This document shows, piece by piece, positions 1 to 64,000 of a stretch of 64,000 nucleotides of DNA. Location: contig NZ_JARVSD010000009.1 of NCBI RefSeq assembly GCF_030209445.1, positions 1 through 64,000 of the forward strand, given 5' to 3'. How positions within the stretch are numbered: position 1 is the first letter of the stretch; each line of letters begins with the position of its first letter. The translations under genes were made by a program, and so were the position numbers. The notes under the pieces were generated by a model that searched no databases, was not told the DNA's origin, and saw only the letters and a program-made list of their open reading frames with translations. This stretch comes from Promicromonospora sp. MEB111. GTDB taxonomy: Bacteria > Actinomycetota > Actinomycetes > Actinomycetales > Cellulomonadaceae.

Positions 1-38
1 GGCGGTCCTGACGGACCCCCGGGGCCGCTGACCGACCA

Positions 39-119
39 CTGAGCAGCCGCTCAGCAGGCGGGCGGCGACCGTGACGCCTGAAGTCACGGTCGTCGCCCGC
101 CTGCTGAGCGGCTGCTCAG
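39..119. terminator. Long inverted repeat, 37-bp arms
   Basis: Arms 39-75 and 83-119 are complementary at 36 of 37 positions, with a 7-base loop (76-82). The single mismatch would be a G-U pair in RNA. The outer part of each arm is itself nearly palindromic. No T-run follows. It precedes the sugar ABC importer and most likely terminates the gene to the left of the window. A regulatory hairpin or binding site is the alternative. Confidence 0.6.
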
Positions 120-257
120 CGCCTCCTCTCGGCAGCGGTCGGTGACAGCGCTGACATCTCTTCGGCGGAGTCCCTTGACTCGGGCCCGCCAGGGGTGAAT
201 CGTGTGCGTCAGTTGGCCCGGCGGCGTTGCCGGGTTCGCACGACGCAAGGGAGCTTC

Positions 258-1607
258 ATGCGCACGGCACGATTCCTCATCGCACCCGTCACTGCAGCGG
301 CACTCGCCCTCTCGCTCGGTGCCTGCGGCTCCGGCGGAGGCGGCTCGGACTCCTCCACGATCAAGGTGGCCTACCAGAAGTTCGGCAACTTCACGCAGGC
401 CGACGAGCTGTTCAAGGACGTCAAGGCCGACTACGAGAAGGCCAACCCCGGCATCACCGTCGAGCTGGTGCCCATCGAGGCGCAGCAGAACGACTACTTC
501 ACCAAGCTCGCCCTGATGAACCGGTCGCCCAGCACCGCGCCGGACGTCATGTACGAGGACACGTACATGATCAAGTCCGACGTCGAGGCCGGGTACCTGG
601 CGCCGCTGGACGACTACCTGGCCGAGTGGGACGAGTGGGACCAGTTCGTCGACAGCGCCAAGGAGGCGGGCGCGGGCGACGACGGCAAGACCTACGGCGT
701 CTCCATGGGCACCGACACGCGCGGTCTCTGGTTCAACAAGGACGTGCTCGCCAAGGCGGGCCTGCCCGAGGACTGGGCGCCGAAGTCGTGGGACGAGCTG
801 CTGGAGGCGGCCCGGGCCATCAAGGAGTCCGACCCCGACGTGGTCCCGTTCAACATGTACTCCGGCAAGCCCCAGGGCGAGGCCGCGGTGATGCAGGGCT
901 TCGAGATGCTGCTGTACGGCACCGGCGACACCCTCTACGAGGACGGCAAGTGGGTGCTCGGCTCCCAGGGCTTCGTCGACAGCCTCGACTTCATCACCAC
1001 CGTGTTCACCGAGGGGCTCGCGCCGACGCCGCAGCAGGCGCTCGACACCAACATCGGCAACACCGTGCAGGCCGAGTGGCTGCCCGAGGGCAAGGTCGGC
1101 ATCGCGCTCGACGGCTCGTGGGTGGCGGGCAACTGGCTCGAGTCCGGCGTCGCGCCGTGGCCCGAGTGGTCCGAGAAGATGGGCACCGCCCCGATGCCCA
1201 CCCAGGACGGCGCCGACCCGGGCGCCGTGAGCATGTCGGGCGGCTGGACCCTCGCGATGGGCTCCGGCTCCAAGAACCCGGACGCCGCGTTCGAGTTCAT
1301 CTCGATGGCGCTGAACCGCGAAAACTCCCTCTGGTTCGATGTCGCGAACAGCCAGATCGCGGTGCGGACGGACGTCGCCGAGGACCCGGAGTACACCGCG
1401 ACGAACCCGACCACCGAGTTCTTCACCGGCCTCGTCGACGTGACCAACTTCCGGCCCGCGACGTCGGACTACCCGAAGGTCTCCAACGAGATCATGGTCG
1501 CGATGGAGGCCGTGATGACCGGCCAGCAGACACCGGAGGAGGCGGCGGCTGCCTACGACGAAGCGGTGACGGGCATCGTCGGCGAAGAGAACACGGTCCA
1601 GGGCTGA
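258..1607 (+). CDS. Sugar ABC transporter substrate-binding lipoprotein
   Basis: This is an extracellular solute-binding protein of family 1, which captures a sugar outside the membrane and hands it to the two permeases encoded next. The ATG at 258 is preferred because it follows a purine-rich AAGGGAG site and begins a typical lipoprotein signal: basic MRTAR, a hydrophobic stretch, then the lipobox LGAC with the lipid-bearing Cys at residue 23. The mature protein (about 427 residues) has the length and the aromatic, Gly-rich segments of this family. An upstream start at 195 would spoil the signal peptide. The operon continues with ATG 1612, four bases after the stop. The substrate cannot be read from sequence. 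No ATPase gene is present, as is common where a shared MsiK-type ATPase serves many importers. Confidence 0.9.
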   Translation: MRTARFLIAPVTAAALALSLGACGSGGGGSDSSTIKVAYQKFGNFTQADELFKDVKADYEKANPGITVELVPIEAQQNDYFTKLALMNRSPSTAPDVMYEDTYMIKSDVEAGYLAPLDDYLAEWDEWDQFVDSAKEAGAGDDGKTYGVSMGTDTRGLWFNKDVLAKAGLPEDWAPKSWDELLEAARAIKESDPDVVPFNMYSGKPQGEAAVMQGFEMLLYGTGDTLYEDGKWVLGSQGFVDSLDFITTVFTEGLAPTPQQALDTNIGNTVQAEWLPEGKVGIALDGSWVAGNWLESGVAPWPEWSEKMGTAPMPTQDGADPGAVSMSGGWTLAMGSGSKNPDAAFEFISMALNRENSLWFDVANSQIAVRTDVAEDPEYTATNPTTEFFTGLVDVTNFRPATSDYPKVSNEIMVAMEAVMTGQQTPEEAAAAYDEAVTGIVGEENTVQG

Positions 1608-1611
1608 CCTG

Positions 1612-2487
1612 ATGGCCGTCTCGTCCCGCGGCGTGGCGCGGGTGGTTCCGCTCGCGCCCGCCGTCGTCCTGCTCGCGCTCTTCATGCTCGGCCCCGTGAT
1701 CTGGTCGTTCTACGGCTCGTTCACGAACACCGCGCTCACCGGGCCCACCGCCCTGAACCCGGAGTGGATCGGGTTCGACAACTACGTGGCGCTGATCGGC
1801 GACCCCGACTTCCCCAAGTCGCTGTGGCTCACCGTCGTGTTCGTGTTCCTCTCCGCCGTGGTGGGGCAGAACGTCATGGGCATCGCCCTGGCCGGCCTGC
1901 TCCGCTCGGCGGTCAAGCCGGTGCGCTCGATCGCCTCGACGGTCGTCGTCGCCGCGTGGGTGCTGCCCGAGATCGTCGCGGCGTTCGCCGCGTACGCGTT
2001 CTTCCACTCCGAGGGCACGCTCAACACGCTGCTCGGCGGCATCGGGATCACGGGGCCGGACTGGCTCTACTCCACCCCGATGCTCGCGGTGATCCTCGCC
2101 AACATCTGGCGCGGCACGGCCTTCTCGATGATGGTCTACTCGGCCGCGCTCGCGGAGGTACCGCCCGAGCTCACCGAGGCCGCCCAGCTCGACGGCGCCA
2201 ACGGGCTGCAGCGGCTCGCCTGGGTGACTCTCCCGGTCATCAGGCGGAGCATCTCGACCAACCTGATGCTCACCACGCTGCAGACCCTGTCCGTGTTCAC
2301 GCTCATCTACGTGATGACGGGCGGCGGACCCGGCACCGACAGCTCGACCCTGCCGATCCTGGCCTACCAGGAGGCGTTCAAGTTCGCGCAGGTCGGCTAC
2401 GGCACGGCCATCGCGACCGTGATGATCATCGTGGGCGGGATCTTCTCCGTGATCTACATTCGCGCGCTCCGACCGGAGGTGGACTGA
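1612..2487 (+). CDS. Sugar ABC transporter permease (MalF/UgpA type)
   Basis: The 291-residue integral membrane protein has about six hydrophobic helices and a binding-protein-dependent permease domain. The cytoplasmic EAA loop that docks the ATPase is visible as ELTEAAQLDGANGLQRLAWV near residues 185-205. It starts 4 bases after the binding-protein stop. Its own stop shares one base with the next ATG (TGATG at 2485-2489), so translation is coupled. It forms the translocation pore with the following permease. Confidence 0.92.
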   Translation: MAVSSRGVARVVPLAPAVVLLALFMLGPVIWSFYGSFTNTALTGPTALNPEWIGFDNYVALIGDPDFPKSLWLTVVFVFLSAVVGQNVMGIALAGLLRSAVKPVRSIASTVVVAAWVLPEIVAAFAAYAFFHSEGTLNTLLGGIGITGPDWLYSTPMLAVILANIWRGTAFSMMVYSAALAEVPPELTEAAQLDGANGLQRLAWVTLPVIRRSISTNLMLTTLQTLSVFTLIYVMTGGGPGTDSSTLPILAYQEAFKFAQVGYGTAIATVMIIVGGIFSVIYIRALRPEVD

Positions 2488-3371
2488 TGACGGACACGAT
2501 GACGAGGCCCGCCGCGCCGGCCCGGAGCGGCCTCGGCACGCTGGCCGCGCCCCGCGGCACGGCGACCAAGGTGGCCGCCAACGTGGTGCTGCTGGTGATC
2601 GCCCTGTGCTTCGTGCTCCCGATGGCGTGGGTGGTGGTCGCGTCGTTCGACGCGCAGGCCACGCTCTCCTTCGGGCTGCCCGACGCCGTGACCACCGCGA
2701 ACTTCGCGGCGATCATGACGCCGGAGCTCACCTGGCTGCCGCTGTGGAACGCGTTCGTGCTGTCCGCGGGGTCGGGGGCCATCACGGTGGTGGTCGCGGT
2801 GCTCGCGGCCTACCCCTTGTCGCGGTACCGCATGCGATTCGGCAAGTACTTCCTGTACTCGGTGCTGTTCGGCACCTGCCTGCCGATCACGGCGATCATG
2901 GTCCCCGTGTACGCGCTGTTCGTGCAGCTCAACCTGCTCGACTCGCTGCCGGGAACCATCTTCTTCATGGCGGCGACGTCGCTGCCCATGGCGATCTGGA
3001 TGACCAAGAACTTCATGGACTCGGTGCCGATCTCGCTGGAGGAGGCGGCGTGGACCGAGGGGGCGTCCGCGATGCAGGCGCTGCGCCGCGTGGTGCTGCC
3101 GCTCATGCGGCCGGGCATCGCGGTGGTGTTCATCTTCGTGTTCGTGCAGGCGTGGGGGAACTTCTTCGTCCCGTTCGTGCTGCTGCTCTCCCCGGAGAAG
3201 CAGCCGGCGGCCGTGAGCATCTTCGCGTTCTTCGGCCAGTACGGGTCGGTCGCCTACGGACAGCTCGCCGCGTACTCGCTGCTGTACGCCGCGCCGGTGC
3301 TCGGCCTGTACGTGCTGGTCACCCGCATCTCGGGCTCGGCCTTCGCCCTGGCGGGCGCGGTCAAGGGCTGA
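2487..3371 (+). CDS. Sugar ABC transporter permease (MalG/UgpE type)
   Basis: The 294-residue protein is the second permease of the importer. The chosen start is the ATG at 2487, which overlaps the preceding stop by one base; the frame is open much further upstream, but only as a shadow of the previous gene. The N-terminus is short and Pro/Ala-rich, followed by six predicted membrane helices. The EAA-type loop reads SLEEAAWTEGASAMQALRRV near the middle of the protein. It is the last gene of the operon and converges on purU across a hairpin. Confidence 0.92.
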   Translation: MTDTMTRPAAPARSGLGTLAAPRGTATKVAANVVLLVIALCFVLPMAWVVVASFDAQATLSFGLPDAVTTANFAAIMTPELTWLPLWNAFVLSAGSGAITVVVAVLAAYPLSRYRMRFGKYFLYSVLFGTCLPITAIMVPVYALFVQLNLLDSLPGTIFFMAATSLPMAIWMTKNFMDSVPISLEEAAWTEGASAMQALRRVVLPLMRPGIAVVFIFVFVQAWGNFFVPFVLLLSPEKQPAAVSIFAFFGQYGSVAYGQLAAYSLLYAAPVLGLYVLVTRISGSAFALAGAVKG

Positions 3372-3390
3372 CGGGACGGCCGCCGCCCGG

Positions 3391-4251
<861 letters not shown>

Positions 4252-4257
4252 GCGGTC

Positions 4258-4263
4258 AGGCTA
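4258..4263 (-). promoter_or_regulatory. Leaderless -10 box of purU
   Basis: TAGCCT on the minus strand lies six bases before the purU GTG. The box overlaps the stop codon (4261-4263) of the upstream acetyltransferase. Confidence 0.5.
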
Positions 4264-4860
4264 ACCCGGCGCGGCGACCGGCGGGATGTCGTCCCGTGAG
4301 AGCTCGCGGCGCATCACCCAGCGCCGTCGGCCGCCGCTCACGCCGCCGGTCTCGGCCGCCCGCTCGAAGCCCGCCGCCTCGAACATGCGCACCGTGCCGA
4401 CGTACCCGCTGATCACGTCGACCCGCTCCGCGCCGGCGTCGACCGGGTACCCCTCGACCACCTCGGCGCCATGGGCCCGGGCGTGCTCGACGGCCCCGGC
4501 CAGGAGGTGGTGCATCAGCCCCCGTCTCCGGAACCCCGCGCGGACCACGAAGCACACCGCCACCCAGGCGTCGCGGTCGTCGACGAACGGGATGGTGCGC
4601 GTGTTCATGAGCCGCCGGTACGTGGAGCGGGGCGCGACCGAGCACCAGCCCGCGACGACGTCGTCCACGTACACCAGGACGCCGGGGCCGGGCTCGGTGG
4701 CGCACTGGTCCCGCATGTAACCGGGGCGGTCCTCCTGCGCGACGCGGCTGTCCCGGTAGGCCATGCACCAGCAGCCCTTGCCGCCCGGCTTCTTGACGCC
4801 GACCACCTCGTAGAAGTCGTCGTACCGCCCGAGGGCGGGCCGCACCTCGATGTGCTCCAT
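4261..4860 (-). CDS. GNAT family N-acetyltransferase
   Basis: A GNAT-fold acyl-CoA transferase of about 199 residues. The Cys-rich N-terminal strand GCWCMAYRD (about 25-33), the central CFVVRAGFRRRGLMHHLL acetyl-CoA loop and the C-terminal RMFEAAGF segment are typical of a GNAT subgroup common in actinobacteria. The ATG at 4860 is preferred; a GTG at 4890 would add ten residues. The acceptor substrate is unknown. It is divergent from the second acetyltransferase and its stop overlaps the purU promoter. Confidence 0.8.
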   Translation of the reverse strand: MEHIEVRPALGRYDDFYEVVGVKKPGGKGCWCMAYRDSRVAQEDRPGYMRDQCATEPGPGVLVYVDDVVAGWCSVAPRSTYRRLMNTRTIPFVDDRDAWVAVCFVVRAGFRRRGLMHHLLAGAVEHARAHGAEVVEGYPVDAGAERVDVISGYVGTVRMFEAAGFERAAETGGVSGGRRRWVMRRELSRDDIPPVAAPG

Positions 4861-4949
4861 GCCCCCGAACCTACGCCGGGCCACCGACACGCCCGACCGG
4901 ACCGTGGTCGCCGTCGACCCGGGCGTGTCACCTCTGCCACCATGGACCC

Positions 4950-5459
4950 ATGAGCAACTCCACCACGACGATCGCCCTGGTCGAGGACGACCATGCGGGC
5001 GAGCTCCTCACGCTGCGCCGTGCCGCGTTCGTCACCGAGGCCCAGCTGTACGACGACCCGAACATCCCCCCGCTGACCCAGACGCTCGCCGAGCTGCGCG
5101 AGGACCTGGCGCGGGACGACGTGGTGACGATCGGCGCGTGGGAGGGCCACCGGATGATCGGCTCGGTGCGCGTCGAGATCGAGGGCGAGAAGGCGACCCT
5201 CGGCCGCCTCGCCGTGGCCCCGGACAAGCAGGCCCGCGGCATCGGCACCGAGATGCTGTTCGCCGTGCTCCCTTACCTGCCGGAGCAGACCACGGAGATC
5301 TGGGTCTTCACCGGCAAGGACTCCAAGCAGAACCTCGCGCTGTACACCAAGCACGGGTACGAGGAGCAGTACGACAAGGCCGCGGGCGACCTGACGTACA
5401 CCTACCTGCGCCGTGTGCTCGGCGCCGCGGGCGCGCAGCCCGTGCCGCAGGAGAAGTAG
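4950..5459 (+). CDS. GNAT family N-acetyltransferase
   Basis: A 169-residue single-domain acetyltransferase. The acetyl-CoA binding segment LGRLAVAPDKQARGIGTEML lies at about 90-109, and the C-terminal ALYTKHGYEE segment matches the GNAT fold. The weakly conserved N-terminus presumably sets acceptor specificity. The ATG at 4950 is the natural start. It converges on the PPOX gene with one base between stop codons. Substrate unknown; unrelated in sequence to its divergent GNAT neighbour beyond the fold. Confidence 0.83.
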   Translation: MSNSTTTIALVEDDHAGELLTLRRAAFVTEAQLYDDPNIPPLTQTLAELREDLARDDVVTIGAWEGHRMIGSVRVEIEGEKATLGRLAVAPDKQARGIGTEMLFAVLPYLPEQTTEIWVFTGKDSKQNLALYTKHGYEEQYDKAAGDLTYTYLRRVLGAAGAQPVPQEK

Positions 5460-5460
5460 G

Positions 5461-5853
5461 TCAGAAGCCCCACGCGTGGAAGGACTCGATCTCCATCCAC
5501 GCGTCGAACCGCGGGTTCTCGCGGTTCGGGTAGGGCTTGCCGCCGTAGTGGACGGAGAGCCGGTCGATGCCGGCCAGGCCCTCGTCGGGCGTGATCGTCA
5601 CGCGGCCCTGGAGGCTCACGTGCCGGTACCAGTTCTCGGAGTCCAGCACCGTGAGGGACACGCGCGGGTCCGCCCGCAGGTGGTCCAGGCGCTTGCGCGT
5701 GCCGTCGAGGTTCAGCAGCACCCGGCCGTCCTCGTACAGGTACCAGGTGGCCACCGACACGGGCGCGCCGTCGGGCCGGACGGTCGCCATGACCGCGTGG
5801 TTCGGGCGTTCGAGGACCTTCGCGATGTGCTCCGGGACCGGGGGCTTGGCCAC
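5461..5853 (-). CDS. PPOX-class F420-dependent oxidoreductase
   Basis: A 130-residue split-barrel flavin/F420-binding protein of the pyridoxamine-5'-phosphate oxidase superfamily. The N-terminal ATVRPDGAPVSVATWY strand pair, the TRKRLDHLRADPRVSLTV segment and the C-terminal GGKPYPN region are typical of small actinobacterial F420-dependent members. The GTG start at 5853 follows an AAGGAG site. The frame is open far upstream only because it shadows the FAD oxidase gene. The physiological substrate is unknown. It lies 38 bases downstream of the FAD-dependent oxidoreductase on the same strand and may be cotranscribed. Confidence 0.85.
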   Translation of the reverse strand: MAKPPVPEHIAKVLERPNHAVMATVRPDGAPVSVATWYLYEDGRVLLNLDGTRKRLDHLRADPRVSLTVLDSENWYRHVSLQGRVTITPDEGLAGIDRLSVHYGGKPYPNRENPRFDAWMEIESFHAWGF

Positions 5854-5891
5854 TTCGTGCTCCTTCGACGTCGGGTGTTCGCCGCAGCCAA

Positions 5892-7358
5892 TCAGGTATC
5901 GCGGCCCAGGCCAAGCGCGTCCAGGGACCGGAGCAGCACGTCGCGGCGTCCGTGGCCGTGGTCGGCGCCGTCCAGCGACCGGCCCACGGCGCGGAGCCCG
6001 GCCGCCGTGACCGGTTCCGGCGGGAACGGGGCCGGGACCTGCCGCAGGGTGCGGAGCGCGGAGCGCTCGGTCTCCGCGGCGCCGTCGAGCACGTCGAACC
6101 GGTCCAGCGCCACCTCCGCCGCGAAGTGCGTCGCGACGACGCCGAGTCCGGCGAACCCCGCCACGTGCTGCACGCGTCCGCCTGCGGCCTGACCGAGGAA
6201 CGGGCCGCAACCGGTGGTGACGCCGGCCGCGCCGGCCCACCGGTGCGTGAGGCGGACGCCCTCGAGCTGGGGGAACGTCGTCAGCAGGTGCTCGGCGAGA
6301 CGCCGGGAGGCCTCCGGCCGGTTCTCGTACGCGCGGCGCACGCGGCCGCCGTAGTGGTAGACGGCGTCGTGCCCGCCGAACACGATCCGGTCGTCGGCCG
6401 TGAGCCGGTAGCGGTGGGCCCGGTGGGCCAGGTCCCGCAGCCCCTGCCGGCCGCGCCAGCCGATGGCGCCCAGCAGCTCGGCGGACAGCGGCTCCGTCGC
6501 TATCGCGTAGTCGTACACCGGCACGGTGTGCCGGCGGTAGCGCCGCGGCAGGGCCGGGAACGCGCCCGTCCCGAGCACCACGCGGTCCGCCCGCACGGCG
6601 GCCTCGCCCGCGGGCGAGGTGGTGCGCAGGACGACGTCGCCGTGCGCGCCCCGGCCCGGCGGCACCAGCCGGGTCACCCGCGTGTGCTCGAAGATCTCGA
6701 CGCCGAGCGCGCTCGCCGCCCGCGCCAGCTCGGCGGCCAGCCGCGCGGGGTGCGTGAGCGCGACGGCGTCGGGGCGGACCAGGCCGGCCTCGTAGGTGGG
6801 GCTGGCGATCTCGGCGCGCACCTTGGCCCGGTCGAGCAGGGTGTGCGGTGCGCCGGCCCGGGCGGCGGCGCCCGCTGCGTCCTGCAGCCAGTCGATCTGG
6901 TGGGGCTCCACGGCCAGGTCGACCACGCCGGTGCGCTCCCACGGGCAGTCCAGGCCCAGCTCGGCCACGGCGGAGCCGACGGCCGCCAGGTGCTCCTGGC
7001 CGAGCCGGGTCAGCGCGGCGCGCTCGTCGGCGTCGGGCCGTCCGCCGTGCGTGAGGCGTGCCCCGCAGAACCCGGGGCCGCGGCCCGACGCGGCCCAGCC
7101 GACGGACCTGCCCTCGATCAGCACCACGCGCGCGCCGGGATGGCGCTGCCTGGCCCGCAGCGCCGCCCACAGCCCGGCGTACCCGGCGCCGACCACGGCG
7201 ACGTCGGCCCGCACCCGGGCCGACAGGGCGGGGTAGGCCGCGGGCTCACCCAGGTCGTCCTGCCAGAACACCGCTTGACGTGTGCTGGCCAGGGCATGGT
7301 CGACGACAGACCTGGCCGGAACGTTACGCTCGAAGACGGTCTGCCGCCGGTGCCCCAT
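5892..7358 (-). CDS. FAD-dependent oxidoreductase (DAO/amine oxidase-like)
   Basis: This 488-residue flavoprotein has a Rossmann FAD site VAVVGAGYAGLWAAL near residue 53, then EGRSVGWAASGRGPG. The C-terminal segment GFAGLGVVATHFAAEVAL closes the FAD domain. It resembles the D-amino-acid oxidase/gamma-glutamylputrescine oxidase superfamily, so oxidation of an amine or amino acid is likely but the substrate is not determined. The ATG at 7358 is six bases after TAGATT, consistent with a leaderless transcript. Confidence 0.83.
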   Translation of the reverse strand: MGHRRQTVFERNVPARSVVDHALASTRQAVFWQDDLGEPAAYPALSARVRADVAVVGAGYAGLWAALRARQRHPGARVVLIEGRSVGWAASGRGPGFCGARLTHGGRPDADERAALTRLGQEHLAAVGSAVAELGLDCPWERTGVVDLAVEPHQIDWLQDAAGAAARAGAPHTLLDRAKVRAEIASPTYEAGLVRPDAVALTHPARLAAELARAASALGVEIFEHTRVTRLVPPGRGAHGDVVLRTTSPAGEAAVRADRVVLGTGAFPALPRRYRRHTVPVYDYAIATEPLSAELLGAIGWRGRQGLRDLAHRAHRYRLTADDRIVFGGHDAVYHYGGRVRRAYENRPEASRRLAEHLLTTFPQLEGVRLTHRWAGAAGVTTGCGPFLGQAAGGRVQHVAGFAGLGVVATHFAAEVALDRFDVLDGAAETERSALRTLRQVPAPFPPEPVTAAGLRAVGRSLDGADHGHGRRDVLLRSLDALGLGRDT

Positions 7359-7364
7359 GTCGCA

Positions 7365-7370
7365 AATCTA
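7365..7370 (-). promoter_or_regulatory. Leaderless -10 box of FAD oxidoreductase gene
   Basis: TAGATT on the minus strand, six bases before the ATG at 7358. No Shine-Dalgarno sequence is present. Confidence 0.45.
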
Positions 7371-7433
7371 GCCAATGCCCGATGAATGCTGGTTTCGGCT
7401 GGGTGAGCACTGGATGACGCCGCCGGTCAGAGC

Positions 7434-8264
7434 TCAGCCGGCGAGGCAGACCGTCTCGAAGCTGCGGGCTGCGTCGTACCCGAGCTCGAGCTTGTCCTGG
7501 GTGCCCTCGGGGCACTCCATCCCGCTGACGATGAGCGCCGTGACCTTGCGCGCGCCGTCCGACGAGCAGGCGAGCTCGCCGCCGTTGCCGTCCACGCAGT
7601 CGCCGCTCACGAGCTGTCCGCCGCCCTTGCCCGGGTCCCCGGGGTGGTCGTCGGCCAGGTTGCGCGCGCACACCGCCTGCGTCTCGCCGCCGGCCTGGCC
7701 GTCCTTCTGGAAGACGACGTCGGTGCCGGCCGGGCAGTGCAGCTGCGCCAGCGACACCGCGTCCTGGATCTCGAGGATCGAGACCGTGGCGTCGGGGTCG
7801 TCGCACAGCAGGGGGCGGTAGGTGTCGGCCCCGTCCGTGGCCGAGGGCGACGGGTCGGGTCCGGCACAGGCGTCGACCGCCCACGCGGCGGCGGTGTCGT
7901 CCGTGCCGTCGGGCCCGAAGAAGTGCACGCCCACGGCGACGATCACGCCGGCGGCGACGAGGAAGGCGACGACGGACCAGATCCAGTCCCGCCTGCCTCC
8001 GCCCTTGCGCCGGCCTTTCTTGCCGTCGGCCTCGCCGCCCCCGCCGGACGGCAGGTCCGGGCCGGGCGGCTGGGTCCGGCCGGACGGCAGCGGGGTCGCG
8101 CCGGTCCGGGCCGGGAACTGACCGGTCCGCGGCTGGAACTGGCTGGAGCGCTGGACGGGCTGGAACTGGCTGGAGCGCTGGACCGGCTCGAACTGGCCGG
8201 AGCGGCGGCGCGGGTCTGGCTGGTGCTCCGGAACGCCTGCGTCCGGTGACACGGGGGAGGGCAT
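7434..8264 (-). CDS. Membrane-anchored protein with Q/F-rich repeats, unknown function
   Basis: About 276 residues from the ATG at 8264; a longer start at 8324 adds 20 residues unlike a normal N-terminus. The N-terminal cytoplasmic part is Pro/Gln-rich with three tandem 9-residue units (RSGQFEPVQ, RSSQFQPVQ, RSSQFQPRT). A basic stretch GKKGRRKGGGRR comes next, then one membrane helix (about residues 92-112). The extracytoplasmic part has several cysteines that could form disulphides in two related halves (one around CDDPDATVSIL, one around CSSDGARKVTALIV). Such type-II membrane proteins are common in actinobacteria. No function is recognised. Confidence 0.7.
   Translation of the reverse strand: MPSPVSPDAGVPEHQPDPRRRSGQFEPVQRSSQFQPVQRSSQFQPRTGQFPARTGATPLPSGRTQPPGPDLPSGGGGEADGKKGRRKGGGRRDWIWSVVAFLVAAGVIVAVGVHFFGPDGTDDTAAAWAVDACAGPDPSPSATDGADTYRPLLCDDPDATVSILEIQDAVSLAQLHCPAGTDVVFQKDGQAGGETQAVCARNLADDHPGDPGKGGGQLVSGDCVDGNGGELACSSDGARKVTALIVSGMECPEGTQDKLELGYDAARSFETVCLAG
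8133..8186 (-). repeat. 27-bp tandem repeat in membrane-protein gene
   Basis: Two almost identical 27-bp units (starting at 8133 and 8160) and a partial third encode the 9-residue Q/F/P/V repeats. The period is a multiple of three, so copy-number changes keep the frame. Confidence 0.7.
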
Positions 8265-8413
8265 GGCCGCACAGTAGCGACGTCGGGGTGAATCGCAAAA
8301 GGGTCTCAGGTACTTTCGCTGCAATCCCGCGGTTCCTGGCCGGTGGCCGGACGCCTGGCGGGTGCACGGTGGGCGCGTGGTGGCCGCGCGGGACGGGCTC
8401 CGGCCGCCGCTGC

Positions 8414-8419
8414 TACGAT
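8414..8419 (+). promoter_or_regulatory. -10 box of the glyA-folD transcript
   Basis: TACGAT lies just ahead of the riboswitch aptamer and would place the transcript start at about 8426. A matching -35 is weak (GGACGG, 8391-8396). Confidence 0.45.
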
Positions 8420-8421
8420 CT

Positions 8422-8530
8422 TCGGGTCGCGACTGGCGTCAGGTGGATCACCACCGGGGAGCGACGAGTCATGCCGACGACGGGTCGTTCGCCTGGGCCC
8501 TGGGTCACCTTGTGAGAGGTGCACGCCCGG
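8422..8530 (+). ncRNA. ZTP (pfl) riboswitch upstream of glyA-folD
   Basis: The leader carries the conserved parts of the ZTP/pfl aptamer. The first half pairs GTCGC (8426-8430) with GCGAC (8461-8465) and contains CTGGCG and ACCGGGGAGCG. After a linker, the second half ends in CGCCTGGGC (8490-8498), the conserved pseudoknot and ligand-binding segment. A short hairpin with arms CACCT/AGGTG (8506-8521) follows as a possible expression platform. The ligand ZTP/ZMP signals 10-formyl-THF shortage, and such RNAs typically raise one-carbon genes such as glyA and folD, which are the two genes here. The 338-base gap before glyA is largely explained by this element. Confidence 0.85.
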
Positions 8531-8603
8531 TCCAGTCGTGTCGCGGCGCGTGTGCCCTCCACCGCCGTCCGACCATTCCCCGTCCCGCATGAATCGAGGA
8601 GCC

Positions 8604-9884
8604 ATGAGCGCATCGACCCCCGACCCGCTCGCCACCCCGCTCGCCGAGCTCGACCCCGAGATCGCCGCCGTCCTGACCGGTGAGCTGGCCCGCCAGCGCG
8701 ACACGCTCGAGATGATCGCGTCCGAGAACTTCGTGCCGCGCGCCGTCCTGGAGGCCCAGGGCTCGGTCCTGACCAACAAGTACGCCGAGGGCTACCCGGG
8801 GCGCCGCTACTACGGCGGCTGCGAGCAGGTGGACATCGCCGAGAACCTGGCGATCGCCCGCGCCAAGGACCTGTTCGGCGCCGAGCACGCCAACGTCCAG
8901 CCGCACTCCGGTGCCCAGGCCAACGCCGCGGTGCTGCACGCCCTGATCAACGCGGGCGACAAGATCCTCGGCCTCGAGCTGGCCCACGGCGGCCACCTCA
9001 CGCACGGCATGCGGATCAACTTCAGCGGCAAGCTGTACGACGTCGGCGCCTACGGCGTGGACCCGCAGTCCTACCGCATCGAGATGGACGAGGTGCGCAA
9101 GAAGGCGCTGGAGCACCGCCCCGACGTCATCATCGCCGGCTGGTCCGCGTACCCGCGTCACCTCGACTTCGCCGCGTTCCGCGAGGTCGCGGACGAGGTC
9201 GGCGCCAAGCTCTGGGTCGACATGGCGCACTTCGCCGGTCTCGTCGCGGCGGGTCTGCACCCGTCCCCGGTGCCGTACGCCGACGTCGTCTCCTCGACCG
9301 TGCACAAGACGATCGGCGGGCCGCGCTCCGGCTTCATCCTCTCCAAGGAGGAGTACGCCAAGAAGATCGACTCCGCGGTGTTCCCGGGCCAGCAGGGCGG
9401 CCCGCTCATGCACGTGATCGCCGCCAAGGCCGTCTCGTTCAAGGTCGCCGCGACCGAGTCCTTCAAGGACCGCCAGGAGCGCACGCTGCGGGGTGCGTCG
9501 ATCATCGCCGAGCGCCTCTCGCAGCCCGACGTCGCCGCGGCCGGAGCGTCCGTGCTCACTGGCGGCACCGACGTGCACCTGGTGCTCGTGGACCTGCGCA
9601 ACTCCCAGCTCGACGGGCAGCAGGCCGAGGACCTCCTGCACGACGCCGGGATCACCGTGAACCGCAACGCCGTCCCGTTCGACCCGCGCCCCCCGCGCGT
9701 CACCTCGGGCCTGCGGATCGGCACGCCGGCGCTCGCCACCCGCGGGTTCGGCGACGCCGAGTTCACCGAGGTCGCCGACATCATCGCGACGGCCCTGAAG
9801 GACGGCGCCGCGACCGACGTCGACGCCCTCTCGGCGCGGGTCGAGAAGCTCACCGCCGCGTTCCCGCTCTACCCGGGGCTCTGA
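8604..9884 (+). CDS. glyA: Serine hydroxymethyltransferase
   Basis: GlyA is a PLP enzyme that converts serine and THF to glycine and 5,10-methylene-THF. The 426-residue protein has all family landmarks: [30 protein letters not shown], and the PLP lysine in [14 protein letters not shown]. The ATG at 8604 follows CGAGGA; the open frame upstream is non-coding leader. It lies behind a ZTP riboswitch and is followed 4 bases later by folD, so the two form a one-carbon operon. Confidence 0.97.
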
Positions 9885-9888
9885 GCCG

Positions 9889-10770
9889 ATGACCGCACAG
9901 ATCCTGGACGGGAAGGCCACGGCCGCCGCCATCAAGGCGGAGCTCAAGGACCGCGTCACGGCACTGCGCGAGCGCGGCGTCGTGCCGGGGCTCGGCACGC
10001 TGCTGGTCGGCGAGGACCCCGGCTCGCAGTGGTACGTGGCGGGCAAGCACCGCGACTGCGCCGAGGTCGGCATCGCGTCGATCCGGGAGGACCTCCCGGC
10101 CACGGCCACGCAGGAGGAGATCGAGGCCGCGGTACGCCGGCTGAACGAGGACCCGGCCTGCACCGGGTACATCGTCCAGCTCCCGCTGCCCCAGGGCATC
10201 GACACCAACCGCGTGCTGGAGCTCGTCGACCCCGACAAGGACGCCGACGGCCTGCACCCCACGAACCTGGGGCGCCTGGTGCTGCGGGTCAACGAGGAGA
10301 TCACGTCCTCGCTGCCCTGCACGCCGCGCGGCATCATCGAGCTGGTGGAGCGGCACGGCATCAAGCTCGCCGGCAAGGAGATCGTGGTGCTGGGCCGCGG
10401 CGTCACCGTGGGCCGCCCGATCGGCCTGCTGCTCACGCGCCGCGCCGTCAACGCGACGGTCACCCTGACGCACACCGGCACGCAGGACCTCGCCGCCCTG
10501 GTCCGGCGGGCCGACGTCGTCGTGGCCGCCGCGGGCGTCAAGGGCATCGTGTCCGGTGACATGGTCAAGCCGGGCGCCGTGCTCATCGACGTCGGCGTCT
10601 CTCGCGAGATCAACCCGGAGACGGGCAAGTCGCGGGTCGTCGGCGACGTCTCGCCCGAGGCCGCCGAGATCGCGGGCTGGGTGTCGCCCAACCCGGGCGG
10701 CGTCGGTCCCATGACGCGGGCGATGCTGCTGGCGAACGTGGTGGAGTCGGCGGAGCGCTCGCTGGCCTGA
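9889..10770 (+). CDS. folD: Methylene-THF dehydrogenase / methenyl-THF cyclohydrolase
   Basis: FolD oxidises 5,10-methylene-THF to 5,10-methenyl-THF with NADP and hydrolyses it to 10-formyl-THF. In this 293-residue protein the active-site Tyr/Lys motif is [10 protein letters not shown], the substrate loop is [13 protein letters not shown] and the nucleotide-binding segment is [15 protein letters not shown]. It is the second gene of the ZTP-riboswitch operon and uses the product of GlyA directly. A strong hairpin follows. Confidence 0.96.
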
Positions 10771-10783
10771 GCTCGGGTTGACC

Positions 10784-10830
10784 ACAGCGGTTGCTGCCAG
10801 GCGGGCTCGCTCACTGGCAGCAACCGCTGT
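10784..10830 (+). terminator. Terminator after folD
   Basis: A perfect 17-base stem (10784-10800 with 10814-10830) and a 13-base loop, followed by a short T-rich stretch, lies 13 bases after the folD stop. Confidence 0.8.
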
Positions 10831-10935
10831 TCTCGGCGACCCGGGCTGCCCGCGGCGATGAGTTGCGGGTTGCCGCGGCGTCTGAAGAGTTGATGCTGGG
10901 GCCGAGGACGGCCCCGACCGACTCAGGAGGACATC

Positions 10936-11418
10936 ATGGTGAGTGTGCGGACCCATCTCTGGTTCGGGAACAACAGGGCGGGCGAGGCGGCCGCGTTCTA
11001 CGCCGAGCACATCCCGGGCTCGTCGGTCGAGCGGGTGGTCAAGGCGCCGGAGAACGCTCCGGGTGCCGAGGCGGGCACGGACTTCGTCGTGGAGTTCACG
11101 GTGGCGGGCCAGCCCGTGATCGGGCTGAACGCCGGACCGCACTTCACGCTCGACGAGGCGTTCTCGTTCTACCTGTCCGTCGAGGGGCAGGACGAGGTCG
11201 ACCACTACTGGGACGTGCTGACCGCCGACGGCGGCGAACCCGGTGCCTGCGGCTGGTGCAAGGACAAGTTCGGGGTGTCGTGGCAGGTGATCCCCAAGGA
11301 GCTCGAACGGCTCAGCGGCTCGTACGCGACGCCGGCCGAGATCGCCACGATGAACGCGATGCTGACGATGGGCAAGATCGACGTCGCCGCGCTGCAGGCC
11401 GCGCACGACGCCGCGTAG
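10936..11418 (+). CDS. VOC-fold protein (PhnB/3-demethylubiquinone methyltransferase-like)
   Basis: A 160-residue member of the vicinal-oxygen-chelate superfamily, PhnB-like group. The opening HLWFGNNRAGEAAAFYAE and the WCKDKFGVSWQVIPKEL segment match that group. The ATG at 10936 follows a strong AGGAGG site. These proteins are usually small metal-binding or substrate-sequestering enzymes; no specific reaction is supported here. It stands alone between the folD terminator and the convergent UPF0126 gene. Confidence 0.8.
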   Translation: MVSVRTHLWFGNNRAGEAAAFYAEHIPGSSVERVVKAPENAPGAEAGTDFVVEFTVAGQPVIGLNAGPHFTLDEAFSFYLSVEGQDEVDHYWDVLTADGGEPGACGWCKDKFGVSWQVIPKELERLSGSYATPAEIATMNAMLTMGKIDVAALQAAHDAA

Positions 11419-11423
11419 GAGGC

Positions 11424-12080
11424 TCAGCGCGGCCGGCGTCGCACGACCAGGGCCTGCTGCTCGGGGAACCTCCAGTCGTAACGCACGGCGAGCAGCCGCA
11501 CCAGGGTGGTGAGAACCACGGCGGCGACGGCGGCCCAGAGCACGGGGACCCCGAGCGCCACGAGCGCCACGAGCAGTGCGGCGCCGCCCGCTGCCGCGAC
11601 CGCGTAGAGCGACCCGACGTGCAGCAGGGCGACCGGGAGGTTGAGGGTCACGTCGCGAAGCACGGAGCCGCCGACGGCCGCCGCCGCGCCGACGAACACC
11701 GCCGGGACGGCCGGCACCCCGAGGGCGAGGGCCTTCGAGGTGCCGATCGCGCCGAACAGGCCGATGACGACGGCGTCCAGCGGGATGATGACGGGGTCGA
11801 GGCGGGCGAACAGCCGCCGCAGCGACAGCCCGACCAGGGCCGCGACAGCCGCGACGAGCACGTACCAGGGCCCGTAGATCACCACGGGCGGCTCGCCGAG
11901 CAGGATGTCGCGCAGCAGGCTGCCGCCGAGCGCCACGCCGATGCCGACGAGCACCGTGCCCAGCACGTCGATGCGGCGGTCGGTGAACGCGCCGGCGAAG
12001 AGCGCGCCCTGGAGCGCGCCCAGTGCCACCGCCGCGAGCTCGGCCCAGAGCGGGATGCCGAAGGGGATGATCGTGTCCAT
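11424..12080 (-). CDS. UPF0126/TRIC-type cation channel family membrane protein
   Basis: A 218-residue protein with two homologous halves of about three membrane helices each (seven in total). Each half carries the Gly-rich signature GGSLLRDILL or GGSVLRDVTL typical of UPF0126. The family is structurally related to trimeric intracellular cation channels; one member has been proposed to carry glycine in other bacteria. The ATG at 12080 begins MDTIIPFGIPLW. It lies downstream of the alpha/beta hydrolase, separated by a hairpin. Confidence 0.85.
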   Translation of the reverse strand: MDTIIPFGIPLWAELAAVALGALQGALFAGAFTDRRIDVLGTVLVGIGVALGGSLLRDILLGEPPVVIYGPWYVLVAAVAALVGLSLRRLFARLDPVIIPLDAVVIGLFGAIGTSKALALGVPAVPAVFVGAAAAVGGSVLRDVTLNLPVALLHVGSLYAVAAAGGAALLVALVALGVPVLWAAVAAVVLTTLVRLLAVRYDWRFPEQQALVVRRRPR

Positions 12081-12102
12081 GCGGGTGCTCGTTCTCCGTG
12101 CT

Positions 12103-12128
12103 CGCCGCGCACCGCATGGTGCGCGGCG
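12103..12128 (-). terminator. Hairpin between alpha/beta hydrolase and UPF0126 genes
   Basis: Perfect 11-base arms (12103-12113 and 12118-12128) around a 4-base GCAT loop follow the hydrolase stop in its direction of transcription. Confidence 0.6.
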
Positions 12129-12136
12129 GAACGGGT

Positions 12137-12865
12137 TCAGCGGGCGGTGGTCCGCGCGGCCTCGAGGATCACGTCCGTCACGGACTCCGGCCGGGAGACC
12201 GTCACGGCGTGCGAGGCGTCGACCTCGACGAGCGTGGCGCCCGCGCGCTCGGCCATGAAGCGCGAGAGCTCCGCGGGGACGGCGAGGTCCTTCGTCGCCG
12301 AGAGCACCCACGACGGGATCGACTTCCAGGCGGCGGTGCCGGCCGGCGCCTCGAAGGCGGCGAGCCCGAGCGGACGCTGCGTGGCGGCCATGTGCTCCGC
12401 CGTGGTCGCGTCGACGTCACCCGCGAACAGCTCGTGGAACTGCGCGGGGTCGATGTAGAGCTCCGTGGCCGTCGTGCCCTCGGGCGTGGTGTACGGGAAC
12501 GGCTGCGCCGCGCCGCCGAGCCTGGCCCCGGGGAACTTCTCGACGAGGTCGACCAGGCTCTCACCGGGCTCCGCGAGGAAGCTCGCGACGTAGACCAGGG
12601 CGGTCACGTTCGGGTTGCCCTCGGCCGCGTGGCTCATCACGTGCCCGCCGTAGGAGTGGCCGGCGATGACGACGGGTCCGTCGATCGTCGCGAGCACGTC
12701 ACGCAGGTACTGCGCGTCCTGCTCCAGCTCGCGGAGCGGGTTGGCGACCGCGATCACGCGGTGGCCGGCCTGGCGAAGTGCCGTGATCGAGCCGTTCCAG
12801 CTCGACGAGTCGGCGTAGGCGCCGTGGACCAGGACGATGGTCTGCTTCGTGGCGGTGGTGTTCAT
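12137..12865 (-). CDS. Alpha/beta hydrolase (esterase-like)
   Basis: A 242-residue single-domain alpha/beta hydrolase resembling the small esterases related to salicylate esterase and hydroxynitrile lyase. Visible features are the oxyanion loop VLVHGAYADSSSW, the nucleophile elbow GHSYGGHV (Ser about residue 75) and the C-terminal His in DASHAV. The ATG at 12865 follows GAGAGGG. An AT-rich promoter with a flanking palindrome lies upstream, which implies regulation. The substrate is unknown. Confidence 0.83.
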   Translation of the reverse strand: MNTTATKQTIVLVHGAYADSSSWNGSITALRQAGHRVIAVANPLRELEQDAQYLRDVLATIDGPVVIAGHSYGGHVMSHAAEGNPNVTALVYVASFLAEPGESLVDLVEKFPGARLGGAAQPFPYTTPEGTTATELYIDPAQFHELFAGDVDATTAEHMAATQRPLGLAAFEAPAGTAAWKSIPSWVLSATKDLAVPAELSRFMAERAGATLVEVDASHAVTVSRPESVTDVILEAARTTAR

Positions 12866-12940
12866 GATGCCCTCTCTCTGCGATCGGTCCTGCTTCGTCG
12901 AAGACCTGGTGTCTTCGTTCCCCCCGCGTAACGCATCTGA

Positions 12941-12974
12941 CATCCAATATATTGCATGCCGGATGGTCGAGCAA
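12941..12974 (-). promoter_or_regulatory. Promoter and candidate operator of hydrolase gene
   Basis: On the minus strand TTGCTC (12969-12974) and TATATT (12946-12951) are 17 bases apart, a good sigma-70-type promoter and unusually AT-rich for this genome. The imperfect dyad CATCC...GGATG (12941-12965) overlaps it and may bind a regulator. Confidence 0.55.
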
Positions 12975-13035
12975 GAGTTCGCCGATGAGCAGACGCCGGC
13001 GGGGCGCGTGATCCGCCTCTGTCAGAGGTGGCCGT

Positions 13036-13041
13036 TAGGCT
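13036..13041 (+). promoter_or_regulatory. Leaderless -10 box of xthA
   Basis: TAGGCT lies six bases before the GTG at 13048. No ribosome-binding site is seen. Confidence 0.5.
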
Positions 13042-13047
13042 CTCCCG

Positions 13048-13872
13048 GTGCCCCTGATCGTCGCCACCGCCAATGTCAACGGGATCCGTGCCGCCGTCCG
13101 CCGCGGCATCGAGTCCTGGATCGCCACCCGCACGCCGGACGTCCTGCTGCTGCAGGAGGTGCGGGCGCCCGACAAGCTGGTCCGTGAGGTGCTCGACGGC
13201 TGGCACGTCGCACACGCGGAGAGCGAGGTCAAGGGGCGCGCCGGGGTGCTCGTCGCGTCCCGGCTGCCGCTCGGCGACGTCCGCACGGGGCTCGCGACCC
13301 ACGGGCCCGACGGTGCCGCGGAGACCGGCGCCGACACCGGCCGCTGGGTCGAGGCCGACGTGCGCCTGCCCGACGGCGGCACGCTCACGGCCGTCTCCGC
13401 CTACCTGCACTCCGGGTCCACCAACCCGGGCCAGGAGCACACGATGGTGGCCAAGTACGCCTACCTGGAGAAGGTGACGGCGCGGCTCGCCGAGCTCTCC
13501 GCGGCGCAGGTCCCGGCAGTCGTGGCGGGCGACCTCAACATCGCCCACCAGAACGTGGACATCAAGAACTGGAAGGGCAACCAGAAGAGCGCCGGGTTCC
13601 TCCCCGAGGAGCGGGCGTACGTGACCCGCTGGCTCGACGAGCACCGGTGGACGGACCTGGGCCGCTCCCACGCGGGTGACGGCCCCGGCCCGTACACGTG
13701 GTGGTCGTGGCGCGGCGCGGCGTTCGACAACGACTCCGGCTGGCGCATCGACTACCAGCTCGCCAACCCGGCCCTCGCGGGCGCCTGCCGCAAGGTCGAG
13801 GTCGACCGGGCGCCCACCTACGCCGAGCGCTGGAGCGACCACGCCCCGGTCGTGGCGACCTACGAGCTCTAG
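13048..13872 (+). CDS. xthA: Exodeoxyribonuclease III / AP endonuclease
   Basis: This Mg-dependent endonuclease/exonuclease/phosphatase-fold enzyme cleaves at abasic sites in base-excision repair. In the 274-residue protein the landmarks are ANVNGIRAA (metal Asn), LLQEVRAP (metal Glu), GDLNIAHQNVDIKNWKGN and the C-terminal WSDHAPVV catalytic Asp-His pair. The GTG start is predicted to be leaderless. Its TAG stop overlaps the stop of the convergent permease gene: both are read from the palindrome CTAG at 13869-13872. Confidence 0.95.
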   Translation: MPLIVATANVNGIRAAVRRGIESWIATRTPDVLLLQEVRAPDKLVREVLDGWHVAHAESEVKGRAGVLVASRLPLGDVRTGLATHGPDGAAETGADTGRWVEADVRLPDGGTLTAVSAYLHSGSTNPGQEHTMVAKYAYLEKVTARLAELSAAQVPAVVAGDLNIAHQNVDIKNWKGNQKSAGFLPEERAYVTRWLDEHRWTDLGRSHAGDGPGPYTWWSWRGAAFDNDSGWRIDYQLANPALAGACRKVEVDRAPTYAERWSDHAPVVATYEL

Positions 13873-15053
13873 TAGCGGATCGCGTCGATCACCTTGACCC
13901 GCACCGCGTAGATCGCCGGGATCAGGCCGGCCAGCGCCCCGATCCCGACGGCGCACGCCATGCCCACCAGGGCGGCGTCGAACGGGAAGCCCGGCAGGTC
14001 GTCGAGCGGCCGGCCGAAGATGCGGTCGATCGGGATGTTCTTGATCACGGCCACCGCGATCACCACGCCGACCACACCCGCCACGGTGGTGGCGACCACC
14101 GACTCCATGAGCACGCCGAAGAACACCCGCCCGCTGGTGGCCCCGAAGGACCGCCGGATGCCGATCTCCCGGATGCGGTAGCGCACGGTGACCAGCGCGA
14201 TGTTGAGCAGCCCGAGCCCGCCCAGGAGCAGCGCGAACCCGCCGACCCCGAGCACCAGGTACTGCAGCACGCGGTCGATCACCAGCGCGTCCGCCATCGG
14301 CTTCTGCACGTCGAACGGGACGCCCGCCGCCGCCAGGTCGCGGGGCAGCACCTCGGCGAACCGGTCGGCGAGCTCCGGCGGGACCCAGAACCGGTAGCTG
14401 TCGGCCATCACCCGGTCGGGGAACCAGCGCACCGCCTGGTCGAACAGCATCAGGGCGCGCGGTCCCTCGTCGTTCCACTGCACGGGCACCACGCCGATCA
14501 CGGTGGCGGCCACGGGCGACTCGCCCTCGAGCACCACCTTCGGGTGCGTGGTCACGGGGGCGCCGTCGGCGTAGGCGTCCAGGAAGGCCTGGTTCACCAC
14601 GAGCACGGGGGCCAGCCGCTCGGCGTCGGACTCGGTGAACCAGCGGCCCGCCTCGAGGTCCTGACGGGTGATGATCCCGCTGTCGACGTCGACGGCCGAC
14701 CACTCGACGTAGGTCCCGCTCTCCCCGCCGCGCACCGCGAGGTCGGTGGTCGCGCGCACGGAGTGGTACGAGATCTTGTGCCGCTCGGCCACGGCGTCGA
14801 CGATCGCGTCCACCTCGGCCGGCGTCGTCCCGGCCTCGGCCGGACCCATCGACCAGGCCTCCAGCGTCGTGTCGCGGCCCGACATGCGCTCGTTCTGCTC
14901 CTGCATGGCCTGGCCGAACATCGTCACGGCGGCCGTGATGCCGGTGATCGCGGTGACGGCGCAGGCGACGCCGACCAGCGCGAGCAGCACGCGGACCCGG
15001 TGGATCCGCAGCTCGTCCCAGGCCTCGACGATCGCGCCCACGACGCCGGTCAT
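13869..15053 (-). CDS. MacB-like ABC export permease
   Basis: A 394-residue permease of the FtsX/MacB type: one N-terminal membrane helix (about 20-45), a large extracytoplasmic MacB_PCD domain, and three C-terminal helices. The VRYRIREIGIRRSFGATSGR coupling segment contacts the ATPase. The start overlaps the ATPase stop by 4 bases (ATGA), so the adaptor, ATPase and permease form one translated unit. Such systems export peptides, lipoproteins or antibiotics; the substrate is unknown. Confidence 0.9.
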   Translation of the reverse strand: MTGVVGAIVEAWDELRIHRVRVLLALVGVACAVTAITGITAAVTMFGQAMQEQNERMSGRDTTLEAWSMGPAEAGTTPAEVDAIVDAVAERHKISYHSVRATTDLAVRGGESGTYVEWSAVDVDSGIITRQDLEAGRWFTESDAERLAPVLVVNQAFLDAYADGAPVTTHPKVVLEGESPVAATVIGVVPVQWNDEGPRALMLFDQAVRWFPDRVMADSYRFWVPPELADRFAEVLPRDLAAAGVPFDVQKPMADALVIDRVLQYLVLGVGGFALLLGGLGLLNIALVTVRYRIREIGIRRSFGATSGRVFFGVLMESVVATTVAGVVGVVIAVAVIKNIPIDRIFGRPLDDLPGFPFDAALVGMACAVGIGALAGLIPAIYAVRVKVIDAIRY

Positions 15054-15811
15054 GCGGGAATCCCAGCAGACTCGGACTCGGACATCGGCGTTGACTCGGC
15101 CACGGCCGCAGGAGCGTCGAGGTGGATGGGCACCAGCACGCCGTCGGCCAGCCGGAACTGGCGGTCGGCGCGTGCCGCGATCGCCAGGTCGTGCGTGATG
15201 GTCACCAGGGCAGCCCCGGTCTCGCTCGCGGCGTCGTCCAGGAGGGTCATGATCGCCTGCCCGGTCTCGACGTCGAGCGCGCCCGTTGGCTCGTCGGCGA
15301 GGATGACGCGCGGCCCGCGCACGAGCGCGCGGGCGATGGCGACCCGCTGCTGCTCGCCGCCCGAGAGCTTCTCGGGCCGGGTGTCGAGGCGTGCGCCCAG
15401 CCCGACGCGTTCGAGGGACCGCGTGGCGAGCCTGGTGCGGTTCCAGAACTGCTTGCCGCGCGCGTACAGCAGGGGCGCGGCGACGTTCTCGAGCGCCGTC
15501 CGGCCCTGCAGCAGGTTGAACTGCTGGAACACGAAGCCGAAGTCGTCGCCCCGGCGGCGGGCCAGGGCCCGGCTCCGCAGCCGGCCGACGGGCTCGCCCT
15601 CCAGGAGGTACTCGCCGGAGGTGGGTGAGTCGAGCAGGCCCAGGATGTTCAGCAGCGTGGACTTGCCGGTGCCGGAGCGGCCGACGATCGCCACGTGCTC
15701 ACCGGGGCCGACCGTCAGGTCCACCCCGCGGAGGATCTCCAGCGTGCTCCCGTCCGGGAGCTCCACGTGCCGGGTGACGCCCTGCAGGTCGACGAGCGGG
15801 GTTGCGGTCAT
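15050..15811 (-). CDS. ABC export ATP-binding protein (LolD/MacB type)
   Basis: The 253-residue ATPase powers the adjacent permease. Walker A is GRSGTGKST, the signature is LSGGEQQRVAIARAL, Walker B is VILADEPTGALD and the H-loop is TITHDLAIAA. The C-terminal tail is Ala/Ser-rich. The ATG at 15811 overlaps the adaptor stop by 4 bases; the long open frame upstream is a shadow of the adaptor gene. Second gene of a three-gene export operon. Confidence 0.94.
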   Translation of the reverse strand: MTATPLVDLQGVTRHVELPDGSTLEILRGVDLTVGPGEHVAIVGRSGTGKSTLLNILGLLDSPTSGEYLLEGEPVGRLRSRALARRRGDDFGFVFQQFNLLQGRTALENVAAPLLYARGKQFWNRTRLATRSLERVGLGARLDTRPEKLSGGEQQRVAIARALVRGPRVILADEPTGALDVETGQAIMTLLDDAASETGAALVTITHDLAIAARADRQFRLADGVLVPIHLDAPAAVAESTPMSESESAGIPA

Positions 15812-16884
15812 CCGAAGCACTCCTCCTCGAACGCCTGCGTGGTCTCCATGTCGCCCTCCATCGCCGCCTGGTCGTAGGCGGCCATGTCCTCGCAGTCGAC
15901 ACCGCCCTCCGTGCCGTCGTCGACGGGCGTGAACTCCAGGATCTGCTCGCCGGCCTTCAGGCCCTTGGTGACCTCGACCTGCAGCCCGTCGGTCAGCCCC
16001 AGGGTCACGTCGCGGGGCTCGGGCTCCGCGCCCTCCTCCTTGACGGTCCACACCCGGCCGGTCTGGGAGGTGCCGAGCACCGCGCTGACCGGCACCACGA
16101 CGACGTCCTTGGCGTTGCCGTTGGTGATCTCGATCTCGGCGCCCAGGCCGGAGAACGCCGTGACCTTGGGCGGGATGGAGCAGTGGACGGCGCCGGTGGC
16201 CGCCTCGGGCGCGCCCGCCGCCTCCTCGCCGCCCGCCGCGGCCGCGCCGCCGGGCGCCTCGCCGATCGTCAGCCCGGTGCACGTGAACGGCGCCGGCCCA
16301 CCCTTGAGCGTCACCTGCGCGGAGCCCTTGGCGCCGACCAGCCGGTACTGCTGGTCGGCGGTCAGCGTGCCGGAGACCGAGAGGGTCCCGGGCGAGATCG
16401 TGCCGATGACCTCGCCCACGGCCACCGCCTGGTCCTTGAGCGCCGTGACGTCCACGGTGCCGGACACGGGCGCGAGGGCCGAGGTCCAGGTGACCTTGGG
16501 CTCCTGCTCGGTGACGGTCTCCTCGCCGGTCTCGTCGTCGACCTCGACCACGGGCTCGACGGGCTCCTCGCTCTTGATCCACAGGACGCGGGTGCCCTTG
16601 TCGACCTTGGCGTCGTCGACCTGGATCTCGGCGATGACGCCGTTGGCGGTGGCCTTGATCTCTACCGGCGGGTCGGTGACCACGGACGCCGGCACCGTGA
16701 CCGCGTTGGTGACGGAGCCCTTCTCGACGGGGATCACCGCCTCGGTGATCTCGCCCGTGGGCTGCAGCGCGTCCGGCGGGTCGAGCTCGGCGCCCTTGAG
16801 CGCCAGGACCACGAGCGCGACGGCGATCACGGCCCAGATGATGATCCGGGCGGTGGGGAAGACGTACTGGCGGACAGCACCCAT
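15808..16884 (-). CDS. MacA-like membrane-fusion/adaptor protein
   Basis: About 358 residues from the ATG at 16884, which follows GAGGAG. There is an N-terminal membrane helix (about 12-30), then a lipoyl/beta-barrel region with GVIAEIQVDDAKVDKGTRVL and QTGRVWTVKEEGAEPEPRDVTLGL, as in periplasmic adaptor subunits. A Glu/Gly/Ala-rich spacer lies in the middle. In a monoderm cell it would act outside the membrane with the MacB-like permease. First gene of the operon. Confidence 0.82.
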   Translation of the reverse strand: MGAVRQYVFPTARIIIWAVIAVALVVLALKGAELDPPDALQPTGEITEAVIPVEKGSVTNAVTVPASVVTDPPVEIKATANGVIAEIQVDDAKVDKGTRVLWIKSEEPVEPVVEVDDETGEETVTEQEPKVTWTSALAPVSGTVDVTALKDQAVAVGEVIGTISPGTLSVSGTLTADQQYRLVGAKGSAQVTLKGGPAPFTCTGLTIGEAPGGAAAAGGEEAAGAPEAATGAVHCSIPPKVTAFSGLGAEIEITNGNAKDVVVVPVSAVLGTSQTGRVWTVKEEGAEPEPRDVTLGLTDGLQVEVTKGLKAGEQILEFTPVDDGTEGGVDCEDMAAYDQAAMEGDMETTQAFEEECFG

Positions 16885-16992
16885 GGGGGCTCCTCGCGGC
16901 GGGGACGGTGAGAGGGCAGCCCGCTGGACACTAGTGCAGGTACCGGCCGGAAGGGGATGAAAGTACGGGGTGAAGCCAAGCCTTTGCGGACG

Positions 16993-17022
16993 AGGGCCCC
17001 GCACCTGACGGTGCGGGGCCCT
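16993..17022 (-). terminator. Terminator after galK
   Basis: Perfect 13-base GC-rich arms (16993-17005 and 17010-17022) with a 4-base loop lie just after the galK stop on the minus strand. Confidence 0.7.
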
Positions 17023-17038
17023 GGCGGTGCGGCCGTGC

Positions 17039-18271
<1,233 letters not shown>

Positions 18272-18355
18272 GTACCTGATTATTGCCCGTTGAGCGCGCC
18301 GGGCCGACCGCCGGTCAGGCAGCGAGACCGGCGCGCTCGCCATCGGGACGCCGTG

Positions 18356-20428
18356 TCAGGCGCCCTGGCGCAGCACCCGGACCGCCCCGGCGGGCACGTC
18401 CGCGTCGCCCGCGACCTCCTGCCCGGTGAGCAGATCGGTGGCGGGCGCCTCCAGGGGCAGCTTCACGTCGCCGTCGGTGTGGTTGATCGCCACGGTGAAG
18501 GTGGCGGCGTCGCCGTGGCGGCGCACCACCTCCAGCCCGTCCACGGTGCCCGACTGCGCCAGGCCCGCGCCCGCGTAGACGTCGGTCATGACCGTGGCCA
18601 GCGTGTCGACGTCGAGGGCGGTGGACACGTACCAGCCCGTGCCCGCGCCGTGCCGGTGCCGGGTGATCGCCGCGCCGCCCGGCTTGGGGCCGTCGACGTA
18701 GGTGCCCACCGGCTCGGCGCCGTCGAGGACCAGGTCGTCGGCCCAGACCGTGCCGTTGAGGTCGGTGGTGCCGGTGCTCGCGGCCCCGGCTCCCGCCGCC
18801 CCCCGGTACGCGACCGTGAGCGAGTCGTCCGCGCGCAGCGGCAGGAACTCCTCCACCCACACGCCGAGCGCGTCGCGCAGCGGGGCCATGAAGCCGCCCG
18901 GGTGCACGGCGTCGTGCTCGTCGACGATGCCGCTGAAGTAGCTCACCAGCAGCGAGCCGCCACCCTCCACGTAGGCGGTGAGGTTCGCGGCGTCCTCTGC
19001 CCTGAGCAGGTACGACGCCGGGGCGACGACCAGCTTGTACCCCGACAGGTCCTGCCCCGGACGGACCAGGTCGACCGTGTGGCCGTCCCGCCAGAGCCGG
19101 TCGTAGTAGGCGTCCACGCGCTCGCGGTGACGCGCGCCCTCGCTGGGCCGGAACTCCAGGTCCTGCGCCCAGAACGACTCGTAGTCCCAGACCAGGGCCA
19201 CGTCGGCCCGCACCGTCGAGCCGCGCAGCTCGGTCAGCCTGCCGAGGTTCGCCCCGAGCTCGGTCACCTCCCGCCACACCCGCGAGCCTGTGCCGGCGTG
19301 CGGCAGCATCGCGGAGTGGAACTTCTCCGCGCCGGATCGGGAGGCGCGCCACTGGAAGAACATGATCGCGTCCGCGCCGCGGCCCAGGTGCGCGAACGAG
19401 TTGCGGGCCAGCTCCCCGGGCCGCTTGGCGACGTTGCGCGGCTGCCAGTTCACGGCCGACGTCGAGTGCTCCAGCAGGAGCCACGGCTTGCCGCCCGCGA
19501 CCGACCGCGTGAGGTCGGCCGCCAGCGAGAGCCCCACGTAGCCGCGCGGGTCGGCCGCCCGGAGGTAGTGGTCGTTGGAGACGAGGTCGACCTCCTTGCC
19601 CCACGCGAACAGGTCGGTGGCCGGGCAGCTCGCGGCCATGAAGTTGGTGGTCACCGGGGCGGAGGAGTGCTCGCGGACGGCGTCACGCTCCGCGATGAAG
19701 CAGGCGCGCAGGGCGGCGTCGGAGAACCGCGCGAAGTCGAGCTGCTGCGCGGGGTTCACCGCCTCGGGGGCGGCCGCCGGTACCTGGACGTGCTCCCAGT
19801 CGGCGTAGTGCTGGCCCCAGAAGGCGGTGCCCCAGGCGGCGTTGAGCGCGTCGAGCGAGCCGTACCGCTCGCGCAGCCACACGCGGAACGCGCGCTGGGC
19901 GTGGACCGAGTAGTCCAGGGCCACGGGCGCGCCGTACTCGTTGTGCACGTGCCAGCCGGCCAGGGCCGGGTGGGTGCCGTACCGCTCGGCCAGGGCCGTG
20001 GTGATGCGCAGCGCGGCCTCCCGGTAGGCAGGGGCGGTCGGCGCCATGAGCCCGCGGCCGCCCGGGCCCATCGGCGTGCCGTCCCGGTCGACCACCCGGG
20101 CGTCCGGGTGGGCCGCGTACAGCCAGGCGGGCGGGGCCGCCGTCGGCGTGGCGAGCAGGATCCGTACGCCGCCGTCGTGCAGCAGCCCGATGATGCGGTC
20201 CAGCCAGCCGAAGTCGAACTCGCCCGGGCGCGGCTCCAGCAGCGCCCAGCTGAAGATGCCGAGGCTGACCAGGTTCACCCCCGCCTCGTTCATGAGCCGC
20301 ACGTCCTCGGCCCAGACCTCCTCGGGCCACTGCTCGGGGTTGTAGTCGCCGCCGTAGCCGATCCGCTCGACGTCGGTCAGCCAGCCGTCGAAGCGCGGTC
20401 CGGGGGCGAAGCTGGAGGTCTCAGGCAT
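18356..20428 (-). CDS. GH42 beta-galactosidase
   Basis: A 690-residue intracellular GH42 enzyme releasing galactose from beta-galactosides, here probably galacto-oligosaccharides from galactan. The N-terminal (beta/alpha)8 barrel starts with GGDYNPEQWPEEVWAEDV. The acid/base Glu is E164 in HNEYG and the nucleophile is E320 in LLLEHSTSAVNW. A trimerisation domain (about 395-600) and a small C-terminal beta domain follow. There is no signal peptide. It sits between the secreted GH53 gene and galK, all on the minus strand. Confidence 0.95.
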   Translation of the reverse strand: MPETSSFAPGPRFDGWLTDVERIGYGGDYNPEQWPEEVWAEDVRLMNEAGVNLVSLGIFSWALLEPRPGEFDFGWLDRIIGLLHDGGVRILLATPTAAPPAWLYAAHPDARVVDRDGTPMGPGGRGLMAPTAPAYREAALRITTALAERYGTHPALAGWHVHNEYGAPVALDYSVHAQRAFRVWLRERYGSLDALNAAWGTAFWGQHYADWEHVQVPAAAPEAVNPAQQLDFARFSDAALRACFIAERDAVREHSSAPVTTNFMAASCPATDLFAWGKEVDLVSNDHYLRAADPRGYVGLSLAADLTRSVAGGKPWLLLEHSTSAVNWQPRNVAKRPGELARNSFAHLGRGADAIMFFQWRASRSGAEKFHSAMLPHAGTGSRVWREVTELGANLGRLTELRGSTVRADVALVWDYESFWAQDLEFRPSEGARHRERVDAYYDRLWRDGHTVDLVRPGQDLSGYKLVVAPASYLLRAEDAANLTAYVEGGGSLLVSYFSGIVDEHDAVHPGGFMAPLRDALGVWVEEFLPLRADDSLTVAYRGAAGAGAASTGTTDLNGTVWADDLVLDGAEPVGTYVDGPKPGGAAITRHRHGAGTGWYVSTALDVDTLATVMTDVYAGAGLAQSGTVDGLEVVRRHGDAATFTVAINHTDGDVKLPLEAPATDLLTGQEVAGDADVPAGAVRVLRQGA

Positions 20429-20464
20429 GAGGATCCTTTCAGGGGTGTATCTGGTGGAACTCGG

Positions 20465-22396
20465 TCAACGGCCGGGCAGCACGTGAACCGTCGCCGTGAC
20501 CGGACCGTACTCCGTCGTCCCGGCGACGGTGAACGTGCCCGGGGCGGCGGTCGCGTCGCCGGGCACGGCCTGCCAGACGACGGCGGTGCGCGCCGCCCGG
20601 CGGTCGCCCGGCGACAGCACGTCCACGGTGCGGGGCAGCCGCACGTCGTCGTCCACCCGGGTGACCACGCGGACGTCGTCCTGCAGCACGTGCGTGACGT
20701 CGCTCTCGCGGAAGACGTCGAGCGACGCGTTGGCCTCGGGGAACCAGCCCGAGCCGGTCTCGACCCAGGTGAACATGGGCTGCCAGTTCGCGGGCTCCCA
20801 CACCAGCACGCCCTGGACCCGGTTGCCGGGCACGTCGTTGGCGACCTGGAAGACGCGCTGGATCGCGTCGGCCTGGCCCTGGACGGTCACGGGGAACGGC
20901 GAGTTGGGCAGCGGCGTCGGGTCGCCGGGCGGCCAGCTCTCCGCCGGGTAGGCCGTCTCGGCGACGTCGAGCGCGTACCGCGGGAAAGCGTCGGCGATGG
21001 TGTGCAGGTTGTGCTCCAGCTCCTCGGGGCTGCCGTGCCACTCCGGGTAGTAGGACAGGGCCAGCACGTCCGGGGCGGCGTCGGTGGCCTCGAGCCGGGT
21101 CAGGAGCTGGGTCCAGAACTCCATGGTCTTGTCGAGCCGGCCGGTGTCGACGATCGCGTGGATCTCGACCTCGGACTCCGGGGACGACTCACGCACCGCC
21201 TCGATGCCGGACGCCATCAGCGTGGCGAACCGGTCCCACTGCTCGGTGTAGAGCCGCTGCTCGGCGGGGTCGTCGCTGCGCCAGTAGTCCCACAGCAGGC
21301 CGCCGCCGGGCTGGGACTGGTAGACGTCGGCCTCGTCGGTGAAGTACTGCGGGGCGGTGGTGCCGATGATCCGCGCCTCGCTGCCGTACAGGAACCCGTT
21401 GATCACCTCGTTGCCCACCGCGACCTTGGCCGGGGTGGTGCCCTGCTCCTTGAGGCGGGTCAGGTAGTCCGCGGTGAAGTCGTGGACCTGAGCGGTCAGC
21501 TCGTCGAACGGCAGCTCGGCCCAGGCCCGCGGCTTGGGCTGCTTGCTCGGGTCGGCCCAGCTGTCGGCGTAGTGGAAGTCGATGCCGAGGCTCATGTCGC
21601 GGTCGACGATCTCGCGGGCGACCGTGAGCGACCGCTCCGGCCCCTGGTAGGCCGGGTCCGTCTCGACGCCGGTGGTCTCGTCGCGCGGGTCGTTCCAGAT
21701 GCGCAGGCGCAGGTGCTCCATGCCACGGTCCTGGACGACGTCGAGCAGGTGCGGGCCGGGGTCCGGCTCGCCCGCCAGGGCCGCCTCCGCGTCGAGGTAG
21801 TACGGCTGGTCGCGTTCCTGGTCGGCGTAGGACAGGTCGGCGCCGAGCCTCAGGTCGTCGCGCAGATAGTTGTAGGCGTGGATCTCGGCGACGCCGGGTG
21901 CTCGGCCGGCGTCCGTGAACCGGACGCGCACGTAGCGGGTGCCGTCGCGGTCGACCAGGGCGGTGGCCCCGGCCGCTCCGCTGCGGCCGTCGCGGTGGTC
22001 GGCGACGGTGGTCCATCGCCTGTGGTCGGCCGAGGTCTCGACGACGTAGCGGGCGGGTGTCGCCTCCGCGAGCACGACCTCGATCTTGTGCAGACCGTCG
22101 TAGGCGCCGCCCAGGTCGAGGGTGAGGGCCTGGTCCTTCTTGCCCTTCCGGGTGCTGGCCGACGGCGTCCACGCGGTGCTCTCGTCCCCGTCGACCGCGC
22201 GGCCTGCCGCCGCATCGTTGCTGGTGGCGTGGGTCGTGACCCAGTCCTTGCCGGCCAGGTCGGTCTCGACGGGCTCGATCACGGCCTCGCCGTAGCCCGC
22301 CGCCGACGGTCCGACGGCGAGGCCCGCCGTCGTCAGCGCGACGGCGAGGGCGGCGCTGCCCGCGAGGGCGCGCCGCCGGTGTGTGCTCTGCGTCAT
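20465..22396 (-). CDS. Secreted GH53 endo-beta-1,4-galactanase
   Basis: The enzyme cleaves the beta-1,4-galactan side chains of pectin outside the cell. Order of parts in 643 residues: signal peptide (1 to about 33), a discoidin/F5-8C-like carbohydrate-binding region (about 45-175), the GH53 catalytic barrel (about 182-575) and a C-terminal Ig-like domain (about 585-643). The acid/base is E330 in VAVGNEVINGF and the nucleophile E480 in LDVAETAYP. The RBS AAGGAAG precedes the ATG at 22396. It heads the galactan operon; its products would need an importer, which is not adjacent. Confidence 0.94.
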   Translation of the reverse strand: MTQSTHRRRALAGSAALAVALTTAGLAVGPSAAGYGEAVIEPVETDLAGKDWVTTHATSNDAAAGRAVDGDESTAWTPSASTRKGKKDQALTLDLGGAYDGLHKIEVVLAEATPARYVVETSADHRRWTTVADHRDGRSGAAGATALVDRDGTRYVRVRFTDAGRAPGVAEIHAYNYLRDDLRLGADLSYADQERDQPYYLDAEAALAGEPDPGPHLLDVVQDRGMEHLRLRIWNDPRDETTGVETDPAYQGPERSLTVAREIVDRDMSLGIDFHYADSWADPSKQPKPRAWAELPFDELTAQVHDFTADYLTRLKEQGTTPAKVAVGNEVINGFLYGSEARIIGTTAPQYFTDEADVYQSQPGGGLLWDYWRSDDPAEQRLYTEQWDRFATLMASGIEAVRESSPESEVEIHAIVDTGRLDKTMEFWTQLLTRLEATDAAPDVLALSYYPEWHGSPEELEHNLHTIADAFPRYALDVAETAYPAESWPPGDPTPLPNSPFPVTVQGQADAIQRVFQVANDVPGNRVQGVLVWEPANWQPMFTWVETGSGWFPEANASLDVFRESDVTHVLQDDVRVVTRVDDDVRLPRTVDVLSPGDRRAARTAVVWQAVPGDATAAPGTFTVAGTTEYGPVTATVHVLPGR

Positions 22397-22435
22397 GAGG
22401 ACTTCCTTGTCCAGGTCGGGAACGGTCCCGGTCGG

Positions 22436-22463
22436 ATCGTTCGTCCGGAGTACCCGGAGACAA
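22436..22463 (-). promoter_or_regulatory. Promoter with palindromic operator of the galactan operon
   Basis: On the minus strand TTGTCT (22458-22463) and AACGAT (22436-22441) are 16 bases apart. The spacer is largely occupied by the palindrome TCCGG-n5-CCGGA (22444-22458). A repressor bound there would block the promoter. The assignment is from pattern only. Confidence 0.45.
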
Positions 22464-22513
22464 CGGTAGGTCCTCGGCGCGCGGGTGGGAATACGCTTGC
22501 CTGGGCGATCCGC

Positions 22514-23503
22514 TCAGGGCCGGACGGCGGCCAGCACCTCCTGCTCCTCGGCACGGGTCAGACCCGTGACCTTGGCGTCCGGCGTGGCCTGGAGCCAGAC
22601 GAGGGTGTCCCGCGCGGTCTGGTCGATCGGCCGGATCGTCAGGCCTGCAGCCAGCGAGGACGTGACGTCGTGCGTCATGAACCCGCCGTCGACCAGGTCG
22701 CCCGCCCAGAACGGGATGGACCGCGGCCCCGACCACTGCGCCACCTCGTGCTCGGCGAGGACCTCCGGGGCGACGGCGACCAGCTCCGGGTCAGCCCCCG
22801 TGCCCTCGGCCACCTGCGCGAGCAGCTCGGCGCGGGGCAGCGGCGGGCAGACGGCGTCGAAGTCGCCGGTGGTGCCCTGTTCCGCGGCCGTGACGATCCA
22901 CTCGGCGAGGTCGCGGACGTCGACGAGCTGGACCGGGTCGTCCACGGGCTCGGGGACCAGTACCGGCAGGCCGTCCTGGGCGGCCTGGGCGAACCGGGCC
23001 GGCCAGTAGGTGAACCGGCCGCTCGGGTCGCCCGGCCCGACGATCAGGCCTGGCCGGATCACGAGGGCCGCCGCCGTGCCCGTGCGGACGATGTTCTCGC
23101 AGGCCACCTTCATGGCGCCGTACAGCTCGGGGCCGGCGCTCGGGTCCTCGTCGGTCTCGACCGGGTCGAGCAGGGGCAGCGTGGCCGGCGTGCCGCCGAC
23201 CGTGGCGGTGTCGGCGTAGACGTTGACGGTCGAGACGAAGGTCCAGTGGGCGTCCGGGAAGGCCGCCACGGCGCCGCGCACGTGCGACGGGATCCGGGAG
23301 ACGTCGACGACGGCGTCGAACTCCGTGTCCGTCAGCTCGGCGGGTACCGCCTCGGCGCGGTCCCAGCGCACCAGCGTGGCGCCTTCCGGCACCGTGCCGC
23401 TCACGCCGCGGGCCGCGCACACGACGTCGTGGCCGTGGGCCAGGGCGGCCTCCGCCACCGCACGGGACAGGAAGACAGTTCCGCCGAGCACCAGGATTCG
23501 CAT
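22514..23503 (-). CDS. NAD-dependent epimerase/dehydratase-like protein
   Basis: A 329-residue extended short-chain dehydrogenase fold. The N-terminal NAD site is MRILVLGGTVFLSRAVAEA, and the family segments FVSTVNVYAD, YGAMKVACE (active-site Tyr and Lys) and VIRPGLIVGPGD follow. Such proteins act on nucleotide sugars or reduce ketones or isoflavones; the substrate is unknown. The ATG at 23503 gives the correct nucleotide-binding N-terminus. It lies upstream of the GH53 gene with 117 bases between, so a shared sugar role is possible but unproven. Confidence 0.83.
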   Translation of the reverse strand: MRILVLGGTVFLSRAVAEAALAHGHDVVCAARGVSGTVPEGATLVRWDRAEAVPAELTDTEFDAVVDVSRIPSHVRGAVAAFPDAHWTFVSTVNVYADTATVGGTPATLPLLDPVETDEDPSAGPELYGAMKVACENIVRTGTAAALVIRPGLIVGPGDPSGRFTYWPARFAQAAQDGLPVLVPEPVDDPVQLVDVRDLAEWIVTAAEQGTTGDFDAVCPPLPRAELLAQVAEGTGADPELVAVAPEVLAEHEVAQWSGPRSIPFWAGDLVDGGFMTHDVTSSLAAGLTIRPIDQTARDTLVWLQATPDAKVTGLTRAEEQEVLAAVRP

Positions 23504-23602
23504 GGTGCCCACCGAACCGCATCGGGGGCGGCGGGGCACGCGGATCTGCTGCTGGCGAATCTTCGACGGGTGTACGACCGACCGCGCTCCCTGGCGCATC
23601 CC

Positions 23603-23665
23603 CTTCGAAGCCTAAGTTTCTTCGCTTTGAGCCGCCCCAAAGCGAAGAAAACTTGGGCCTCGAAG
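23603..23665. repeat. AT-rich inverted repeat, 27-bp arms
   Basis: Arms 23603-23629 and 23638-23665 are complementary except for one inserted A and two positions that would form G-U pairs; the loop is 8 bases. The stem core (AAGTTTCTTCGCTTTG) is much richer in A/T than the surroundings. It lies in the 261-base gap between mrp and the epimerase-like gene. It could be a bidirectional terminator or a remnant of a small mobile palindrome. Confidence 0.65.
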
Positions 23666-23684
23666 GAGGAGCCGGCCGAGGCGA

Positions 23685-23725
23685 GCGGCCCGCCCGGTGT
23701 TCACCCGGGGGCGGGCCCGCCGAGG
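23685..23725 (-). terminator. GC-rich hairpin after mrp
   Basis: Roughly 10-base GC-rich arms around TGTTCA with one bulge lie 40-80 bases beyond the mrp stop on the minus strand. Confidence 0.4.
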
Positions 23726-23764
23726 TGTTCGTGCGGAGGCTCACCTACCGGAGCCGGCCCCGCG

Positions 23765-24904
23765 TCACGCCGGGTTGATCCCCAGCTGCATCCCCGCGAG
23801 CCCCCGCTTGCGGGTGGCCAGCGCGGAGGCGACCTCGCGGAGCACCTTCGCCCCGGGCGAGTCCGGCGCCGTCAGGACCACGGGGGTGCCGCTGTCCCCG
23901 CCCTCGCGGACGGCGACGTCGAGCGGCACCTGCCCGAGCAGCGGCACCTCCTTGCCGATCACCTGGGTGAGCCGCGCCGAGACCTGCTCGCCGCCGCCCT
24001 CGCCGAAGATCGGCAGGCGGGTGCCGTCGGGCTGCTCCAGCCACGACATGTTCTCGACCACGCCCACCACGCCCTGCGACGTCTGGGTCGCCACCGACCC
24101 GGCGCGCTCGGCCACCTCCGCGGCCGCGGCCTGCGGCGTGGTGACCACGAGGATCTCGGACGACGGCAGCAGCTGCGCCACGGAGATGGCGATGTCGCCC
24201 GTGCCGGGGGGCAGGTCGAGCAGCAGCACGTCGAGGTCGCCCCAGAACACGTCCGCGAGGAACTGTTCCAGCGCGCGGTGCAGCATCGGTCCGCGCCAGA
24301 CCACCGGCTGGCCCTGCGGCACGAACATGCCGATCGAGACCACCTTGACCCCGTGGGCGATGGGCGGCAGCAGCATGTTGTCCACCCGGGTCGGCTGCCG
24401 GTCCACGCCGAGCATCCGGGGGATCGAGAAGCCGTAGATGTCGGCGTCGATCACGCCGACCGACAGGCCGTCGGCGGCCAGGGCCACCGCGAGGTTCGCC
24501 GTGACGGACGACTTGCCGACGCCGCCCTTGCCCGACGCCACCGCGAACACCTTGGTCATCGAGCCCGGCTGCGAGAACGGGATGACGGGGTCGCCCACAC
24601 CGCCGCGCAGCATCGAGCGCAGCGAGGACCGCTGCTCGGGCGTCATCACGCCCAGCTCGACGTCGACACCGGACACGCCCTCGACCGCCGTCGCGGCCGC
24701 CGTCACGTCCTTGACCAGCGTCGACTTCATCGGACAGCCCGCGACGGTGAGGTCCACGCCGACGGCGACGTGCCCGCCCGCGGAGACGTCGACCGACCGG
24801 ACCATGCCCAGGTCGGTGATGGGGCGCCGGATCTCGGGGTCGAGCACGCCGGTCAGTGCGTCGCGGACACGAGCCTCGAGCGCGGGGGAGTCGACTGCGG
24901 TCAT
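23765..24904 (-). CDS. mrp: Mrp/NBP35-family Fe-S cluster carrier ATPase
   Basis: A 379-residue P-loop ATPase that delivers iron-sulfur clusters. It begins with a MIP18-like domain (about 8-90: GVLDPEIRRPITDLGMV), followed by the ParA-like domain with deviant Walker A GKGGVGKSS and DADIYGFSIPRMLG, then LLLDLPPGTGD. The ATG at 24904 lies six bases after TAAGAT, so the mRNA is probably leaderless. In mycobacteria mrp neighbours the same MgtE_N/DUF1003-type genes found here a little downstream. Confidence 0.93.
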   Translation of the reverse strand: MTAVDSPALEARVRDALTGVLDPEIRRPITDLGMVRSVDVSAGGHVAVGVDLTVAGCPMKSTLVKDVTAAATAVEGVSGVDVELGVMTPEQRSSLRSMLRGGVGDPVIPFSQPGSMTKVFAVASGKGGVGKSSVTANLAVALAADGLSVGVIDADIYGFSIPRMLGVDRQPTRVDNMLLPPIAHGVKVVSIGMFVPQGQPVVWRGPMLHRALEQFLADVFWGDLDVLLLDLPPGTGDIAISVAQLLPSSEILVVTTPQAAAAEVAERAGSVATQTSQGVVGVVENMSWLEQPDGTRLPIFGEGGGEQVSARLTQVIGKEVPLLGQVPLDVAVREGGDSGTPVVLTAPDSPGAKVLREVASALATRKRGLAGMQLGINPA

Positions 24905-24910
24905 GAATCG

Positions 24911-24916
24911 ATCTTA
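24911..24916 (-). promoter_or_regulatory. Leaderless -10 box of mrp
   Basis: TAAGAT on the minus strand, six bases before the ATG. Confidence 0.5.
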
Positions 24917-25021
24917 GGCGGGGCCCGGACGCTCCCGTATCGGCGGATGTCGGCGGGGTCCTTGCACTGCCCGTCAGTTGGTGGCGGTACGCTGCCTCAC
25001 CACCAGGGGTGAGGAGGCCCG

Positions 25022-26956
25022 ATGACTGAGCCACGCGTGCCGGCGCGAGTTCGGCGTGTCGCCTCCGAGGACCAGGCACGCGAGCTCGCCGCCGAGCTTC
25101 AGCGCCAGGGTCGCCGCTGGCCCGTGGTGGTCATCTCGACCCCGGCCGGGCACTCCGTGCCCTTCGTGGACCCGCAGCGGGTGCTCGACGACGTCGCCGG
25201 GCTCGCCGAGGTCGTCGTCATCCCCACGGGCGACGTGTCGTGGGAGTTCTCGTCGGGCATGCCGCCCGACACGCAGGTCTACGGCGGTGCGTCCCGCGTC
25301 TACGGCACCGAGCTGGAGTGGGTGCACCAGCCCCGCCGCTCGCCGCTGCACTTCGCGTACTCGCCGGACGAGGACGCCCACGTGCGCGAACGCCTGGTCG
25401 GCGACGTCATGCGGTTCGCGGTGCGTGCCGGGATCGTCGGCGCGGCGCGGTCCGCCCCGGACGCGACGACGATCGAGGGCCGGGTGCTGGGCGTGCTCGG
25501 TACGCGAGCCCTGGTCAGCACGGACGACGGCGGCCAGGTCACCGTCGCGGAGGAGCTCGTCCTGGCCGACGTGCCGCTCGCCCGCGTCCTCGCGCCCGGC
25601 ATGCGTGTCACCGGTGTGCTCGACCCGGTCCGCCGGCTCCTCGACGTGCGCGGCATGCTGCCCGACGGCGACGCGTTGCGCCGGGCGGTGCACCTCGCCT
25701 ACCGCGTGGGCCAGGTGGTGCTGGGCCGGGTGGAGAGCGTCGAGGACGAGGCGGTGCGCATCGCGCTGGCGCCCGGCGTCCACGTGCGCGTGCGCCGCGC
25801 CGACATCACGGGCAACGACCTGGACCTCCTGAGCGACCTCTTCACGGTGGGCGAGGTGATCCTGGCCCGCCGGGTGCCGGCGCCCCTGGACGGCCTGGCG
25901 CTGCGGCTGGACGACGTCGACGAGTCCGAGGACCGGCCCGTCCCCGCCATCGCGCTGCTCGACGGCGGGCCGCCGTGGCTCGAACCCCCGGAGCCGGAGC
26001 CCGAGCTGCCCCGGCTCGACGGCCCGCTGGTGGTGGGTTCGCTGGCCGAGCCCCACGAGCCCGTCGACCTCGGCGGGACCAGACCGGCCAGGTCCACCGG
26101 CCCGCCCACCCCTGCCGACCTGTTCGGCCTGCGCCCCGCCGACGTCGGACCGGTGCCGACGCCGGCCGGCGGCCAGCGCAAGCCGACCCCGGGCGACGTG
26201 GCCGCCTGGCACGCCGGCGGGCACGACGCCCTGCCCTCGCCCACGGCGGCCGAGGCGTCGCCGGAGCCGGCCGGCAAGGCCGCCCGTGACCTCAGCCTGT
26301 CCCTCGACGCGGCGCGATCCCGGGTGGGCGCGCTGGAGAAGGAGCTGCTGGACGACAAGGTCCGGCGGCGCCAGGTCGAGCTGGAGGTCGACCGCCTGCT
26401 GGGGCGTGTCGGCGAGCTCACCGAACGGCTCGACCGCAGCGAACGCCGGGCGGAGCAGCAGGCCACGGCCCTGCGCAAGGCCCGGCAGGAGGCCGCGCGC
26501 CTCCGCCGCCGGCTCGGCGACGCCGGCGTGGAGGTACCCGAGGAGCGGTACTTCGCCGACGACGAGGAGCAGCTCCGGTTCGAGGTGCTCACCGAGTGGG
26601 CCCGCGCGATCCCCGCGGCGGAGAAGGCCGGGCGCCCCCTGGCCGACTACACGCTCGGCCCGCGGTTCCTCGCCTCCCTGACCGAGGTCGAGGGCGTGAG
26701 CCGCGACCGCGTGGTCTGGACGCTCGTCATGGTGCTGACCGGGCTCGCGCTCGACATGAACGGCCTGCAGGTGCACCGCCTCCGCACGGGCGCCGGTGGC
26801 GACGACCCGTTCCGGCACCGGGACGACGGCGCCGTGTGTTGGCGGGTGTCGCTGCAGGTCAACACGCCGTCGGCCCGCAGGCTGCACTACTGGAAGCTGC
26901 CGGGCGGCGCCTACGAGCTGTCGCGCGTGGTGCTCCACGACGACGTGGAGCCCTGA
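25022..26956 (+). CDS. Large multidomain protein with S1-like segments and coiled coil, unknown function
   Basis: I do not recognise this 644-residue soluble protein. Visible parts: an N-terminal alpha/beta domain (1 to about 137) with VVVISTPAGHSVPF and VYGGASRVYGTE; two beta-rich segments that look S1/OB-like (about 150-210 and 232-303); a Pro/Gly-rich linker (about 305-410); a coiled coil of about 75 residues (424-500) rich in Arg/Glu/Leu; and a compact C-terminal domain (about 505-644) ending in ARRLHYWKLPGGAYELSRV. The architecture suggests nucleic-acid or ribosome contact; that is inference. The ATG at 25022 follows GAGGAGG. The last 46 bases overlap the convergent DUF1003 gene. Confidence 0.8.
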   Translation: MTEPRVPARVRRVASEDQARELAAELQRQGRRWPVVVISTPAGHSVPFVDPQRVLDDVAGLAEVVVIPTGDVSWEFSSGMPPDTQVYGGASRVYGTELEWVHQPRRSPLHFAYSPDEDAHVRERLVGDVMRFAVRAGIVGAARSAPDATTIEGRVLGVLGTRALVSTDDGGQVTVAEELVLADVPLARVLAPGMRVTGVLDPVRRLLDVRGMLPDGDALRRAVHLAYRVGQVVLGRVESVEDEAVRIALAPGVHVRVRRADITGNDLDLLSDLFTVGEVILARRVPAPLDGLALRLDDVDESEDRPVPAIALLDGGPPWLEPPEPEPELPRLDGPLVVGSLAEPHEPVDLGGTRPARSTGPPTPADLFGLRPADVGPVPTPAGGQRKPTPGDVAAWHAGGHDALPSPTAAEASPEPAGKAARDLSLSLDAARSRVGALEKELLDDKVRRRQVELEVDRLLGRVGELTERLDRSERRAEQQATALRKARQEAARLRRRLGDAGVEVPEERYFADDEEQLRFEVLTEWARAIPAAEKAGRPLADYTLGPRFLASLTEVEGVSRDRVVWTLVMVLTGLALDMNGLQVHRLRTGAGGDDPFRHRDDGAVCWRVSLQVNTPSARRLHYWKLPGGAYELSRVVLHDDVEP

Positions 26957-27435
26957 CCGCGGTCCTTCTCGTCCAGCTCCTCAAGCAGGTTGCGGATCTC
27001 CGACCGCACGAAGTCGCGCGTCGCGACCTCCGAGAGGGCGAGACGCAGCGCCGCCATCTCGCGGGCCAGGTACTCCGTGTCGGCGAGGTTGCGCTCGCCG
27101 CGCTGCCGGTCCTGCTCCGCCGTGACGCGGTCGCGGTCGTCCTGCCGGTTCTGCGCGAGCAGGATCAAGGGCGCGGCGTAGCTGGCCTGCAGCGACAGCA
27201 TCAGGGTCAGCGCCGTGAACCCGTTGGCCGCGCTGTCGAAGCGCAGGTGCTCCGGGGCCCAGATGTTCCACGCGAGCCAGAGCAGGCAGAACACCGTGAG
27301 GTAGATGAGGAACCGCGGCGTGCCCAGGAACCGGGCGATGGCCTCCGTGGCCTTGCCGACGGCGTCGTCGTCCAGCCGGAAGCGGGGGACCAGGCTGCGC
27401 CGCTGCGCGAGGGGGGTGTCGAGACGGTCAGGCAC
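26911..27435 (-). CDS. DUF1003 membrane protein
   Basis: A 174-residue protein with two adjacent membrane helices (about 42-60 and 70-93) joined by NIWAPEHLRFD, then a charged, helical C-terminal tail typical of DUF1003. Its function is unknown. The start overlaps the end of the MgtE_N-CBS gene by 8 bases, so the two are translationally coupled. Its 3' end overlaps the convergent 644-residue protein by 46 bases. Confidence 0.88.
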   Translation of the reverse strand: MPDRLDTPLAQRRSLVPRFRLDDDAVGKATEAIARFLGTPRFLIYLTVFCLLWLAWNIWAPEHLRFDSAANGFTALTLMLSLQASYAAPLILLAQNRQDDRDRVTAEQDRQRGERNLADTEYLAREMAALRLALSEVATRDFVRSEIRNLLEELDEKDRGQGSTSSWSTTRDSS

Positions 27436-28741
27436 GGTCGCCCCTCCGTCGTGCGGGGCGTGCCGCCGGGGCCGACTGCGCGGCGATCGCCTCCATGCGC
27501 TCGTCGTCGCTGCCGCGCCAGTTGTCCGGGAGGATGTGGTCCAGCACGTCGTCGACCGTGACCACGCCCAGCAGCCGCCGCTGGGCGTCGAGCACCGGGA
27601 GCGCGAGCAGGTCGTACGCCGCGAGCAGGCGCGTCACCTGGCCCACCGACGCGTCGTGGGTCAGCCACTCCGTCTCCGTGTCCAGCACCGAGGCGACCGC
27701 CGCGTGCGGAGGCTCCCGCAGCAGCCGCTGGAAGTGCGCGACGCCGAGGAACCGCCCCGTCGGCGTCTCCAGCGGCGGCCGCACCACGAACACCAGGGAG
27801 GCGAGCGCGGGCGGCAGCTCGGAGCGCCGGATCTGGGCCAGGGCGGTGGCGATGGTGTCGTCCGCGCCCAGGATCACGGGCTCCGTGGTCATCAGACCGC
27901 CCGCCGTGTCCTCGGCGTACTCCAGCAGGCGGCGGACGTCGGCCGCCTCGTCCGGCTCCATCAGGTTCAGGAGCTGGGCGGCCTGCTCGCCGGGCAGCTC
28001 GTTCAGCAGGTCGGCGGCGTCGTCCGGCTCCATGACCTCCAGCACGTCGGCCGCGCGGTCGCGGTCCAGGCCCGACAGGATCGACACCTGCGCGTCCTCC
28101 GGGAGCTCCTCCAGCACGTCGGCGAGGCGCTCGTCGTCCAGCGCGACGGCGATCTCCAGCCGGCGCGCCGCCCCCAGGTCGCGGATCACGTCCGCGAGGT
28201 CGGCCGCACGCATGTCCTCGTACGCCTCCAGCAGCCGGGCGGCACCCTGCTCGGCCGACCGGCTGGTGAGGTCCTGCACGGCGTCCACCGGCACGGTCAG
28301 GGTCGAGCCCCGCCGGAACGGGGCCGCCCCGCGCGTCGACCGCCGCCGGACGAAGAGCTGGTCCACCAGCCAGTCACCGGTGCGCTGCTGCGCGATCGAG
28401 ACGTCCTCGATCGTCACCTCGCCCGAACCGTCCTTGAGCTGGACCCGGCGGTCCAGCAGCTCGCCCAGCACCACCGACTCCATGGCCCGCTGCTCGAACC
28501 GCCGCATGTTCACCAGGCCCGTGCTGATCACCTGGCCCGCGTCGATGCTCGTCACCCGCGTCAGCGGGAGGAAGACCCGCCGCCGGCCCGGGACCTCGAC
28601 CACCAGACCCACCGCCCGCGGCGCGCCCTTCGCCCGGACCAGCACGACGACATCACGGACCCGGCCCACCTGGTCGCCGATGGGATCGAAGACGGCGGTG
28701 CCTGCCAGACGTGCGACGAAAACCCTGGTGCTGGCGCTCAC
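27428..28741 (-). CDS. PRC-barrel / MgtE_N / CBS-domain protein
   Basis: The 437-residue protein has PRC-like beta domains at the N-terminus (about 1-150), an MgtE intracellular N domain (about 165-280, with repeated LEELPEDAQ and LNELPGEQAA helices) and a CBS pair (about 285-415). The membrane domain of true MgtE Mg channels is missing, so it is probably a Mg- or nucleotide-sensing partner rather than a transporter. The GTG at 28741 is seven bases after TAGGCT, suggesting a leaderless start. Coupled to DUF1003 downstream; divergent from the YflT-domain gene. Confidence 0.85.
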   Translation of the reverse strand: MSASTRVFVARLAGTAVFDPIGDQVGRVRDVVVLVRAKGAPRAVGLVVEVPGRRRVFLPLTRVTSIDAGQVISTGLVNMRRFEQRAMESVVLGELLDRRVQLKDGSGEVTIEDVSIAQQRTGDWLVDQLFVRRRSTRGAAPFRRGSTLTVPVDAVQDLTSRSAEQGAARLLEAYEDMRAADLADVIRDLGAARRLEIAVALDDERLADVLEELPEDAQVSILSGLDRDRAADVLEVMEPDDAADLLNELPGEQAAQLLNLMEPDEAADVRRLLEYAEDTAGGLMTTEPVILGADDTIATALAQIRRSELPPALASLVFVVRPPLETPTGRFLGVAHFQRLLREPPHAAVASVLDTETEWLTHDASVGQVTRLLAAYDLLALPVLDAQRRLLGVVTVDDVLDHILPDNWRGSDDERMEAIAAQSAPAARPARRRGDRA

Positions 28742-28748
28742 GCTGGTC

Positions 28749-28754
28749 AGCCTA
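28749..28754 (-). promoter_or_regulatory. Leaderless -10 box of MgtE_N/CBS gene
   Basis: TAGGCT on the minus strand, seven bases before the GTG. Confidence 0.4.
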
Positions 28755-28814
28755 CGACCCGTGTCGGGGCGTCGCTCCTCGCCACTATCGTCCGGGTAGG
28801 GGAGACTATGGGGT

Positions 28815-29633
28815 ATGAGCATGTCTCGCCCGGGTGCCGTCCCGAAGGTCCCGACCCTGCCGGCCGGTGACGAGGTTGCCGCGTACTCCACCTACCTGGA
28901 GGCGCAGAAAGCGGTCGACTACCTCTCCGACAACAAGTTCCCCGTCGAGAACGTCACCATCGTGGGCACCGACCTGCGCATGGTCGAGCGTGTCACGGGG
29001 CGGCTCACCTACGGCCGGGTGGCGCTCGCGGGCGCCCTCTCCGGCGCGTGGTTCGGTTTCTTCGTGGGCCTGCTGCTCACGCTCTTCGCGGGATCCTCAG
29101 GGTTCCAGGTGATGTTCGCCGGTATCGCGCTCGGTGCGGGCTTCGGCCTGCTGTTCTCGATCCTGTCGTACTCGTTCACGGGCGGACGGCGCGACTTCAC
29201 GTCGTCGTCGCAGATCGTGGCCGCCGCCTACGCGATCCTCTGCGGCCACGAGCACGCGAGCGACGCGCGGGCGCTGCTCGTGCAGTCGCCGGGCGGCCTG
29301 GGCAAGGCCCGCGGTGCCGCCTCGGTCGGGGTCCCGGCCCCGGCGGCGCCCGCGCCCGCGGCTCCGGCCCCCGGTGTCGCGCCGACGGCGCCCACCGCGC
29401 CGGCGACGCCCCGGACCCCGGACCCGCGCTGGGTCACGCCCTCGGGCGAGCCCCGGTACGGCGCGATGCGGCCTGGTGCCGCCGGTGCCGCGCCGGCCGA
29501 CGCGCCGGTCCCGCCTTCGGACGACCCCTCCGACCCGCCGGCCGAGGCCGGCGAGCCGGACGACGCCCCGACGTCGCGCACGACGCCCCAGCAGGGCAAC
29601 CCGTACGCGCCGCCGACCGACGACCAGAAGTAG
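28815..29633 (+). CDS. YflT-domain general stress protein, membrane-associated
   Basis: The 272 residues start with a YflT/general-stress domain (about 20-70: VAAYSTYLEAQKAVDYLSD), interrupted by two hydrophobic helices (about 75-120). The domain end GRRDFTSSSQIVAAAYAILC follows. The C-terminal 100 residues are a Pro/Ala-rich disordered tail. Its exact role is unknown. It is divergent from the MgtE_N/CBS-DUF1003 pair, an arrangement recurring in actinobacteria, and converges on pepP with one base between. Confidence 0.82.
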   Translation: MSMSRPGAVPKVPTLPAGDEVAAYSTYLEAQKAVDYLSDNKFPVENVTIVGTDLRMVERVTGRLTYGRVALAGALSGAWFGFFVGLLLTLFAGSSGFQVMFAGIALGAGFGLLFSILSYSFTGGRRDFTSSSQIVAAAYAILCGHEHASDARALLVQSPGGLGKARGAASVGVPAPAAPAPAAPAPGVAPTAPTAPATPRTPDPRWVTPSGEPRYGAMRPGAAGAAPADAPVPPSDDPSDPPAEAGEPDDAPTSRTTPQQGNPYAPPTDDQK

Positions 29634-29634
29634 G

Positions 29635-31176
29635 TCAGCGCAGCGAGGCCATCCAGGCCTCGACGTCCTCCGGCCGGCGGGGCAGCGCCGCCGAGAGGTT
29701 CTCGTTGCCGTCCTCGGTGACCAGCACGTCGTCCTCGATGCGCACGCCGATGCCGCGGAACTCCTCGGGGACGGCGAGGTCGTCGGCCTTGAAGTAGAGG
29801 CCCGGCTCGATGGTGAACACCATGCCCGGCTCCAGGGTGCCGTCGAGGTAGAGCTCGCGGCGCGCCTGCGCGCAGTCGTGCACGTCGAGGCCGAGGTGGT
29901 GCGACGTGCCGTGCACCATCCAGCGGCGGTGCTGCTGGCCGTCCTCGTCCAGCGCCTCGGCGGCGGTCACGCCGTCGGGCAGGAAGCCCCACTCCTCGAG
30001 GCGGGCCGCGATGACCTCCATCGCCGCCGCGTGGATGTCGCGGAACTTGGTGCCCGGCGTGGCGACGGCGAACGCGGCGTCGGCCGCGTCCAGCACCGCC
30101 TGGTAGATCTTGCGCTGCACGTCGGTGTACTCGCCGTCCACGGGCAGGGAGCGCGTGACGTCGGCGGTGTAGAGGGAGTCGACCTCGACGCCGCCGTCGA
30201 GCAGCAGCACGTCGCCCGACCGGACCTCGCCGTCGTTCCGGATCCAGTGCAGGGTCGTGGCGTGCTCGCCCGAGGCCGCGATGGTCTCGTAGCCCACGGC
30301 GTTGCCCTCGAGGCGCGCGTGCCCGTCGAAGGTGGTCTCGACGACGCGCTCGCCGCGGCGGTGCTCCTTGGCGGCGGGCAGCGCGCGGACGACGGCCTCG
30401 AAGCCCTCGATGGTGCGGGCCACGGCCTCGCGCATCTGCTGGATCTCGTACTCGTCCTTGATCAGCCGGAGCTCGGACGTGGCCTCGACGAGCACGTCGT
30501 CGGACAGGAGCTGCTCGTCCTCGGTCTCGCCGGCCTCCAGCCGGAGCTCCTCGACGAGCGCCTCGATCGCGTCGTCCGCGCCGGTCACCACGAGCAGGCG
30601 GACGCCGCCGTCGCCCACGTCCTTGGCCAGGGCGTCGCCCAGCTCGTCGATGTGGCGGGCCTCGATGCCGGTCAGGGTCTCGATGTCGGCCAGCGACGGG
30701 CGGGCGCCCACCCAGAACTCGCCGTACCGCGCGTCGGCGTAGAACTCCTCGTTGTCGCGCGGGGCGAGGGGGCGCACGTAGAGCACGGCGTGGTGGTTGG
30801 AACCGGCGTCGCCGGCGCCGTCCTCCACGGGGTGCAGCACCAGCACGGCGTCGGGCTCGCGGTCGGTGCCCAGGCCCGTGAGGTGCGCGAACGCCGAGTG
30901 CGGCCGGAACCGGTAGTCGGTGTCGTTCGACCGGGGCTTGAGCGAGCCCGCCGGGATCACGAGACGCGCGCCGGGCAGACGCTCGGAGAGCGCGGAGCGG
31001 CGGGCGACGGTGAACGGCGCGGCGTCCGACGGCGTCAGGCCGAGCTCGGCGCGCGGGGCCCACTGCGACATCACGAAGTTCTTGAACGCGGTCGAGGCAG
31101 GGCGGTGCGAGCGGTTGGAGCCGCGGTCCGCGGTCCCCTGCTCGTCAGGCTGAGAAGTGGTCGTGGGCTCGCTCAT
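29635..31176 (-). CDS. pepP: Xaa-Pro aminopeptidase (aminopeptidase P)
   Basis: A metallopeptidase that removes the residue before an N-terminal proline. The 513-residue protein has an N-terminal creatinase-like domain followed by the pita-bread domain. The dinuclear metal ligands are visible in LDGGVEVDSLYTADVTRSL (two Asp), VHGTSHHLGLDVHD (His), FTIEPGLYF (Glu) and GVRIEDDVLV (Glu). Length is normal for the actinobacterial type. Next on the strand is a small alpha/beta hydrolase 12 bases downstream of... the reverse order: that hydrolase lies upstream of pepP and may be cotranscribed with it. Confidence 0.94.
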   Translation of the reverse strand: MSEPTTTSQPDEQGTADRGSNRSHRPASTAFKNFVMSQWAPRAELGLTPSDAAPFTVARRSALSERLPGARLVIPAGSLKPRSNDTDYRFRPHSAFAHLTGLGTDREPDAVLVLHPVEDGAGDAGSNHHAVLYVRPLAPRDNEEFYADARYGEFWVGARPSLADIETLTGIEARHIDELGDALAKDVGDGGVRLLVVTGADDAIEALVEELRLEAGETEDEQLLSDDVLVEATSELRLIKDEYEIQQMREAVARTIEGFEAVVRALPAAKEHRRGERVVETTFDGHARLEGNAVGYETIAASGEHATTLHWIRNDGEVRSGDVLLLDGGVEVDSLYTADVTRSLPVDGEYTDVQRKIYQAVLDAADAAFAVATPGTKFRDIHAAAMEVIAARLEEWGFLPDGVTAAEALDEDGQQHRRWMVHGTSHHLGLDVHDCAQARRELYLDGTLEPGMVFTIEPGLYFKADDLAVPEEFRGIGVRIEDDVLVTEDGNENLSAALPRRPEDVEAWMASLR

Positions 31177-31188
31177 GCGCCCAGTGTT

Positions 31189-32022
31189 TCACGCACGCCG
31201 ACCGAAGTCGGCAAGCGCCCGGGTGAGCACCCGGTTGAACGCGGAGGGGGCCTCCGTGTTCACGTCGTGCCCCGCGCCGGGGACGACGACGAGCGCACCG
31301 TCGCGGGCGGCGGCGAGGTGTCGCTGCTCCCCGATGCGCATCGCGTCGCGCGCACCGTTGACGAACCAGACCGGCACCTGCGCGGCGCGCACGTTCGCGA
31401 TCGAGGAGCGTCCGGCGAGGTGCGTCAGCGCGTCCGTGACGACATCCCAGGTGGGCCGGTACATCTCGGCGGTCTGCAGCGGCGCGATCTCGATCTGCGC
31501 CAGGTCTGCGCCACCCGGGGCGCTCCGCAGCGGGCGGAACGGCAGCGTGGGCACCGAGAGACGTGCGCGGTGCACGGTCGGGTGCACGACACGGCCGGTC
31601 AGGCGGCGGGAGAGGTAGGCGGCGTTCGCCACGGTCCTCGCGACGTCCCGGTAGAGCCGCACGGGCTTGCCCTTCGGGTCGGACGTGCAGCCCGCGGCCA
31701 GCACGCCCACCAGGCGGTCGGTGGCCTCCGGCCGGGCGGCCCAGGCGAGCGACGTGTAGCCGCCCAGCGACAGGCCGACCAGGGCCACGGGCCCGGACGG
31801 TAGGGAGGCGACGGCGTCGTCCACGGCCTCGAAGGCGCCGTCCATGGTGAACCGGTCGTGGCGGCGCGACCCGTGCGCCGGCAGGTCGACCGCGACGGCC
31901 TCGTGGCCGGCCGCGCGCAGGTGCTCGACCTGGTTCTCCCAGATCGCACCGGAGCTGCGCATGCCGTGCACGAAGACCACGCTCGTAGGGGTGGTGTGCT
32001 CAGGCTCGTGGTTGCTGCTCAT
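31189..32022 (-). CDS. Alpha/beta hydrolase
   Basis: A 277-residue hydrolase with the oxyanion loop FVHGMRSSG, nucleophile elbow GLSLGGYTS and C-terminal catalytic His in GAGHDVNTEAP. The ATG at 32022 follows GAAGGCG; an upstream in-frame start at 32076 is less likely. It ends 12 bases before the pepP start on the same strand. The substrate is unknown; esterase or lipase activity of the LipV kind is possible. Confidence 0.83.
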   Translation of the reverse strand: MSSNHEPEHTTPTSVVFVHGMRSSGAIWENQVEHLRAAGHEAVAVDLPAHGSRRHDRFTMDGAFEAVDDAVASLPSGPVALVGLSLGGYTSLAWAARPEATDRLVGVLAAGCTSDPKGKPVRLYRDVARTVANAAYLSRRLTGRVVHPTVHRARLSVPTLPFRPLRSAPGGADLAQIEIAPLQTAEMYRPTWDVVTDALTHLAGRSSIANVRAAQVPVWFVNGARDAMRIGEQRHLAAARDGALVVVPGAGHDVNTEAPSAFNRVLTRALADFGRRA

Positions 32023-32169
32023 CGCCTTCGATGATGCGGGATCGGCTTGGGCGCGCGGCGTACGACGGCGGAACACGGCGTGAACGTGCTGTGTGGGCTT
32101 GCTGTCGCGCCGCCCGCGGCGTGCTGCACCTCACCACGTCCCGGTGCGTCCCCGGGGCCCAAGGATCTC

Positions 32170-32175
32170 TACCCT
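32170..32175 (+). promoter_or_regulatory. Leaderless -10 box of PHP gene
   Basis: TACCCT, six bases before the GTG at 32182. Confidence 0.5.
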
Positions 32176-32181
32176 TGTGGG

Positions 32182-33030
32182 GTGATCGACCTCCACACGC
32201 ACTCCACCGCGTCCGACGGCACCGACTCGCCAGCGCGCCTGGTGGAGGTCGCCGCCCGCGCGGGCATCGGCACGCTGGCCATCACGGACCACGACACGAC
32301 GTCGGGCTGGGCCGAGGCGGCCGAGGCTGCCGGCCGGTTCCAGGTGAGCCTGGTCCGCGGCGCCGAGATCTCCGCGATCGCCCGGACACCGGGCTGGGGC
32401 ACCGGCGTCCACCTGCTGGCCTACCTGCACGACCCGACGCACCCCGACCTGCTGGGCGAGACCGAGCGCACCCGCGCGGACCGCGAGTCGCGGGCCCGGC
32501 GCATGGTGGACCTGCTGGCCGAGGACTTCCCGATCACCTGGGACGACCTGCTCGCCCAGACGAAGCCCGGCACCACGCTGGGCCGCCCGCACCTCGCGGA
32601 CGCGCTGGTGGCGGCGGGCGTCGTCCGCGACCGGGACGAGGCGTTCGCCACCATCCTGCGCCCTGGCACCCGCTACTACGTGGGCCACTACGCGCCCGAC
32701 GCCGTCGCCGCAGTCCGGGCCGTCCGCGCGGCGGGCGGCGTGCCGGTGCTCGCGCACCCCGGGGCGGACGCCCGCGGCCGGATCGTGCCGGACTCGACGA
32801 TCGAGGAGCTCGCCGCGGCGGGGCTGGCGGGGCTCGAGGTGGACCACCGCGACCACACGCCCGACACGCGCCGGCGCCTGCGCGACCTCGCCGAGTCGCT
32901 GGGCCTGCTGGTCACGGGGTCGAGCGACTTCCACGGGGCGGGCAAGCAGAACCGGATCGGCGAGAACACCACGGCGCCCGCCGTGCTCGAGGCCATCGCG
33001 GACCAGGGGGCGCTGGAGGTGCTCGGGTGA
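32182..33030 (+). CDS. PHP-domain phosphoesterase
   Basis: A 282-residue polymerase-and-histidinol-phosphatase-fold enzyme. The trinuclear metal motifs are present: IDLHTHSTASDG at the N-terminus, ITDHDTTSG, the internal VLAHPGADA and C-terminal SSDFHGAGK. The closest characterised relatives are 3',5'-nucleoside bisphosphate phosphatases and 5'-3' exonucleases (YciV/RNase AM type), so RNA end or pAp metabolism is likely. The GTG start is leaderless. Its TGA stop overlaps the GTG of the MarC gene. Confidence 0.88.
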   Translation: MIDLHTHSTASDGTDSPARLVEVAARAGIGTLAITDHDTTSGWAEAAEAAGRFQVSLVRGAEISAIARTPGWGTGVHLLAYLHDPTHPDLLGETERTRADRESRARRMVDLLAEDFPITWDDLLAQTKPGTTLGRPHLADALVAAGVVRDRDEAFATILRPGTRYYVGHYAPDAVAAVRAVRAAGGVPVLAHPGADARGRIVPDSTIEELAAAGLAGLEVDHRDHTPDTRRRLRDLAESLGLLVTGSSDFHGAGKQNRIGENTTAPAVLEAIADQGALEVLG

Positions 33031-33662
33031 GCTGGTTCGACGTCGCGCTGTTCACCGAGGTGTTCGTGACGCTGTTCGTGATCATGGACCCGCCCGGGAC
33101 GGTGCCGGTGTTCCTCGCGCTCACCTCGCGGATGACGGCGCAGGACCGCAAGCGGGCGGCGCGTACCGCGATCTTCGTGGCGTTCGGCGTGATCGTGGTG
33201 TTCGCGCTGTTCGGCCAGCTCCTGCTGGAGCACATGGGCATCTCGCTCGCGGCGCTGCAGGCGTCGGGCGGCCTGCTCCTGCTGCTCGTGGCGCTGGAGC
33301 TGCTCATGGGCAAGATGGACGCGGGCGAGACCGACTCCGGCGGGTCCACCAAGAACGTGGCCCTGGTGCCGCTGGCGACGCCGCTGCTGGCCGGGCCGGG
33401 CACGATCGTCGCCACCATGGTGTTCGTGCAGCAGGGCGTGAGCGCCGGCGAGTCACCGGTGGGGCACTACGCCTCGATCGGGGTCGGCATCGTCGCGGTG
33501 TGCATCTGCACCTGGGCCGCGATGCGGTTCGCCGGGCTGGTGCACCGCGTGCTCAAGGACTCCGGCGTCACCCTGGTCACCCGGATCGCGGGCGTGCTGC
33601 TCGCGGCGATCGCCACGCAGATGATCGCGAACGGCGTGATCGAGTTCGTGCGCACGGTCTGA
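33027..33662 (+). CDS. MarC family membrane protein
   Basis: A 211-residue protein with six membrane helices. The first helix FVTLFVIMDPPGTVPVFLAL and the central PLATPLLAGPGTI motif are characteristic of MarC. The family's function is unsettled; it is not a proven drug transporter. The GTG at 33027 overlaps the preceding stop, so it is coupled to the PHP gene. Confidence 0.9.
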   Translation: MSWFDVALFTEVFVTLFVIMDPPGTVPVFLALTSRMTAQDRKRAARTAIFVAFGVIVVFALFGQLLLEHMGISLAALQASGGLLLLLVALELLMGKMDAGETDSGGSTKNVALVPLATPLLAGPGTIVATMVFVQQGVSAGESPVGHYASIGVGIVAVCICTWAAMRFAGLVHRVLKDSGVTLVTRIAGVLLAAIATQMIANGVIEFVRTV

Positions 33663-33684
33663 CCTCGTCCGGCCGGGGTGCGGC

Positions 33685-33981
33685 TCAGACGTCGATCGTC
33701 TCCAGGGTGACCCGCACCGGCTTCTCCGGGACGAGCTTCTCGGCCTGCCGCACCTTCTTCTTCATCGGCAGCACGTAGCCGCCGTTGCTGTCGCTCGGGA
33801 AGACCGACGTGGTCCAGGTGGTCGCCCCGACGGTGACCCGTACCCGGATCGAGCCGAACCCGCGCGGCGGCAGCGGGAGGTCGGCCAGCTCGTCGGAGTG
33901 CTCCGGGGGCACGGTCACGAACCACCAGGAGTCGGTACGCACCTGCCACTGCCACAAGGGGGCGGCGAACTCGATCTGCAC
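33685..33981 (-). CDS. DUF1905 protein
   Basis: A 98-residue beta-barrel-like DUF1905 protein: PLWQWQVRTDSWWFVTVP at the N-terminus, GFGSIRVRVTVG and YVLPMKKKVR in the middle, VRVTLETIDV at the end. The GTG at 33981 is chosen because the longer in-frame ATG (34023) falls inside the terminator hairpin of the upstream helicase gene. No function is known. Convergent with marC. Confidence 0.82.
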   Translation of the reverse strand: MQIEFAAPLWQWQVRTDSWWFVTVPPEHSDELADLPLPPRGFGSIRVRVTVGATTWTTSVFPSDSNGGYVLPMKKKVRQAEKLVPEKPVRVTLETIDV

Positions 33982-34012
33982 GTTGCTGAGCCTGTCAGAA
34001 ACCCGGGAAACT

Positions 34013-34052
34013 GTCAGACCCACAGGTCACCGGGGTGCCCTGTGGGTCTGAC
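34013..34052 (-). terminator. Terminator after DEAD-box helicase gene
   Basis: An 18-base stem (34013-34030 with 34035-34052) with one mismatch and loop CGGG lies 19 bases beyond the helicase stop. Its left arm matches the hairpin at 57010-57049 at 16 of 18 positions. Confidence 0.75.
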
Positions 34053-34070
34053 ACGTTCAACGGCTCCAGA

Positions 34071-35723
34071 TCAGGAGTCGGCCTGGGTTCCTTCGGCCGG
34101 GCGTCCGCCGCGCGTGCGGCGACGGCTGCGGCTCCGGCGACGGCGCTGACCGTCGTCCTCGCCGCCCGACGCCGGGCGGTCGGCGGGGGCGCCCTCGGAG
34201 CCGGCTGCCGGGCCGGCGTCGGTGCGGGAGGCCGAGCGGGAACCGCCGTGCGAGCCGCCGCCCTGACGGCCGCCCGAACGGCTGCCGCCGGGGCGACCGC
34301 CGCCCGAGCGCGAGCCGCTGTTGCGCTTGCCCGTCTCGCCCAGGTCCTCGAGCTCCTCGGCGTCCAGGCCGGCGAGGTGCTGCGCGGACCGCGGCAGGCG
34401 GCCCTTGGTGCCCTCGGGGATGTTCAGGTCCGCGTACAGGTGCGGCGACGTCGAGTAGGTCTCGACCGGCTCCGGGAAGCCGACCTCGAGTGCCTTGTCG
34501 ATGAGCGACCAGCGCGGCACGTCGTCCCAGTCGACGAACGTGACGGCGGTACCCGTGTTGCCGGCGCGGCCGGTGCGGCCCACGCGGTGCAGGTAGGTGC
34601 GCTCGTCCTCGGGGCACTGGTAGTTGACCACGTGGGTCACGTCCTCGACGTCGATGCCGCGGGCGGCGACGTCGGTCGCGACGAGCACGTCGATCTTGCC
34701 GTTGCGGAACGCGCGCAGCGCCTGCTCGCGGGCGCCCTGGCCCAGGTCGCCGTGGATCGCGCCGGCGGCGAAGCCACGGGACTGCAGCTCCTCCGCGACC
34801 TTGGCGGCAGTGCGCTTGGTGCGCGCGAACACGATGCTGCGGCCGCGGCCCTCGGACTGGAGCAGACGCGCCAGCACCTCGACCTTGTCCAGGGCGTGGG
34901 CCCGGTACACGACCTGCTTGATGTTCTTGACGGTCGCGCCCTCGTCGTCCGGCTCGGCGGCGCGGATGTGCGTGGGCTGCTTCATGTAGCGGCGGGCCAT
35001 CGAGACGACGGCGCCCGGCATGGTCGCGCTGAACAGCATGGTGTGCCGCTGCGCGGGGGTGCGGGCGAGGATCTTCTCGACGTCGGGCAGGAACCCGAGG
35101 TCGAGCATCTCGTCGGCCTCGTCGAGGACCACGGTCGCGGCGCGCAGCAGCGTGAGGTGCCCCTGGTTGAGGAGGTCGATCATGCGACCGGGGGTGCCCA
35201 CCACGACGTCGACGCCGGACTTCAGCGCGTCGATCTGCGGCTCGTACGCGCGGCCGCCGTAGACCTGCACGATGCGGACGCTGCGCTTGGCGGACGCGGT
35301 GGCCAGGTCGTTCGCGACCTGGACCGCGAGCTCGCGGGTCGGGACCACGACGACGGCCTGCGGCTTGCCGGGGGCGACGAGCTCGTCGTAGCCGGGCTCG
35401 CCCGGGGCCACCACGCGGTGCAGCAGCGGGACGCCGAAACCGAGCGTCTTGCCGGTACCGGTCTTGGCCTGGCCGATGATGTCGTGCCCGCTCATCGCGA
35501 CGGGCAGCGTCATGGCCTGGATGGGGAACGGGTGGGTGATGCCCGAGTCCAGCAGCGCGGCGACGATCTCGGGGCGGACGCCGAAGTCCGCGAACGTCAC
35601 GTTCTGCGCCTGGATGGCGGACGGGGAGGAGTAGTCGGGCCCCGAGGCCACGGTGGGCTCGGGGTCGGTCACGGTGGCCGCGCTCGCGGCCGGGGTGTCG
35701 GTGGTAGTCACTGGCGCCTTCAT
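34071..35723 (-). CDS. DEAD-box RNA helicase
   Basis: A 550-residue RNA helicase. Motifs in order: Q-motif around PFPIQAMTLPVA, Walker A AKTGTGKT, PTRELAVQ, GTPGRMIDL, DEADEMLDLGF, SATMPG, then ATDVAARGIDVEDV and HRVGRTGRAG. The C-terminal 110 residues are a Gly/Arg/Ser-rich RNA-binding tail (GGGRPGGSRSGGRQGG). The ATG at 35723 is preferred over 35795. A leader of more than 200 bases without genes precedes it, as often seen for cold-regulated helicases. The gene position recalls rhlE (Rv3211). Confidence 0.94.
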   Translation of the reverse strand: MKAPVTTTDTPAASAATVTDPEPTVASGPDYSSPSAIQAQNVTFADFGVRPEIVAALLDSGITHPFPIQAMTLPVAMSGHDIIGQAKTGTGKTLGFGVPLLHRVVAPGEPGYDELVAPGKPQAVVVVPTRELAVQVANDLATASAKRSVRIVQVYGGRAYEPQIDALKSGVDVVVGTPGRMIDLLNQGHLTLLRAATVVLDEADEMLDLGFLPDVEKILARTPAQRHTMLFSATMPGAVVSMARRYMKQPTHIRAAEPDDEGATVKNIKQVVYRAHALDKVEVLARLLQSEGRGRSIVFARTKRTAAKVAEELQSRGFAAGAIHGDLGQGAREQALRAFRNGKIDVLVATDVAARGIDVEDVTHVVNYQCPEDERTYLHRVGRTGRAGNTGTAVTFVDWDDVPRWSLIDKALEVGFPEPVETYSTSPHLYADLNIPEGTKGRLPRSAQHLAGLDAEELEDLGETGKRNSGSRSGGGRPGGSRSGGRQGGGSHGGSRSASRTDAGPAAGSEGAPADRPASGGEDDGQRRRRSRSRRRTRGGRPAEGTQADS

Positions 35724-35974
35724 CTTCTCGCGGCGCGGTGGGCCCTCATGGCCCGGCGATCGCGCCTTCGTGCGGCAGCCGATCGTGAAAATCATCGCGC
35801 GCCGGGCGGGGAGGCCCAGGCTGCGCGTCCTGTCGGCGGCCTCGCGGAGGAGGTCGGAGCACAGGCTCGGGGGTCGGAACGTGACGACCGGGCAACCGAT
35901 GTACGTCGTTCATGGTACGCGCAGGATGTTTCCGTGTGGTTAGCGAAACGCCTCCCGCACCCCGTTAGTAACGA
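35724..35974 (-). other. Gene-free leader of the DEAD-box helicase
   Basis: No supported gene lies here. The minus strand carries a candidate -10 TACCAT about 195 bases before the helicase ATG, so a long untranslated leader is likely. Small GC-rich hairpins occur near 35740-35770. No known riboswitch was recognised. Confidence 0.35.
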
Positions 35975-36022
35975 ACGCCACGTGGCGGAGAGCCCTCGCG
36001 GGCCCCGTCCGCCACGTGGCGT
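35975..36022 (-). terminator. Terminator after DUF3107 gene
   Basis: Perfect 15-base arms (35975-35989 and 36008-36022) follow the DUF3107 stop. Each arm contains the palindrome CGCCACGTGGCG, so each could also form a symmetric protein site. Confidence 0.65.
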
Positions 36023-36037
36023 CGGATACCGCAGGGA

Positions 36038-36259
36038 TCAGACGGCGCCGAAGCCGACCTTGCGCTGCTCCTCGGAGCCGATCTCGACGTAGCCGATGGC
36101 GCTGCCAGGGATGATCACCTGGCGGCCGCGGGAGTCGGTGAGCTCGAGGGGGCCGCCGGCCAGGGCCTTCTTGACGGCCGTCGCGACGGCGTCCGCGCTC
36201 TCGTCGGTCTCGACCACGACCTCGCGCGGCAGGTGCTGCACACCGATGGTGACGTCCAC
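36038..36259 (-). CDS. DUF3107 small protein
   Basis: A complete 73-residue member of DUF3107: MDVTIGVQHLPREVVVETDE, an alanine-rich helix and VIIPGSAIGYVEIG. The mycobacterial homologue is TB9.4 (Rv3208A). Function unknown. It is in the same neighbourhood (DUF3152, DEAD helicase) as in mycobacteria. Confidence 0.92.
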   Translation of the reverse strand: MDVTIGVQHLPREVVVETDESADAVATAVKKALAGGPLELTDSRGRQVIIPGSAIGYVEIGSEEQRKVGFGAV

Positions 36260-36428
36260 GTTTACTCCAGTTCGGTCGGGGATTGCGCCGTGTGCCCGGT
36301 GGTCCGGGGACCCGGCCTGACGATCCTAGTCACGCACCGGGGCGGTCGGCCCGCGGTTTCGCCGTGAGCCGATACGTGTCCACATCCTGTGGACGACATC
36401 GTGGGCCCGCGGGCCGGTGCGTGGCACC

Positions 36429-37406
36429 ATGGTCGGCGTGAAGAGCCCGCGGCCTGACCCTCGGCGCGCCATGCTCGCGCTCGGTCTCTGCCTGGCGCTC
36501 GGCCTCGGCGCGGGCGTCGCCGTGACGATGAGCACCGAGCCCGAGGCCTCCGCGGCCGCCGTGGCCGGAGTGGTCGAGGACAACCTCGGCGTCGAGGCGG
36601 GCGACGCGATCCGGGACGCGTACGAGGCGGCCAGGTCGGGCGACCGCACGGCGCCGCCGGTCCCGGCCGTCCCCCTGGACGCCGGCGCGGCCGTCGAGGC
36701 CGAGGGCGCGCCGGAGCTGGATGCCGCCGACGCGACCGGCCTTCCGTCACCCGCGGCGTCCGGCCTGCCCTCGGCGGACGCGCCGTCCGCCGGCAAGTCG
36801 GCCCCGCCGGCGCCCGCCACCGTCCCCGAGCCGACGCCGGAGCCCGGTTCCGGTCTGCTCGGTACGCGGGTGAGCGTGAAGCCGGAGCTGTCCGGCAAGC
36901 TCGTGGTGGCGAGCGGGTCGCGCGCGGCGCCGGCGGAGGGCAAGGTCTGGCGGGTCCAGATCGCGGTCGAGAAGGGCCTGCCGGTGGATCCGGAGGCGTT
37001 CGCCGAGGCCGTGCTGGCGACGCTGAACGACCCGCGCGGCTGGAACGGCGCGGACGGGTCGACCTTCGCCTGGACCGACTCGGACCGCTACGACGTGCGC
37101 GTCGTGCTCGCGAGCCCCGGCACGACCGACCGGCTCTGCCTCCCGCTGGACACGATCGGCGAGCTCTCGTGCGGCATCGAGGAGACCGCCGTGCTCAACT
37201 TCAAGCGCTGGGCCACGGGGTCCGAGGCGTGGAAGAACGTCGGGAACTACCGGCACTACCTGGTGAACCACGAGGTGGGGCACGTGATCGGGTACCACCA
37301 CGACCTGTGCCGGGGCAAGGGCGAGCACGCCACCGTGATGGTGCAGCAGACCAGAACGACGAGCGGCTGCATCCCGCAGCCGTGGCCCGCCCCGGACGCG
37401 GGCTGA
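36429..37406 (+). CDS. DUF3152 secreted/anchored putative zinc metallopeptidase
   Basis: The 325-residue protein has an N-terminal membrane helix (about 13-33), a Pro/Ala-rich extracytoplasmic linker and a C-terminal DUF3152 domain (about 140-325). The domain holds HEVGHVIGYHH at about 281-291, matching the extended zinc motif HExxHxxGxxH; nearby cysteines (LCLP, LSCG, DLCRG, SGCI) could form disulphides. Catalysis has not been shown for the family as far as I know. The ATG at 36429 is preferred to GTG 36417. Homologue in mycobacteria: Rv3207c. Confidence 0.85.
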   Translation: MVGVKSPRPDPRRAMLALGLCLALGLGAGVAVTMSTEPEASAAAVAGVVEDNLGVEAGDAIRDAYEAARSGDRTAPPVPAVPLDAGAAVEAEGAPELDAADATGLPSPAASGLPSADAPSAGKSAPPAPATVPEPTPEPGSGLLGTRVSVKPELSGKLVVASGSRAAPAEGKVWRVQIAVEKGLPVDPEAFAEAVLATLNDPRGWNGADGSTFAWTDSDRYDVRVVLASPGTTDRLCLPLDTIGELSCGIEETAVLNFKRWATGSEAWKNVGNYRHYLVNHEVGHVIGYHHDLCRGKGEHATVMVQQTRTTSGCIPQPWPAPDAG

Positions 37407-37507
37407 GACCGGGATCACTGCGCCCCCACCGGGGGTGAACCGGACATTCGCGACGCCTCCGCGCGGGGCGTCGGGGAGTGTCAGTGGCTCGTGGTTCGAT
37501 CGTCCGC

Positions 37508-40500
37508 GTGACACCGACCCTCACCCTCGCACCTCGGCTGGCGCCGCCCGGGACCCGTCCCGCCGGCGCCACCTCCGTGCGGCTCGACGACAGCCAGGCG
37601 GCCGCCGTCGAGTCCGCGCTGAGCCGGCCCGCGACGCTGGTCCTGGGGGCCCCGGGGTCGGGCCGGACGACGGTGGCCTGCGAGGTGGCGGTCCGGGCGC
37701 TGATGTCCGGGGTGCAGCCGGAGCGGGTCCTGGTCCTGGCGTCGTCGCGTCGTGCGGCGGCGCGGCTGCGGGACGAGGTGGCGGCCCAGGCCGGGCGCAC
37801 GGTCGGCGCCCCGATGGTGCGCACGGCGTCGTCGGCCGCGTTCGCGGTGCTGCACACGCGCGCCGCGGCGCTCGGGCAGCCCACGCCGACCCTGGTGTCC
37901 GGCCCCGAGCAGGACCTCGTGCTGGCTGAGCTGCTCGCCGGGCACGTCGCGGGCGAGGGGCGGCCCCTGCGGCTGCCGGTCGGGCTGCCGGAGGAGTCGC
38001 TGGGCCTGCGCGGCCTGCGCCAGGAGCTGCGGGACCTGCTGATGCGGGCCGCCGAGCGTGGCCTCGGACCGGTCGAGCTCGACGAGATGGGCCGGGCCCA
38101 CGACCGCCCCGAGTGGATCATGGCCGCGCAGCTCTACGAGGAGTACCTCGACACGATGGCGCTGCGGCTCGCCACGCCCGACGCCGGGCCGCGGTACGAC
38201 CCCGCCGTCGTGATCGACGAGGCCGCGGAGTCCCTGCGCTCCTGGGAGGACGAGGTGCCGGGCGCGCCGCGGCCGACCTGGGACCTGGTCGTGGTGGACG
38301 ACTACCAGGAGGCGACGGCCGCGACGGTCCGCCTCCTGCGCGTGCTGCACGACGACGGCGCGCGGCTGGTCCTGCTGTCCGACCCGGACTCCGCCGTCCA
38401 GACGTTCCGCGGCGCCGCGCCGGGGCTCACCGGCCGCGCCGCCGCGCCCGCCGGCCCCGGACGTGCCTTCGGCGCGTTCGACGCCGAGACGGTGGTGCTC
38501 GGGACGGTCTGGCGTCAGCGGCCGGAGCTGCGTGCCGTGACCCGCGCGGTGACGAACCGGATCCCGGTGTCGGCGAGCGCGCTGCACCGCCGCGCGACGG
38601 CGCGTGCGGACGAGGAGCCCGCCGCCGAGGACGCGCCGCCGGCCGTCCAGGTGGCGGTGCTCGCGGGCGCCGCTCAGGAGGCGGCGTGGATCGCGCGCGA
38701 GCTGCGTGCGGAGCACCTGCTGCGGGGCACGCCCTGGGAGCGCATGGCGGTGATCGCGCGCAGCGGCACGCGGCTGGGGGCGCTGCGCCGCGAGCTGGTC
38801 TCCGCGTCGGTGCCCGTGGCGCTGCTCGGGTCGGACCTGCCGCTGCGCGACGAGCCCGCCGTGGCGCCGCTCCTGGCCGCCGTGAAGACGTGCGCGGGCG
38901 CGCCGCGCGGGAGCCTGGAGGCACTGATCGCCGAGGAGCTCGACGGCGACGAGCCCGTGCTGGACCCGGAGACGGCGGCGCTGCTGCTCATCTCGCCGAT
39001 CGGCGGGCTCGACGCGGTGGCTCTCCGGCGCCTGCGGCGCGCCCTGCGGGCGGAGGAGCTCTCCGCGGGTGGCGGCCGCACCTCGGACGCGCTGCTCGTC
39101 GAGGTGCTCGCGGACCCGGCACGCGCGGCCCTGCTGCCCACGCAGGTCCGGCGCGGACCGCTCGCGGTGGCCCGGGTGCTTGCCGCGGGCCGGGAGGCGG
39201 CGGGGGAGCCGGGCGCCACGGCGCAGACCGTGCTCTGGGCGGCCTGGGCCGCGACCGGTCTGGCCGAACGGTGGAGTGCCGCGGCCCTGGCCGGCGGCCC
39301 CGCGGGCCTGCGGGCCGACCGGGACCTCGACGCCGTGCTCGCGCTGTTCCGTGCGGCCGAGACGTTCGTCGACCGGATGCCGGGTGCGCCGGTCGGCGCC
39401 TTCGTCGACTACCTGGCGTCGCAGGACCTGCCGGCCGACTCCCTGGCGGCCTCCGCGCAGGGCACGGGCGCCGTGGAGGCGCTCACGCCGCCCGGCGCGG
39501 CGGGGCGGGAGTGGGATGTGGTCGTCGTCGCCGGCGTGCAGGACGGCGTGTGGCCCGACCTGCGGCTGCGCGACTCCCTGCTCGGCTCCCAGGCGCTCGT
39601 CGAGCTCATCGCGGGCCGGTCCGAGGACGGCCGGGTGGTGGGCGCCGAGGCCCGCCGCCAGGTGCTCACCGACGAGCTGCGCGCCTTCGCCGTGGCGGTC
39701 TCGCGCCCCCGGCGGCGGCTGCTCGTGACCGCGGTGGAGGACACCGAGGAGTCCCCGAGCGTGTTCTGCGACCTCGTGTCCCCCCGGGACGACGGCGGCG
39801 ACGGGCCGGACCCGCGGCGGGTCCCGGTCGGCCCGCCGCTCGACCTGCGCGGGGTCGTGGCCGCGGCGCGCTCGGAGCTCGTGCGGACGGCGGCCGGACC
39901 TGAGCCGGCACCCGGTGCGCAGCCCGCGGCGGCGCTGCTCGCCGACCTCGCTGCGGCCGGCGTGGCCGAGGCGGACCCGAGCACCTGGTACGGCGTGGCC
40001 GGCGTCTCGAGCGAGGTGCCGCTGTGGGGCGCCCGGGACACGGTGACTGTGTCGCCCTCCAAGGTCGAGACGGTGACCACCTGCGCCCTGCGGTGGGCGT
40101 TCGAGTCGGCGGGCGGCACCAAGCCGGACGCCACGCACCAGACCCTCGGCACGCTGCTCCACTCGATCGCGCAGAGCCACCCGAAGGGTTCGCTCACCGA
40201 CCTGAGGACGGAGCTGGACCGCCGCTGGCCCGAACTGGCGCTGCCCGACGGCTGGCCGTCGCTGCAGCTGCGCAAGCGTGCCGAGCGCATGGTGGAACGG
40301 CTGGCGGAGTACCTGGGGGACTCGGGGGAGCCGCTGCTCGTCGAGGCCGACTTCGACCTGCGGGTCGGGCGCGCCCGGCTGCGCGGCCAGGTGGACCGTG
40401 TCGAGGACGCCGGCGACGGCGGCGTGACCGTGGCCGACCTCAAGACCGGCAAGACCGCGGCCAGCAAGGACAAGGCGGTGGAGAACCCGCAGCTCGGCGC

Positions 40501-40789
40501 CTACCAGCTCGCCGTCGAGGAGGGTGCGCTCGACCTGCCCGAGGGCACGGTCAGCAAGGGCGCGAGCCTCGTCTACGTCGGCACCGAGACGGTCTCGGCG
40601 AGCGTGCGGAACCAGCCGGCGCTCGCCCCCGACGCCGAGGGCAACAGCTGGGCGCGCGACACCGTCGAGGGCGCCGCCGACACCATGGCCGCCGCCCGGT
40701 TCGCGGCCCGGAACAACGACCTGTGCGAGATGTGCGCGGTGCGGCGGTCCTGCCCGCTGCAGCCCGAGGGACGGAAGGTGGTCGAGTGA
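37508..40789 (+). CDS. adnA: AdnA: helicase-nuclease subunit of AdnAB
   Basis: AdnA, with AdnB, processes double-strand breaks for recombination in actinobacteria. In 1093 residues: a UvrD-like motor at the N-terminus (about 30-760) and a RecB-family nuclease at the C-terminus (about 850-1080, with GTLLHSIAQ, RGQVDRVED and VADLKTGK). Cysteines at about 858 and in CEMCAVRRSC (C-x2-C-x5-C) form the Fe-S cage. The motor looks impaired: Walker A is GAPGSGRT with Arg in place of Lys, and motif II is VVVDDYQE rather than DExx. The start is uncertain (GTG 37508 or 37478). The stop overlaps the adnB start. Confidence 0.92.
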   Translation: MTPTLTLAPRLAPPGTRPAGATSVRLDDSQAAAVESALSRPATLVLGAPGSGRTTVACEVAVRALMSGVQPERVLVLASSRRAAARLRDEVAAQAGRTVGAPMVRTASSAAFAVLHTRAAALGQPTPTLVSGPEQDLVLAELLAGHVAGEGRPLRLPVGLPEESLGLRGLRQELRDLLMRAAERGLGPVELDEMGRAHDRPEWIMAAQLYEEYLDTMALRLATPDAGPRYDPAVVIDEAAESLRSWEDEVPGAPRPTWDLVVVDDYQEATAATVRLLRVLHDDGARLVLLSDPDSAVQTFRGAAPGLTGRAAAPAGPGRAFGAFDAETVVLGTVWRQRPELRAVTRAVTNRIPVSASALHRRATARADEEPAAEDAPPAVQVAVLAGAAQEAAWIARELRAEHLLRGTPWERMAVIARSGTRLGALRRELVSASVPVALLGSDLPLRDEPAVAPLLAAVKTCAGAPRGSLEALIAEELDGDEPVLDPETAALLLISPIGGLDAVALRRLRRALRAEELSAGGGRTSDALLVEVLADPARAALLPTQVRRGPLAVARVLAAGREAAGEPGATAQTVLWAAWAATGLAERWSAAALAGGPAGLRADRDLDAVLALFRAAETFVDRMPGAPVGAFVDYLASQDLPADSLAASAQGTGAVEALTPPGAAGREWDVVVVAGVQDGVWPDLRLRDSLLGSQALVELIAGRSEDGRVVGAEARRQVLTDELRAFAVAVSRPRRRLLVTAVEDTEESPSVFCDLVSPRDDGGDGPDPRRVPVGPPLDLRGVVAAARSELVRTAAGPEPAPGAQPAAALLADLAAAGVAEADPSTWYGVAGVSSEVPLWGARDTVTVSPSKVETVTTCALRWAFESAGGTKPDATHQTLGTLLHSIAQSHPKGSLTDLRTELDRRWPELALPDGWPSLQLRKRAERMVERLAEYLGDSGEPLLVEADFDLRVGRARLRGQVDRVEDAGDGGVTVADLKTGKTAASKDKAVENPQLGAYQLAVEEGALDLPEGTVSKGASLVYVGTETVSASVRNQPALAPDAEGNSWARDTVEGAADTMAAARFAARNNDLCEMCAVRRSCPLQPEGRKVVE

Positions 40790-43700
40790 CCGGGCACGAG
40801 CCGGAGATCCGCCTGTCCGCCCGGGCCATCGCACGGCTGCTGGGGCGGCACGAGCCCACCGACGAGCAGGTCCGCGTCATCGAGTCCCCGCTGGAGCCCG
40901 CCCTCGTCGTCGCGGGCGCGGGCTCCGGCAAGACGGAGACCATGGCCGCGCGCGTGGTGTGGCTGATCGCCAACAAGCTGGTCCACCCCGAGCAGGTGCT
41001 CGGCCTCACCTTCACGCGCAAGGCCGCGGGCGAGCTCACCCAGCGCGTCCAGACCCGGCTCGCCCAGCTCAACCGGGCGCTCGGCGAGGAGTCGGGCGAG
41101 GCGTTGGCTGGCCTGGACCTCGACCGCCCCACCGTCGCGACCTACAACGCCTACGCCGCCTCCCTCGTGGCCGACCACGGCCTCCGCCTCGGCGTCGAGC
41201 CGAGCGCCCGCCTCCTCGGTCAGGCCGAGCAGTGGCAGCTCGCGTCGCAGGTGGTGGAGTCCTGGGACGAGGACCTCGCCACCGACCGGGCCGTCAGCAC
41301 CGTGACGGCGGCCGTCGTGGCGCTGTCCGACGCGCTGGGCGAGCACCTCGTGGACCCCGCGGACGCCCGCGCCCGGCTCACCGACATGGCCGAGCACCTC
41401 GAGTCCGTGCCGCTGGGCCCGCGGCAGAAGAGGCGCACCAAGGACGTGGACAAGCTCATCGGCTCGATCGCCGAGCGGGCCCGGTTCGTGGACCTCGTGG
41501 TCGAGTACCGCCGTCGCAAGCGCATCGCCGAGGCGCTCGACTTCGGCGACCAGGTGTCGTTCGCCGCGCAGCTCGCCCGCGAGGTGCCCATGGTGGGCGC
41601 CGCCGAACGGGCCCGGTTCGAGGTGGTGCTGCTCGACGAGTACCAGGACACCTCCTACGCCCAGGTCGAGCTGCTCTCCGGCCTGTTCGGCGGCGGGCAC
41701 CCGGTCACCGCAGTCGGCGACCCGCACCAGTCCATCTACGGGTGGCGCGGCGCCTCCGCCGCGGGCCTCGCGCGCTTCCCCGACCGCTTCCAGCGCGACG
41801 ACGGCGTCCCCGCCGCCGTGCACTACCTCTCCACGTCCTGGCGCAACGACGCCGCCGTCCTCACCGCCGCGAACATCGTGTCCGGGCCGCTGCGCTCGCG
41901 GACCGGCGCGGCCGCGACCGTCGAGGTACCGCCGCTGGACCTGCGGCCCGACGCCGGCGAGGGCGTGGTGACGGCGCACGTCGCGGCCACTCTGGAGGAG
42001 GAGGCCGAGGCCGTCGCCGAGTGGGTGGCCGAGCGGTGGCGTTCCGGCGCCCACCCGGACGGGCGGGCCACGGCCGCCGTGCTCTGCCGCGCGCGGGCCC
42101 AGTTCCCCGCGATCGAGGTGGCGCTGCGCCGCCGCGGCCTCCCGGTCGAGGTGGTCGGCCTAGGCGGCCTGCTGTCCACGCCCGAGGTGGTCGACGTCGT
42201 GGCGCTGCTGCAGGCCGCGCACGACCCGTCGCGCGGCGACTCCCTGCTGCGCCTGCTCACCGGCCCGCGCCTCAACCTCGGCGCGGCCGACCTGCACGCG
42301 CTCGGCTCCTGGGCGGCCGACCTGGCCCGGCTGGACGACCCGCGCCGGGCCGCGGCCGCCACGGCCGAGCCCGTGCCGGACGACGACCTGCGCGTGGTCG
42401 AGGGCGACATCTCCGACCACCGCTCGATCGTGGACGCGCTCGACGACCTCCCGCCGGCGGGCGAGCCGGCGCGCGACGGCCGCGTGCTGTCGGAGGACGC
42501 GCACCGCCGGCTGGCGGCGCTCGCCCGGCTGCTGCGCGACCTGCGCGGCCTCACCTACCTCTCGCTCCCCGAGCTGGTCGTCCAGGCCGAGCGCGCGCTC
42601 GGCCTCGACGTCGAGGCGGCCACCGCCCTCGCGTTGGCCGGCGCCGGGGTGGGCGGCGCGGTGAGCGACCGCGGGCGCGAGCACCTCGACGCGTTCCGGG
42701 ACGTCGCGGCGTCGTTCGCGCAGTCCTCGGACACGGCGACGCTCGGCGCCTTCCTCGCCTGGCTCGGCGTCGCGGGCGAGCGGGAGCGTGGGCTCGACAT
42801 GCCGGTGCACGAGCCCGACCCGGACGCCGTCCAGGTCATCACCGCGCACGCCGCGAAGGGCCTGGAGTGGGACGCCGTGGCCGTGGCCGGCCTGGCCGAC
42901 GGCGCGTTCCCCACCTGGGACCGCGGCTCCAGGTCGGGCGAGTCGTCGTCCGGCTGGCTGTCCGACCTCGGCGAGCTGCCCTACCACCTGCGCGGGGACG
43001 CGGACGACCTGCCCCGCTTCGACTGGGAGCACGCCTCCGACACCAAGGATCTCGTCGCGCTGCGGGACGAGTTCAAAGCCGAGTGCGGCGAGCACCGCCT
43101 CGCCGAGGAGCGCCGGCTGGCCTACGTCGCGTTCACGCGGGCCCGGCGCGAGCTCTTCCTCACCGCCTCCTGGTGGGGCACGGCGAGCCGCCCGCGCGGC
43201 GTCTCCCCGTTCCTCGCCGAGCTGGCCGACGCCGAGCTCGTCAAGGCGGACCTGTGGGCCCCGATGCCGGAGCCCGACGCCGAGAACCCGCGCAACGCGG
43301 AGGAGATCACGGCCGTGTGGCCGGCCCCGGACGGGGGTTCGGACGAACGACGGCCCGACCAGCAGCCCACCGCCCGCGACGTCCTGCGCGCCACGGCCGC
43401 ACTCGTGGACGAGGCGGCCGACGAGCGCCTGGTCGCGCTCGCCGCCATGCGCCTCCCGGCGGACGCGCTGACCGCGCCGCAGGGCGTCCTCGCCGACGCG
43501 GCCGGCCACGACCTGGTCGACCTGGCCCGGATGCTCCTGGCCGAGCGGAACCGGCACGCGGACCGCGAGGTCGCGTTCCCGGCGCACGTCTCGGCCTCGG
43601 GGCTGGTGCGGCTCGCCGCGGACCGCGACGCGTTCGCGCTCCAGCTCCGCCGGCCCGTGCCGGTGCAGCCCACCGTGCACGCCCGGCGCGGCACCCGGTT

Positions 43701-44175
43701 CCACGAGTGGGTGGAGCAGTTCTTCACGTCCGCCACGCTGCTCGACGTCGACGACCTGCCCAGCGCCGAGGACGACGACCTCCCGGAGGACACCGACCTC
43801 GACAAGCTGCGCGACACCTTCCTGGGCTCGGAGTGGTCGGCGCGGATGCCCGTCGCGGTCGAGGTCGACGTCGAGACGCCGGTCGCCGGCGTCATGCTGC
43901 GCTGCCGCATGGACGCCGTCTTCAAGGACCCGGCGACGGGTCCGGACGCCGTCGTGGTGGTCGACTGGAAGACGGGCCGCGAGCCGCTCGACGCGACGGC
44001 GCGCGCCGCGCGCGAGGTGCAGCTCGCCGTGTACCGGCTGGCGTGGTCCCGCTGGACGGGGCTGCCGCTGGACCAGGTGAGCGCGGCCTTCTACTACGTG
44101 GGTTCGGACACCACGGTGCGCCCGGACCGGCTCCTCGACGAGGCCGAGCTCGAGGCGCTGATCCGGGGCGCCTGA
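40786..44175 (+). CDS. adnB: AdnB: helicase-nuclease subunit of AdnAB
   Basis: The 1129-residue partner of AdnA. Its motor is intact: Walker A AGAGSGKTET at about 42-51, LLDEYQDTSYAQ near 283, GDPHQSIYGWRGA, and TAHAAKGLEWDAV. The C-terminal RecB-type nuclease has RRGTRFHEWVEQFF (about 967), RMDAVF and VVVDWKTGREPLD (about 1059), with QLAVYRLAW. The GTG at 40786 overlaps the adnA TGA by two bases, so the subunits are coupled. AdnB is therefore the likely working motor here. Convergent with nudC. Confidence 0.95.
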   Translation: MTGHEPEIRLSARAIARLLGRHEPTDEQVRVIESPLEPALVVAGAGSGKTETMAARVVWLIANKLVHPEQVLGLTFTRKAAGELTQRVQTRLAQLNRALGEESGEALAGLDLDRPTVATYNAYAASLVADHGLRLGVEPSARLLGQAEQWQLASQVVESWDEDLATDRAVSTVTAAVVALSDALGEHLVDPADARARLTDMAEHLESVPLGPRQKRRTKDVDKLIGSIAERARFVDLVVEYRRRKRIAEALDFGDQVSFAAQLAREVPMVGAAERARFEVVLLDEYQDTSYAQVELLSGLFGGGHPVTAVGDPHQSIYGWRGASAAGLARFPDRFQRDDGVPAAVHYLSTSWRNDAAVLTAANIVSGPLRSRTGAAATVEVPPLDLRPDAGEGVVTAHVAATLEEEAEAVAEWVAERWRSGAHPDGRATAAVLCRARAQFPAIEVALRRRGLPVEVVGLGGLLSTPEVVDVVALLQAAHDPSRGDSLLRLLTGPRLNLGAADLHALGSWAADLARLDDPRRAAAATAEPVPDDDLRVVEGDISDHRSIVDALDDLPPAGEPARDGRVLSEDAHRRLAALARLLRDLRGLTYLSLPELVVQAERALGLDVEAATALALAGAGVGGAVSDRGREHLDAFRDVAASFAQSSDTATLGAFLAWLGVAGERERGLDMPVHEPDPDAVQVITAHAAKGLEWDAVAVAGLADGAFPTWDRGSRSGESSSGWLSDLGELPYHLRGDADDLPRFDWEHASDTKDLVALRDEFKAECGEHRLAEERRLAYVAFTRARRELFLTASWWGTASRPRGVSPFLAELADAELVKADLWAPMPEPDAENPRNAEEITAVWPAPDGGSDERRPDQQPTARDVLRATAALVDEAADERLVALAAMRLPADALTAPQGVLADAAGHDLVDLARMLLAERNRHADREVAFPAHVSASGLVRLAADRDAFALQLRRPVPVQPTVHARRGTRFHEWVEQFFTSATLLDVDDLPSAEDDDLPEDTDLDKLRDTFLGSEWSARMPVAVEVDVETPVAGVMLRCRMDAVFKDPATGPDAVVVVDWKTGREPLDATARAAREVQLAVYRLAWSRWTGLPLDQVSAAFYYVGSDTTVRPDRLLDEAELEALIRGA

Positions 44176-44193
44176 CCACCGGCGACGGCGGAG

Positions 44194-45111
44194 TCAGTCC
44201 TCGATCGGCCCACCGAACCACTCCTCGATCAGGGAACGCGCGATCGAGGTGTGCCCGGGCAGGCCCAGGTGCCCGTCCGCGACCGCGGTGGCGACCTCGT
44301 CGCGGGTGAACCAGTCGGCCTCGGCGATCTCGTCCTCCTGCCGTACCAGCCCCGTGGTGGTCGCGCGCGCACGGAAGCCCAGCATGAGCGAGGCCGGGAA
44401 CGGCCACGACTGGCTGCCGCGGTACTCGATCGACGCCGGATCGACGGCGACGCCGACCTCCTCCGCCGTCTCGCGCGCCACCGCCTGCTCCAGGCCCTCC
44501 CCGGGTTCCACGAAGCCGGCCAGCACCGAACGGCGGCCCAGGTCCCACTGCGGGCCGCGGGCCAACAGCAGGCGGTCGTCCGCGTCGGTGATCGCCATGA
44601 TCACCGCGGGGTCGGTGCGCGGGAAGTGGTTGGACTCGTCCGCCGGGCAGTGCCGCACCCAGCCGCCCTGCCGCACCTCGGTCCGCGTGCCGCACAGCGG
44701 GCAGTGCGTGTAGACCGCGTGCCACTGGGCGAGGGCGACCGCCTCGACCACCAGCCCCACCTCCAGGTCGGACGCGTCGAGCGAGCGGATGCCCGTCCAC
44801 CCGGCGTCGAGGTCGGGTTCCGGCACGGGCTCGGCCCCGGCCCGGCGGTCCGGGTCGTCCAGCAGCGCGGCGAGGTGGGCGACGCCGTCGGCCTCCCCGA
44901 GAAAGAGGTGCGTCCGGACGGCCAGGTGCGCGACGTCGTCGGGCGCGAAGAAGGCGAGTCGCTGCTCCACCGTGGCGACGCGGGTGCCGCGCACCACCAG
45001 CACCCGCGTGGCCGGTTCCTTGAGCAGGTCGTCGAGGAGACCGGGCTCGGCGCGCCGGTGCGCGGCGCGGTCGTGGGCGGCGCGGGCGAAGGGGAGGTCG
45101 AGAGAACGCAC
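44194..45111 (-). CDS. nudC: NAD+ diphosphatase (NudC)
   Basis: This Nudix enzyme cleaves NADH and removes NAD caps from RNA. In 305 residues the zinc ribbon is HCPLCGTRTEV, though the second pair is reduced to one Cys (RHCPADE). The Nudix box is GFVEPGEGLEQAVARETAEEVGV in outline (Gly, Glu and REtxEE pattern), followed by the NudC signature SQSWPFPASLMLGF. The GTG start lies six bases after TAACGT and is predicted leaderless. Neighbours adnB and the mycoredoxin gene match the mycobacterial order. Confidence 0.92.
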   Translation of the reverse strand: MRSLDLPFARAAHDRAAHRRAEPGLLDDLLKEPATRVLVVRGTRVATVEQRLAFFAPDDVAHLAVRTHLFLGEADGVAHLAALLDDPDRRAGAEPVPEPDLDAGWTGIRSLDASDLEVGLVVEAVALAQWHAVYTHCPLCGTRTEVRQGGWVRHCPADESNHFPRTDPAVIMAITDADDRLLLARGPQWDLGRRSVLAGFVEPGEGLEQAVARETAEEVGVAVDPASIEYRGSQSWPFPASLMLGFRARATTTGLVRQEDEIAEADWFTRDEVATAVADGHLGLPGHTSIARSLIEEWFGGPIED

Positions 45112-45117
45112 GGGACG

Positions 45118-45123
45118 ACGTTA
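45118..45123 (-). promoter_or_regulatory. Leaderless -10 box of nudC
   Basis: TAACGT on the minus strand, six bases before the GTG at 45111. Confidence 0.5.
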
Positions 45124-45213
45124 GTCGCCCGCGGGAGCGCGTGATGCCAGACGTCTCGGGCGGAGACGCCGGACACGCCACGGTCCTGCCCCGTCGAGCG
45201 CCGGGCGCTGCTC

Positions 45214-45219
45214 TAGGGT
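45214..45219 (+). promoter_or_regulatory. Leaderless -10 box of phosphotransferase gene
   Basis: TAGGGT, six bases before the GTG at 45226. Confidence 0.5.
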
Positions 45220-45225
45220 GAGCAC

Positions 45226-46143
45226 GTGTCCCGCACGCCCCTCGCTCTCGCCGCCCTCTCGACCGCCGCAGTGCCGGGTCTCGACGCCCGGTCGGTGCGC
45301 GTCGGAGACCTCGCCGGCGACTACGACGTCGCCGTCGTGACCGGCGCGGACGACCAGGAGTGGGTGGTGCGCGCGCCCCGCACGACGGTGGCCGGGGCCG
45401 CGCTGGAGGCCGAGATCGAGCTGCTCGACGCGCTCCGGCTCTACATCGACACGGGCGTGCTCCCGTTCGTGGTCCCGCAGGTCGCGGGGTACGCCCTCCT
45501 GCCGGAGGGCGGCCGCGCCGTCGTGCACCGCAGGATCATCGGCGACAACCTCGACGTCGAGGTCCTGGAGCAGGGCCCCGGGCTGGCCGCCGACCTGGGC
45601 CGGGCCATAGCGGCCATCCACGAGCTGCCGACGTCGGTCGTCGAGACGTGCGGGCTGCCCAGCTACACCGCGTCCGAGTACCGCGAGCGTCGGCTCACCG
45701 AGGTGGACGAGGCCGCGAAGACCGGCCGTGTCCCGCCCACCCTGCTGCGCCGCTGGGAGACCGCCCTGGAGGACGTGTCGCTGTGGCGGTTCAAGCCCGT
45801 CGTCACGCACGGCGACCTGGCCCCCGACCAGCTCCTCGTGGACCGGCAGCGGGTCGTCGCGGTCTCGGGCTGGGCGGAGGCCCGGGTCGCGGACCCCGCG
45901 GACGACCTCGCGTGGCTCATCGCCGCGGCGCCGATGGAGGCCGTGGACTCGATCATGGAGGCCTACCAGCTGCGCCGCACCGAGCTGAGCGACTCGCGCC
46001 TCGCCGAGCGCGCGATGCTCGTGGGCGAGCTGGCGCTCGCACGCTGGCTCCTGCACGGCGTGCGGCACCGGCTGCCCGAGGTGGTCGAGGACGCGACGTC
46101 GATGCTGGAGGACCTGGACGAGGCGACCCTCGACGAGGCCTGA
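45226..46143 (+). CDS. Aminoglycoside/macrolide phosphotransferase-family protein
   Basis: A 305-residue kinase-fold protein. The Brenner-type catalytic segment THGDLAPDQLLVD and the following VSGWAEARVADPADDLAWLI correspond to the HGDxxxxN and DWxxAxxxDPxxDLA motifs of the APH family. Here the usual Asn and the metal Asp are replaced (Gln in PDQLL, Gly-Trp in place of Asp-Trp), so catalysis may differ. Resistance is possible but not supported; many chromosomal members have no known substrate. Divergent from nudC, convergent with the mycoredoxin gene. Confidence 0.75.
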   Translation: MSRTPLALAALSTAAVPGLDARSVRVGDLAGDYDVAVVTGADDQEWVVRAPRTTVAGAALEAEIELLDALRLYIDTGVLPFVVPQVAGYALLPEGGRAVVHRRIIGDNLDVEVLEQGPGLAADLGRAIAAIHELPTSVVETCGLPSYTASEYRERRLTEVDEAAKTGRVPPTLLRRWETALEDVSLWRFKPVVTHGDLAPDQLLVDRQRVVAVSGWAEARVADPADDLAWLIAAAPMEAVDSIMEAYQLRRTELSDSRLAERAMLVGELALARWLLHGVRHRLPEVVEDATSMLEDLDEATLDEA

Positions 46144-46149
46144 CCGGCC

Positions 46150-46419
46150 TCAGGCCGCGAGGGCCTGCTTCACCTGGGCGAGGCTCGGGTTGGTCGCGGC
46201 GGAGCCGTCCGGGTAGACCACCGTGGGCACGGTCTGGTTGCCGCCGTTGACCTGCTCCACGAACGCGGCGGCCTCGGGCTGCTCCTCGATGTCGATGACG
46301 GTGTAGCCGATGCCCTCGGAGTCGAGCTGCGTGCGCAGCCGCCGGCAGTACCCGCACCAGGTGGTCGAGTACATGAGGACGGTCCCGTCCTCGGGAATCG
46401 GCGTGGTCGTCTCGGACAT
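46150..46419 (-). CDS. mrx1: Mycoredoxin (glutaredoxin-like)
   Basis: An 89-residue thioredoxin-fold protein with the active site WCGYC and the cis-proline loop TVPTVVYPDG. Mycoredoxin 1 reduces mycothiol mixed disulphides. The ATG at 46419 follows AAGGAGA. It is divergent from uvrD2 exactly as Rv3198A-uvrD2 in M. tuberculosis, though relative orientation may vary. Confidence 0.93.
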   Translation of the reverse strand: MSETTTPIPEDGTVLMYSTTWCGYCRRLRTQLDSEGIGYTVIDIEEQPEAAAFVEQVNGGNQTVPTVVYPDGSAATNPSLAQVKQALAA

Positions 46420-46459
46420 CTGTTCTCCTTGTCGGTGGTTGCTGCGAGAATCGCAGACG

Positions 46460-48532
46460 ATGCTCACCCAGACCAACTCCGCCGACGGTTCGAATCATCC
46501 TGGACCGATGAGCCCCGACGCGATCCTGACCGCGCTCGATCCCGAGCAGCGCGAGGTCGCTCTCGCGCTCAACGGGCCCGTGGTCGTGCTGGCGGGGGCG
46601 GGTACGGGCAAGACCCGCGCCATCACGCACCGCATCGCGTACGGCGTCCGCATCGGCGCGTACAAGCCGACCAGCGTGCTGGCGGTGACGTTCACGGCGC
46701 GTGCCGCGGGGGAGATGCGCACCCGTCTGCGGGGCCTGGGCGTCCAGGGGGTGCAGGCCCGGACGTTCCACTCCGCGGCGCTGCGGCAGCTCGGCTACTT
46801 CTGGCCGCGGGTGGTCGGCGGCGCCCCGCCGCGGCTGCAGGAGTTCAAGGCCCCGATCGTCGCCGAGGCCGCGCGGCGCGTCGGCCTCAGCGTGGACCGC
46901 GTGGCGGTCCGCGACCTGAGCAGCGAGGTGGAGTGGGCCAAGGTCTCGCTGGTCGCCGCGGACGACTACGAGAAGGCGGCGTACCGGACCGGCCGCGAGG
47001 CGCCGTCGGGCTACGACGCGCAGGCCGTGGCCCGCCTCATCACGGCGTACGAGGACGTGAAGACCGAGCGCGAGGTCATCGACTTCGAGGACGTCCTGCT
47101 CATGCTCGCGGACATGCTCAACAGCCACAAGATCGTGGCGGACGAGGTGCGCTCGCAGTACAAGCACTTCGTGGTCGACGAGTACCAGGACGTCTCGCCC
47201 CTGCAGCAGTTCCTGCTGGACCAGTGGCTGGGCGGGCGCAGGGAGCTGTGCGTCGTGGGCGACCCGTCGCAGACCATCTACTCCTTCACCGGCGCCACCC
47301 CGCGGCACCTCCTCGACTTCCGGCGCACCTTCCCGGAGGCGCAGGAGGTGCGCCTCGTGCGCGACTACCGCTCAACTCCCCAGGTGGTGAACCTCGCCAA
47401 CGAGGTGCTCAAGCGGGCGGGCCGGGCGGGCGGCGCGCACCAGGCGCTCGAGCTGATCGCGCAGCGCGAGCCGGGCCCGGCGGTCGCGTTCACGGCGTAC
47501 GACGACGACGAGGCCGAGGCGAAGGGCATCGCCACCCGGGCCGCGCGCCTGATCGGGTCGGGCGTGAAGCCCAGCGAGATCGCCGTGCTGTACCGCACCA
47601 ACGCGCAGTCCGAGGCGTTCGAGGCCGCGTTCGCCGACGCCGGGGTGGGCTACCTCGTGCGCGGCGGCCAGCGGTTCTTCCAGCGCAAGGAGGTGCGGGA
47701 CGCGCTGGTGCTGCTCCGGGGCGCGGCCCGGTCGGCCGACCCGGCGGCGTCCATGCCGGACCAGGTGCGCGACATCCTCGCCGCCGCCGGCTGGGCCGAC
47801 CAGCCGCCGTCGGCCCGCGGCGCGGCCCGGGAGCGCTGGGACGCGATGCAGGCGCTCGTCTCGCTGGCCGACGACCTGGCGGCGGCCGCGACGCCGGAGA
47901 GCCCCGCGACCGTCTCCGGGCTCGTGGCGGAGCTCGACGAGCGGGCCTCCGCGCAGCACGCGCCGACGGTCGAGGGCGTCACGCTCGCCTCGCTGCACGC
48001 GGCGAAGGGCCTGGAGTGGGACGCGGTGTTCCTCGCGGGGATGAGCGAGGGCCTCATGCCCATCTCGCTGGCGGAGACCGACGACGCGGTGCACGAGGAG
48101 CGCCGGCTGCTGTACGTGGGGATCACCCGGGCCCGCGAGCACCTGGACGTGTCGTTCGCCCGCTCGCGCAACCCGGGCGGGCGGGCCACACGCAAGCGCA
48201 CGCGGTTCCTCGACGGGCTCTGGCCGGACGAGCCGCGCGCGCCGCGCGCGGCTCGCGCCCGGACAGGGCCGAAGGGCCAGGCCCGCACGCAGCTCACCGG
48301 CGAGCACGACGCCGCGCTCTTCGACGCGCTGCGCGAGTGGCGGCGGGAGGTGGCCCGGGAGACCGACAAGCCCGCCTACACGGTGCTCACGGACGCGACC
48401 CTGGCGGCCATCGCGGAGATCCGACCTTCGGGCACGACCGAACTTGCTCGCGTGAACGGGATCGGTCCTGCGAAGATCGACAGGTACGGCCCCACGATCC
48501 TCGCGATCGTGGCGAACGCACCGGCTTCTTGA
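46460..48532 (+). CDS. uvrD2: UvrD2-type superfamily I DNA helicase
   Basis: A 690-residue 3'-5' DNA helicase. Walker A is AGAGTGKTRAIT, motif II VVDEYQDVSPLQ, motif III GDPSQTIYSFTGA, and ASLHAAKGLEWDAVF is motif V. A C-terminal HRDC domain (about 614-690) ends in ARVNGIGPAKIDRYG. The linker between motor and HRDC has no cysteines, whereas mycobacterial UvrD2 has a tetracysteine module there. The start may be ATG 46460 or the in-frame ATG 46508, which aligns better with mycobacterial proteins. Followed by a terminator and the whiB7 leader. Confidence 0.93.
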   Translation: MLTQTNSADGSNHPGPMSPDAILTALDPEQREVALALNGPVVVLAGAGTGKTRAITHRIAYGVRIGAYKPTSVLAVTFTARAAGEMRTRLRGLGVQGVQARTFHSAALRQLGYFWPRVVGGAPPRLQEFKAPIVAEAARRVGLSVDRVAVRDLSSEVEWAKVSLVAADDYEKAAYRTGREAPSGYDAQAVARLITAYEDVKTEREVIDFEDVLLMLADMLNSHKIVADEVRSQYKHFVVDEYQDVSPLQQFLLDQWLGGRRELCVVGDPSQTIYSFTGATPRHLLDFRRTFPEAQEVRLVRDYRSTPQVVNLANEVLKRAGRAGGAHQALELIAQREPGPAVAFTAYDDDEAEAKGIATRAARLIGSGVKPSEIAVLYRTNAQSEAFEAAFADAGVGYLVRGGQRFFQRKEVRDALVLLRGAARSADPAASMPDQVRDILAAAGWADQPPSARGAARERWDAMQALVSLADDLAAAATPESPATVSGLVAELDERASAQHAPTVEGVTLASLHAAKGLEWDAVFLAGMSEGLMPISLAETDDAVHEERRLLYVGITRAREHLDVSFARSRNPGGRATRKRTRFLDGLWPDEPRAPRAARARTGPKGQARTQLTGEHDAALFDALREWRREVARETDKPAYTVLTDATLAAIAEIRPSGTTELARVNGIGPAKIDRYGPTILAIVANAPAS

Positions 48533-48578
48533 GCCGTTTCGGACCCCTCCCGGGGTGGTCCGAAAAACTTCTCAAGAA
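48526..48578 (+). terminator. Terminator after uvrD2
   Basis: A two-tier hairpin: outer arms TTCTTGAG/CTCAAGAA (48526-48533, 48571-48578) and inner arms around TTTCGGACC and GGTCCGAAA. It overlaps the uvrD2 stop codon. Confidence 0.7.
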
Positions 48579-48585
48579 AGTTTGG

Positions 48586-48621
48586 AAAAAGAGTTGGCTC
48601 GCCAAGGCGGCCCGGCATAGT
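48586..48621 (+). promoter_or_regulatory. WhiB7-type promoter of whiB7
   Basis: An A-tract (48586-48590), then GAG, then -35 TTGGCT (48594-48599), a 16-base spacer and -10 CATAGT (48616-48621). An AT-rich element three bases upstream of the -35 is the known binding feature for WhiB7's AT-hook at sigma-A promoters, so autoregulation is likely. The start would be near 48628. Confidence 0.7.
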
Positions 48622-48627
48622 GTTCAC

Positions 48628-48870
48628 ATGTCCCTGACAGCAGTGGGCGAGGCCGAGAGGCTTGGCCCGGATTCGAGTGAGGAGGTGGGTGCATTGGAGA
48701 TGAACATGATTCCGCAGACGGATCTGCAGGTGTGCAAGCACGTGCTCGGCTACGAGCCCGTCCCGGCCACTGGCGCAGCTCTGCCTTTCCGCGCGCGCAC
48801 TCACCGCGGAGGCGTCAAGCCGTCCGCTCTCGCACCCGACTCCGCATCTCCAGGAGACTCACCGGTCTGA
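48628..48870 (+). CDS. Leader ORF of whiB7 (candidate)
   Basis: An 80-codon frame whose ATG coincides with the predicted transcript start (leaderless). An internal start behind GAGGAGG (TTG 48694 or ATG 48700) would give about 57-59 residues: MNMIPQTDLQVCKHVLGYEP and a basic C-terminal half. whiB7 genes elsewhere carry a translated leader ORF whose stalled ribosome disrupts the terminator. Here the frame ends 16 bases before the terminator stem. Product function is unlikely; translation itself is the signal. Confidence 0.5.
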   Translation: MSLTAVGEAERLGPDSSEEVGALEMNMIPQTDLQVCKHVLGYEPVPATGAALPFRARTHRGGVKPSALAPDSASPGDSPV

Positions 48871-48885
48871 CGACCGAAGAGTTCC

Positions 48886-48925
48886 AGGCCGCGGAGTCCA
48901 CCTAGGACCCGCGGCCTTAATTCTT
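48886..48925 (+). terminator. Attenuator terminator in the whiB7 leader
   Basis: The stem AGGCCGCGG(A)GTCC / GGACCCGCGGCCT (48886-48899 and 48905-48917, one bulged A) is followed by TAATTCTT. This is a proper intrinsic terminator located 110 bases before whiB7 and right after the leader ORF. Confidence 0.75.
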
Positions 48926-49032
48926 GCCCGGAGACCCGGCCCCACCTCGGCCGGCCCGGCAAGGATCTAGCCCCTGGGTCCTGCACCACCAACGTTCATC
49001 GACGACGTTCCTTCAGGACACAGGAGACAACC

Positions 49033-49398
49033 GTGCGCCTCACTGCGCTCCTCGACACTCTTCCCCAGGGCGGCTCGGGCCCCTGGGACCCGCCTCAACA
49101 CCCCGCCACGAGCGGGACCGGTTCGGACTCGGCGGAGTTCAACCGGCTCATGGACACACTGCTGCCGTGCCGTACCAACGACCCGGAGCTGTGGTTCGCC
49201 GAGCACAGCACCCAGGTGGAGCAGGCCAAGGCCCTCTGCCGGACGTGCCCCCTCATCGAGGGCTGCCTCGCGGGCGCCCTCGACCGTAACGAGCCGTGGG
49301 GCGTCTGGGGCGGCGAGGTCTTCGTGGACGGCGCCGTCGTAGCCCGCAAGCGCGGCCGTGGCCGGCCCCGCAAGTCGGAGAACGTCGCCGCCGCATGA
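49033..49398 (+). CDS. whiB7: WhiB7 transcriptional regulator
   Basis: A 121-residue WhiB protein that binds a 4Fe-4S cluster and sigma-A and activates intrinsic antibiotic-resistance genes. The four Cys ligands are in LLPCRTND and LCRTCPLIEGC (C-x2-C-x5-C), followed by the GVWGG turn. The C-terminal AT-hook RGRGRPRK identifies WhiB7 within the family. The GTG at 49033 follows AGGAG. It has its own promoter and a 400-base leader with ORF and terminator. Convergent with the ThiF-like gene, 8 bases apart. Confidence 0.93.
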   Translation: MRLTALLDTLPQGGSGPWDPPQHPATSGTGSDSAEFNRLMDTLLPCRTNDPELWFAEHSTQVEQAKALCRTCPLIEGCLAGALDRNEPWGVWGGEVFVDGAVVARKRGRGRPRKSENVAAA

Positions 49399-49406
49399 CC
49401 CGCGGG

Positions 49407-50471
49407 TCAGGCCGCCCGGACCGGCAGGACCACGCACCCGCACCGCGGGTGCGGCTCCGCCGGCCGGGCGCGGGGGATCCCCGCCGGGAGCGAGATCTCC
49501 AGGCACGCACCGACGGCCGCCGGCCGGTGCCCGTCCAGCTGGGCGAGCACCTGGCCCGCGGCCGTCGCCGCTGCCACGGCGGCGAGCGTCGCCTCGTGCG
49601 TCGGCTCCGGCGTCTTGCGGAGCTGGGCCGCCAGCGCCGGCCACTCCCGGTCGGCGTCCGCGTGGGCGAGGTCGACGCAGCTCACGCAGGCTGACCGGCC
49701 AGGCCGCACCAGCGGGCCCACCACGACGTCGGCCTCACGCACCACGACCGGCAGGTGCGGTACCCCGAGGCCCAGCAGCCGCTGGTACCGCGCCGGGTGC
49801 GCCGCGTGCGGCTCGGTGACCACGACGACGTCGAGCGCCGCAGGGTCCAGCCCCGTGCCGCCCCTGGCGTCGACGTCCACCCGGACCCCGACGCGCGGGG
49901 AACGGTCCGCGAGCAGGGCCTGGACGGCCAGGTCGCGCGCCTCGCCCACGTCGGCCGCCCGTAGGCCGCCCAGCCCGACGTCGGTGGTCTGCACCGGCAG
50001 CGGGTCGCACAGCACGAGGCCGCCCACCCCCGCCGTCGCGAGGTGCAGCGCGACCGCCGTACCCAGCCGCCCGAGCCCGACGACGCCGACGACCCGCCCG
50101 GCGCGCTCCGCGAGCGTGGCGAGCCCGGCGCCGTCGGGCCGCAGCATGCCGAGCGCGGTCGCGTCCGCCGCCCCGTCGGCCGGGGCGGTCACCACGCCGA
50201 CCGCTCCCGGGACGGGGACGAGCACGCCCGCCCGGACCAGGGCGCCCATGATCTCGTCCCGCCGCTCGGCGGGCACGCCGCACCGCGCGGCCGACTGCTC
50301 GACCGTCACGTGCCGCCGCTCCGCGATCTCCTCCAGCCACGATTCCTCGGCCGGCGTGAGCCCGGACAGCACGAACGACCAGCGCGGGTCCGAGCCGCAC
50401 TGCACCTGACCGCCGCCGCGGGTGAGCACGGGCGTGCCGGGCCGGAGCCGCAGGGCGGGGGTGCGCTTCAT
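49407..50471 (-). CDS. ThiF/E1-like adenylyltransferase-family protein
   Basis: A 354-residue protein with an N-terminal winged-helix-like region (about 40-95) and a Rossmann nucleotide site VVGVVGLGRLGTAVALHLA (about 130-147), then VLCDPLPVQTTDVGLGGL as in E1/ThiF/MoeB enzymes. Zinc-type cysteine pairs occur in CVSCVD and the C-terminal CGCVV. The substrate (a ubiquitin-like or peptide C-terminus in the family) is not apparent. It occupies a position like the ThiF-like gene near mycobacterial whiB7. The ATG at 50471 is the best start; the very long open frame upstream is a shadow. Confidence 0.75.
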   Translation of the reverse strand: MKRTPALRLRPGTPVLTRGGGQVQCGSDPRWSFVLSGLTPAEESWLEEIAERRHVTVEQSAARCGVPAERRDEIMGALVRAGVLVPVPGAVGVVTAPADGAADATALGMLRPDGAGLATLAERAGRVVGVVGLGRLGTAVALHLATAGVGGLVLCDPLPVQTTDVGLGGLRAADVGEARDLAVQALLADRSPRVGVRVDVDARGGTGLDPAALDVVVVTEPHAAHPARYQRLLGLGVPHLPVVVREADVVVGPLVRPGRSACVSCVDLAHADADREWPALAAQLRKTPEPTHEATLAAVAAATAAGQVLAQLDGHRPAAVGACLEISLPAGIPRARPAEPHPRCGCVVLPVRAA

Positions 50472-50608
50472 GCCCACCACGATGCCTGACGGCGGCGCGC
50501 CGGGGCCGTTGTCCACAGGCCCGGAGGCATATCCAAAGCATCGAGCGGTCCGGAAGTTCCCGGCTGCGCCCAGAGCCAAATGGACGGCGCAACCCTTGCG
50601 GACCCGGT

Positions 50609-50614
50609 TACGGT
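50609..50614 (+). promoter_or_regulatory. Leaderless -10 box of Zn-protease-like gene
   Basis: TACGGT, seven bases before the ATG at 50622. Confidence 0.4.
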
Positions 50615-50621
50615 GAACACT

Positions 50622-52037
50622 ATGAGCGACCAGCACCAGCCCGGCGATACTCCCCAGTCGTGGGAGGAGATGCTGCGCTCCATGCTCGGCGACGGCGCAG
50701 ACGAGGTCATGGCGGAGATGCGCGAACGCGGCATCGACCCGACGGCGCTCGGTGGCGCACCGGACCCGGTGATGATGCAGTACGCCCTGGCCCAGGTGCA
50801 GAAGATGCTCTCGGCCGAGGGCACCGGACCGGTCAACGCCGACGTCGCGCACGACGTCGCGCGGCAGGTCGCGGTCAGCGAGGGCGACCCGTCCCTGACC
50901 GGCAAGCAGGCCAAGGACGCGACGGACGCGCTCGGCGTGGCCGAGCTCTGGCTCGACGCCGTGACCGACCTCCCGCCGGCGGGCGGCACGCGACGCGCGT
51001 GGAACCGGTCCGAGTGGGTCGAGGCCACGCTCCCGGTGTGGAACGAGCTCGCCGCGCCCGTGGCGTCCTCCGTCTCGGAGGCGCTCGCCACGGTGCTGCG
51101 CGACCAGCTCCCGGAGGGCGTGGACGACGGCGAGGCCGTGCCCGGCATGCCCGCCGGCGTGCTGCACGGCCTGGGCGGCTCGATCGACCCGGCCCAGATG
51201 ATGCGCCGGCTCGGCTCCGCCGTGTTCGGCATGCAGGTGGGCCAGGCCGCGGGCACGCTCTCGCGCGAGGTGTTCGGCGCCACCGACGTCGGCCTGCCGC
51301 TGCTCGACAGCCCCGACACCGTGCTGCTCCCCACCAACGTGGCCGAGTTCGCGGACGGCCTGGATGCCCCGCTGGAGGAGGTGCGGCAGTTCCTCGCGGT
51401 GCGCGAGGCGGCCCACGCGCGCCTGTTCACCCACGTCCCGTGGCTCCGCTCGCACCTGCTGTCGATCGTGGAGCGGTACGCGCGCGGCATCACCATCGAC
51501 CTCGACGCGCTTGAGGCCCAGGTGCGCGACATCGACCTCGCCGACTCCGACGCGCTGCGCAGCGCGCTGTCGGGCGGGGTCTTCGGCCTGCAGAACACGG
51601 ACGAGCAGAAGGCCGTGCTCCTGAACCTGGAGACGACGCTCGCGCTGGTCGAGGGCTGGGTGGACGAGGTCAGCGCCATGGCCGCGCTGCCGCACCTGCC
51701 GCACGCCATCCCGCTGCGGGAGATGATCCGCCGCCGGCGTGCCGCCGGCGGGCCCGCCGAGCAGACGTTCTCGACGCTGGTCGGCCTGGAGCTGCGGCCG
51801 CGCCGGTCGCGCGACGCCGCGACCCTGTTCTCGATCGTGGCCCGCGCCCAGGGGCCCGCCGGGCGGGACGCGGTGTGGGACCACCCGGACCTGCTGCCCG
51901 GCACCGAGGACCTGGACGACCCGTCGGGCTACCTGGTGCGCCGCGAGGCGGCGGAGAACGAGCATGCCGACGTCGACGCGGCGCTCAAGGAGATCTTCGG
52001 CGACGAGGGGCAGAACCAGGACGACGCCGACAAGTAA
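50622..52037 (+). CDS. Zinc-dependent metalloprotease-like protein (DUF2342)
   Basis: A 471-residue DUF2342 protein, a family annotated as zinc-dependent proteases or as linked to coenzyme F420. The conserved region VREAAHARLFTHVPWLRSHLL (about 260-280) contains the EAxH-type histidines; the C-terminal half has the HPDLLP motif and a Glu/Asp-rich tail. There is no signal peptide. Homologue: Rv3195. Convergent with the M48-like gene. Confidence 0.82.
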   Translation: MSDQHQPGDTPQSWEEMLRSMLGDGADEVMAEMRERGIDPTALGGAPDPVMMQYALAQVQKMLSAEGTGPVNADVAHDVARQVAVSEGDPSLTGKQAKDATDALGVAELWLDAVTDLPPAGGTRRAWNRSEWVEATLPVWNELAAPVASSVSEALATVLRDQLPEGVDDGEAVPGMPAGVLHGLGGSIDPAQMMRRLGSAVFGMQVGQAAGTLSREVFGATDVGLPLLDSPDTVLLPTNVAEFADGLDAPLEEVRQFLAVREAAHARLFTHVPWLRSHLLSIVERYARGITIDLDALEAQVRDIDLADSDALRSALSGGVFGLQNTDEQKAVLLNLETTLALVEGWVDEVSAMAALPHLPHAIPLREMIRRRRAAGGPAEQTFSTLVGLELRPRRSRDAATLFSIVARAQGPAGRDAVWDHPDLLPGTEDLDDPSGYLVRREAAENEHADVDAALKEIFGDEGQNQDDADK

Positions 52038-52051
52038 CCCGGCGGAGGAGC

Positions 52052-52594
52052 TCAGTCCTCCTCGTCGTCCGGGGTGGCCTGGCCGTTGTCGTCCTGTGTG
52101 AACGAGGCGCCCTCCAGGAAGCCGCGTGCGCGGTCCGTCCGGGGGTAGACCTCGAGGATCTTCCAGAACTCGGGGCCGTGGCCGGCGTGCAGCAGGTGCG
52201 CCAGCTCGTGCAGCAGCACGTAGTCGAGCACCCAGGACGGCATCCCCTGCAGCCGGGTGGAGATTCGGATGGAGCCGTCCAGCAGCGTGCACGATCCCCA
52301 GCGCCTGCCCTGGTTGGCCGACCACCGGACGCTGGAGGGCCGGGCCCTGCCGCCGAGGTACTTGGCGGAGAGCTCGCCGGCGCGGTCCATGAGCTCCTGG
52401 TCGGAGGGGCGACGCCGCCGCTCCTTGTCCTCGAGCCGGGCCACCATCTTCGCCACCCACTCTCGTTCCTGAGCCCGAGAGAAGCGCGCAGGAATGGCGA
52501 CGATGGTCCGTCCACCGTCGCGGTATGCGCTCACCGTGGCGGTGCGACGGCGGCTCCGGCGCACCTCCACGGACGTCAGGGCGTCGTGGGCCAC
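52052..52594 (-). CDS. YgjP/M48-like metallopeptidase (DUF45)
   Basis: A 180-residue single-domain metallopeptidase. The zinc motif is LLHELAHLLHAGHGPEFW (HExxH with a downstream His/Glu) near 129-146, preceded by RWGSCTLLDGSIRIS, a hallmark of DUF45/WLM-type YgjP proteins. Function unknown. The ATG at 52594 begins MAHDALTSVEVRRSRR. Confidence 0.87.
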   Translation of the reverse strand: MAHDALTSVEVRRSRRRTATVSAYRDGGRTIVAIPARFSRAQEREWVAKMVARLEDKERRRRPSDQELMDRAGELSAKYLGGRARPSSVRWSANQGRRWGSCTLLDGSIRISTRLQGMPSWVLDYVLLHELAHLLHAGHGPEFWKILEVYPRTDRARGFLEGASFTQDDNGQATPDDEED

Positions 52595-52724
52595 GGGACG
52601 ACCGTACCGGTTATCGGCGTCAAGGTGGGGTATAACACACCGTTCAAGTGGAAAAACTTTGCCTACGGGGTTGTGCTCGGGTGCGATTCACGGAACCCCC
52701 AGGCAAGTGAGGAATGATGGGCCG

Positions 52725-53834
52725 GTGACCGACATGCGCGACCTCCAGCACGCTCCGCAGCCCGAGCCGTCACCGTTCGACGACTTGGCGGTGACCCCTG
52801 CGCCGATCACGCGCCGCACGGTCACCCTCGGGGTGTCCTTGCTGCTCACGGCCGTCCTGGCCGCGCTGGCGCTGGTCGTGCCCACGCCCTACGCGATGCG
52901 CTCGCCGGGGCCCACCGAGGACACCCTGGAGCGGAACCTCATCCAGATCGAGGGCGCCCGCACGTACGAGTCCACGGGGCAGCTGCGCCTGACCACGGTG
53001 TCCGTCCTGGGCGGGCCGGGCTACCCGATGATGGCCGGCCAGGTGATCCAGGGCTGGCTGGACCCGCGGCGTTCGGTGCTGCCGGTGGAGGCGATCTTCC
53101 CGGAGGCCACCACCAAGGAGGAGCAGCAGGAGGTCAGCCAGGCGGAGATGGTCTCGTCGCAGGAGTCGGCCACGGCCGCGGCGCTCACGGAGCTCGGTTA
53201 CGACGTGCCCGCCGTGCTGGACGTCGCCGGCACGGAGCCCGGCTCCGGGGCCGAGGGCAAGCTGAAGGAGGGCGACGTCATCACGGAGTTCCAGGGTGAA
53301 CCCGTGGGCACCTACGCCGACCTCATCGACGGGCTCGCCGGCACGACCCCGGGGGAGGACGTGACGCTCGGCGTGCAACGGGGCGAGCGGACCATGGACG
53401 TGACCATCACGACCGCCGACAACGGCCAGCGGGCCGTGCTCGGTGTCTTCATCGACCCGCACTACGACTTCCCCGTGGACGTCTCCATCGAGATCGAGGA
53501 CATCGGCGGGCCGAGCGCGGGCACCATGTTCGCCCTCGGCATCATCGACAAGCTCACCCCCGAGGACGAGGCGAACGGCGAGATCATCGCGGGTACCGGG
53601 ACCATGAGCCCGGAGGGCACGGTGGGTCCGATCGGCGGCATCGAGCAGAAGCTGTACGGCGCCGTACGCGACGACGCCGAGTGGTTCCTCGCGCCCGCCG
53701 ACAACTGTGACCAGGTGGTGGGCAACGTGCCCGACGGGCTGCGCGTGGTGAGGGTGGCGACGCTGGCCGAGGCGCGCGACGCCGTGGAGCAGATCGGGCG
53801 CGGCGAGGGAGCCGACCTGCCGACGTGCTCCTGA
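52725..53834 (+). CDS. Membrane-anchored PDZ / Lon-like (S16) protease
   Basis: A 369-residue protein with one membrane helix (about 33-53), an external PDZ domain (about 160-245: AEGKLKEGDVITEFQGEPV) and a C-terminal S16 Lon-like proteolytic domain. The catalytic Ser is in GGPSAGTMFAL (about 264) and the Lys in GGIEQKLYGA (about 308). The GTG at 52725 is chosen. Corresponds to Rv3194c and lies directly before the UPF0182 gene as in mycobacteria. Confidence 0.9.
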   Translation: MTDMRDLQHAPQPEPSPFDDLAVTPAPITRRTVTLGVSLLLTAVLAALALVVPTPYAMRSPGPTEDTLERNLIQIEGARTYESTGQLRLTTVSVLGGPGYPMMAGQVIQGWLDPRRSVLPVEAIFPEATTKEEQQEVSQAEMVSSQESATAAALTELGYDVPAVLDVAGTEPGSGAEGKLKEGDVITEFQGEPVGTYADLIDGLAGTTPGEDVTLGVQRGERTMDVTITTADNGQRAVLGVFIDPHYDFPVDVSIEIEDIGGPSAGTMFALGIIDKLTPEDEANGEIIAGTGTMSPEGTVGPIGGIEQKLYGAVRDDAEWFLAPADNCDQVVGNVPDGLRVVRVATLAEARDAVEQIGRGEGADLPTCS

Positions 53835-53886
53835 CGCTCGCGGGCGGGATCCCGGGTGTTGACCGCATGTTGCACATCTGGAGGAT

Positions 53887-53929
53887 GTGGGAACCTTGTG
53901 GTGGGAACCTTGACCAGAGCCTGGCCGTT
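53887..53929 (+). promoter_or_regulatory. Direct repeat with possible ECF-type promoter before UPF0182 gene
   Basis: GTGGGAACCTTG occurs twice (53887-53898 and 53901-53912), period 14. The second GGAACC is 17 bases from GTT (53927), as in stress-type ECF sigma promoters (GGAAC/GTT). Tentative. Confidence 0.35.
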
Positions 53930-53975
53930 CCAACTGCGTACGGCCCAACCATTCATGACGTGAGGTAACGCAGAA

Positions 53976-56900
53976 GTGTCCTTCGCCGCAGCACCTCGTC
54001 GCCCATCCGGCGGCGCACCCCGAGCCCGACGACGCAGTCCCCTGGGGGTGGCGGTCGTCGCGGTCGCCGTCGTCGTCGCGGCCCTGCTTCTCCTAGCGCA
54101 GTTCTGGACCGAGGTCATGTGGTTCGGGCAGCTCGGGTTCTCCCGGGTGATCTGGACCGAGTGGGGCATGCGCGGCGCGCTGTTCGCCGTCGGCTTCCTG
54201 GTCATGGCCGGGGCCGTGTTCTGGTCGTTCACCGCGGCCTACCGCTCGCGCCCCGTGTACGCGCCGAGCACCCCCGAGCAGGCCACGCTCGACCAGTACC
54301 GCGAGGCGGTCGAGCCGCTGCGCCGGGTCGTGATGATCGCGGCCCCGGTGCTGATCGGCTTCTTCGCGGGCGTCGCGGCGTCGGCGCAGTGGCGCACCGT
54401 CCTCCTGGCGTTCAACAGCGAGCCCTTCGGTGAGACGGACCCGCAGTTCGGCATGGACCTCGGGTTCTTCGTCTTCCTGCTCCCCGCGCTGCGGTTCGGT
54501 GTCGGGTTCCTCATCTCGGTGGTGGTTATCGCCGGTATCGCCGGAGTGATCACGCACTACCTGTACGGCGGGCTCCGGGTCGGCCCGGCCGCGGCCGGCG
54601 GCCCCCGCACCACCCCCGCCGCGCGCATCCACCTGGCCGTGATCGGCGCGGTGCTCCTGCTGCTGATCGGCGCCAACTACTGGCTCGACCGGTACTCGAT
54701 CCTGACCAACGCGGGCGACCGGTTCGACGGCGCCTCGTACTCCGACGTGCACGCCGTGATCCCCGCCAAGGGCATCCTCACGGTGGTCGCGATCTTCGTG
54801 GCCGCGCTGTTCATCGTCACCGCGTTCCGCGGCGACTGGCGTCTGCCCGCGATCGGCGTCGGCCTCATGGTCGTCTCCGCCATCGCGATCGGCGGCATCT
54901 ACCCCGCCGTCGTCCAGCGCTTCCAGGTGAACCCGAACGCGCAGGAGCTCGAGAGCGAGTACATCCAGCGCAACATCGACGCGACCCTGTCGGCCTTCGG
55001 CATCGACGACGTCGAGAAGGAACCGTACGACGCCACGACCGAGGCGGAGGAGGGCGCCCTGCGCTCCGACGCGGACACCGCCGCGTCGATCCGGCTCCTG
55101 GACCCGCAGATCGTCTCGCCGTCGTTCCGCCAGCTGCAGCAGAACAAGCAGTACTACAACTTCAACGACTCCCTGTCGGTCGACAAGTACGAGATCGACG
55201 GCGAGTCCCGCGACACCGTGATCGCCGTGCGGGAGCTGAACCTCGACGGCCTGGGCCAGGACCAGCGCAACTGGGTCAACGACCACACCGTGTACACGCA
55301 CGGCTACGGCGTCGTCGCCGCGTACGGCAACCAGCCGGGCCCGGACGGGCGTCCGGCCTTCTTCGAGGGCGGCATCCCGTCCCAGGGCGCGATCAGCGAC
55401 CTCGAGGGCGAGTACGAGCCGCGCATCTACTTCAGCCCGAGCACCACGACGTACTCGATCGTGGGCGCGCCCGAGGGCACCAAGGCGTGGGAGCTCGACT
55501 ACCAGGCCGACGACGCGGACGACGGCGGCCAGGTCAACACGACGTTCACCGGCGACGCCGGCCCCGACGTCGGCTCGTTCGGCAGCAAGCTGCTGTACGC
55601 GCTGAAGTTCGGCGAGGAGCAGCTGCTGTTCTCCGACCGCGTCACCAGCGAGTCGCAGATCCTCTACGACCGGGACCCGCAGCAGCGCGTCAGCAAGGTC
55701 GCGCCGTGGCTGACGCTCGACAACCGGGTCTACCCGGCGGTCGTGGACGGCCGCGTCAAGTGGATCGTCGACGCCTACACCACGAGCGACGCCGTGCCGT
55801 ACTCGACGTCGACCCCGCTCGACGAGGCGGTGGCGGACACGCTCACCACCCAGCAGGCCGGCGGCACCGTCGCGCTGCCGGAGGAGGTCAACTACATCCG
55901 GAACTCGGTGAAGGCCACGGTCGACGCCTACGACGGTTCGGTCGACCTGTACGCGTGGGACGCCGACGACCCGATCCTGAAGGCGTGGAGCAACGTCTTC
56001 CCGGGCGCGGTCAAGCCGATGGACGAGATCTCCGGCGACCTGATGAGCCACCTGCGGTACCCGGAGGACCTGTTCAAGGTGCAGCGCACCCTGCTCAGCC
56101 AGTACCACGTGACGGACTCCGCGGAGTTCTTCTCGGGCCAGGACTTCTGGAACAACCCGACGGACCCGACGTCGGAGGCGACCACCGCCCCGCTGCAGCC
56201 GCCGTACTACCTGACGCTGCAGATGCCCGGCCAGGACGAGTCCACGTTCTCGCTGACGTCGACCTTCATCCCTGGTGGTAACACCGACCGTGAGGTGCTC
56301 ACCGGGTTCCTCGCGGTGGATGCCGACGCCGGCAGTGAGGCGGGTGCCAAGTCCGAGGACTACGGGAAGCTACGCCTGCTGGAGCTGCCACGGGACACCA
56401 CCGTGCCCGGCCCCGGCCAGGTGCAGAACAACTTCGACTCGAACCCGACCATCTCCGAGCAGCTGAACATCCTGCAGATCGGCGCGTCCACGGTGCGCCG
56501 GGGCAACCAGCTCACCCTGCCGGTCGGCGGCGGTCTGCTGTACGTGCAGCCGGTCTACATCCAGTCGACCGGTGGCACGCAGTTCCCGCTGCTGCGCAAG
56601 GTGCTCGTCGCGTTCGGTGACGACATCGGGTTCGCAGACACGCTCGACGAGGCGCTGGACCAGGTGTTCGGCGGTGACTCGGGTGCCCAGGCCGGCGACG
56701 CCGGCGCGGCGGCCGAGGACGAGGCGCCCACCGCACCGCCCACGGGCGAGGGCGAGACGGGCACGGAACCCAGCCAGGAGCCCAGCCAGGAGCCGAGCGG
56801 CGAGTCCACGCCGGACAGCACCGAGGCGCCGTCGTCCGAGCTGGACGCCGCGCTGCAGGACGCCCGCCAGGCCATGGAGGACGCCAACGCCGCCCAGCGC

Positions 56901-56993
56901 GACGGCGACTGGGCCGCCTACGGCGAGGCGCAGGAGCGGCTGCAGCAGGCGCTGGAGGACGCGATCGCGGCGGAGGAGGCCCAGCAGGGCTGA
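53976..56993 (+). CDS. UPF0182 family large membrane protein
   Basis: A 1005-residue protein with seven predicted membrane helices in the first 310 residues, then a long extracytoplasmic domain (about 315-905) and a Glu/Pro/Ser-rich spacer with an Ala/Gln-rich helical tail (about 910-1005). Family landmarks include QRFQVNPNAQELESEYIQRN and PYYLTLQMPGQDE. Function unknown. The GTG at 53976 follows GAGGTAA. Homologue Rv3193c; follows the PDZ-Lon gene. Confidence 0.92.
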   Translation: MSFAAAPRRPSGGAPRARRRSPLGVAVVAVAVVVAALLLLAQFWTEVMWFGQLGFSRVIWTEWGMRGALFAVGFLVMAGAVFWSFTAAYRSRPVYAPSTPEQATLDQYREAVEPLRRVVMIAAPVLIGFFAGVAASAQWRTVLLAFNSEPFGETDPQFGMDLGFFVFLLPALRFGVGFLISVVVIAGIAGVITHYLYGGLRVGPAAAGGPRTTPAARIHLAVIGAVLLLLIGANYWLDRYSILTNAGDRFDGASYSDVHAVIPAKGILTVVAIFVAALFIVTAFRGDWRLPAIGVGLMVVSAIAIGGIYPAVVQRFQVNPNAQELESEYIQRNIDATLSAFGIDDVEKEPYDATTEAEEGALRSDADTAASIRLLDPQIVSPSFRQLQQNKQYYNFNDSLSVDKYEIDGESRDTVIAVRELNLDGLGQDQRNWVNDHTVYTHGYGVVAAYGNQPGPDGRPAFFEGGIPSQGAISDLEGEYEPRIYFSPSTTTYSIVGAPEGTKAWELDYQADDADDGGQVNTTFTGDAGPDVGSFGSKLLYALKFGEEQLLFSDRVTSESQILYDRDPQQRVSKVAPWLTLDNRVYPAVVDGRVKWIVDAYTTSDAVPYSTSTPLDEAVADTLTTQQAGGTVALPEEVNYIRNSVKATVDAYDGSVDLYAWDADDPILKAWSNVFPGAVKPMDEISGDLMSHLRYPEDLFKVQRTLLSQYHVTDSAEFFSGQDFWNNPTDPTSEATTAPLQPPYYLTLQMPGQDESTFSLTSTFIPGGNTDREVLTGFLAVDADAGSEAGAKSEDYGKLRLLELPRDTTVPGPGQVQNNFDSNPTISEQLNILQIGASTVRRGNQLTLPVGGGLLYVQPVYIQSTGGTQFPLLRKVLVAFGDDIGFADTLDEALDQVFGGDSGAQAGDAGAAAEDEAPTAPPTGEGETGTEPSQEPSQEPSGESTPDSTEAPSSELDAALQDARQAMEDANAAQRDGDWAAYGEAQERLQQALEDAIAAEEAQQG

Positions 56994-57009
56994 CGCTCCG
57001 ACGCACCCT

Positions 57010-57049
57010 GTCAGACCTGCAGGTCACTTCGGTGACCTGCAGGTCTGAC
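57010..57049. terminator. Bidirectional terminator between UPF0182 and NAS-like genes
   Basis: A perfect 18-base stem (57010-57027 with 57032-57049) capped by a TTCG tetraloop and followed by CTTT on the plus strand. It lies between convergent genes. Its left arm is 16/18 identical to that of the hairpin at 34013-34052. Confidence 0.85.
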
Positions 57050-57053
57050 TCTT

Positions 57054-57872
57054 TCAGGCGAGGCGGCGGGCCACCACCACCGAGTTGATGACGTCGTCGG
57101 TGGGGTGCACCACCTCCAGCACCTCGAACCCCGGCATGGCACCCAGGTCGACGGGCGGGTACAGCAGGGTGCGTGCCCCGCGCGCACTGCGGGCGAGCAG
57201 CAGGGCGCCGGGCCGCATCGTGTCGGCCATCCGGCGCAGGATCGCGGCCTTGGCCGACGGCGTCTCGCCCACCAGCGCCGCGAGCACCACGACGTCGTGC
57301 TCGCCGAGGCCCACGTCGGCGGCGTCGGCCTGCTCGAACCGGACCGCCGTCGAGCCGAGGCGCGCGGCGACCCGGCGCGCCAGCGCCACCGCGGTGGCGT
57401 CCCGGTCCAGGCCGACGACGGGGGCGTCGAGCGCGTCGGCGTAGCCGAGGGCGCTCAGGGGGAGCGGTCCGCTCCCGGCGACGGCGACCGACGCCGGCGT
57501 GCCGCCGCCCGCGTGGGCGATCAGCCGGGCCTCCAGGGCCGTGAGCCGGCGGTAGTTGTCGAGGTAGGGGAACGCGGCGAGCGCGGCCCGGGCGTCGGGC
57601 GCGCCGGCGATGTGCTCCGCCCACGCGTGCTCGAGCTCCGTCTCGCCGCGTGCCGAGAGGTCGCGGATGGCGTCCTTGCGGCGGTGGACCTCGGGATGCG
57701 CCAGGACGTCCCGGGCCTGCCGGTCGGGCGTCGCGAGGACCGCCTGGACCAGGTCGCCGAAGAGGGCGTTGGTGCCGGGGTCCGGGCGCAGGTGGGGCAG
57801 TGCGGCAAGCTGGTCGGTGAGGTGGACGATCCGGTCGGCGGACAGGGTGGTATCGCTCAGCTCCGTCGTCAT
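57054..57872 (-). CDS. Nicotianamine synthase-like protein
   Basis: A 272-residue protein of the nicotianamine synthase family, which condenses aminobutyrate units of S-adenosylmethionine into metal chelators. Diagnostic segments shared with plant enzymes are AAFPYLDNYRRLTALE (conserved Tyr and Glu, about 99-114), VAGSGPLPLSAL (131-142, SAM site), VVLAALVGE (195-203), RPGALLLARSARGARTLLYP (220-239) and VVHPTDDVINSVVVARR (254-270). No opine-dehydrogenase (CntM-type) gene or metallophore exporter lies beside it. The ATG at 57872 gives a normal family length; Shine-Dalgarno is lacking. Activity is inferred, not shown. Confidence 0.8.
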   Translation of the reverse strand: MTTELSDTTLSADRIVHLTDQLAALPHLRPDPGTNALFGDLVQAVLATPDRQARDVLAHPEVHRRKDAIRDLSARGETELEHAWAEHIAGAPDARAALAAFPYLDNYRRLTALEARLIAHAGGGTPASVAVAGSGPLPLSALGYADALDAPVVGLDRDATAVALARRVAARLGSTAVRFEQADAADVGLGEHDVVVLAALVGETPSAKAAILRRMADTMRPGALLLARSARGARTLLYPPVDLGAMPGFEVLEVVHPTDDVINSVVVARRLA

Positions 57873-57941
57873 GGGGACGATGGTTCCACGGCCGGATCGG
57901 TTCGACCGGCTGTGACCTGCGTCTCGACCGGGCGGCCCGGT

Positions 57942-57971
57942 TTGCACTTCGTCGCTCGGGGTGCGTAAAGT
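57942..57971 (+). promoter_or_regulatory. Promoter of initiator tRNA gene
   Basis: -35 TTGCAC (57942-57947), 18-base spacer, -10 TAAAGT (57966-57971), seven to twelve bases before the mature tRNA start. Confidence 0.6.
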
Positions 57972-57983
57972 AGGGATCACCGA

Positions 57984-58057
57984 CGCGGGGTGGAGCAGCT
58001 CGGTAGCTCGCTGGGCTCATAACCCAGAGGTCGCAGGTTCAAATCCTGCCCCCGCTA
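57984..58057 (+). tRNA. tRNA-fMet (CAT), initiator
   Basis: A 74-base tRNA without encoded CCA. The acceptor stem CGCGGGG pairs with CCCCGCT except the first pair (C1-U72), and the anticodon stem has the GGG/CCC pairs flanking CTCATAA. Unpaired 1-72 and the three G-C pairs are initiator features. Anticodon CAT at 58018-58020. The T-loop is TTCAAAT. A recombinase gene starts about 50 bases downstream, so the 3' half may be an attachment site. Confidence 0.95.
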
Positions 58058-58062
58058 CGAAA

Positions 58063-58096
58063 TCAGGCCCGGAGATCTGCGGATCTCCGGGCCTGA
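58063..58096 (+). terminator. Terminator after tRNA-fMet
   Basis: Perfect 15-base arms (58063-58077 and 58082-58096) with loop TGCG, five bases after the tRNA. Confidence 0.8.
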
Positions 58097-58110
58097 GAGG
58101 TTTGTAGAAC

Positions 58111-59177
58111 TTGAGCACCGCAACAGAAACGCAACTTTCCGTAAGTAGCGTGCGGGCGTCGTGGCCGCCCCGTAGTAGTTCGGGCAGGACGACTCTTCTC
58201 GAACCCGCCCCAATCCACGCCGGCCGCGACTACTCCGGCCTGACGGCCGTGGATGCTGCCCGTGTGGCGGCAGCGATCCCTCTGCTGAGCGCGCTCCGTC
58301 GACGCTGGTCTCGTATGCCTCGGCGTGGCGCCTCTTCGTCCGATGGTGCGCGGTCCGTGGGTTGGAGCCATTGCCTGCCGATCCGGCGACGGTGTGTGCC
58401 TACCTGGCCGAGCGGGCAGAGCGTGGTCTGGCTAACGCCACGATCACGGCGTGCTGTGCTGCGATCCGGTATGAGCACCAGCGGGCCGGCGCCCCCGACC
58501 CGATCGCAGATCCGACTGTCGCGCGGGTGCGGCGGGGCCTGCGGCGCATCCTCGGCGTCGCGCCCCGTCGGCAGGCGCGTGCGTTGCTGACCGAGGACAT
58601 CCGGTCCATGGTCGATCAGATCGACGGGCACACCGTGGCGGGTGCTCGGGACCGCGCCTTGCTCCTGCTCGGCTTCGCATCGGCTCTGCGCAGGTCTGAA
58701 CTGGCGGAGCTGGCGCTCGACGACGTCGTGTTCGTGCGAGACGGAGTACTGCTGAACATCCGGAGGTCCAAGGGCGACCCGGATGCGGAGGGGCAGGTGG
58801 TCGCGGTCGCCACAGGTGCGCACGCCGGGACCGACCCGGTGGCAGCGCTGCGTTACTGGATCGCAGTGCGCGGGACCCGGCCGGGGAACGTGTTCACCAG
58901 GGTTCGCTCGAACGGTCGCGCGACTGTCGAACGGATCAGTGGCCACACCGTCAGGTGCATCATTCGCACTCGGGCCGCAGCTGCGGGGATCGAGAGCGAA
59001 CGTGTCTCGGGGCACTCGTTACGTGCGGGGCACGCCACGGCCGCCGCGCTCGCTGGCGTCCCATTGGACAGGATCGCTGCTCAGACGCGTCACAAGGAGA
59101 TCTCTACGCTCGTCCGGCACTACATCCGTCCGTTGGACGCGATGGCAAACACGTCGAGCCGGTCGTTGGGACTGTGA
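58111..59177 (+). pseudogene. Tyrosine recombinase/integrase, frameshifted
   Basis: Two frames together give a complete integrase. Frame one starts at TTG 58111 (MSTATETQLSVSS) and ends usefully at DAARVAAAIP. The second frame continues as SAERAPSTLVSYASAWRLF and runs to 59177. One extra base in the C-run at 58278-58280 would join them into about 355 residues. The downstream part alone has only a TTG (58362) start. Catalytic residues are intact: Arg in ALRRSELAEL, His-x-x-Arg in GHSLRAGH, TRHKEIS and Tyr in RHYIRPL. Located just after tRNA-fMet, the usual site for such elements. Decay, sequencing error and frameshifted expression are all possible. Confidence 0.75.
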
Positions 59178-59221
59178 GTTTCTGAAGGGCGGATCAAGAT
59201 GCGCCTGAGCTAGGTCACCTC

Positions 59222-59259
59222 CCCTCCAGGCAGTGTCTGTCGCGCTACTGCCTGGAGGG
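59222..59259. terminator. Hairpin between integrase and SDR genes
   Basis: Perfect 13-base arms (59222-59234 and 59247-59259) lie between the convergent integrase and SDR genes. The remaining gap to 59360 holds no gene I can support. Confidence 0.7.
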
Positions 59260-59360
59260 CTTGTGGTGAAACCGCCGCACGACGTGGGCCGACTCCTACC
59301 GCGCTGTGAATGCGATCGAGCGGCCGAGAGCGCTGACCGGCAAGAGGCCAACGTCGAGCA

Positions 59361-60104
59361 TTAGATATAGAACCCCCCGGAGACTTCGATCGACTGGGCG
59401 TTGACCCAGCGGTTGTCGTCGGAGAGCAGGCTCGCGATGACGCCACCGATCTCGTCGGGTTCGCCGACCCGGCCCAGTGCTGTGGCGCCCGCCAGCTGCG
59501 CTTCGAACTCGTCGTTCAGGCCGCCGCCGAGCTCGGTGCGGATGGCGCCAGGGGCGATCGAGTTCGCCCGGATTCGGCGGTCGCCGAACTCCTTGGCCAT
59601 GTAGCGGGTCAGGACCTCGAGGCCGCCCTTGAAGCTCGCGTACGGTGCGACACCGATGGTCGCCACGCGGCTTGTTGCGCTGACAAGGTTCACGATTTGA
59701 CCGCCGTCGGCGATCAGAGGCAGCAGGGTCTGGGTGAGGAAGAACGGGCCCTTGAGGTGCACACGGAACAGGCCGTCGAACTGCTCCTCGGTAACCGTGG
59801 CGATGGGGTTGTAAAGGCCGTAACCGGCATTGTTGACCAGGTAGTCGAAGTCGGTCCGGCCCCAGGTCTCCTGCAAGGTGCCACTGACCGCTGTGGCGAA
59901 GGCCGGGAATGTGGTGGTGTCGGTCACGTCGAGCTCCACCGCTACCGCCGTGCCGCCGTCGGCGTTGATCTTGCCGACGACTTCCGCGGCCGCGTCCGGA
60001 TTGCTGTTGTAGGTGATGATGACGCCGAGGCCGCGTCGGGCGCAGGCCAGTGCTGTGGCGGCGCCGATACCGCGGCTGCCGCCGGTGATGATCACGATGT
60101 TCAT
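59361..60104 (-). CDS. SDR-family NAD(P)-dependent oxidoreductase
   Basis: A 247-residue classical short-chain dehydrogenase. Cofactor motif TGGSRGIGAAT at the N-terminus, NNAGYG, catalytic Ser in LVSATSRVAT, and Tyr/Lys in PYASFKGG. The C-terminal SIEVSGGFYI is typical of FabG-like members. Substrate unknown. It lies in the accessory segment behind the recombinase, convergent with it, and is followed upstream by the LuxR-type gene on the same strand. Confidence 0.9.
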   Translation of the reverse strand: MNIVIITGGSRGIGAATALACARRGLGVIITYNSNPDAAAEVVGKINADGGTAVAVELDVTDTTTFPAFATAVSGTLQETWGRTDFDYLVNNAGYGLYNPIATVTEEQFDGLFRVHLKGPFFLTQTLLPLIADGGQIVNLVSATSRVATIGVAPYASFKGGLEVLTRYMAKEFGDRRIRANSIAPGAIRTELGGGLNDEFEAQLAGATALGRVGEPDEIGGVIASLLSDDNRWVNAQSIEVSGGFYI

Positions 60105-60279
60105 GACCCTGAGTCTTCGGCCGCGGCGGCGACCGGAGAAGGGCGAGACTGCCTAGGAGCGGTACACCCTGGATGCGAGAACCACGCACCCGTACCGCCC
60201 CCGCACCGTGCCTAGCCGACCCTGACGAAGATCGGGGTGTACCACACCACCCTCTGGCCGATCACAACGGCCGTCCGGG

Positions 60280-61428
60280 TCAAGCTGGCGCGACGCCCGG
60301 ACCGCCGCCGAGCCGGGCTGTCAGTTCTGGACGGGAGCTGATGCCGACCTTGGTGTACACGGCCTTGACGTGGTCACGGACCGTGTGGATCGAGAGGTGG
60401 AGCCCCGTGGCGATCTCCTTGATGGAGCGACCTTCGACAAGCATCGACGTGAGCTGGGTCTCGCGTTCGGTCAGGCCGTAGAGCGCGATCAGCAGCGGCC
60501 ACATCGAGGCGCCGGTCGCGGGCTCGAGCCCGAGGACGACGGCGCCGTCGACCGTGCCGCGCAGCACCTCGGCGCGTACCGTCACCAGCTCGCCGCTCGC
60601 GGCTCGGATGCGGGAGCGTGCCGGCCGCAGGGTGCGGCCCCCGGCCGACCCCGAGGCCGACTGGCGGTCCTGGGCGCGCGCCTGGAGTGTGATCCAGCGC
60701 AGTGACGCGGGAAGTTCTTCGTCCGACGTGCGGACGCCGAGCTGTTCGAGCCAGCGCCCGCCGTCGGGCGTGAAGCCGAGCACTCGGTCGTCGCGGTCGG
60801 TGAGGACGGTGCCCGACCGTTCATCGACGGTCGCGGCGGACCACTCGCCGCTGTTGCGCACCACGGTCCGCAGCAGGTCGGTGCGCAGGGCCAGGCCGAC
60901 GTCTCGCGAGATGGCTGAGACGACGGCGACCTCATCCCGTGTGAAGTCAGGTAGGTCCGCACCGCGATACAAGCACGCGGCGCCCCACGTCCTCCCGCCG
61001 TTGCGGGCGAGCACCCGCATCTGATCGCCAGCGCCGGCCGCGCGGTAGTGACCGTCGAACTGCGCGGAGCGGGCTCGCTCGCCCGGCATGGCCAGCCCCA
61101 GTGTCGAGACGCTGCGGCTCTGCCGATCGAGCTCGTCGAGGCGGTTGACGTCGTTGGCGGCTACCTCGTACTGCAGAGCTGGGTACTCGAAAGGCCGTAG
61201 CTCCATCGGGAGCAAGGTTTCCGGGTCGGACGTCCACCAGTCGCCGCCGTCGAACTGGACCACCTTCCGCAGGCGATGTTCCACCTCGTCCAGGAGCTCC
61301 CGTGCCGCGGGTGGGCGGGCCGCGAGATCTGCGACGGTCTCGCGTAGTGCAACGACACGATGGTCATTCAGGGAGATCTGGGAGGTGACCACCTTGTCAC
61401 AGTACGAGGCCCGCGTGAGGTGCGACAT
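60280..61428 (-). CDS. LuxR-family regulator
   Basis: About 382 residues. The C-terminal LuxR helix-turn-helix is clear: LTERETQLTSMLVEGRSIKEIATGLHLSIHTVRDHVKAVY in outline (about 312-355). The N-terminal region is GAF-like (about 90-190), suggesting a small-molecule or redox signal. Start is uncertain: ATG 61428 lies inside a palindrome, while GTG 61392 is six bases after TACTGT and would be leaderless (370 residues). Divergent from the MFS exporter gene, which it probably controls. Confidence 0.82.
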   Translation of the reverse strand: MSHLTRASYCDKVVTSQISLNDHRVVALRETVADLAARPPAARELLDEVEHRLRKVVQFDGGDWWTSDPETLLPMELRPFEYPALQYEVAANDVNRLDELDRQSRSVSTLGLAMPGERARSAQFDGHYRAAGAGDQMRVLARNGGRTWGAACLYRGADLPDFTRDEVAVVSAISRDVGLALRTDLLRTVVRNSGEWSAATVDERSGTVLTDRDDRVLGFTPDGGRWLEQLGVRTSDEELPASLRWITLQARAQDRQSASGSAGGRTLRPARSRIRAASGELVTVRAEVLRGTVDGAVVLGLEPATGASMWPLLIALYGLTERETQLTSMLVEGRSIKEIATGLHLSIHTVRDHVKAVYTKVGISSRPELTARLGGGPGVAPA

Positions 61429-61471
61429 CCCCCAGGTGCGGGGGTGTTCATCACCCCCAAGGTGGGGGATG
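61426..61471. promoter_or_regulatory. Tandem G/C-run palindromes between regulator and exporter
   Basis: Two similar dyads: CATCCCCC-n6-GGGGGTG (61426-61446) and CACCCCC-n5-GGGGGATG (61452-61471), 5 bases apart; the pair is also symmetric as a whole. Position in the divergent promoter region suggests operators for the LuxR-type protein or another local regulator. Confidence 0.6.
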
Positions 61472-61504
61472 GGCTCACGGCACTGGCCCGCCCAGTCTGG
61501 AGCC

Positions 61505-62959
61505 ATGTCAACCACTTCCGCATCCGCCGGTCCGACGGCCCGCCGACCCCGTGGCGTGTCCCCGGGCCGGGGGCCGCGGGGCGCCGAGCTCCCGATACGG
61601 CCGGGCCTCTTGCTCGCCGTCCTCGCGATCACCCAACTCACCATCCAGCTCGACACGACCATCGTCACGGTCGCGCTGCCGTCGGCGCAGGCGGACCTCG
61701 GCATCTCCGACGCCGACCGGCACTGGGTCGTGACTGCCTACGCCATCACGTTCGGCGGCCTGCTGCTCCTCGGGGGCCGGGTCGGTGACTATCTGGGGCG
61801 CAAGCGCGCGTTGGTGTGGTCGCTGGTCGGGTTCGGTATCGCGTCCCTCCTGGGTGGCCTCGCGGGCAGTGCGGGCCTGCTGTATGCCGCGCGCGCACTG
61901 CAGGGCGCCTTCGGCGCCGTCCTCGCACCGGTGGTCCTCTCGCTGATCACCACGAACTTCACCGAGCCGGCCCAGCGAGCCAAGGCGTTCGCAGTATGGG
62001 GCGGGGTAGGGGGCCTGGGCGCATCGCTCGGACTGATCCTGGGCGGCGTCCTGACCGAGTACACCTCCTGGCGCTGGACCCTGCTGGTCAACGCCCCGCT
62101 GGCGATCGCTATCGCCGCCGCAGCGCTACTCGTCGTCCGGGAGTCGAAGGTCGCCGTCCGCGGCCGGCTCGACCTGCCCGGAACGGTGACGTCGACCCTC
62201 GGCGTCGCGGCGATCGTCTACGGCGCCACCCTCGCAGAGGCGTACGGCTGGGCCTCGATCCAAGCCTTGGCGCCGATTGTGGGAGGGCTACTCCTGCTGG
62301 CGGCCTTCTTCGGCATCGAGTACCGGACCAAGGACCCGCTGCTCCCGCTGTCCGTGCTTACCGACCGCGTCCGCGGCAGCGCGTTCGGAGCGACCGCGCT
62401 CCTGGCCGGCGCCATCTTCGCCAGCAACGTGCTGATCATCTACTACCTGCAGCAGGTGCGCGGCTACAACGCGCTCGAGTCCGGGCTGGCATTCTTACCC
62501 ACGACCCTCGCCGTTCTCATCTTCGCCACGGTAGGTGGGCGACTCATGCTCAGGTTCGGGCCGCGCGTCGTGATCGCGACCGGCGCGGCGTCTGGTGTCG
62601 CAGGGTTCCTGATGCTCGCTTCGGCGAGCAGCGCCACCGGGCTCGCCGTCCTGTTGCCCGCGATGGCGCTGGTCGGCGCCGCAGTCGGCTTGTCCTGGCC
62701 CGCACTGAGCGCCACAGCCCTGACCGGCGTGCCGGACGAGCACTCCGGGGCAGCGGGCGGAACGGTGAACGCTGCCCAGCAGGTCAGCGGTGCGGTGGTC
62801 ATCGCCGTGCTGAACACCGTCGCCGCCAGCGTGACGGTCGGCAGCGGCTCGCTCATGGACGGACTGTCCGTGGCCCTCCTGGTGTGCGCCGGTCTCATGG
62901 TCGCCACCGTGCTCGTCTCCCTCAACATCACCGTCCCCCGTGAAAGGACCCAGTCATGA
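61505..62959 (+). CDS. DHA2-type MFS exporter
   Basis: A 484-residue major-facilitator protein with about 14 membrane helices. Motif A is GGRVGDYLGRKRALV, and motif C is the GLGASLGLILGGVLTE segment of drug:H+ antiporters. The first helix carries TQLTIQLDTTIVTVALPS, typical of EmrB/QacA relatives. The ATG at 61505 follows TGGAG. Its last codons overlap the start of the hydrolase gene (ATGA at 62956-62959). Exported substrate unknown. Confidence 0.9.
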   Translation: MSTTSASAGPTARRPRGVSPGRGPRGAELPIRPGLLLAVLAITQLTIQLDTTIVTVALPSAQADLGISDADRHWVVTAYAITFGGLLLLGGRVGDYLGRKRALVWSLVGFGIASLLGGLAGSAGLLYAARALQGAFGAVLAPVVLSLITTNFTEPAQRAKAFAVWGGVGGLGASLGLILGGVLTEYTSWRWTLLVNAPLAIAIAAAALLVVRESKVAVRGRLDLPGTVTSTLGVAAIVYGATLAEAYGWASIQALAPIVGGLLLLAAFFGIEYRTKDPLLPLSVLTDRVRGSAFGATALLAGAIFASNVLIIYYLQQVRGYNALESGLAFLPTTLAVLIFATVGGRLMLRFGPRVVIATGAASGVAGFLMLASASSATGLAVLLPAMALVGAAVGLSWPALSATALTGVPDEHSGAAGGTVNAAQQVSGAVVIAVLNTVAASVTVGSGSLMDGLSVALLVCAGLMVATVLVSLNITVPRERTQS

Positions 62960-63873
62960 CCCTCTCCGACCTCACCACCGAAGAACCGCTGAGCGCCGGC
63001 TACGACACCGCGACCCGCGACGATCCAGCCTTTCAGGACACGTTCCGGCACAGCTTCACCACGATCGACGACCTGCAGATGCACTACGTCGTGGGCGGTG
63101 ACGGGCCTACCCCGATCGTGCTGCTGCACGGCTTCACCGAGACCTGGTACGGCTGGCTGCCGATCATGGCCGACCTCCTGCCGGGTCACACCGTGATCGC
63201 GATCGACCTCCCCGGCCTCGGTGACAGCACCGGTTCCCTCCCGTCGCACGACAAGGTCACCCTCGCCGGCTACGTCCACCGGCTCCTGGACCTGCTGGGC
63301 TTCAGCCGAGGCGTCCAGCTCGTGTCGCACGATGCGGGTGGCGGCATCGCGTTCGCTCTGGTCACGCAGTGGAGCGACCAGTTCTCGGGCTGGCTGATGA
63401 TGGACTTCCCGATTGTCGGCGGATCGCTGCGCTACGACCAGGTGCGCACGCTGTCCTACCACTTCGCGTTCTACGAGCAGGAGCCCCTGTTCGAGGACCT
63501 CGTCGCCGGGCGTGAGCGCCTGTACCTGGACTACTTCTACCGGGTCCTGACGCCGGGAGGGGCCCTGCCGATGACCCCCCAGGTCCTCGACGAGTACGTT
63601 CGTGCCTATTCCCGGCCGGTCGCGCTGCACAACGGGTCCCGGTACTACCAGGCGTGGCCGCAGGACGAGGTCGACAACCGACTGGCGATGACACAGCCGC
63701 TGACACTGCCCGTGCACGTCCTGGCTCAGGCATCCCTGCTCGACACGTTCCTGACGGCCGTCCGCGACGGCGCGCCCCAGGCCACCGGTGCGGCGCTGGA
63801 CACCGGTCACTGGATGCTGCACGAAGCACCCGGGGCAGTCCTGACCGCGATCAGGGAATTCTTCGGCTACTGA
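62956..63873 (+). CDS. Alpha/beta hydrolase (epoxide hydrolase/dehalogenase-like)
   Basis: A 305-residue hydrolase. Oxyanion loop LLHGFTETWYGW, IDLPGLGDS, nucleophile Asp in VSHDAGGGIA and C-terminal His in DTGHWMLHEAP. An aspartate nucleophile points to epoxide hydrolase or haloalkane/haloacid dehalogenase rather than esterase. Translation is coupled to the exporter through ATGA, so the pair probably handles one toxic compound. Confidence 0.86.
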   Translation: MTLSDLTTEEPLSAGYDTATRDDPAFQDTFRHSFTTIDDLQMHYVVGGDGPTPIVLLHGFTETWYGWLPIMADLLPGHTVIAIDLPGLGDSTGSLPSHDKVTLAGYVHRLLDLLGFSRGVQLVSHDAGGGIAFALVTQWSDQFSGWLMMDFPIVGGSLRYDQVRTLSYHFAFYEQEPLFEDLVAGRERLYLDYFYRVLTPGGALPMTPQVLDEYVRAYSRPVALHNGSRYYQAWPQDEVDNRLAMTQPLTLPVHVLAQASLLDTFLTAVRDGAPQATGAALDTGHWMLHEAPGAVLTAIREFFGY

Positions 63874-63908
63874 CCGTGATCCTGGCCGACTCGCCCGGCG
63901 ATGGTGCG

Positions 63909-63941
63909 CGACGGTGCCAGCTCTCGCAACCGGCACCGTCG
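63909..63941 (+). terminator. Terminator after hydrolase gene
   Basis: Perfect 10-base arms (63909-63918 and 63932-63941), 36 bases after the hydrolase stop. The rest of the window to 64000 shows no supported gene. Confidence 0.6.
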
Positions 63942-64000
63942 TCGCGCTCCGTACGCGTCAGCCGTGGAGCCTGCGGCCTGGCTCCGTGTGATCCCTCTTC

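Follow-up and report, generated by a model that had tools for sequence, protein, structure and literature searches.

WhiB7 is a master switch of intrinsic resistance to ribosome-targeting drugs in Actinobacteria. The attenuator in front of its gene, whiB7 or wblC, comprises an upstream open reading frame (uORF), a terminator, and an antiterminator whose sequence overlaps the two, as passages of four papers describe it (PMC11550727, PMC10727445, PMC13393426, PMC4128351). For this attenuator, three of these papers (PMC11550727, PMC10727445, PMC13393426) cite Burian & Thompson 2018 and Lee, Lee & Roe 2022; further whiB7 work cited is that of Poulton et al. 2024 and Dinan et al. 2014 (PMC4128351). 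Comparable leaders control other genes. In the passages available on ErmDL (RLR, PMC8298421) and on the yxjB/tlrB leader (RYR, PMC6851288), a short ORF with a [KR]x[KR] tripeptide precedes RNA elements that control a resistance gene, and the yxjB leader acts by transcription attenuation, as for whiB7. This tripeptide, also written +X+, is the classical arrest motif of macrolides and ketolides (PMC8298421, PMC6851288). In E. coli, the single toiL uORF responds to ribosome drugs of several classes; it controls a toxin-antitoxin operon, unlike the whiB7 uORF, and is compared here by function rather than by sequence (PMC12121999). The same 2025 paper, in the part available, states that ribosome stalling inside the whiB7 uORF is untested.

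The DNA analysed here, called the window, is a stretch of 64,000 nucleotides from Promicromonospora sp. MEB111, in which a promoter, a leader ORF and a terminator lie between a UvrD-like helicase gene (46310-48532) and whiB7 (49033-49398, GTG start); whiB7 and all leader features below are on the + strand. The product of 49033-49398 contains a WhiB domain (Pfam Whib, E 2.4e-16, a model that cannot separate WhiB7 from other WhiB proteins), and an NCBIfam search of it assigned no family. We take the GVWGG motif and the basic, AT-hook-like GRGRPRK tail to be marks of WhiB7, and the gene is named from these two and from its leader. With high confidence, the leader can be regarded as the known whiB7/wblC uORF attenuator, here with a macrolide-arrest-type tripeptide in the sensor ORF. 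It resembles the attenuators of Streptomyces and mycobacteria in its AT-rich box before the -35 element, its uORF behind a Shine-Dalgarno sequence, the intrinsic terminator after the uORF, and the antiterminator built from the uORF end and the terminator. It differs from them in genus and uORF sequence, the exact pairs varying by clade, and in a hairpin with a GNRA loop (P1) that appears particular to the window's family. The promoter, the uORF, the terminator, the antiterminator pairing and the motif enrichment are supported by sequence statistics, from which we infer drug-dependent stalling and read-through. A scan of the whole window with Rfam 15 gave no family match for the leader; only a tRNA gene (RF00005, 57984-58057) and a ZMP/ZTP riboswitch (RF01750, 8419-8505, 57.5 bits) reach the gathering threshold.

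The promoter begins with a putative WhiB7-binding A/T-rich box, GAAAAA (48585-48590), followed after three nucleotides by the -35 element TTGGCT (48594-48599), and after an 18-nt spacer by a -10 element of the TANNNT type, TAGTGT (48618-48623). The original prediction of an A-tract exactly three bases before a -35 element was borne out, with AAAAA at 48586-48590, then GAG, then TTGGCT. This layout matches that given for WblC promoters in the accessible part of PMC7157823, namely GAAAWY, 3 nt, the -35 element, an optimal spacer of 17-18 and TANNNT. The same text places transcription starts at S. coelicolor WblC promoters mostly 7-8 bp past the -10 element, a rule that puts the predicted start here at 48630-48631, in the first bases of a conserved GTCC. 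In single folds this 5' GTCC pairs with the Shine-Dalgarno sequence of the uORF and might sequester it; both sides are nearly invariant across leaders. Of 262 leaders, 187 have an A/T-rich box with TTG-N21-TANNNT no more than 200 nt upstream of the uORF; the expectation from shuffles is 0.1. A simple consensus scan of 47500-50500 detected neither the promoter nor the terminator. Poor hexamers and a bulge in the terminator stem are the probable reason, and the evidence for both elements is comparative.

The sensor uORF (48700-48870, ATG to TGA) has 56 codons and an alternative in-frame start at TTG 48694; its Shine-Dalgarno sequence, GGAGG (48681-48685) within GAGGAGGTGGG, was recognized from sequence and comparison. 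Among 13 Promicromonospora leaders, namely the window's own and those of 12 relatives, the frame from ATG 48700 (or TTG 48694) behind GAGGAGG is intact in every one, at 56 to 58 codons, with 14-16 nt between its stop and the terminator arm, and the layout is shared with other genera. A script that called starts and stops from the Shine-Dalgarno sequence, the start codon and the distance to the terminator found a uORF in 112 of 126 further loci, some of which repeat earlier places.

Between the transcription start and this Shine-Dalgarno sequence lies P1 (48644-48669), a hairpin with the GNRA loop GAGA that is supported by covariation. Across 53 leaders, mostly of the window's family, its pairing is kept in 87.8% of cells, against 70.4% in shuffles and 34-55% when the pairing is slid, and all seven of its pairs show changes on both sides. 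A covariance model of P1 matched all five left-out family leaders that were searched (L076, L080, L084, L085 and L086), with three more (L018, L068 and L077) outside both model and search, and gave no convincing score in 17 leaders of other families (L092, L094, L096-L107, L109, L110 and the like, below 18 bits). By the covariance model, P1 also occurs upstream of whiB7 in one distant genus (L112:1501-1554). Matches to the model, R1, were obtained in 13 of 296 genomes, and three of the loci (the window's own, L112 and L113) adjoin whiB7; the other ten have no significant WhiB7 match, and the three of these ten that were read (L114-L116) are without a leader. In the first set, 41 of 74 leaders had a GNRA hairpin (4.4 expected); in the class set 6 of 89 did (2.3 expected), a count that ruled out P1 as an element of all whiB7 leaders. 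Other clades seem, on inspection by eye, to have different stable hairpins at this place. Protection of the 5' end or insulation of the Shine-Dalgarno sequence can be offered as guesses at the role of P1.

Downstream of the uORF, folding and comparison identify the terminator, with a 5' arm T1 (AGGCCGCGGAGTCC, 48886-48899) and a 3' arm T2 with a T-rich tail (48905-48925); the hairpin spans 48886-48917 and the tail, TTAATTCTT, runs to 48925. Folding of the 48 nt from 48878 to 48925 gives -30.1 kcal/mol (z -6.9), and none of 200 shuffles is as stable, which bears out the intrinsic terminator predicted between the leader ORF and whiB7. The candidate antiterminator strand A1 (GACTCCGC, 48838-48845) lies in the last uORF codons and is the complement of GCGGAGTC (48891-48898) in the terminator arm. 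A second antiterminator segment, GGTCTG (48864-48869), overlaps the uORF stop and can pair with CCAGGCC of the terminator 5' arm, and a small hairpin, CCGGTC / CGACCG (48862-48876), was found around the stop codon from folding and sequence.

The link between the uORF end and the terminator was examined by an arm-swap test, in which 109 distinct terminator arms from 174 leaders were used and the pairing of each uORF end with its own arm was compared with the mean for the arms of other leaders. The own arm pairs better in 87 of 109 cases, with a mean gain of 3.3 kcal/mol (Wilcoxon p 7e-14), and in 51 cases it ranks within the best tenth (10.9 expected). A control segment of the uORF just upstream, which has the same phylogeny, gave no signal (48/109 better, 11 in the best tenth). 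A repeat with 49 arms new to the first set was weaker: 30 paired better, with a mean gain of 2.7 kcal/mol (p 6e-4) and 13 in the best tenth against 4.9 expected, and the control segment scored 25/49 (p 0.91; 6 against 4.9). Compared with shuffled uORF ends, the antiterminator stands out clearly in no more than part of the leaders, ranking fifth or better of 100 in 53 of 77 leaders of the first set and in 42 of 87 of the class set. Nor does every locus follow the layout: seven of the 98 class loci had been set aside because their best hairpin was non-canonical, and in L075, L079 and L093 no canonical layout was found. The codons themselves follow the terminator: where the arm flank is TCGAGG, the uORF end contains CTCGAG in 12 of 14 leaders and in none with the 13 other flank types listed, and the peptide end shifts from W-S-P-P-V to P-P-R-G-R-P-V. 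The uORF end is thus RNA first and peptide second, and the C-terminal peptide (W-S-P-P-V and the like) was ruled out as a peptide signal. On these comparisons, the 3' end of the uORF and the terminator arm co-evolve across Actinomycetes as an antiterminator. A third helix, an anti-antiterminator formed by the region 42-90 nt before the stop and A1, was dropped, since over 109 uORFs it did no better than shuffles (8 against 12.5 expected).

Fold snapshots indicate how the switch may operate. With a ribosome at Arg-Ala-Arg (codons 31-33) and T2 not yet made, A1 and T1 are paired (P 0.9997), and with a ribosome on the stop codon the terminator alone can form. At equilibrium with T2 made, the terminator is favoured (P 0.99994), so the decision of the switch must be kinetic. 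WhiB7 and the housekeeping sigma factor would start transcription near 48630, and ribosomes would load at GGAGG 48681-48685 to translate the 56-codon uORF. A ribosome running freely to the stop codon (48868-48870) would keep the antiterminator strand off the terminator, which would then fold and end the transcript at about 48925, ahead of whiB7. A ribosome slowed or stalled inside the uORF would instead let A1 pair with T1 at 48891-48898, so that the terminator is blocked, whiB7 is transcribed, and the WhiB7 made raises its own promoter. Macrolides should halt ribosomes at one defined site before A1, the RAR codons 48790-48798. The combination of an autoactivating WhiB7 promoter with uORF attenuation, as it had been proposed for this leader, is supported by anatomy, covariation and literature.

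Read-through RNA may hold a further element. A hairpin GGTCCTG / CAGGAC (48977-49019, from the genus alignment) stands directly before the whiB7 Shine-Dalgarno sequence AGGAG (49022-49026), and translational control of whiB7 by this hairpin is possible. In the read-through RNA, the hairpin's 5' arm, GGGTCC, might also base-pair with the GGACCC in the terminator's 3' arm, and by eye the window's relatives have other hairpins before the whiB7 Shine-Dalgarno sequence too. The same genome encodes a second WhiB7-like protein (G000:C18:42027-42275; about 1028-1276 of locus L124) with 58% identity to the window's WhiB7 over residues 32-115, and a match at 57-61% is likewise present in each of the 12 Promicromonospora relatives. 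In L124-L126, the best hairpin of the terminator finder is non-canonical and 360-486 nt away, and the 100 nt before the L124 gene, viewed by eye, contain a GGAAAAG-TTGG box and no leader. This second gene may escape attenuation.

Most of the uORF peptide appears free to vary. Over 12 Promicromonospora leaders, 15, 14 and 16 sites are variable at codon positions 1, 2 and 3, which means that selection does not act on the amino acids of the peptide as a whole. The RAR codons barely vary within the genus. In a family alignment of 45 uORFs, Arg 38 (41/42), Gly 67 (43/44 or more) and Gly 71 (45/45) are invariant or almost invariant at codon positions 1 and 2, and position 3 varies freely. Arg 38 is part of an R-x-R element, which in the window is RAR, codons 31-33 (48790-48798), a +X+ motif of the macrolide-arrest type whose second Arg lies 24 codons before the stop and about 14 codons before the antiterminator strand. 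Unlike ErmDL and yxjB/tlrB as the available passages present them (PMC8298421, PMC6851288), the whiB7 uORF is longer, has the motif internally and controls a master regulator; in those two leaders the motif stalls ribosomes in experiments, whereas here it is a statistical signature.

This signature recurs across whiB7 uORFs. At a similarity of at most 0.6, +X+ was found in 96 of 109 uORFs, against 54.8 ± 5.0 after residue shuffling, and at a stricter cut in 74 of 87 (44.0 ± 4.2), being absent from the other 13. Without the final 13 codons, whose sequence is set by the antiterminator, the count was 65 of 87 against 38.4 ± 4.0. For the 87 uORFs, two basic residues at spacings 2 and 3 were below expectation (40 against 43.5 and 37 against 43.3), spacing 4 gave 45 against 42.6, and spacing 0 was mildly raised (53 against 44.9). 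Control pieces of UvrD were flat (76/94 against 77.4). In the other frames of the uORF DNA, +X+ was slightly up in frame +1 (80 against 73.7) and up in total in frame +2 (z 5.1), but there every tested spacing was up too (z 2.9 to 3.4). Fresh leaders were collected, as the motif had first been noticed by eye in the first set; the resulting 34 uORFs, chosen to resemble neither one another nor that set, contained +X+ in 29 cases against 19.8 (P < 0.001), with other spacings at 15 to 20 against 19.4 to 20.0. The first-set excess lies within 27 codons of the stop, clustered 14-27 codons before it (z 5.0 and 4.1); among the fresh uORFs alone, clustering near the stop did not reach significance (8 against 5.0, P 0.13).

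In a pooled set of 127 uORFs without the last 13 codons, +X+ reached 99 against 58.0 and RXR 82 against 38.6. [KR]P, which is also listed as a macrolide site, was found in 76 against 44.0; PW was found in 11 against 5.1, and DK was not raised (8 against 6.4). PP was depleted, with 4 against 24.0. In the same peptides, [KR]x[DE] (62 against 44.9) and +XXX+ (43 against 56.1) deviate as well. QG is over-represented (40/127 against 22.3), often as FQG[RT][GA] in mid-peptide, and [DE]x[DE] is rare (16 against 28.1). Four hundred dissimilar control pieces were flat for +X+ (266 against 263.3), [KR]P (224 against 213.2) and PP (140 against 139.8), but deviated for QG (61 against 89.0) and +XX+ (283 against 262.3), which makes the residue shuffle an imperfect null. 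Codon-level constraints lie outside the shuffle and are addressed only partly by the frame and control-protein tests, and non-redundancy was defined by string similarity rather than by a tree. The statistics support an arrest-type signature, of which stalling itself is a prediction. No report of +X+ enrichment in whiB7 uORFs was found among the whiB7 matches listed in the open-access literature, and other papers could contain one; the attenuator is already known, and the +X+ enrichment with PP depletion is apparently new.

Two alternative views of the leader concern its basic layout. The terminator might be constitutive and merely dampen whiB7, with regulation at the promoter alone. A promoter with a full WhiB7 box and a very strong terminator would suit such an arrangement, but the co-evolution of the uORF end with the terminator arm, and the experiments on other species cited in the accessible whiB7/wblC literature, make it exceedingly improbable. 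The other view, which stems from the original prediction, holds that a leaderless ORF of 80 codons starts at ATG 48628 and that, together with a second start behind GAGGAGG, it provides two layers of ribosome sensing. As a string, the ORF 48628-48870 exists in the window, and the frame is open in 10 of 13 Promicromonospora leaders. As a gene it does not hold: the frame is shifted in L003, L009 and L011, where a single-base insertion in the loop of the next hairpin makes it end after 17 codons (leader alignment), and the codon at 48628, ATG in 11 of 13, is ACG in L003 and GTG in L011. The comparison of leader ORFs among relatives that had been suggested favours the short uORF, and the supposed second start is the conserved one. 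Outside the genus, the corresponding triplet is frequently something other than a start codon (GAG in L043, ACG in L052, CCG in L081), although it is TTG or ATG in some leaders (L041, L062). The 7-8 bp rule, as the available part of PMC7157823 gives it, puts ATG 48628 outside the transcript, so transcription probably begins downstream of it, and the stretch between the two starts covaries as hairpin P1. With these changes the 80-codon leaderless ORF was rejected; two sensing layers, whose first start is unconserved in the genus, are thus very unlikely.

With the 56-codon uORF attenuator as the preferred layout, the question becomes whether the peptide matters. It may not, if any slow-down in the uORF exposes the antiterminator and +X+ is a by-product of constraints on RNA or codons, an account that is tenable but on the doubtful side. 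Equal substitution at the three codon positions and a peptide end dictated by antiterminator RNA agree with it, as does the finding that amino-acid shortage and drugs of several classes all induce whiB7, reported in the passages available (PMC11550727, PMC12121999). The raised +X+ total in frame +2, where all tested spacings are raised, and the other biases in the same peptides (QG, [KR]x[DE], [DE]x[DE]) point in the same direction. Against it, the +X+ excess is specific to spacing 1 and frame 0, survives removal of the antiterminator codons and was repeated in the fresh set; [KR]P is raised together with it and PP reduced; and Arg 38, Gly 67 and Gly 71 are held at the first two codon positions and released at the third. 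These points would be expected if whiB7 uORFs throughout the Actinomycetes sense drugs through two parts, an antiterminator RNA formed by the last dozen codons, which evolves with the terminator, and a programmed macrolide-arrest peptide in which [KR]x[KR] and [KR]P are selected upstream of that RNA and PP, a stall site even in drug-free cells, is avoided, a proposal that we find evenly poised between belief and doubt. The most economical reading of the sequence data would be a general speed sensor with macrolide-arrest sites built in and drug-free stall sites (PP) removed.

The comparison across leaders points to the codons that need testing, distinguishes constraints set by the RNA from those set by the peptide, and predicts that drug classes will differ in effect; the question of drug stalling inside the whiB7 uORF becomes directly testable at RAR. 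If the two-part sensor is real, WhiB7 induction would have a built-in greater sensitivity to macrolides and ketolides compared with drugs that lack such context dependence, and the whiB7 sensor would be related to the erm leader peptides in function, not by descent, and would be very widespread.
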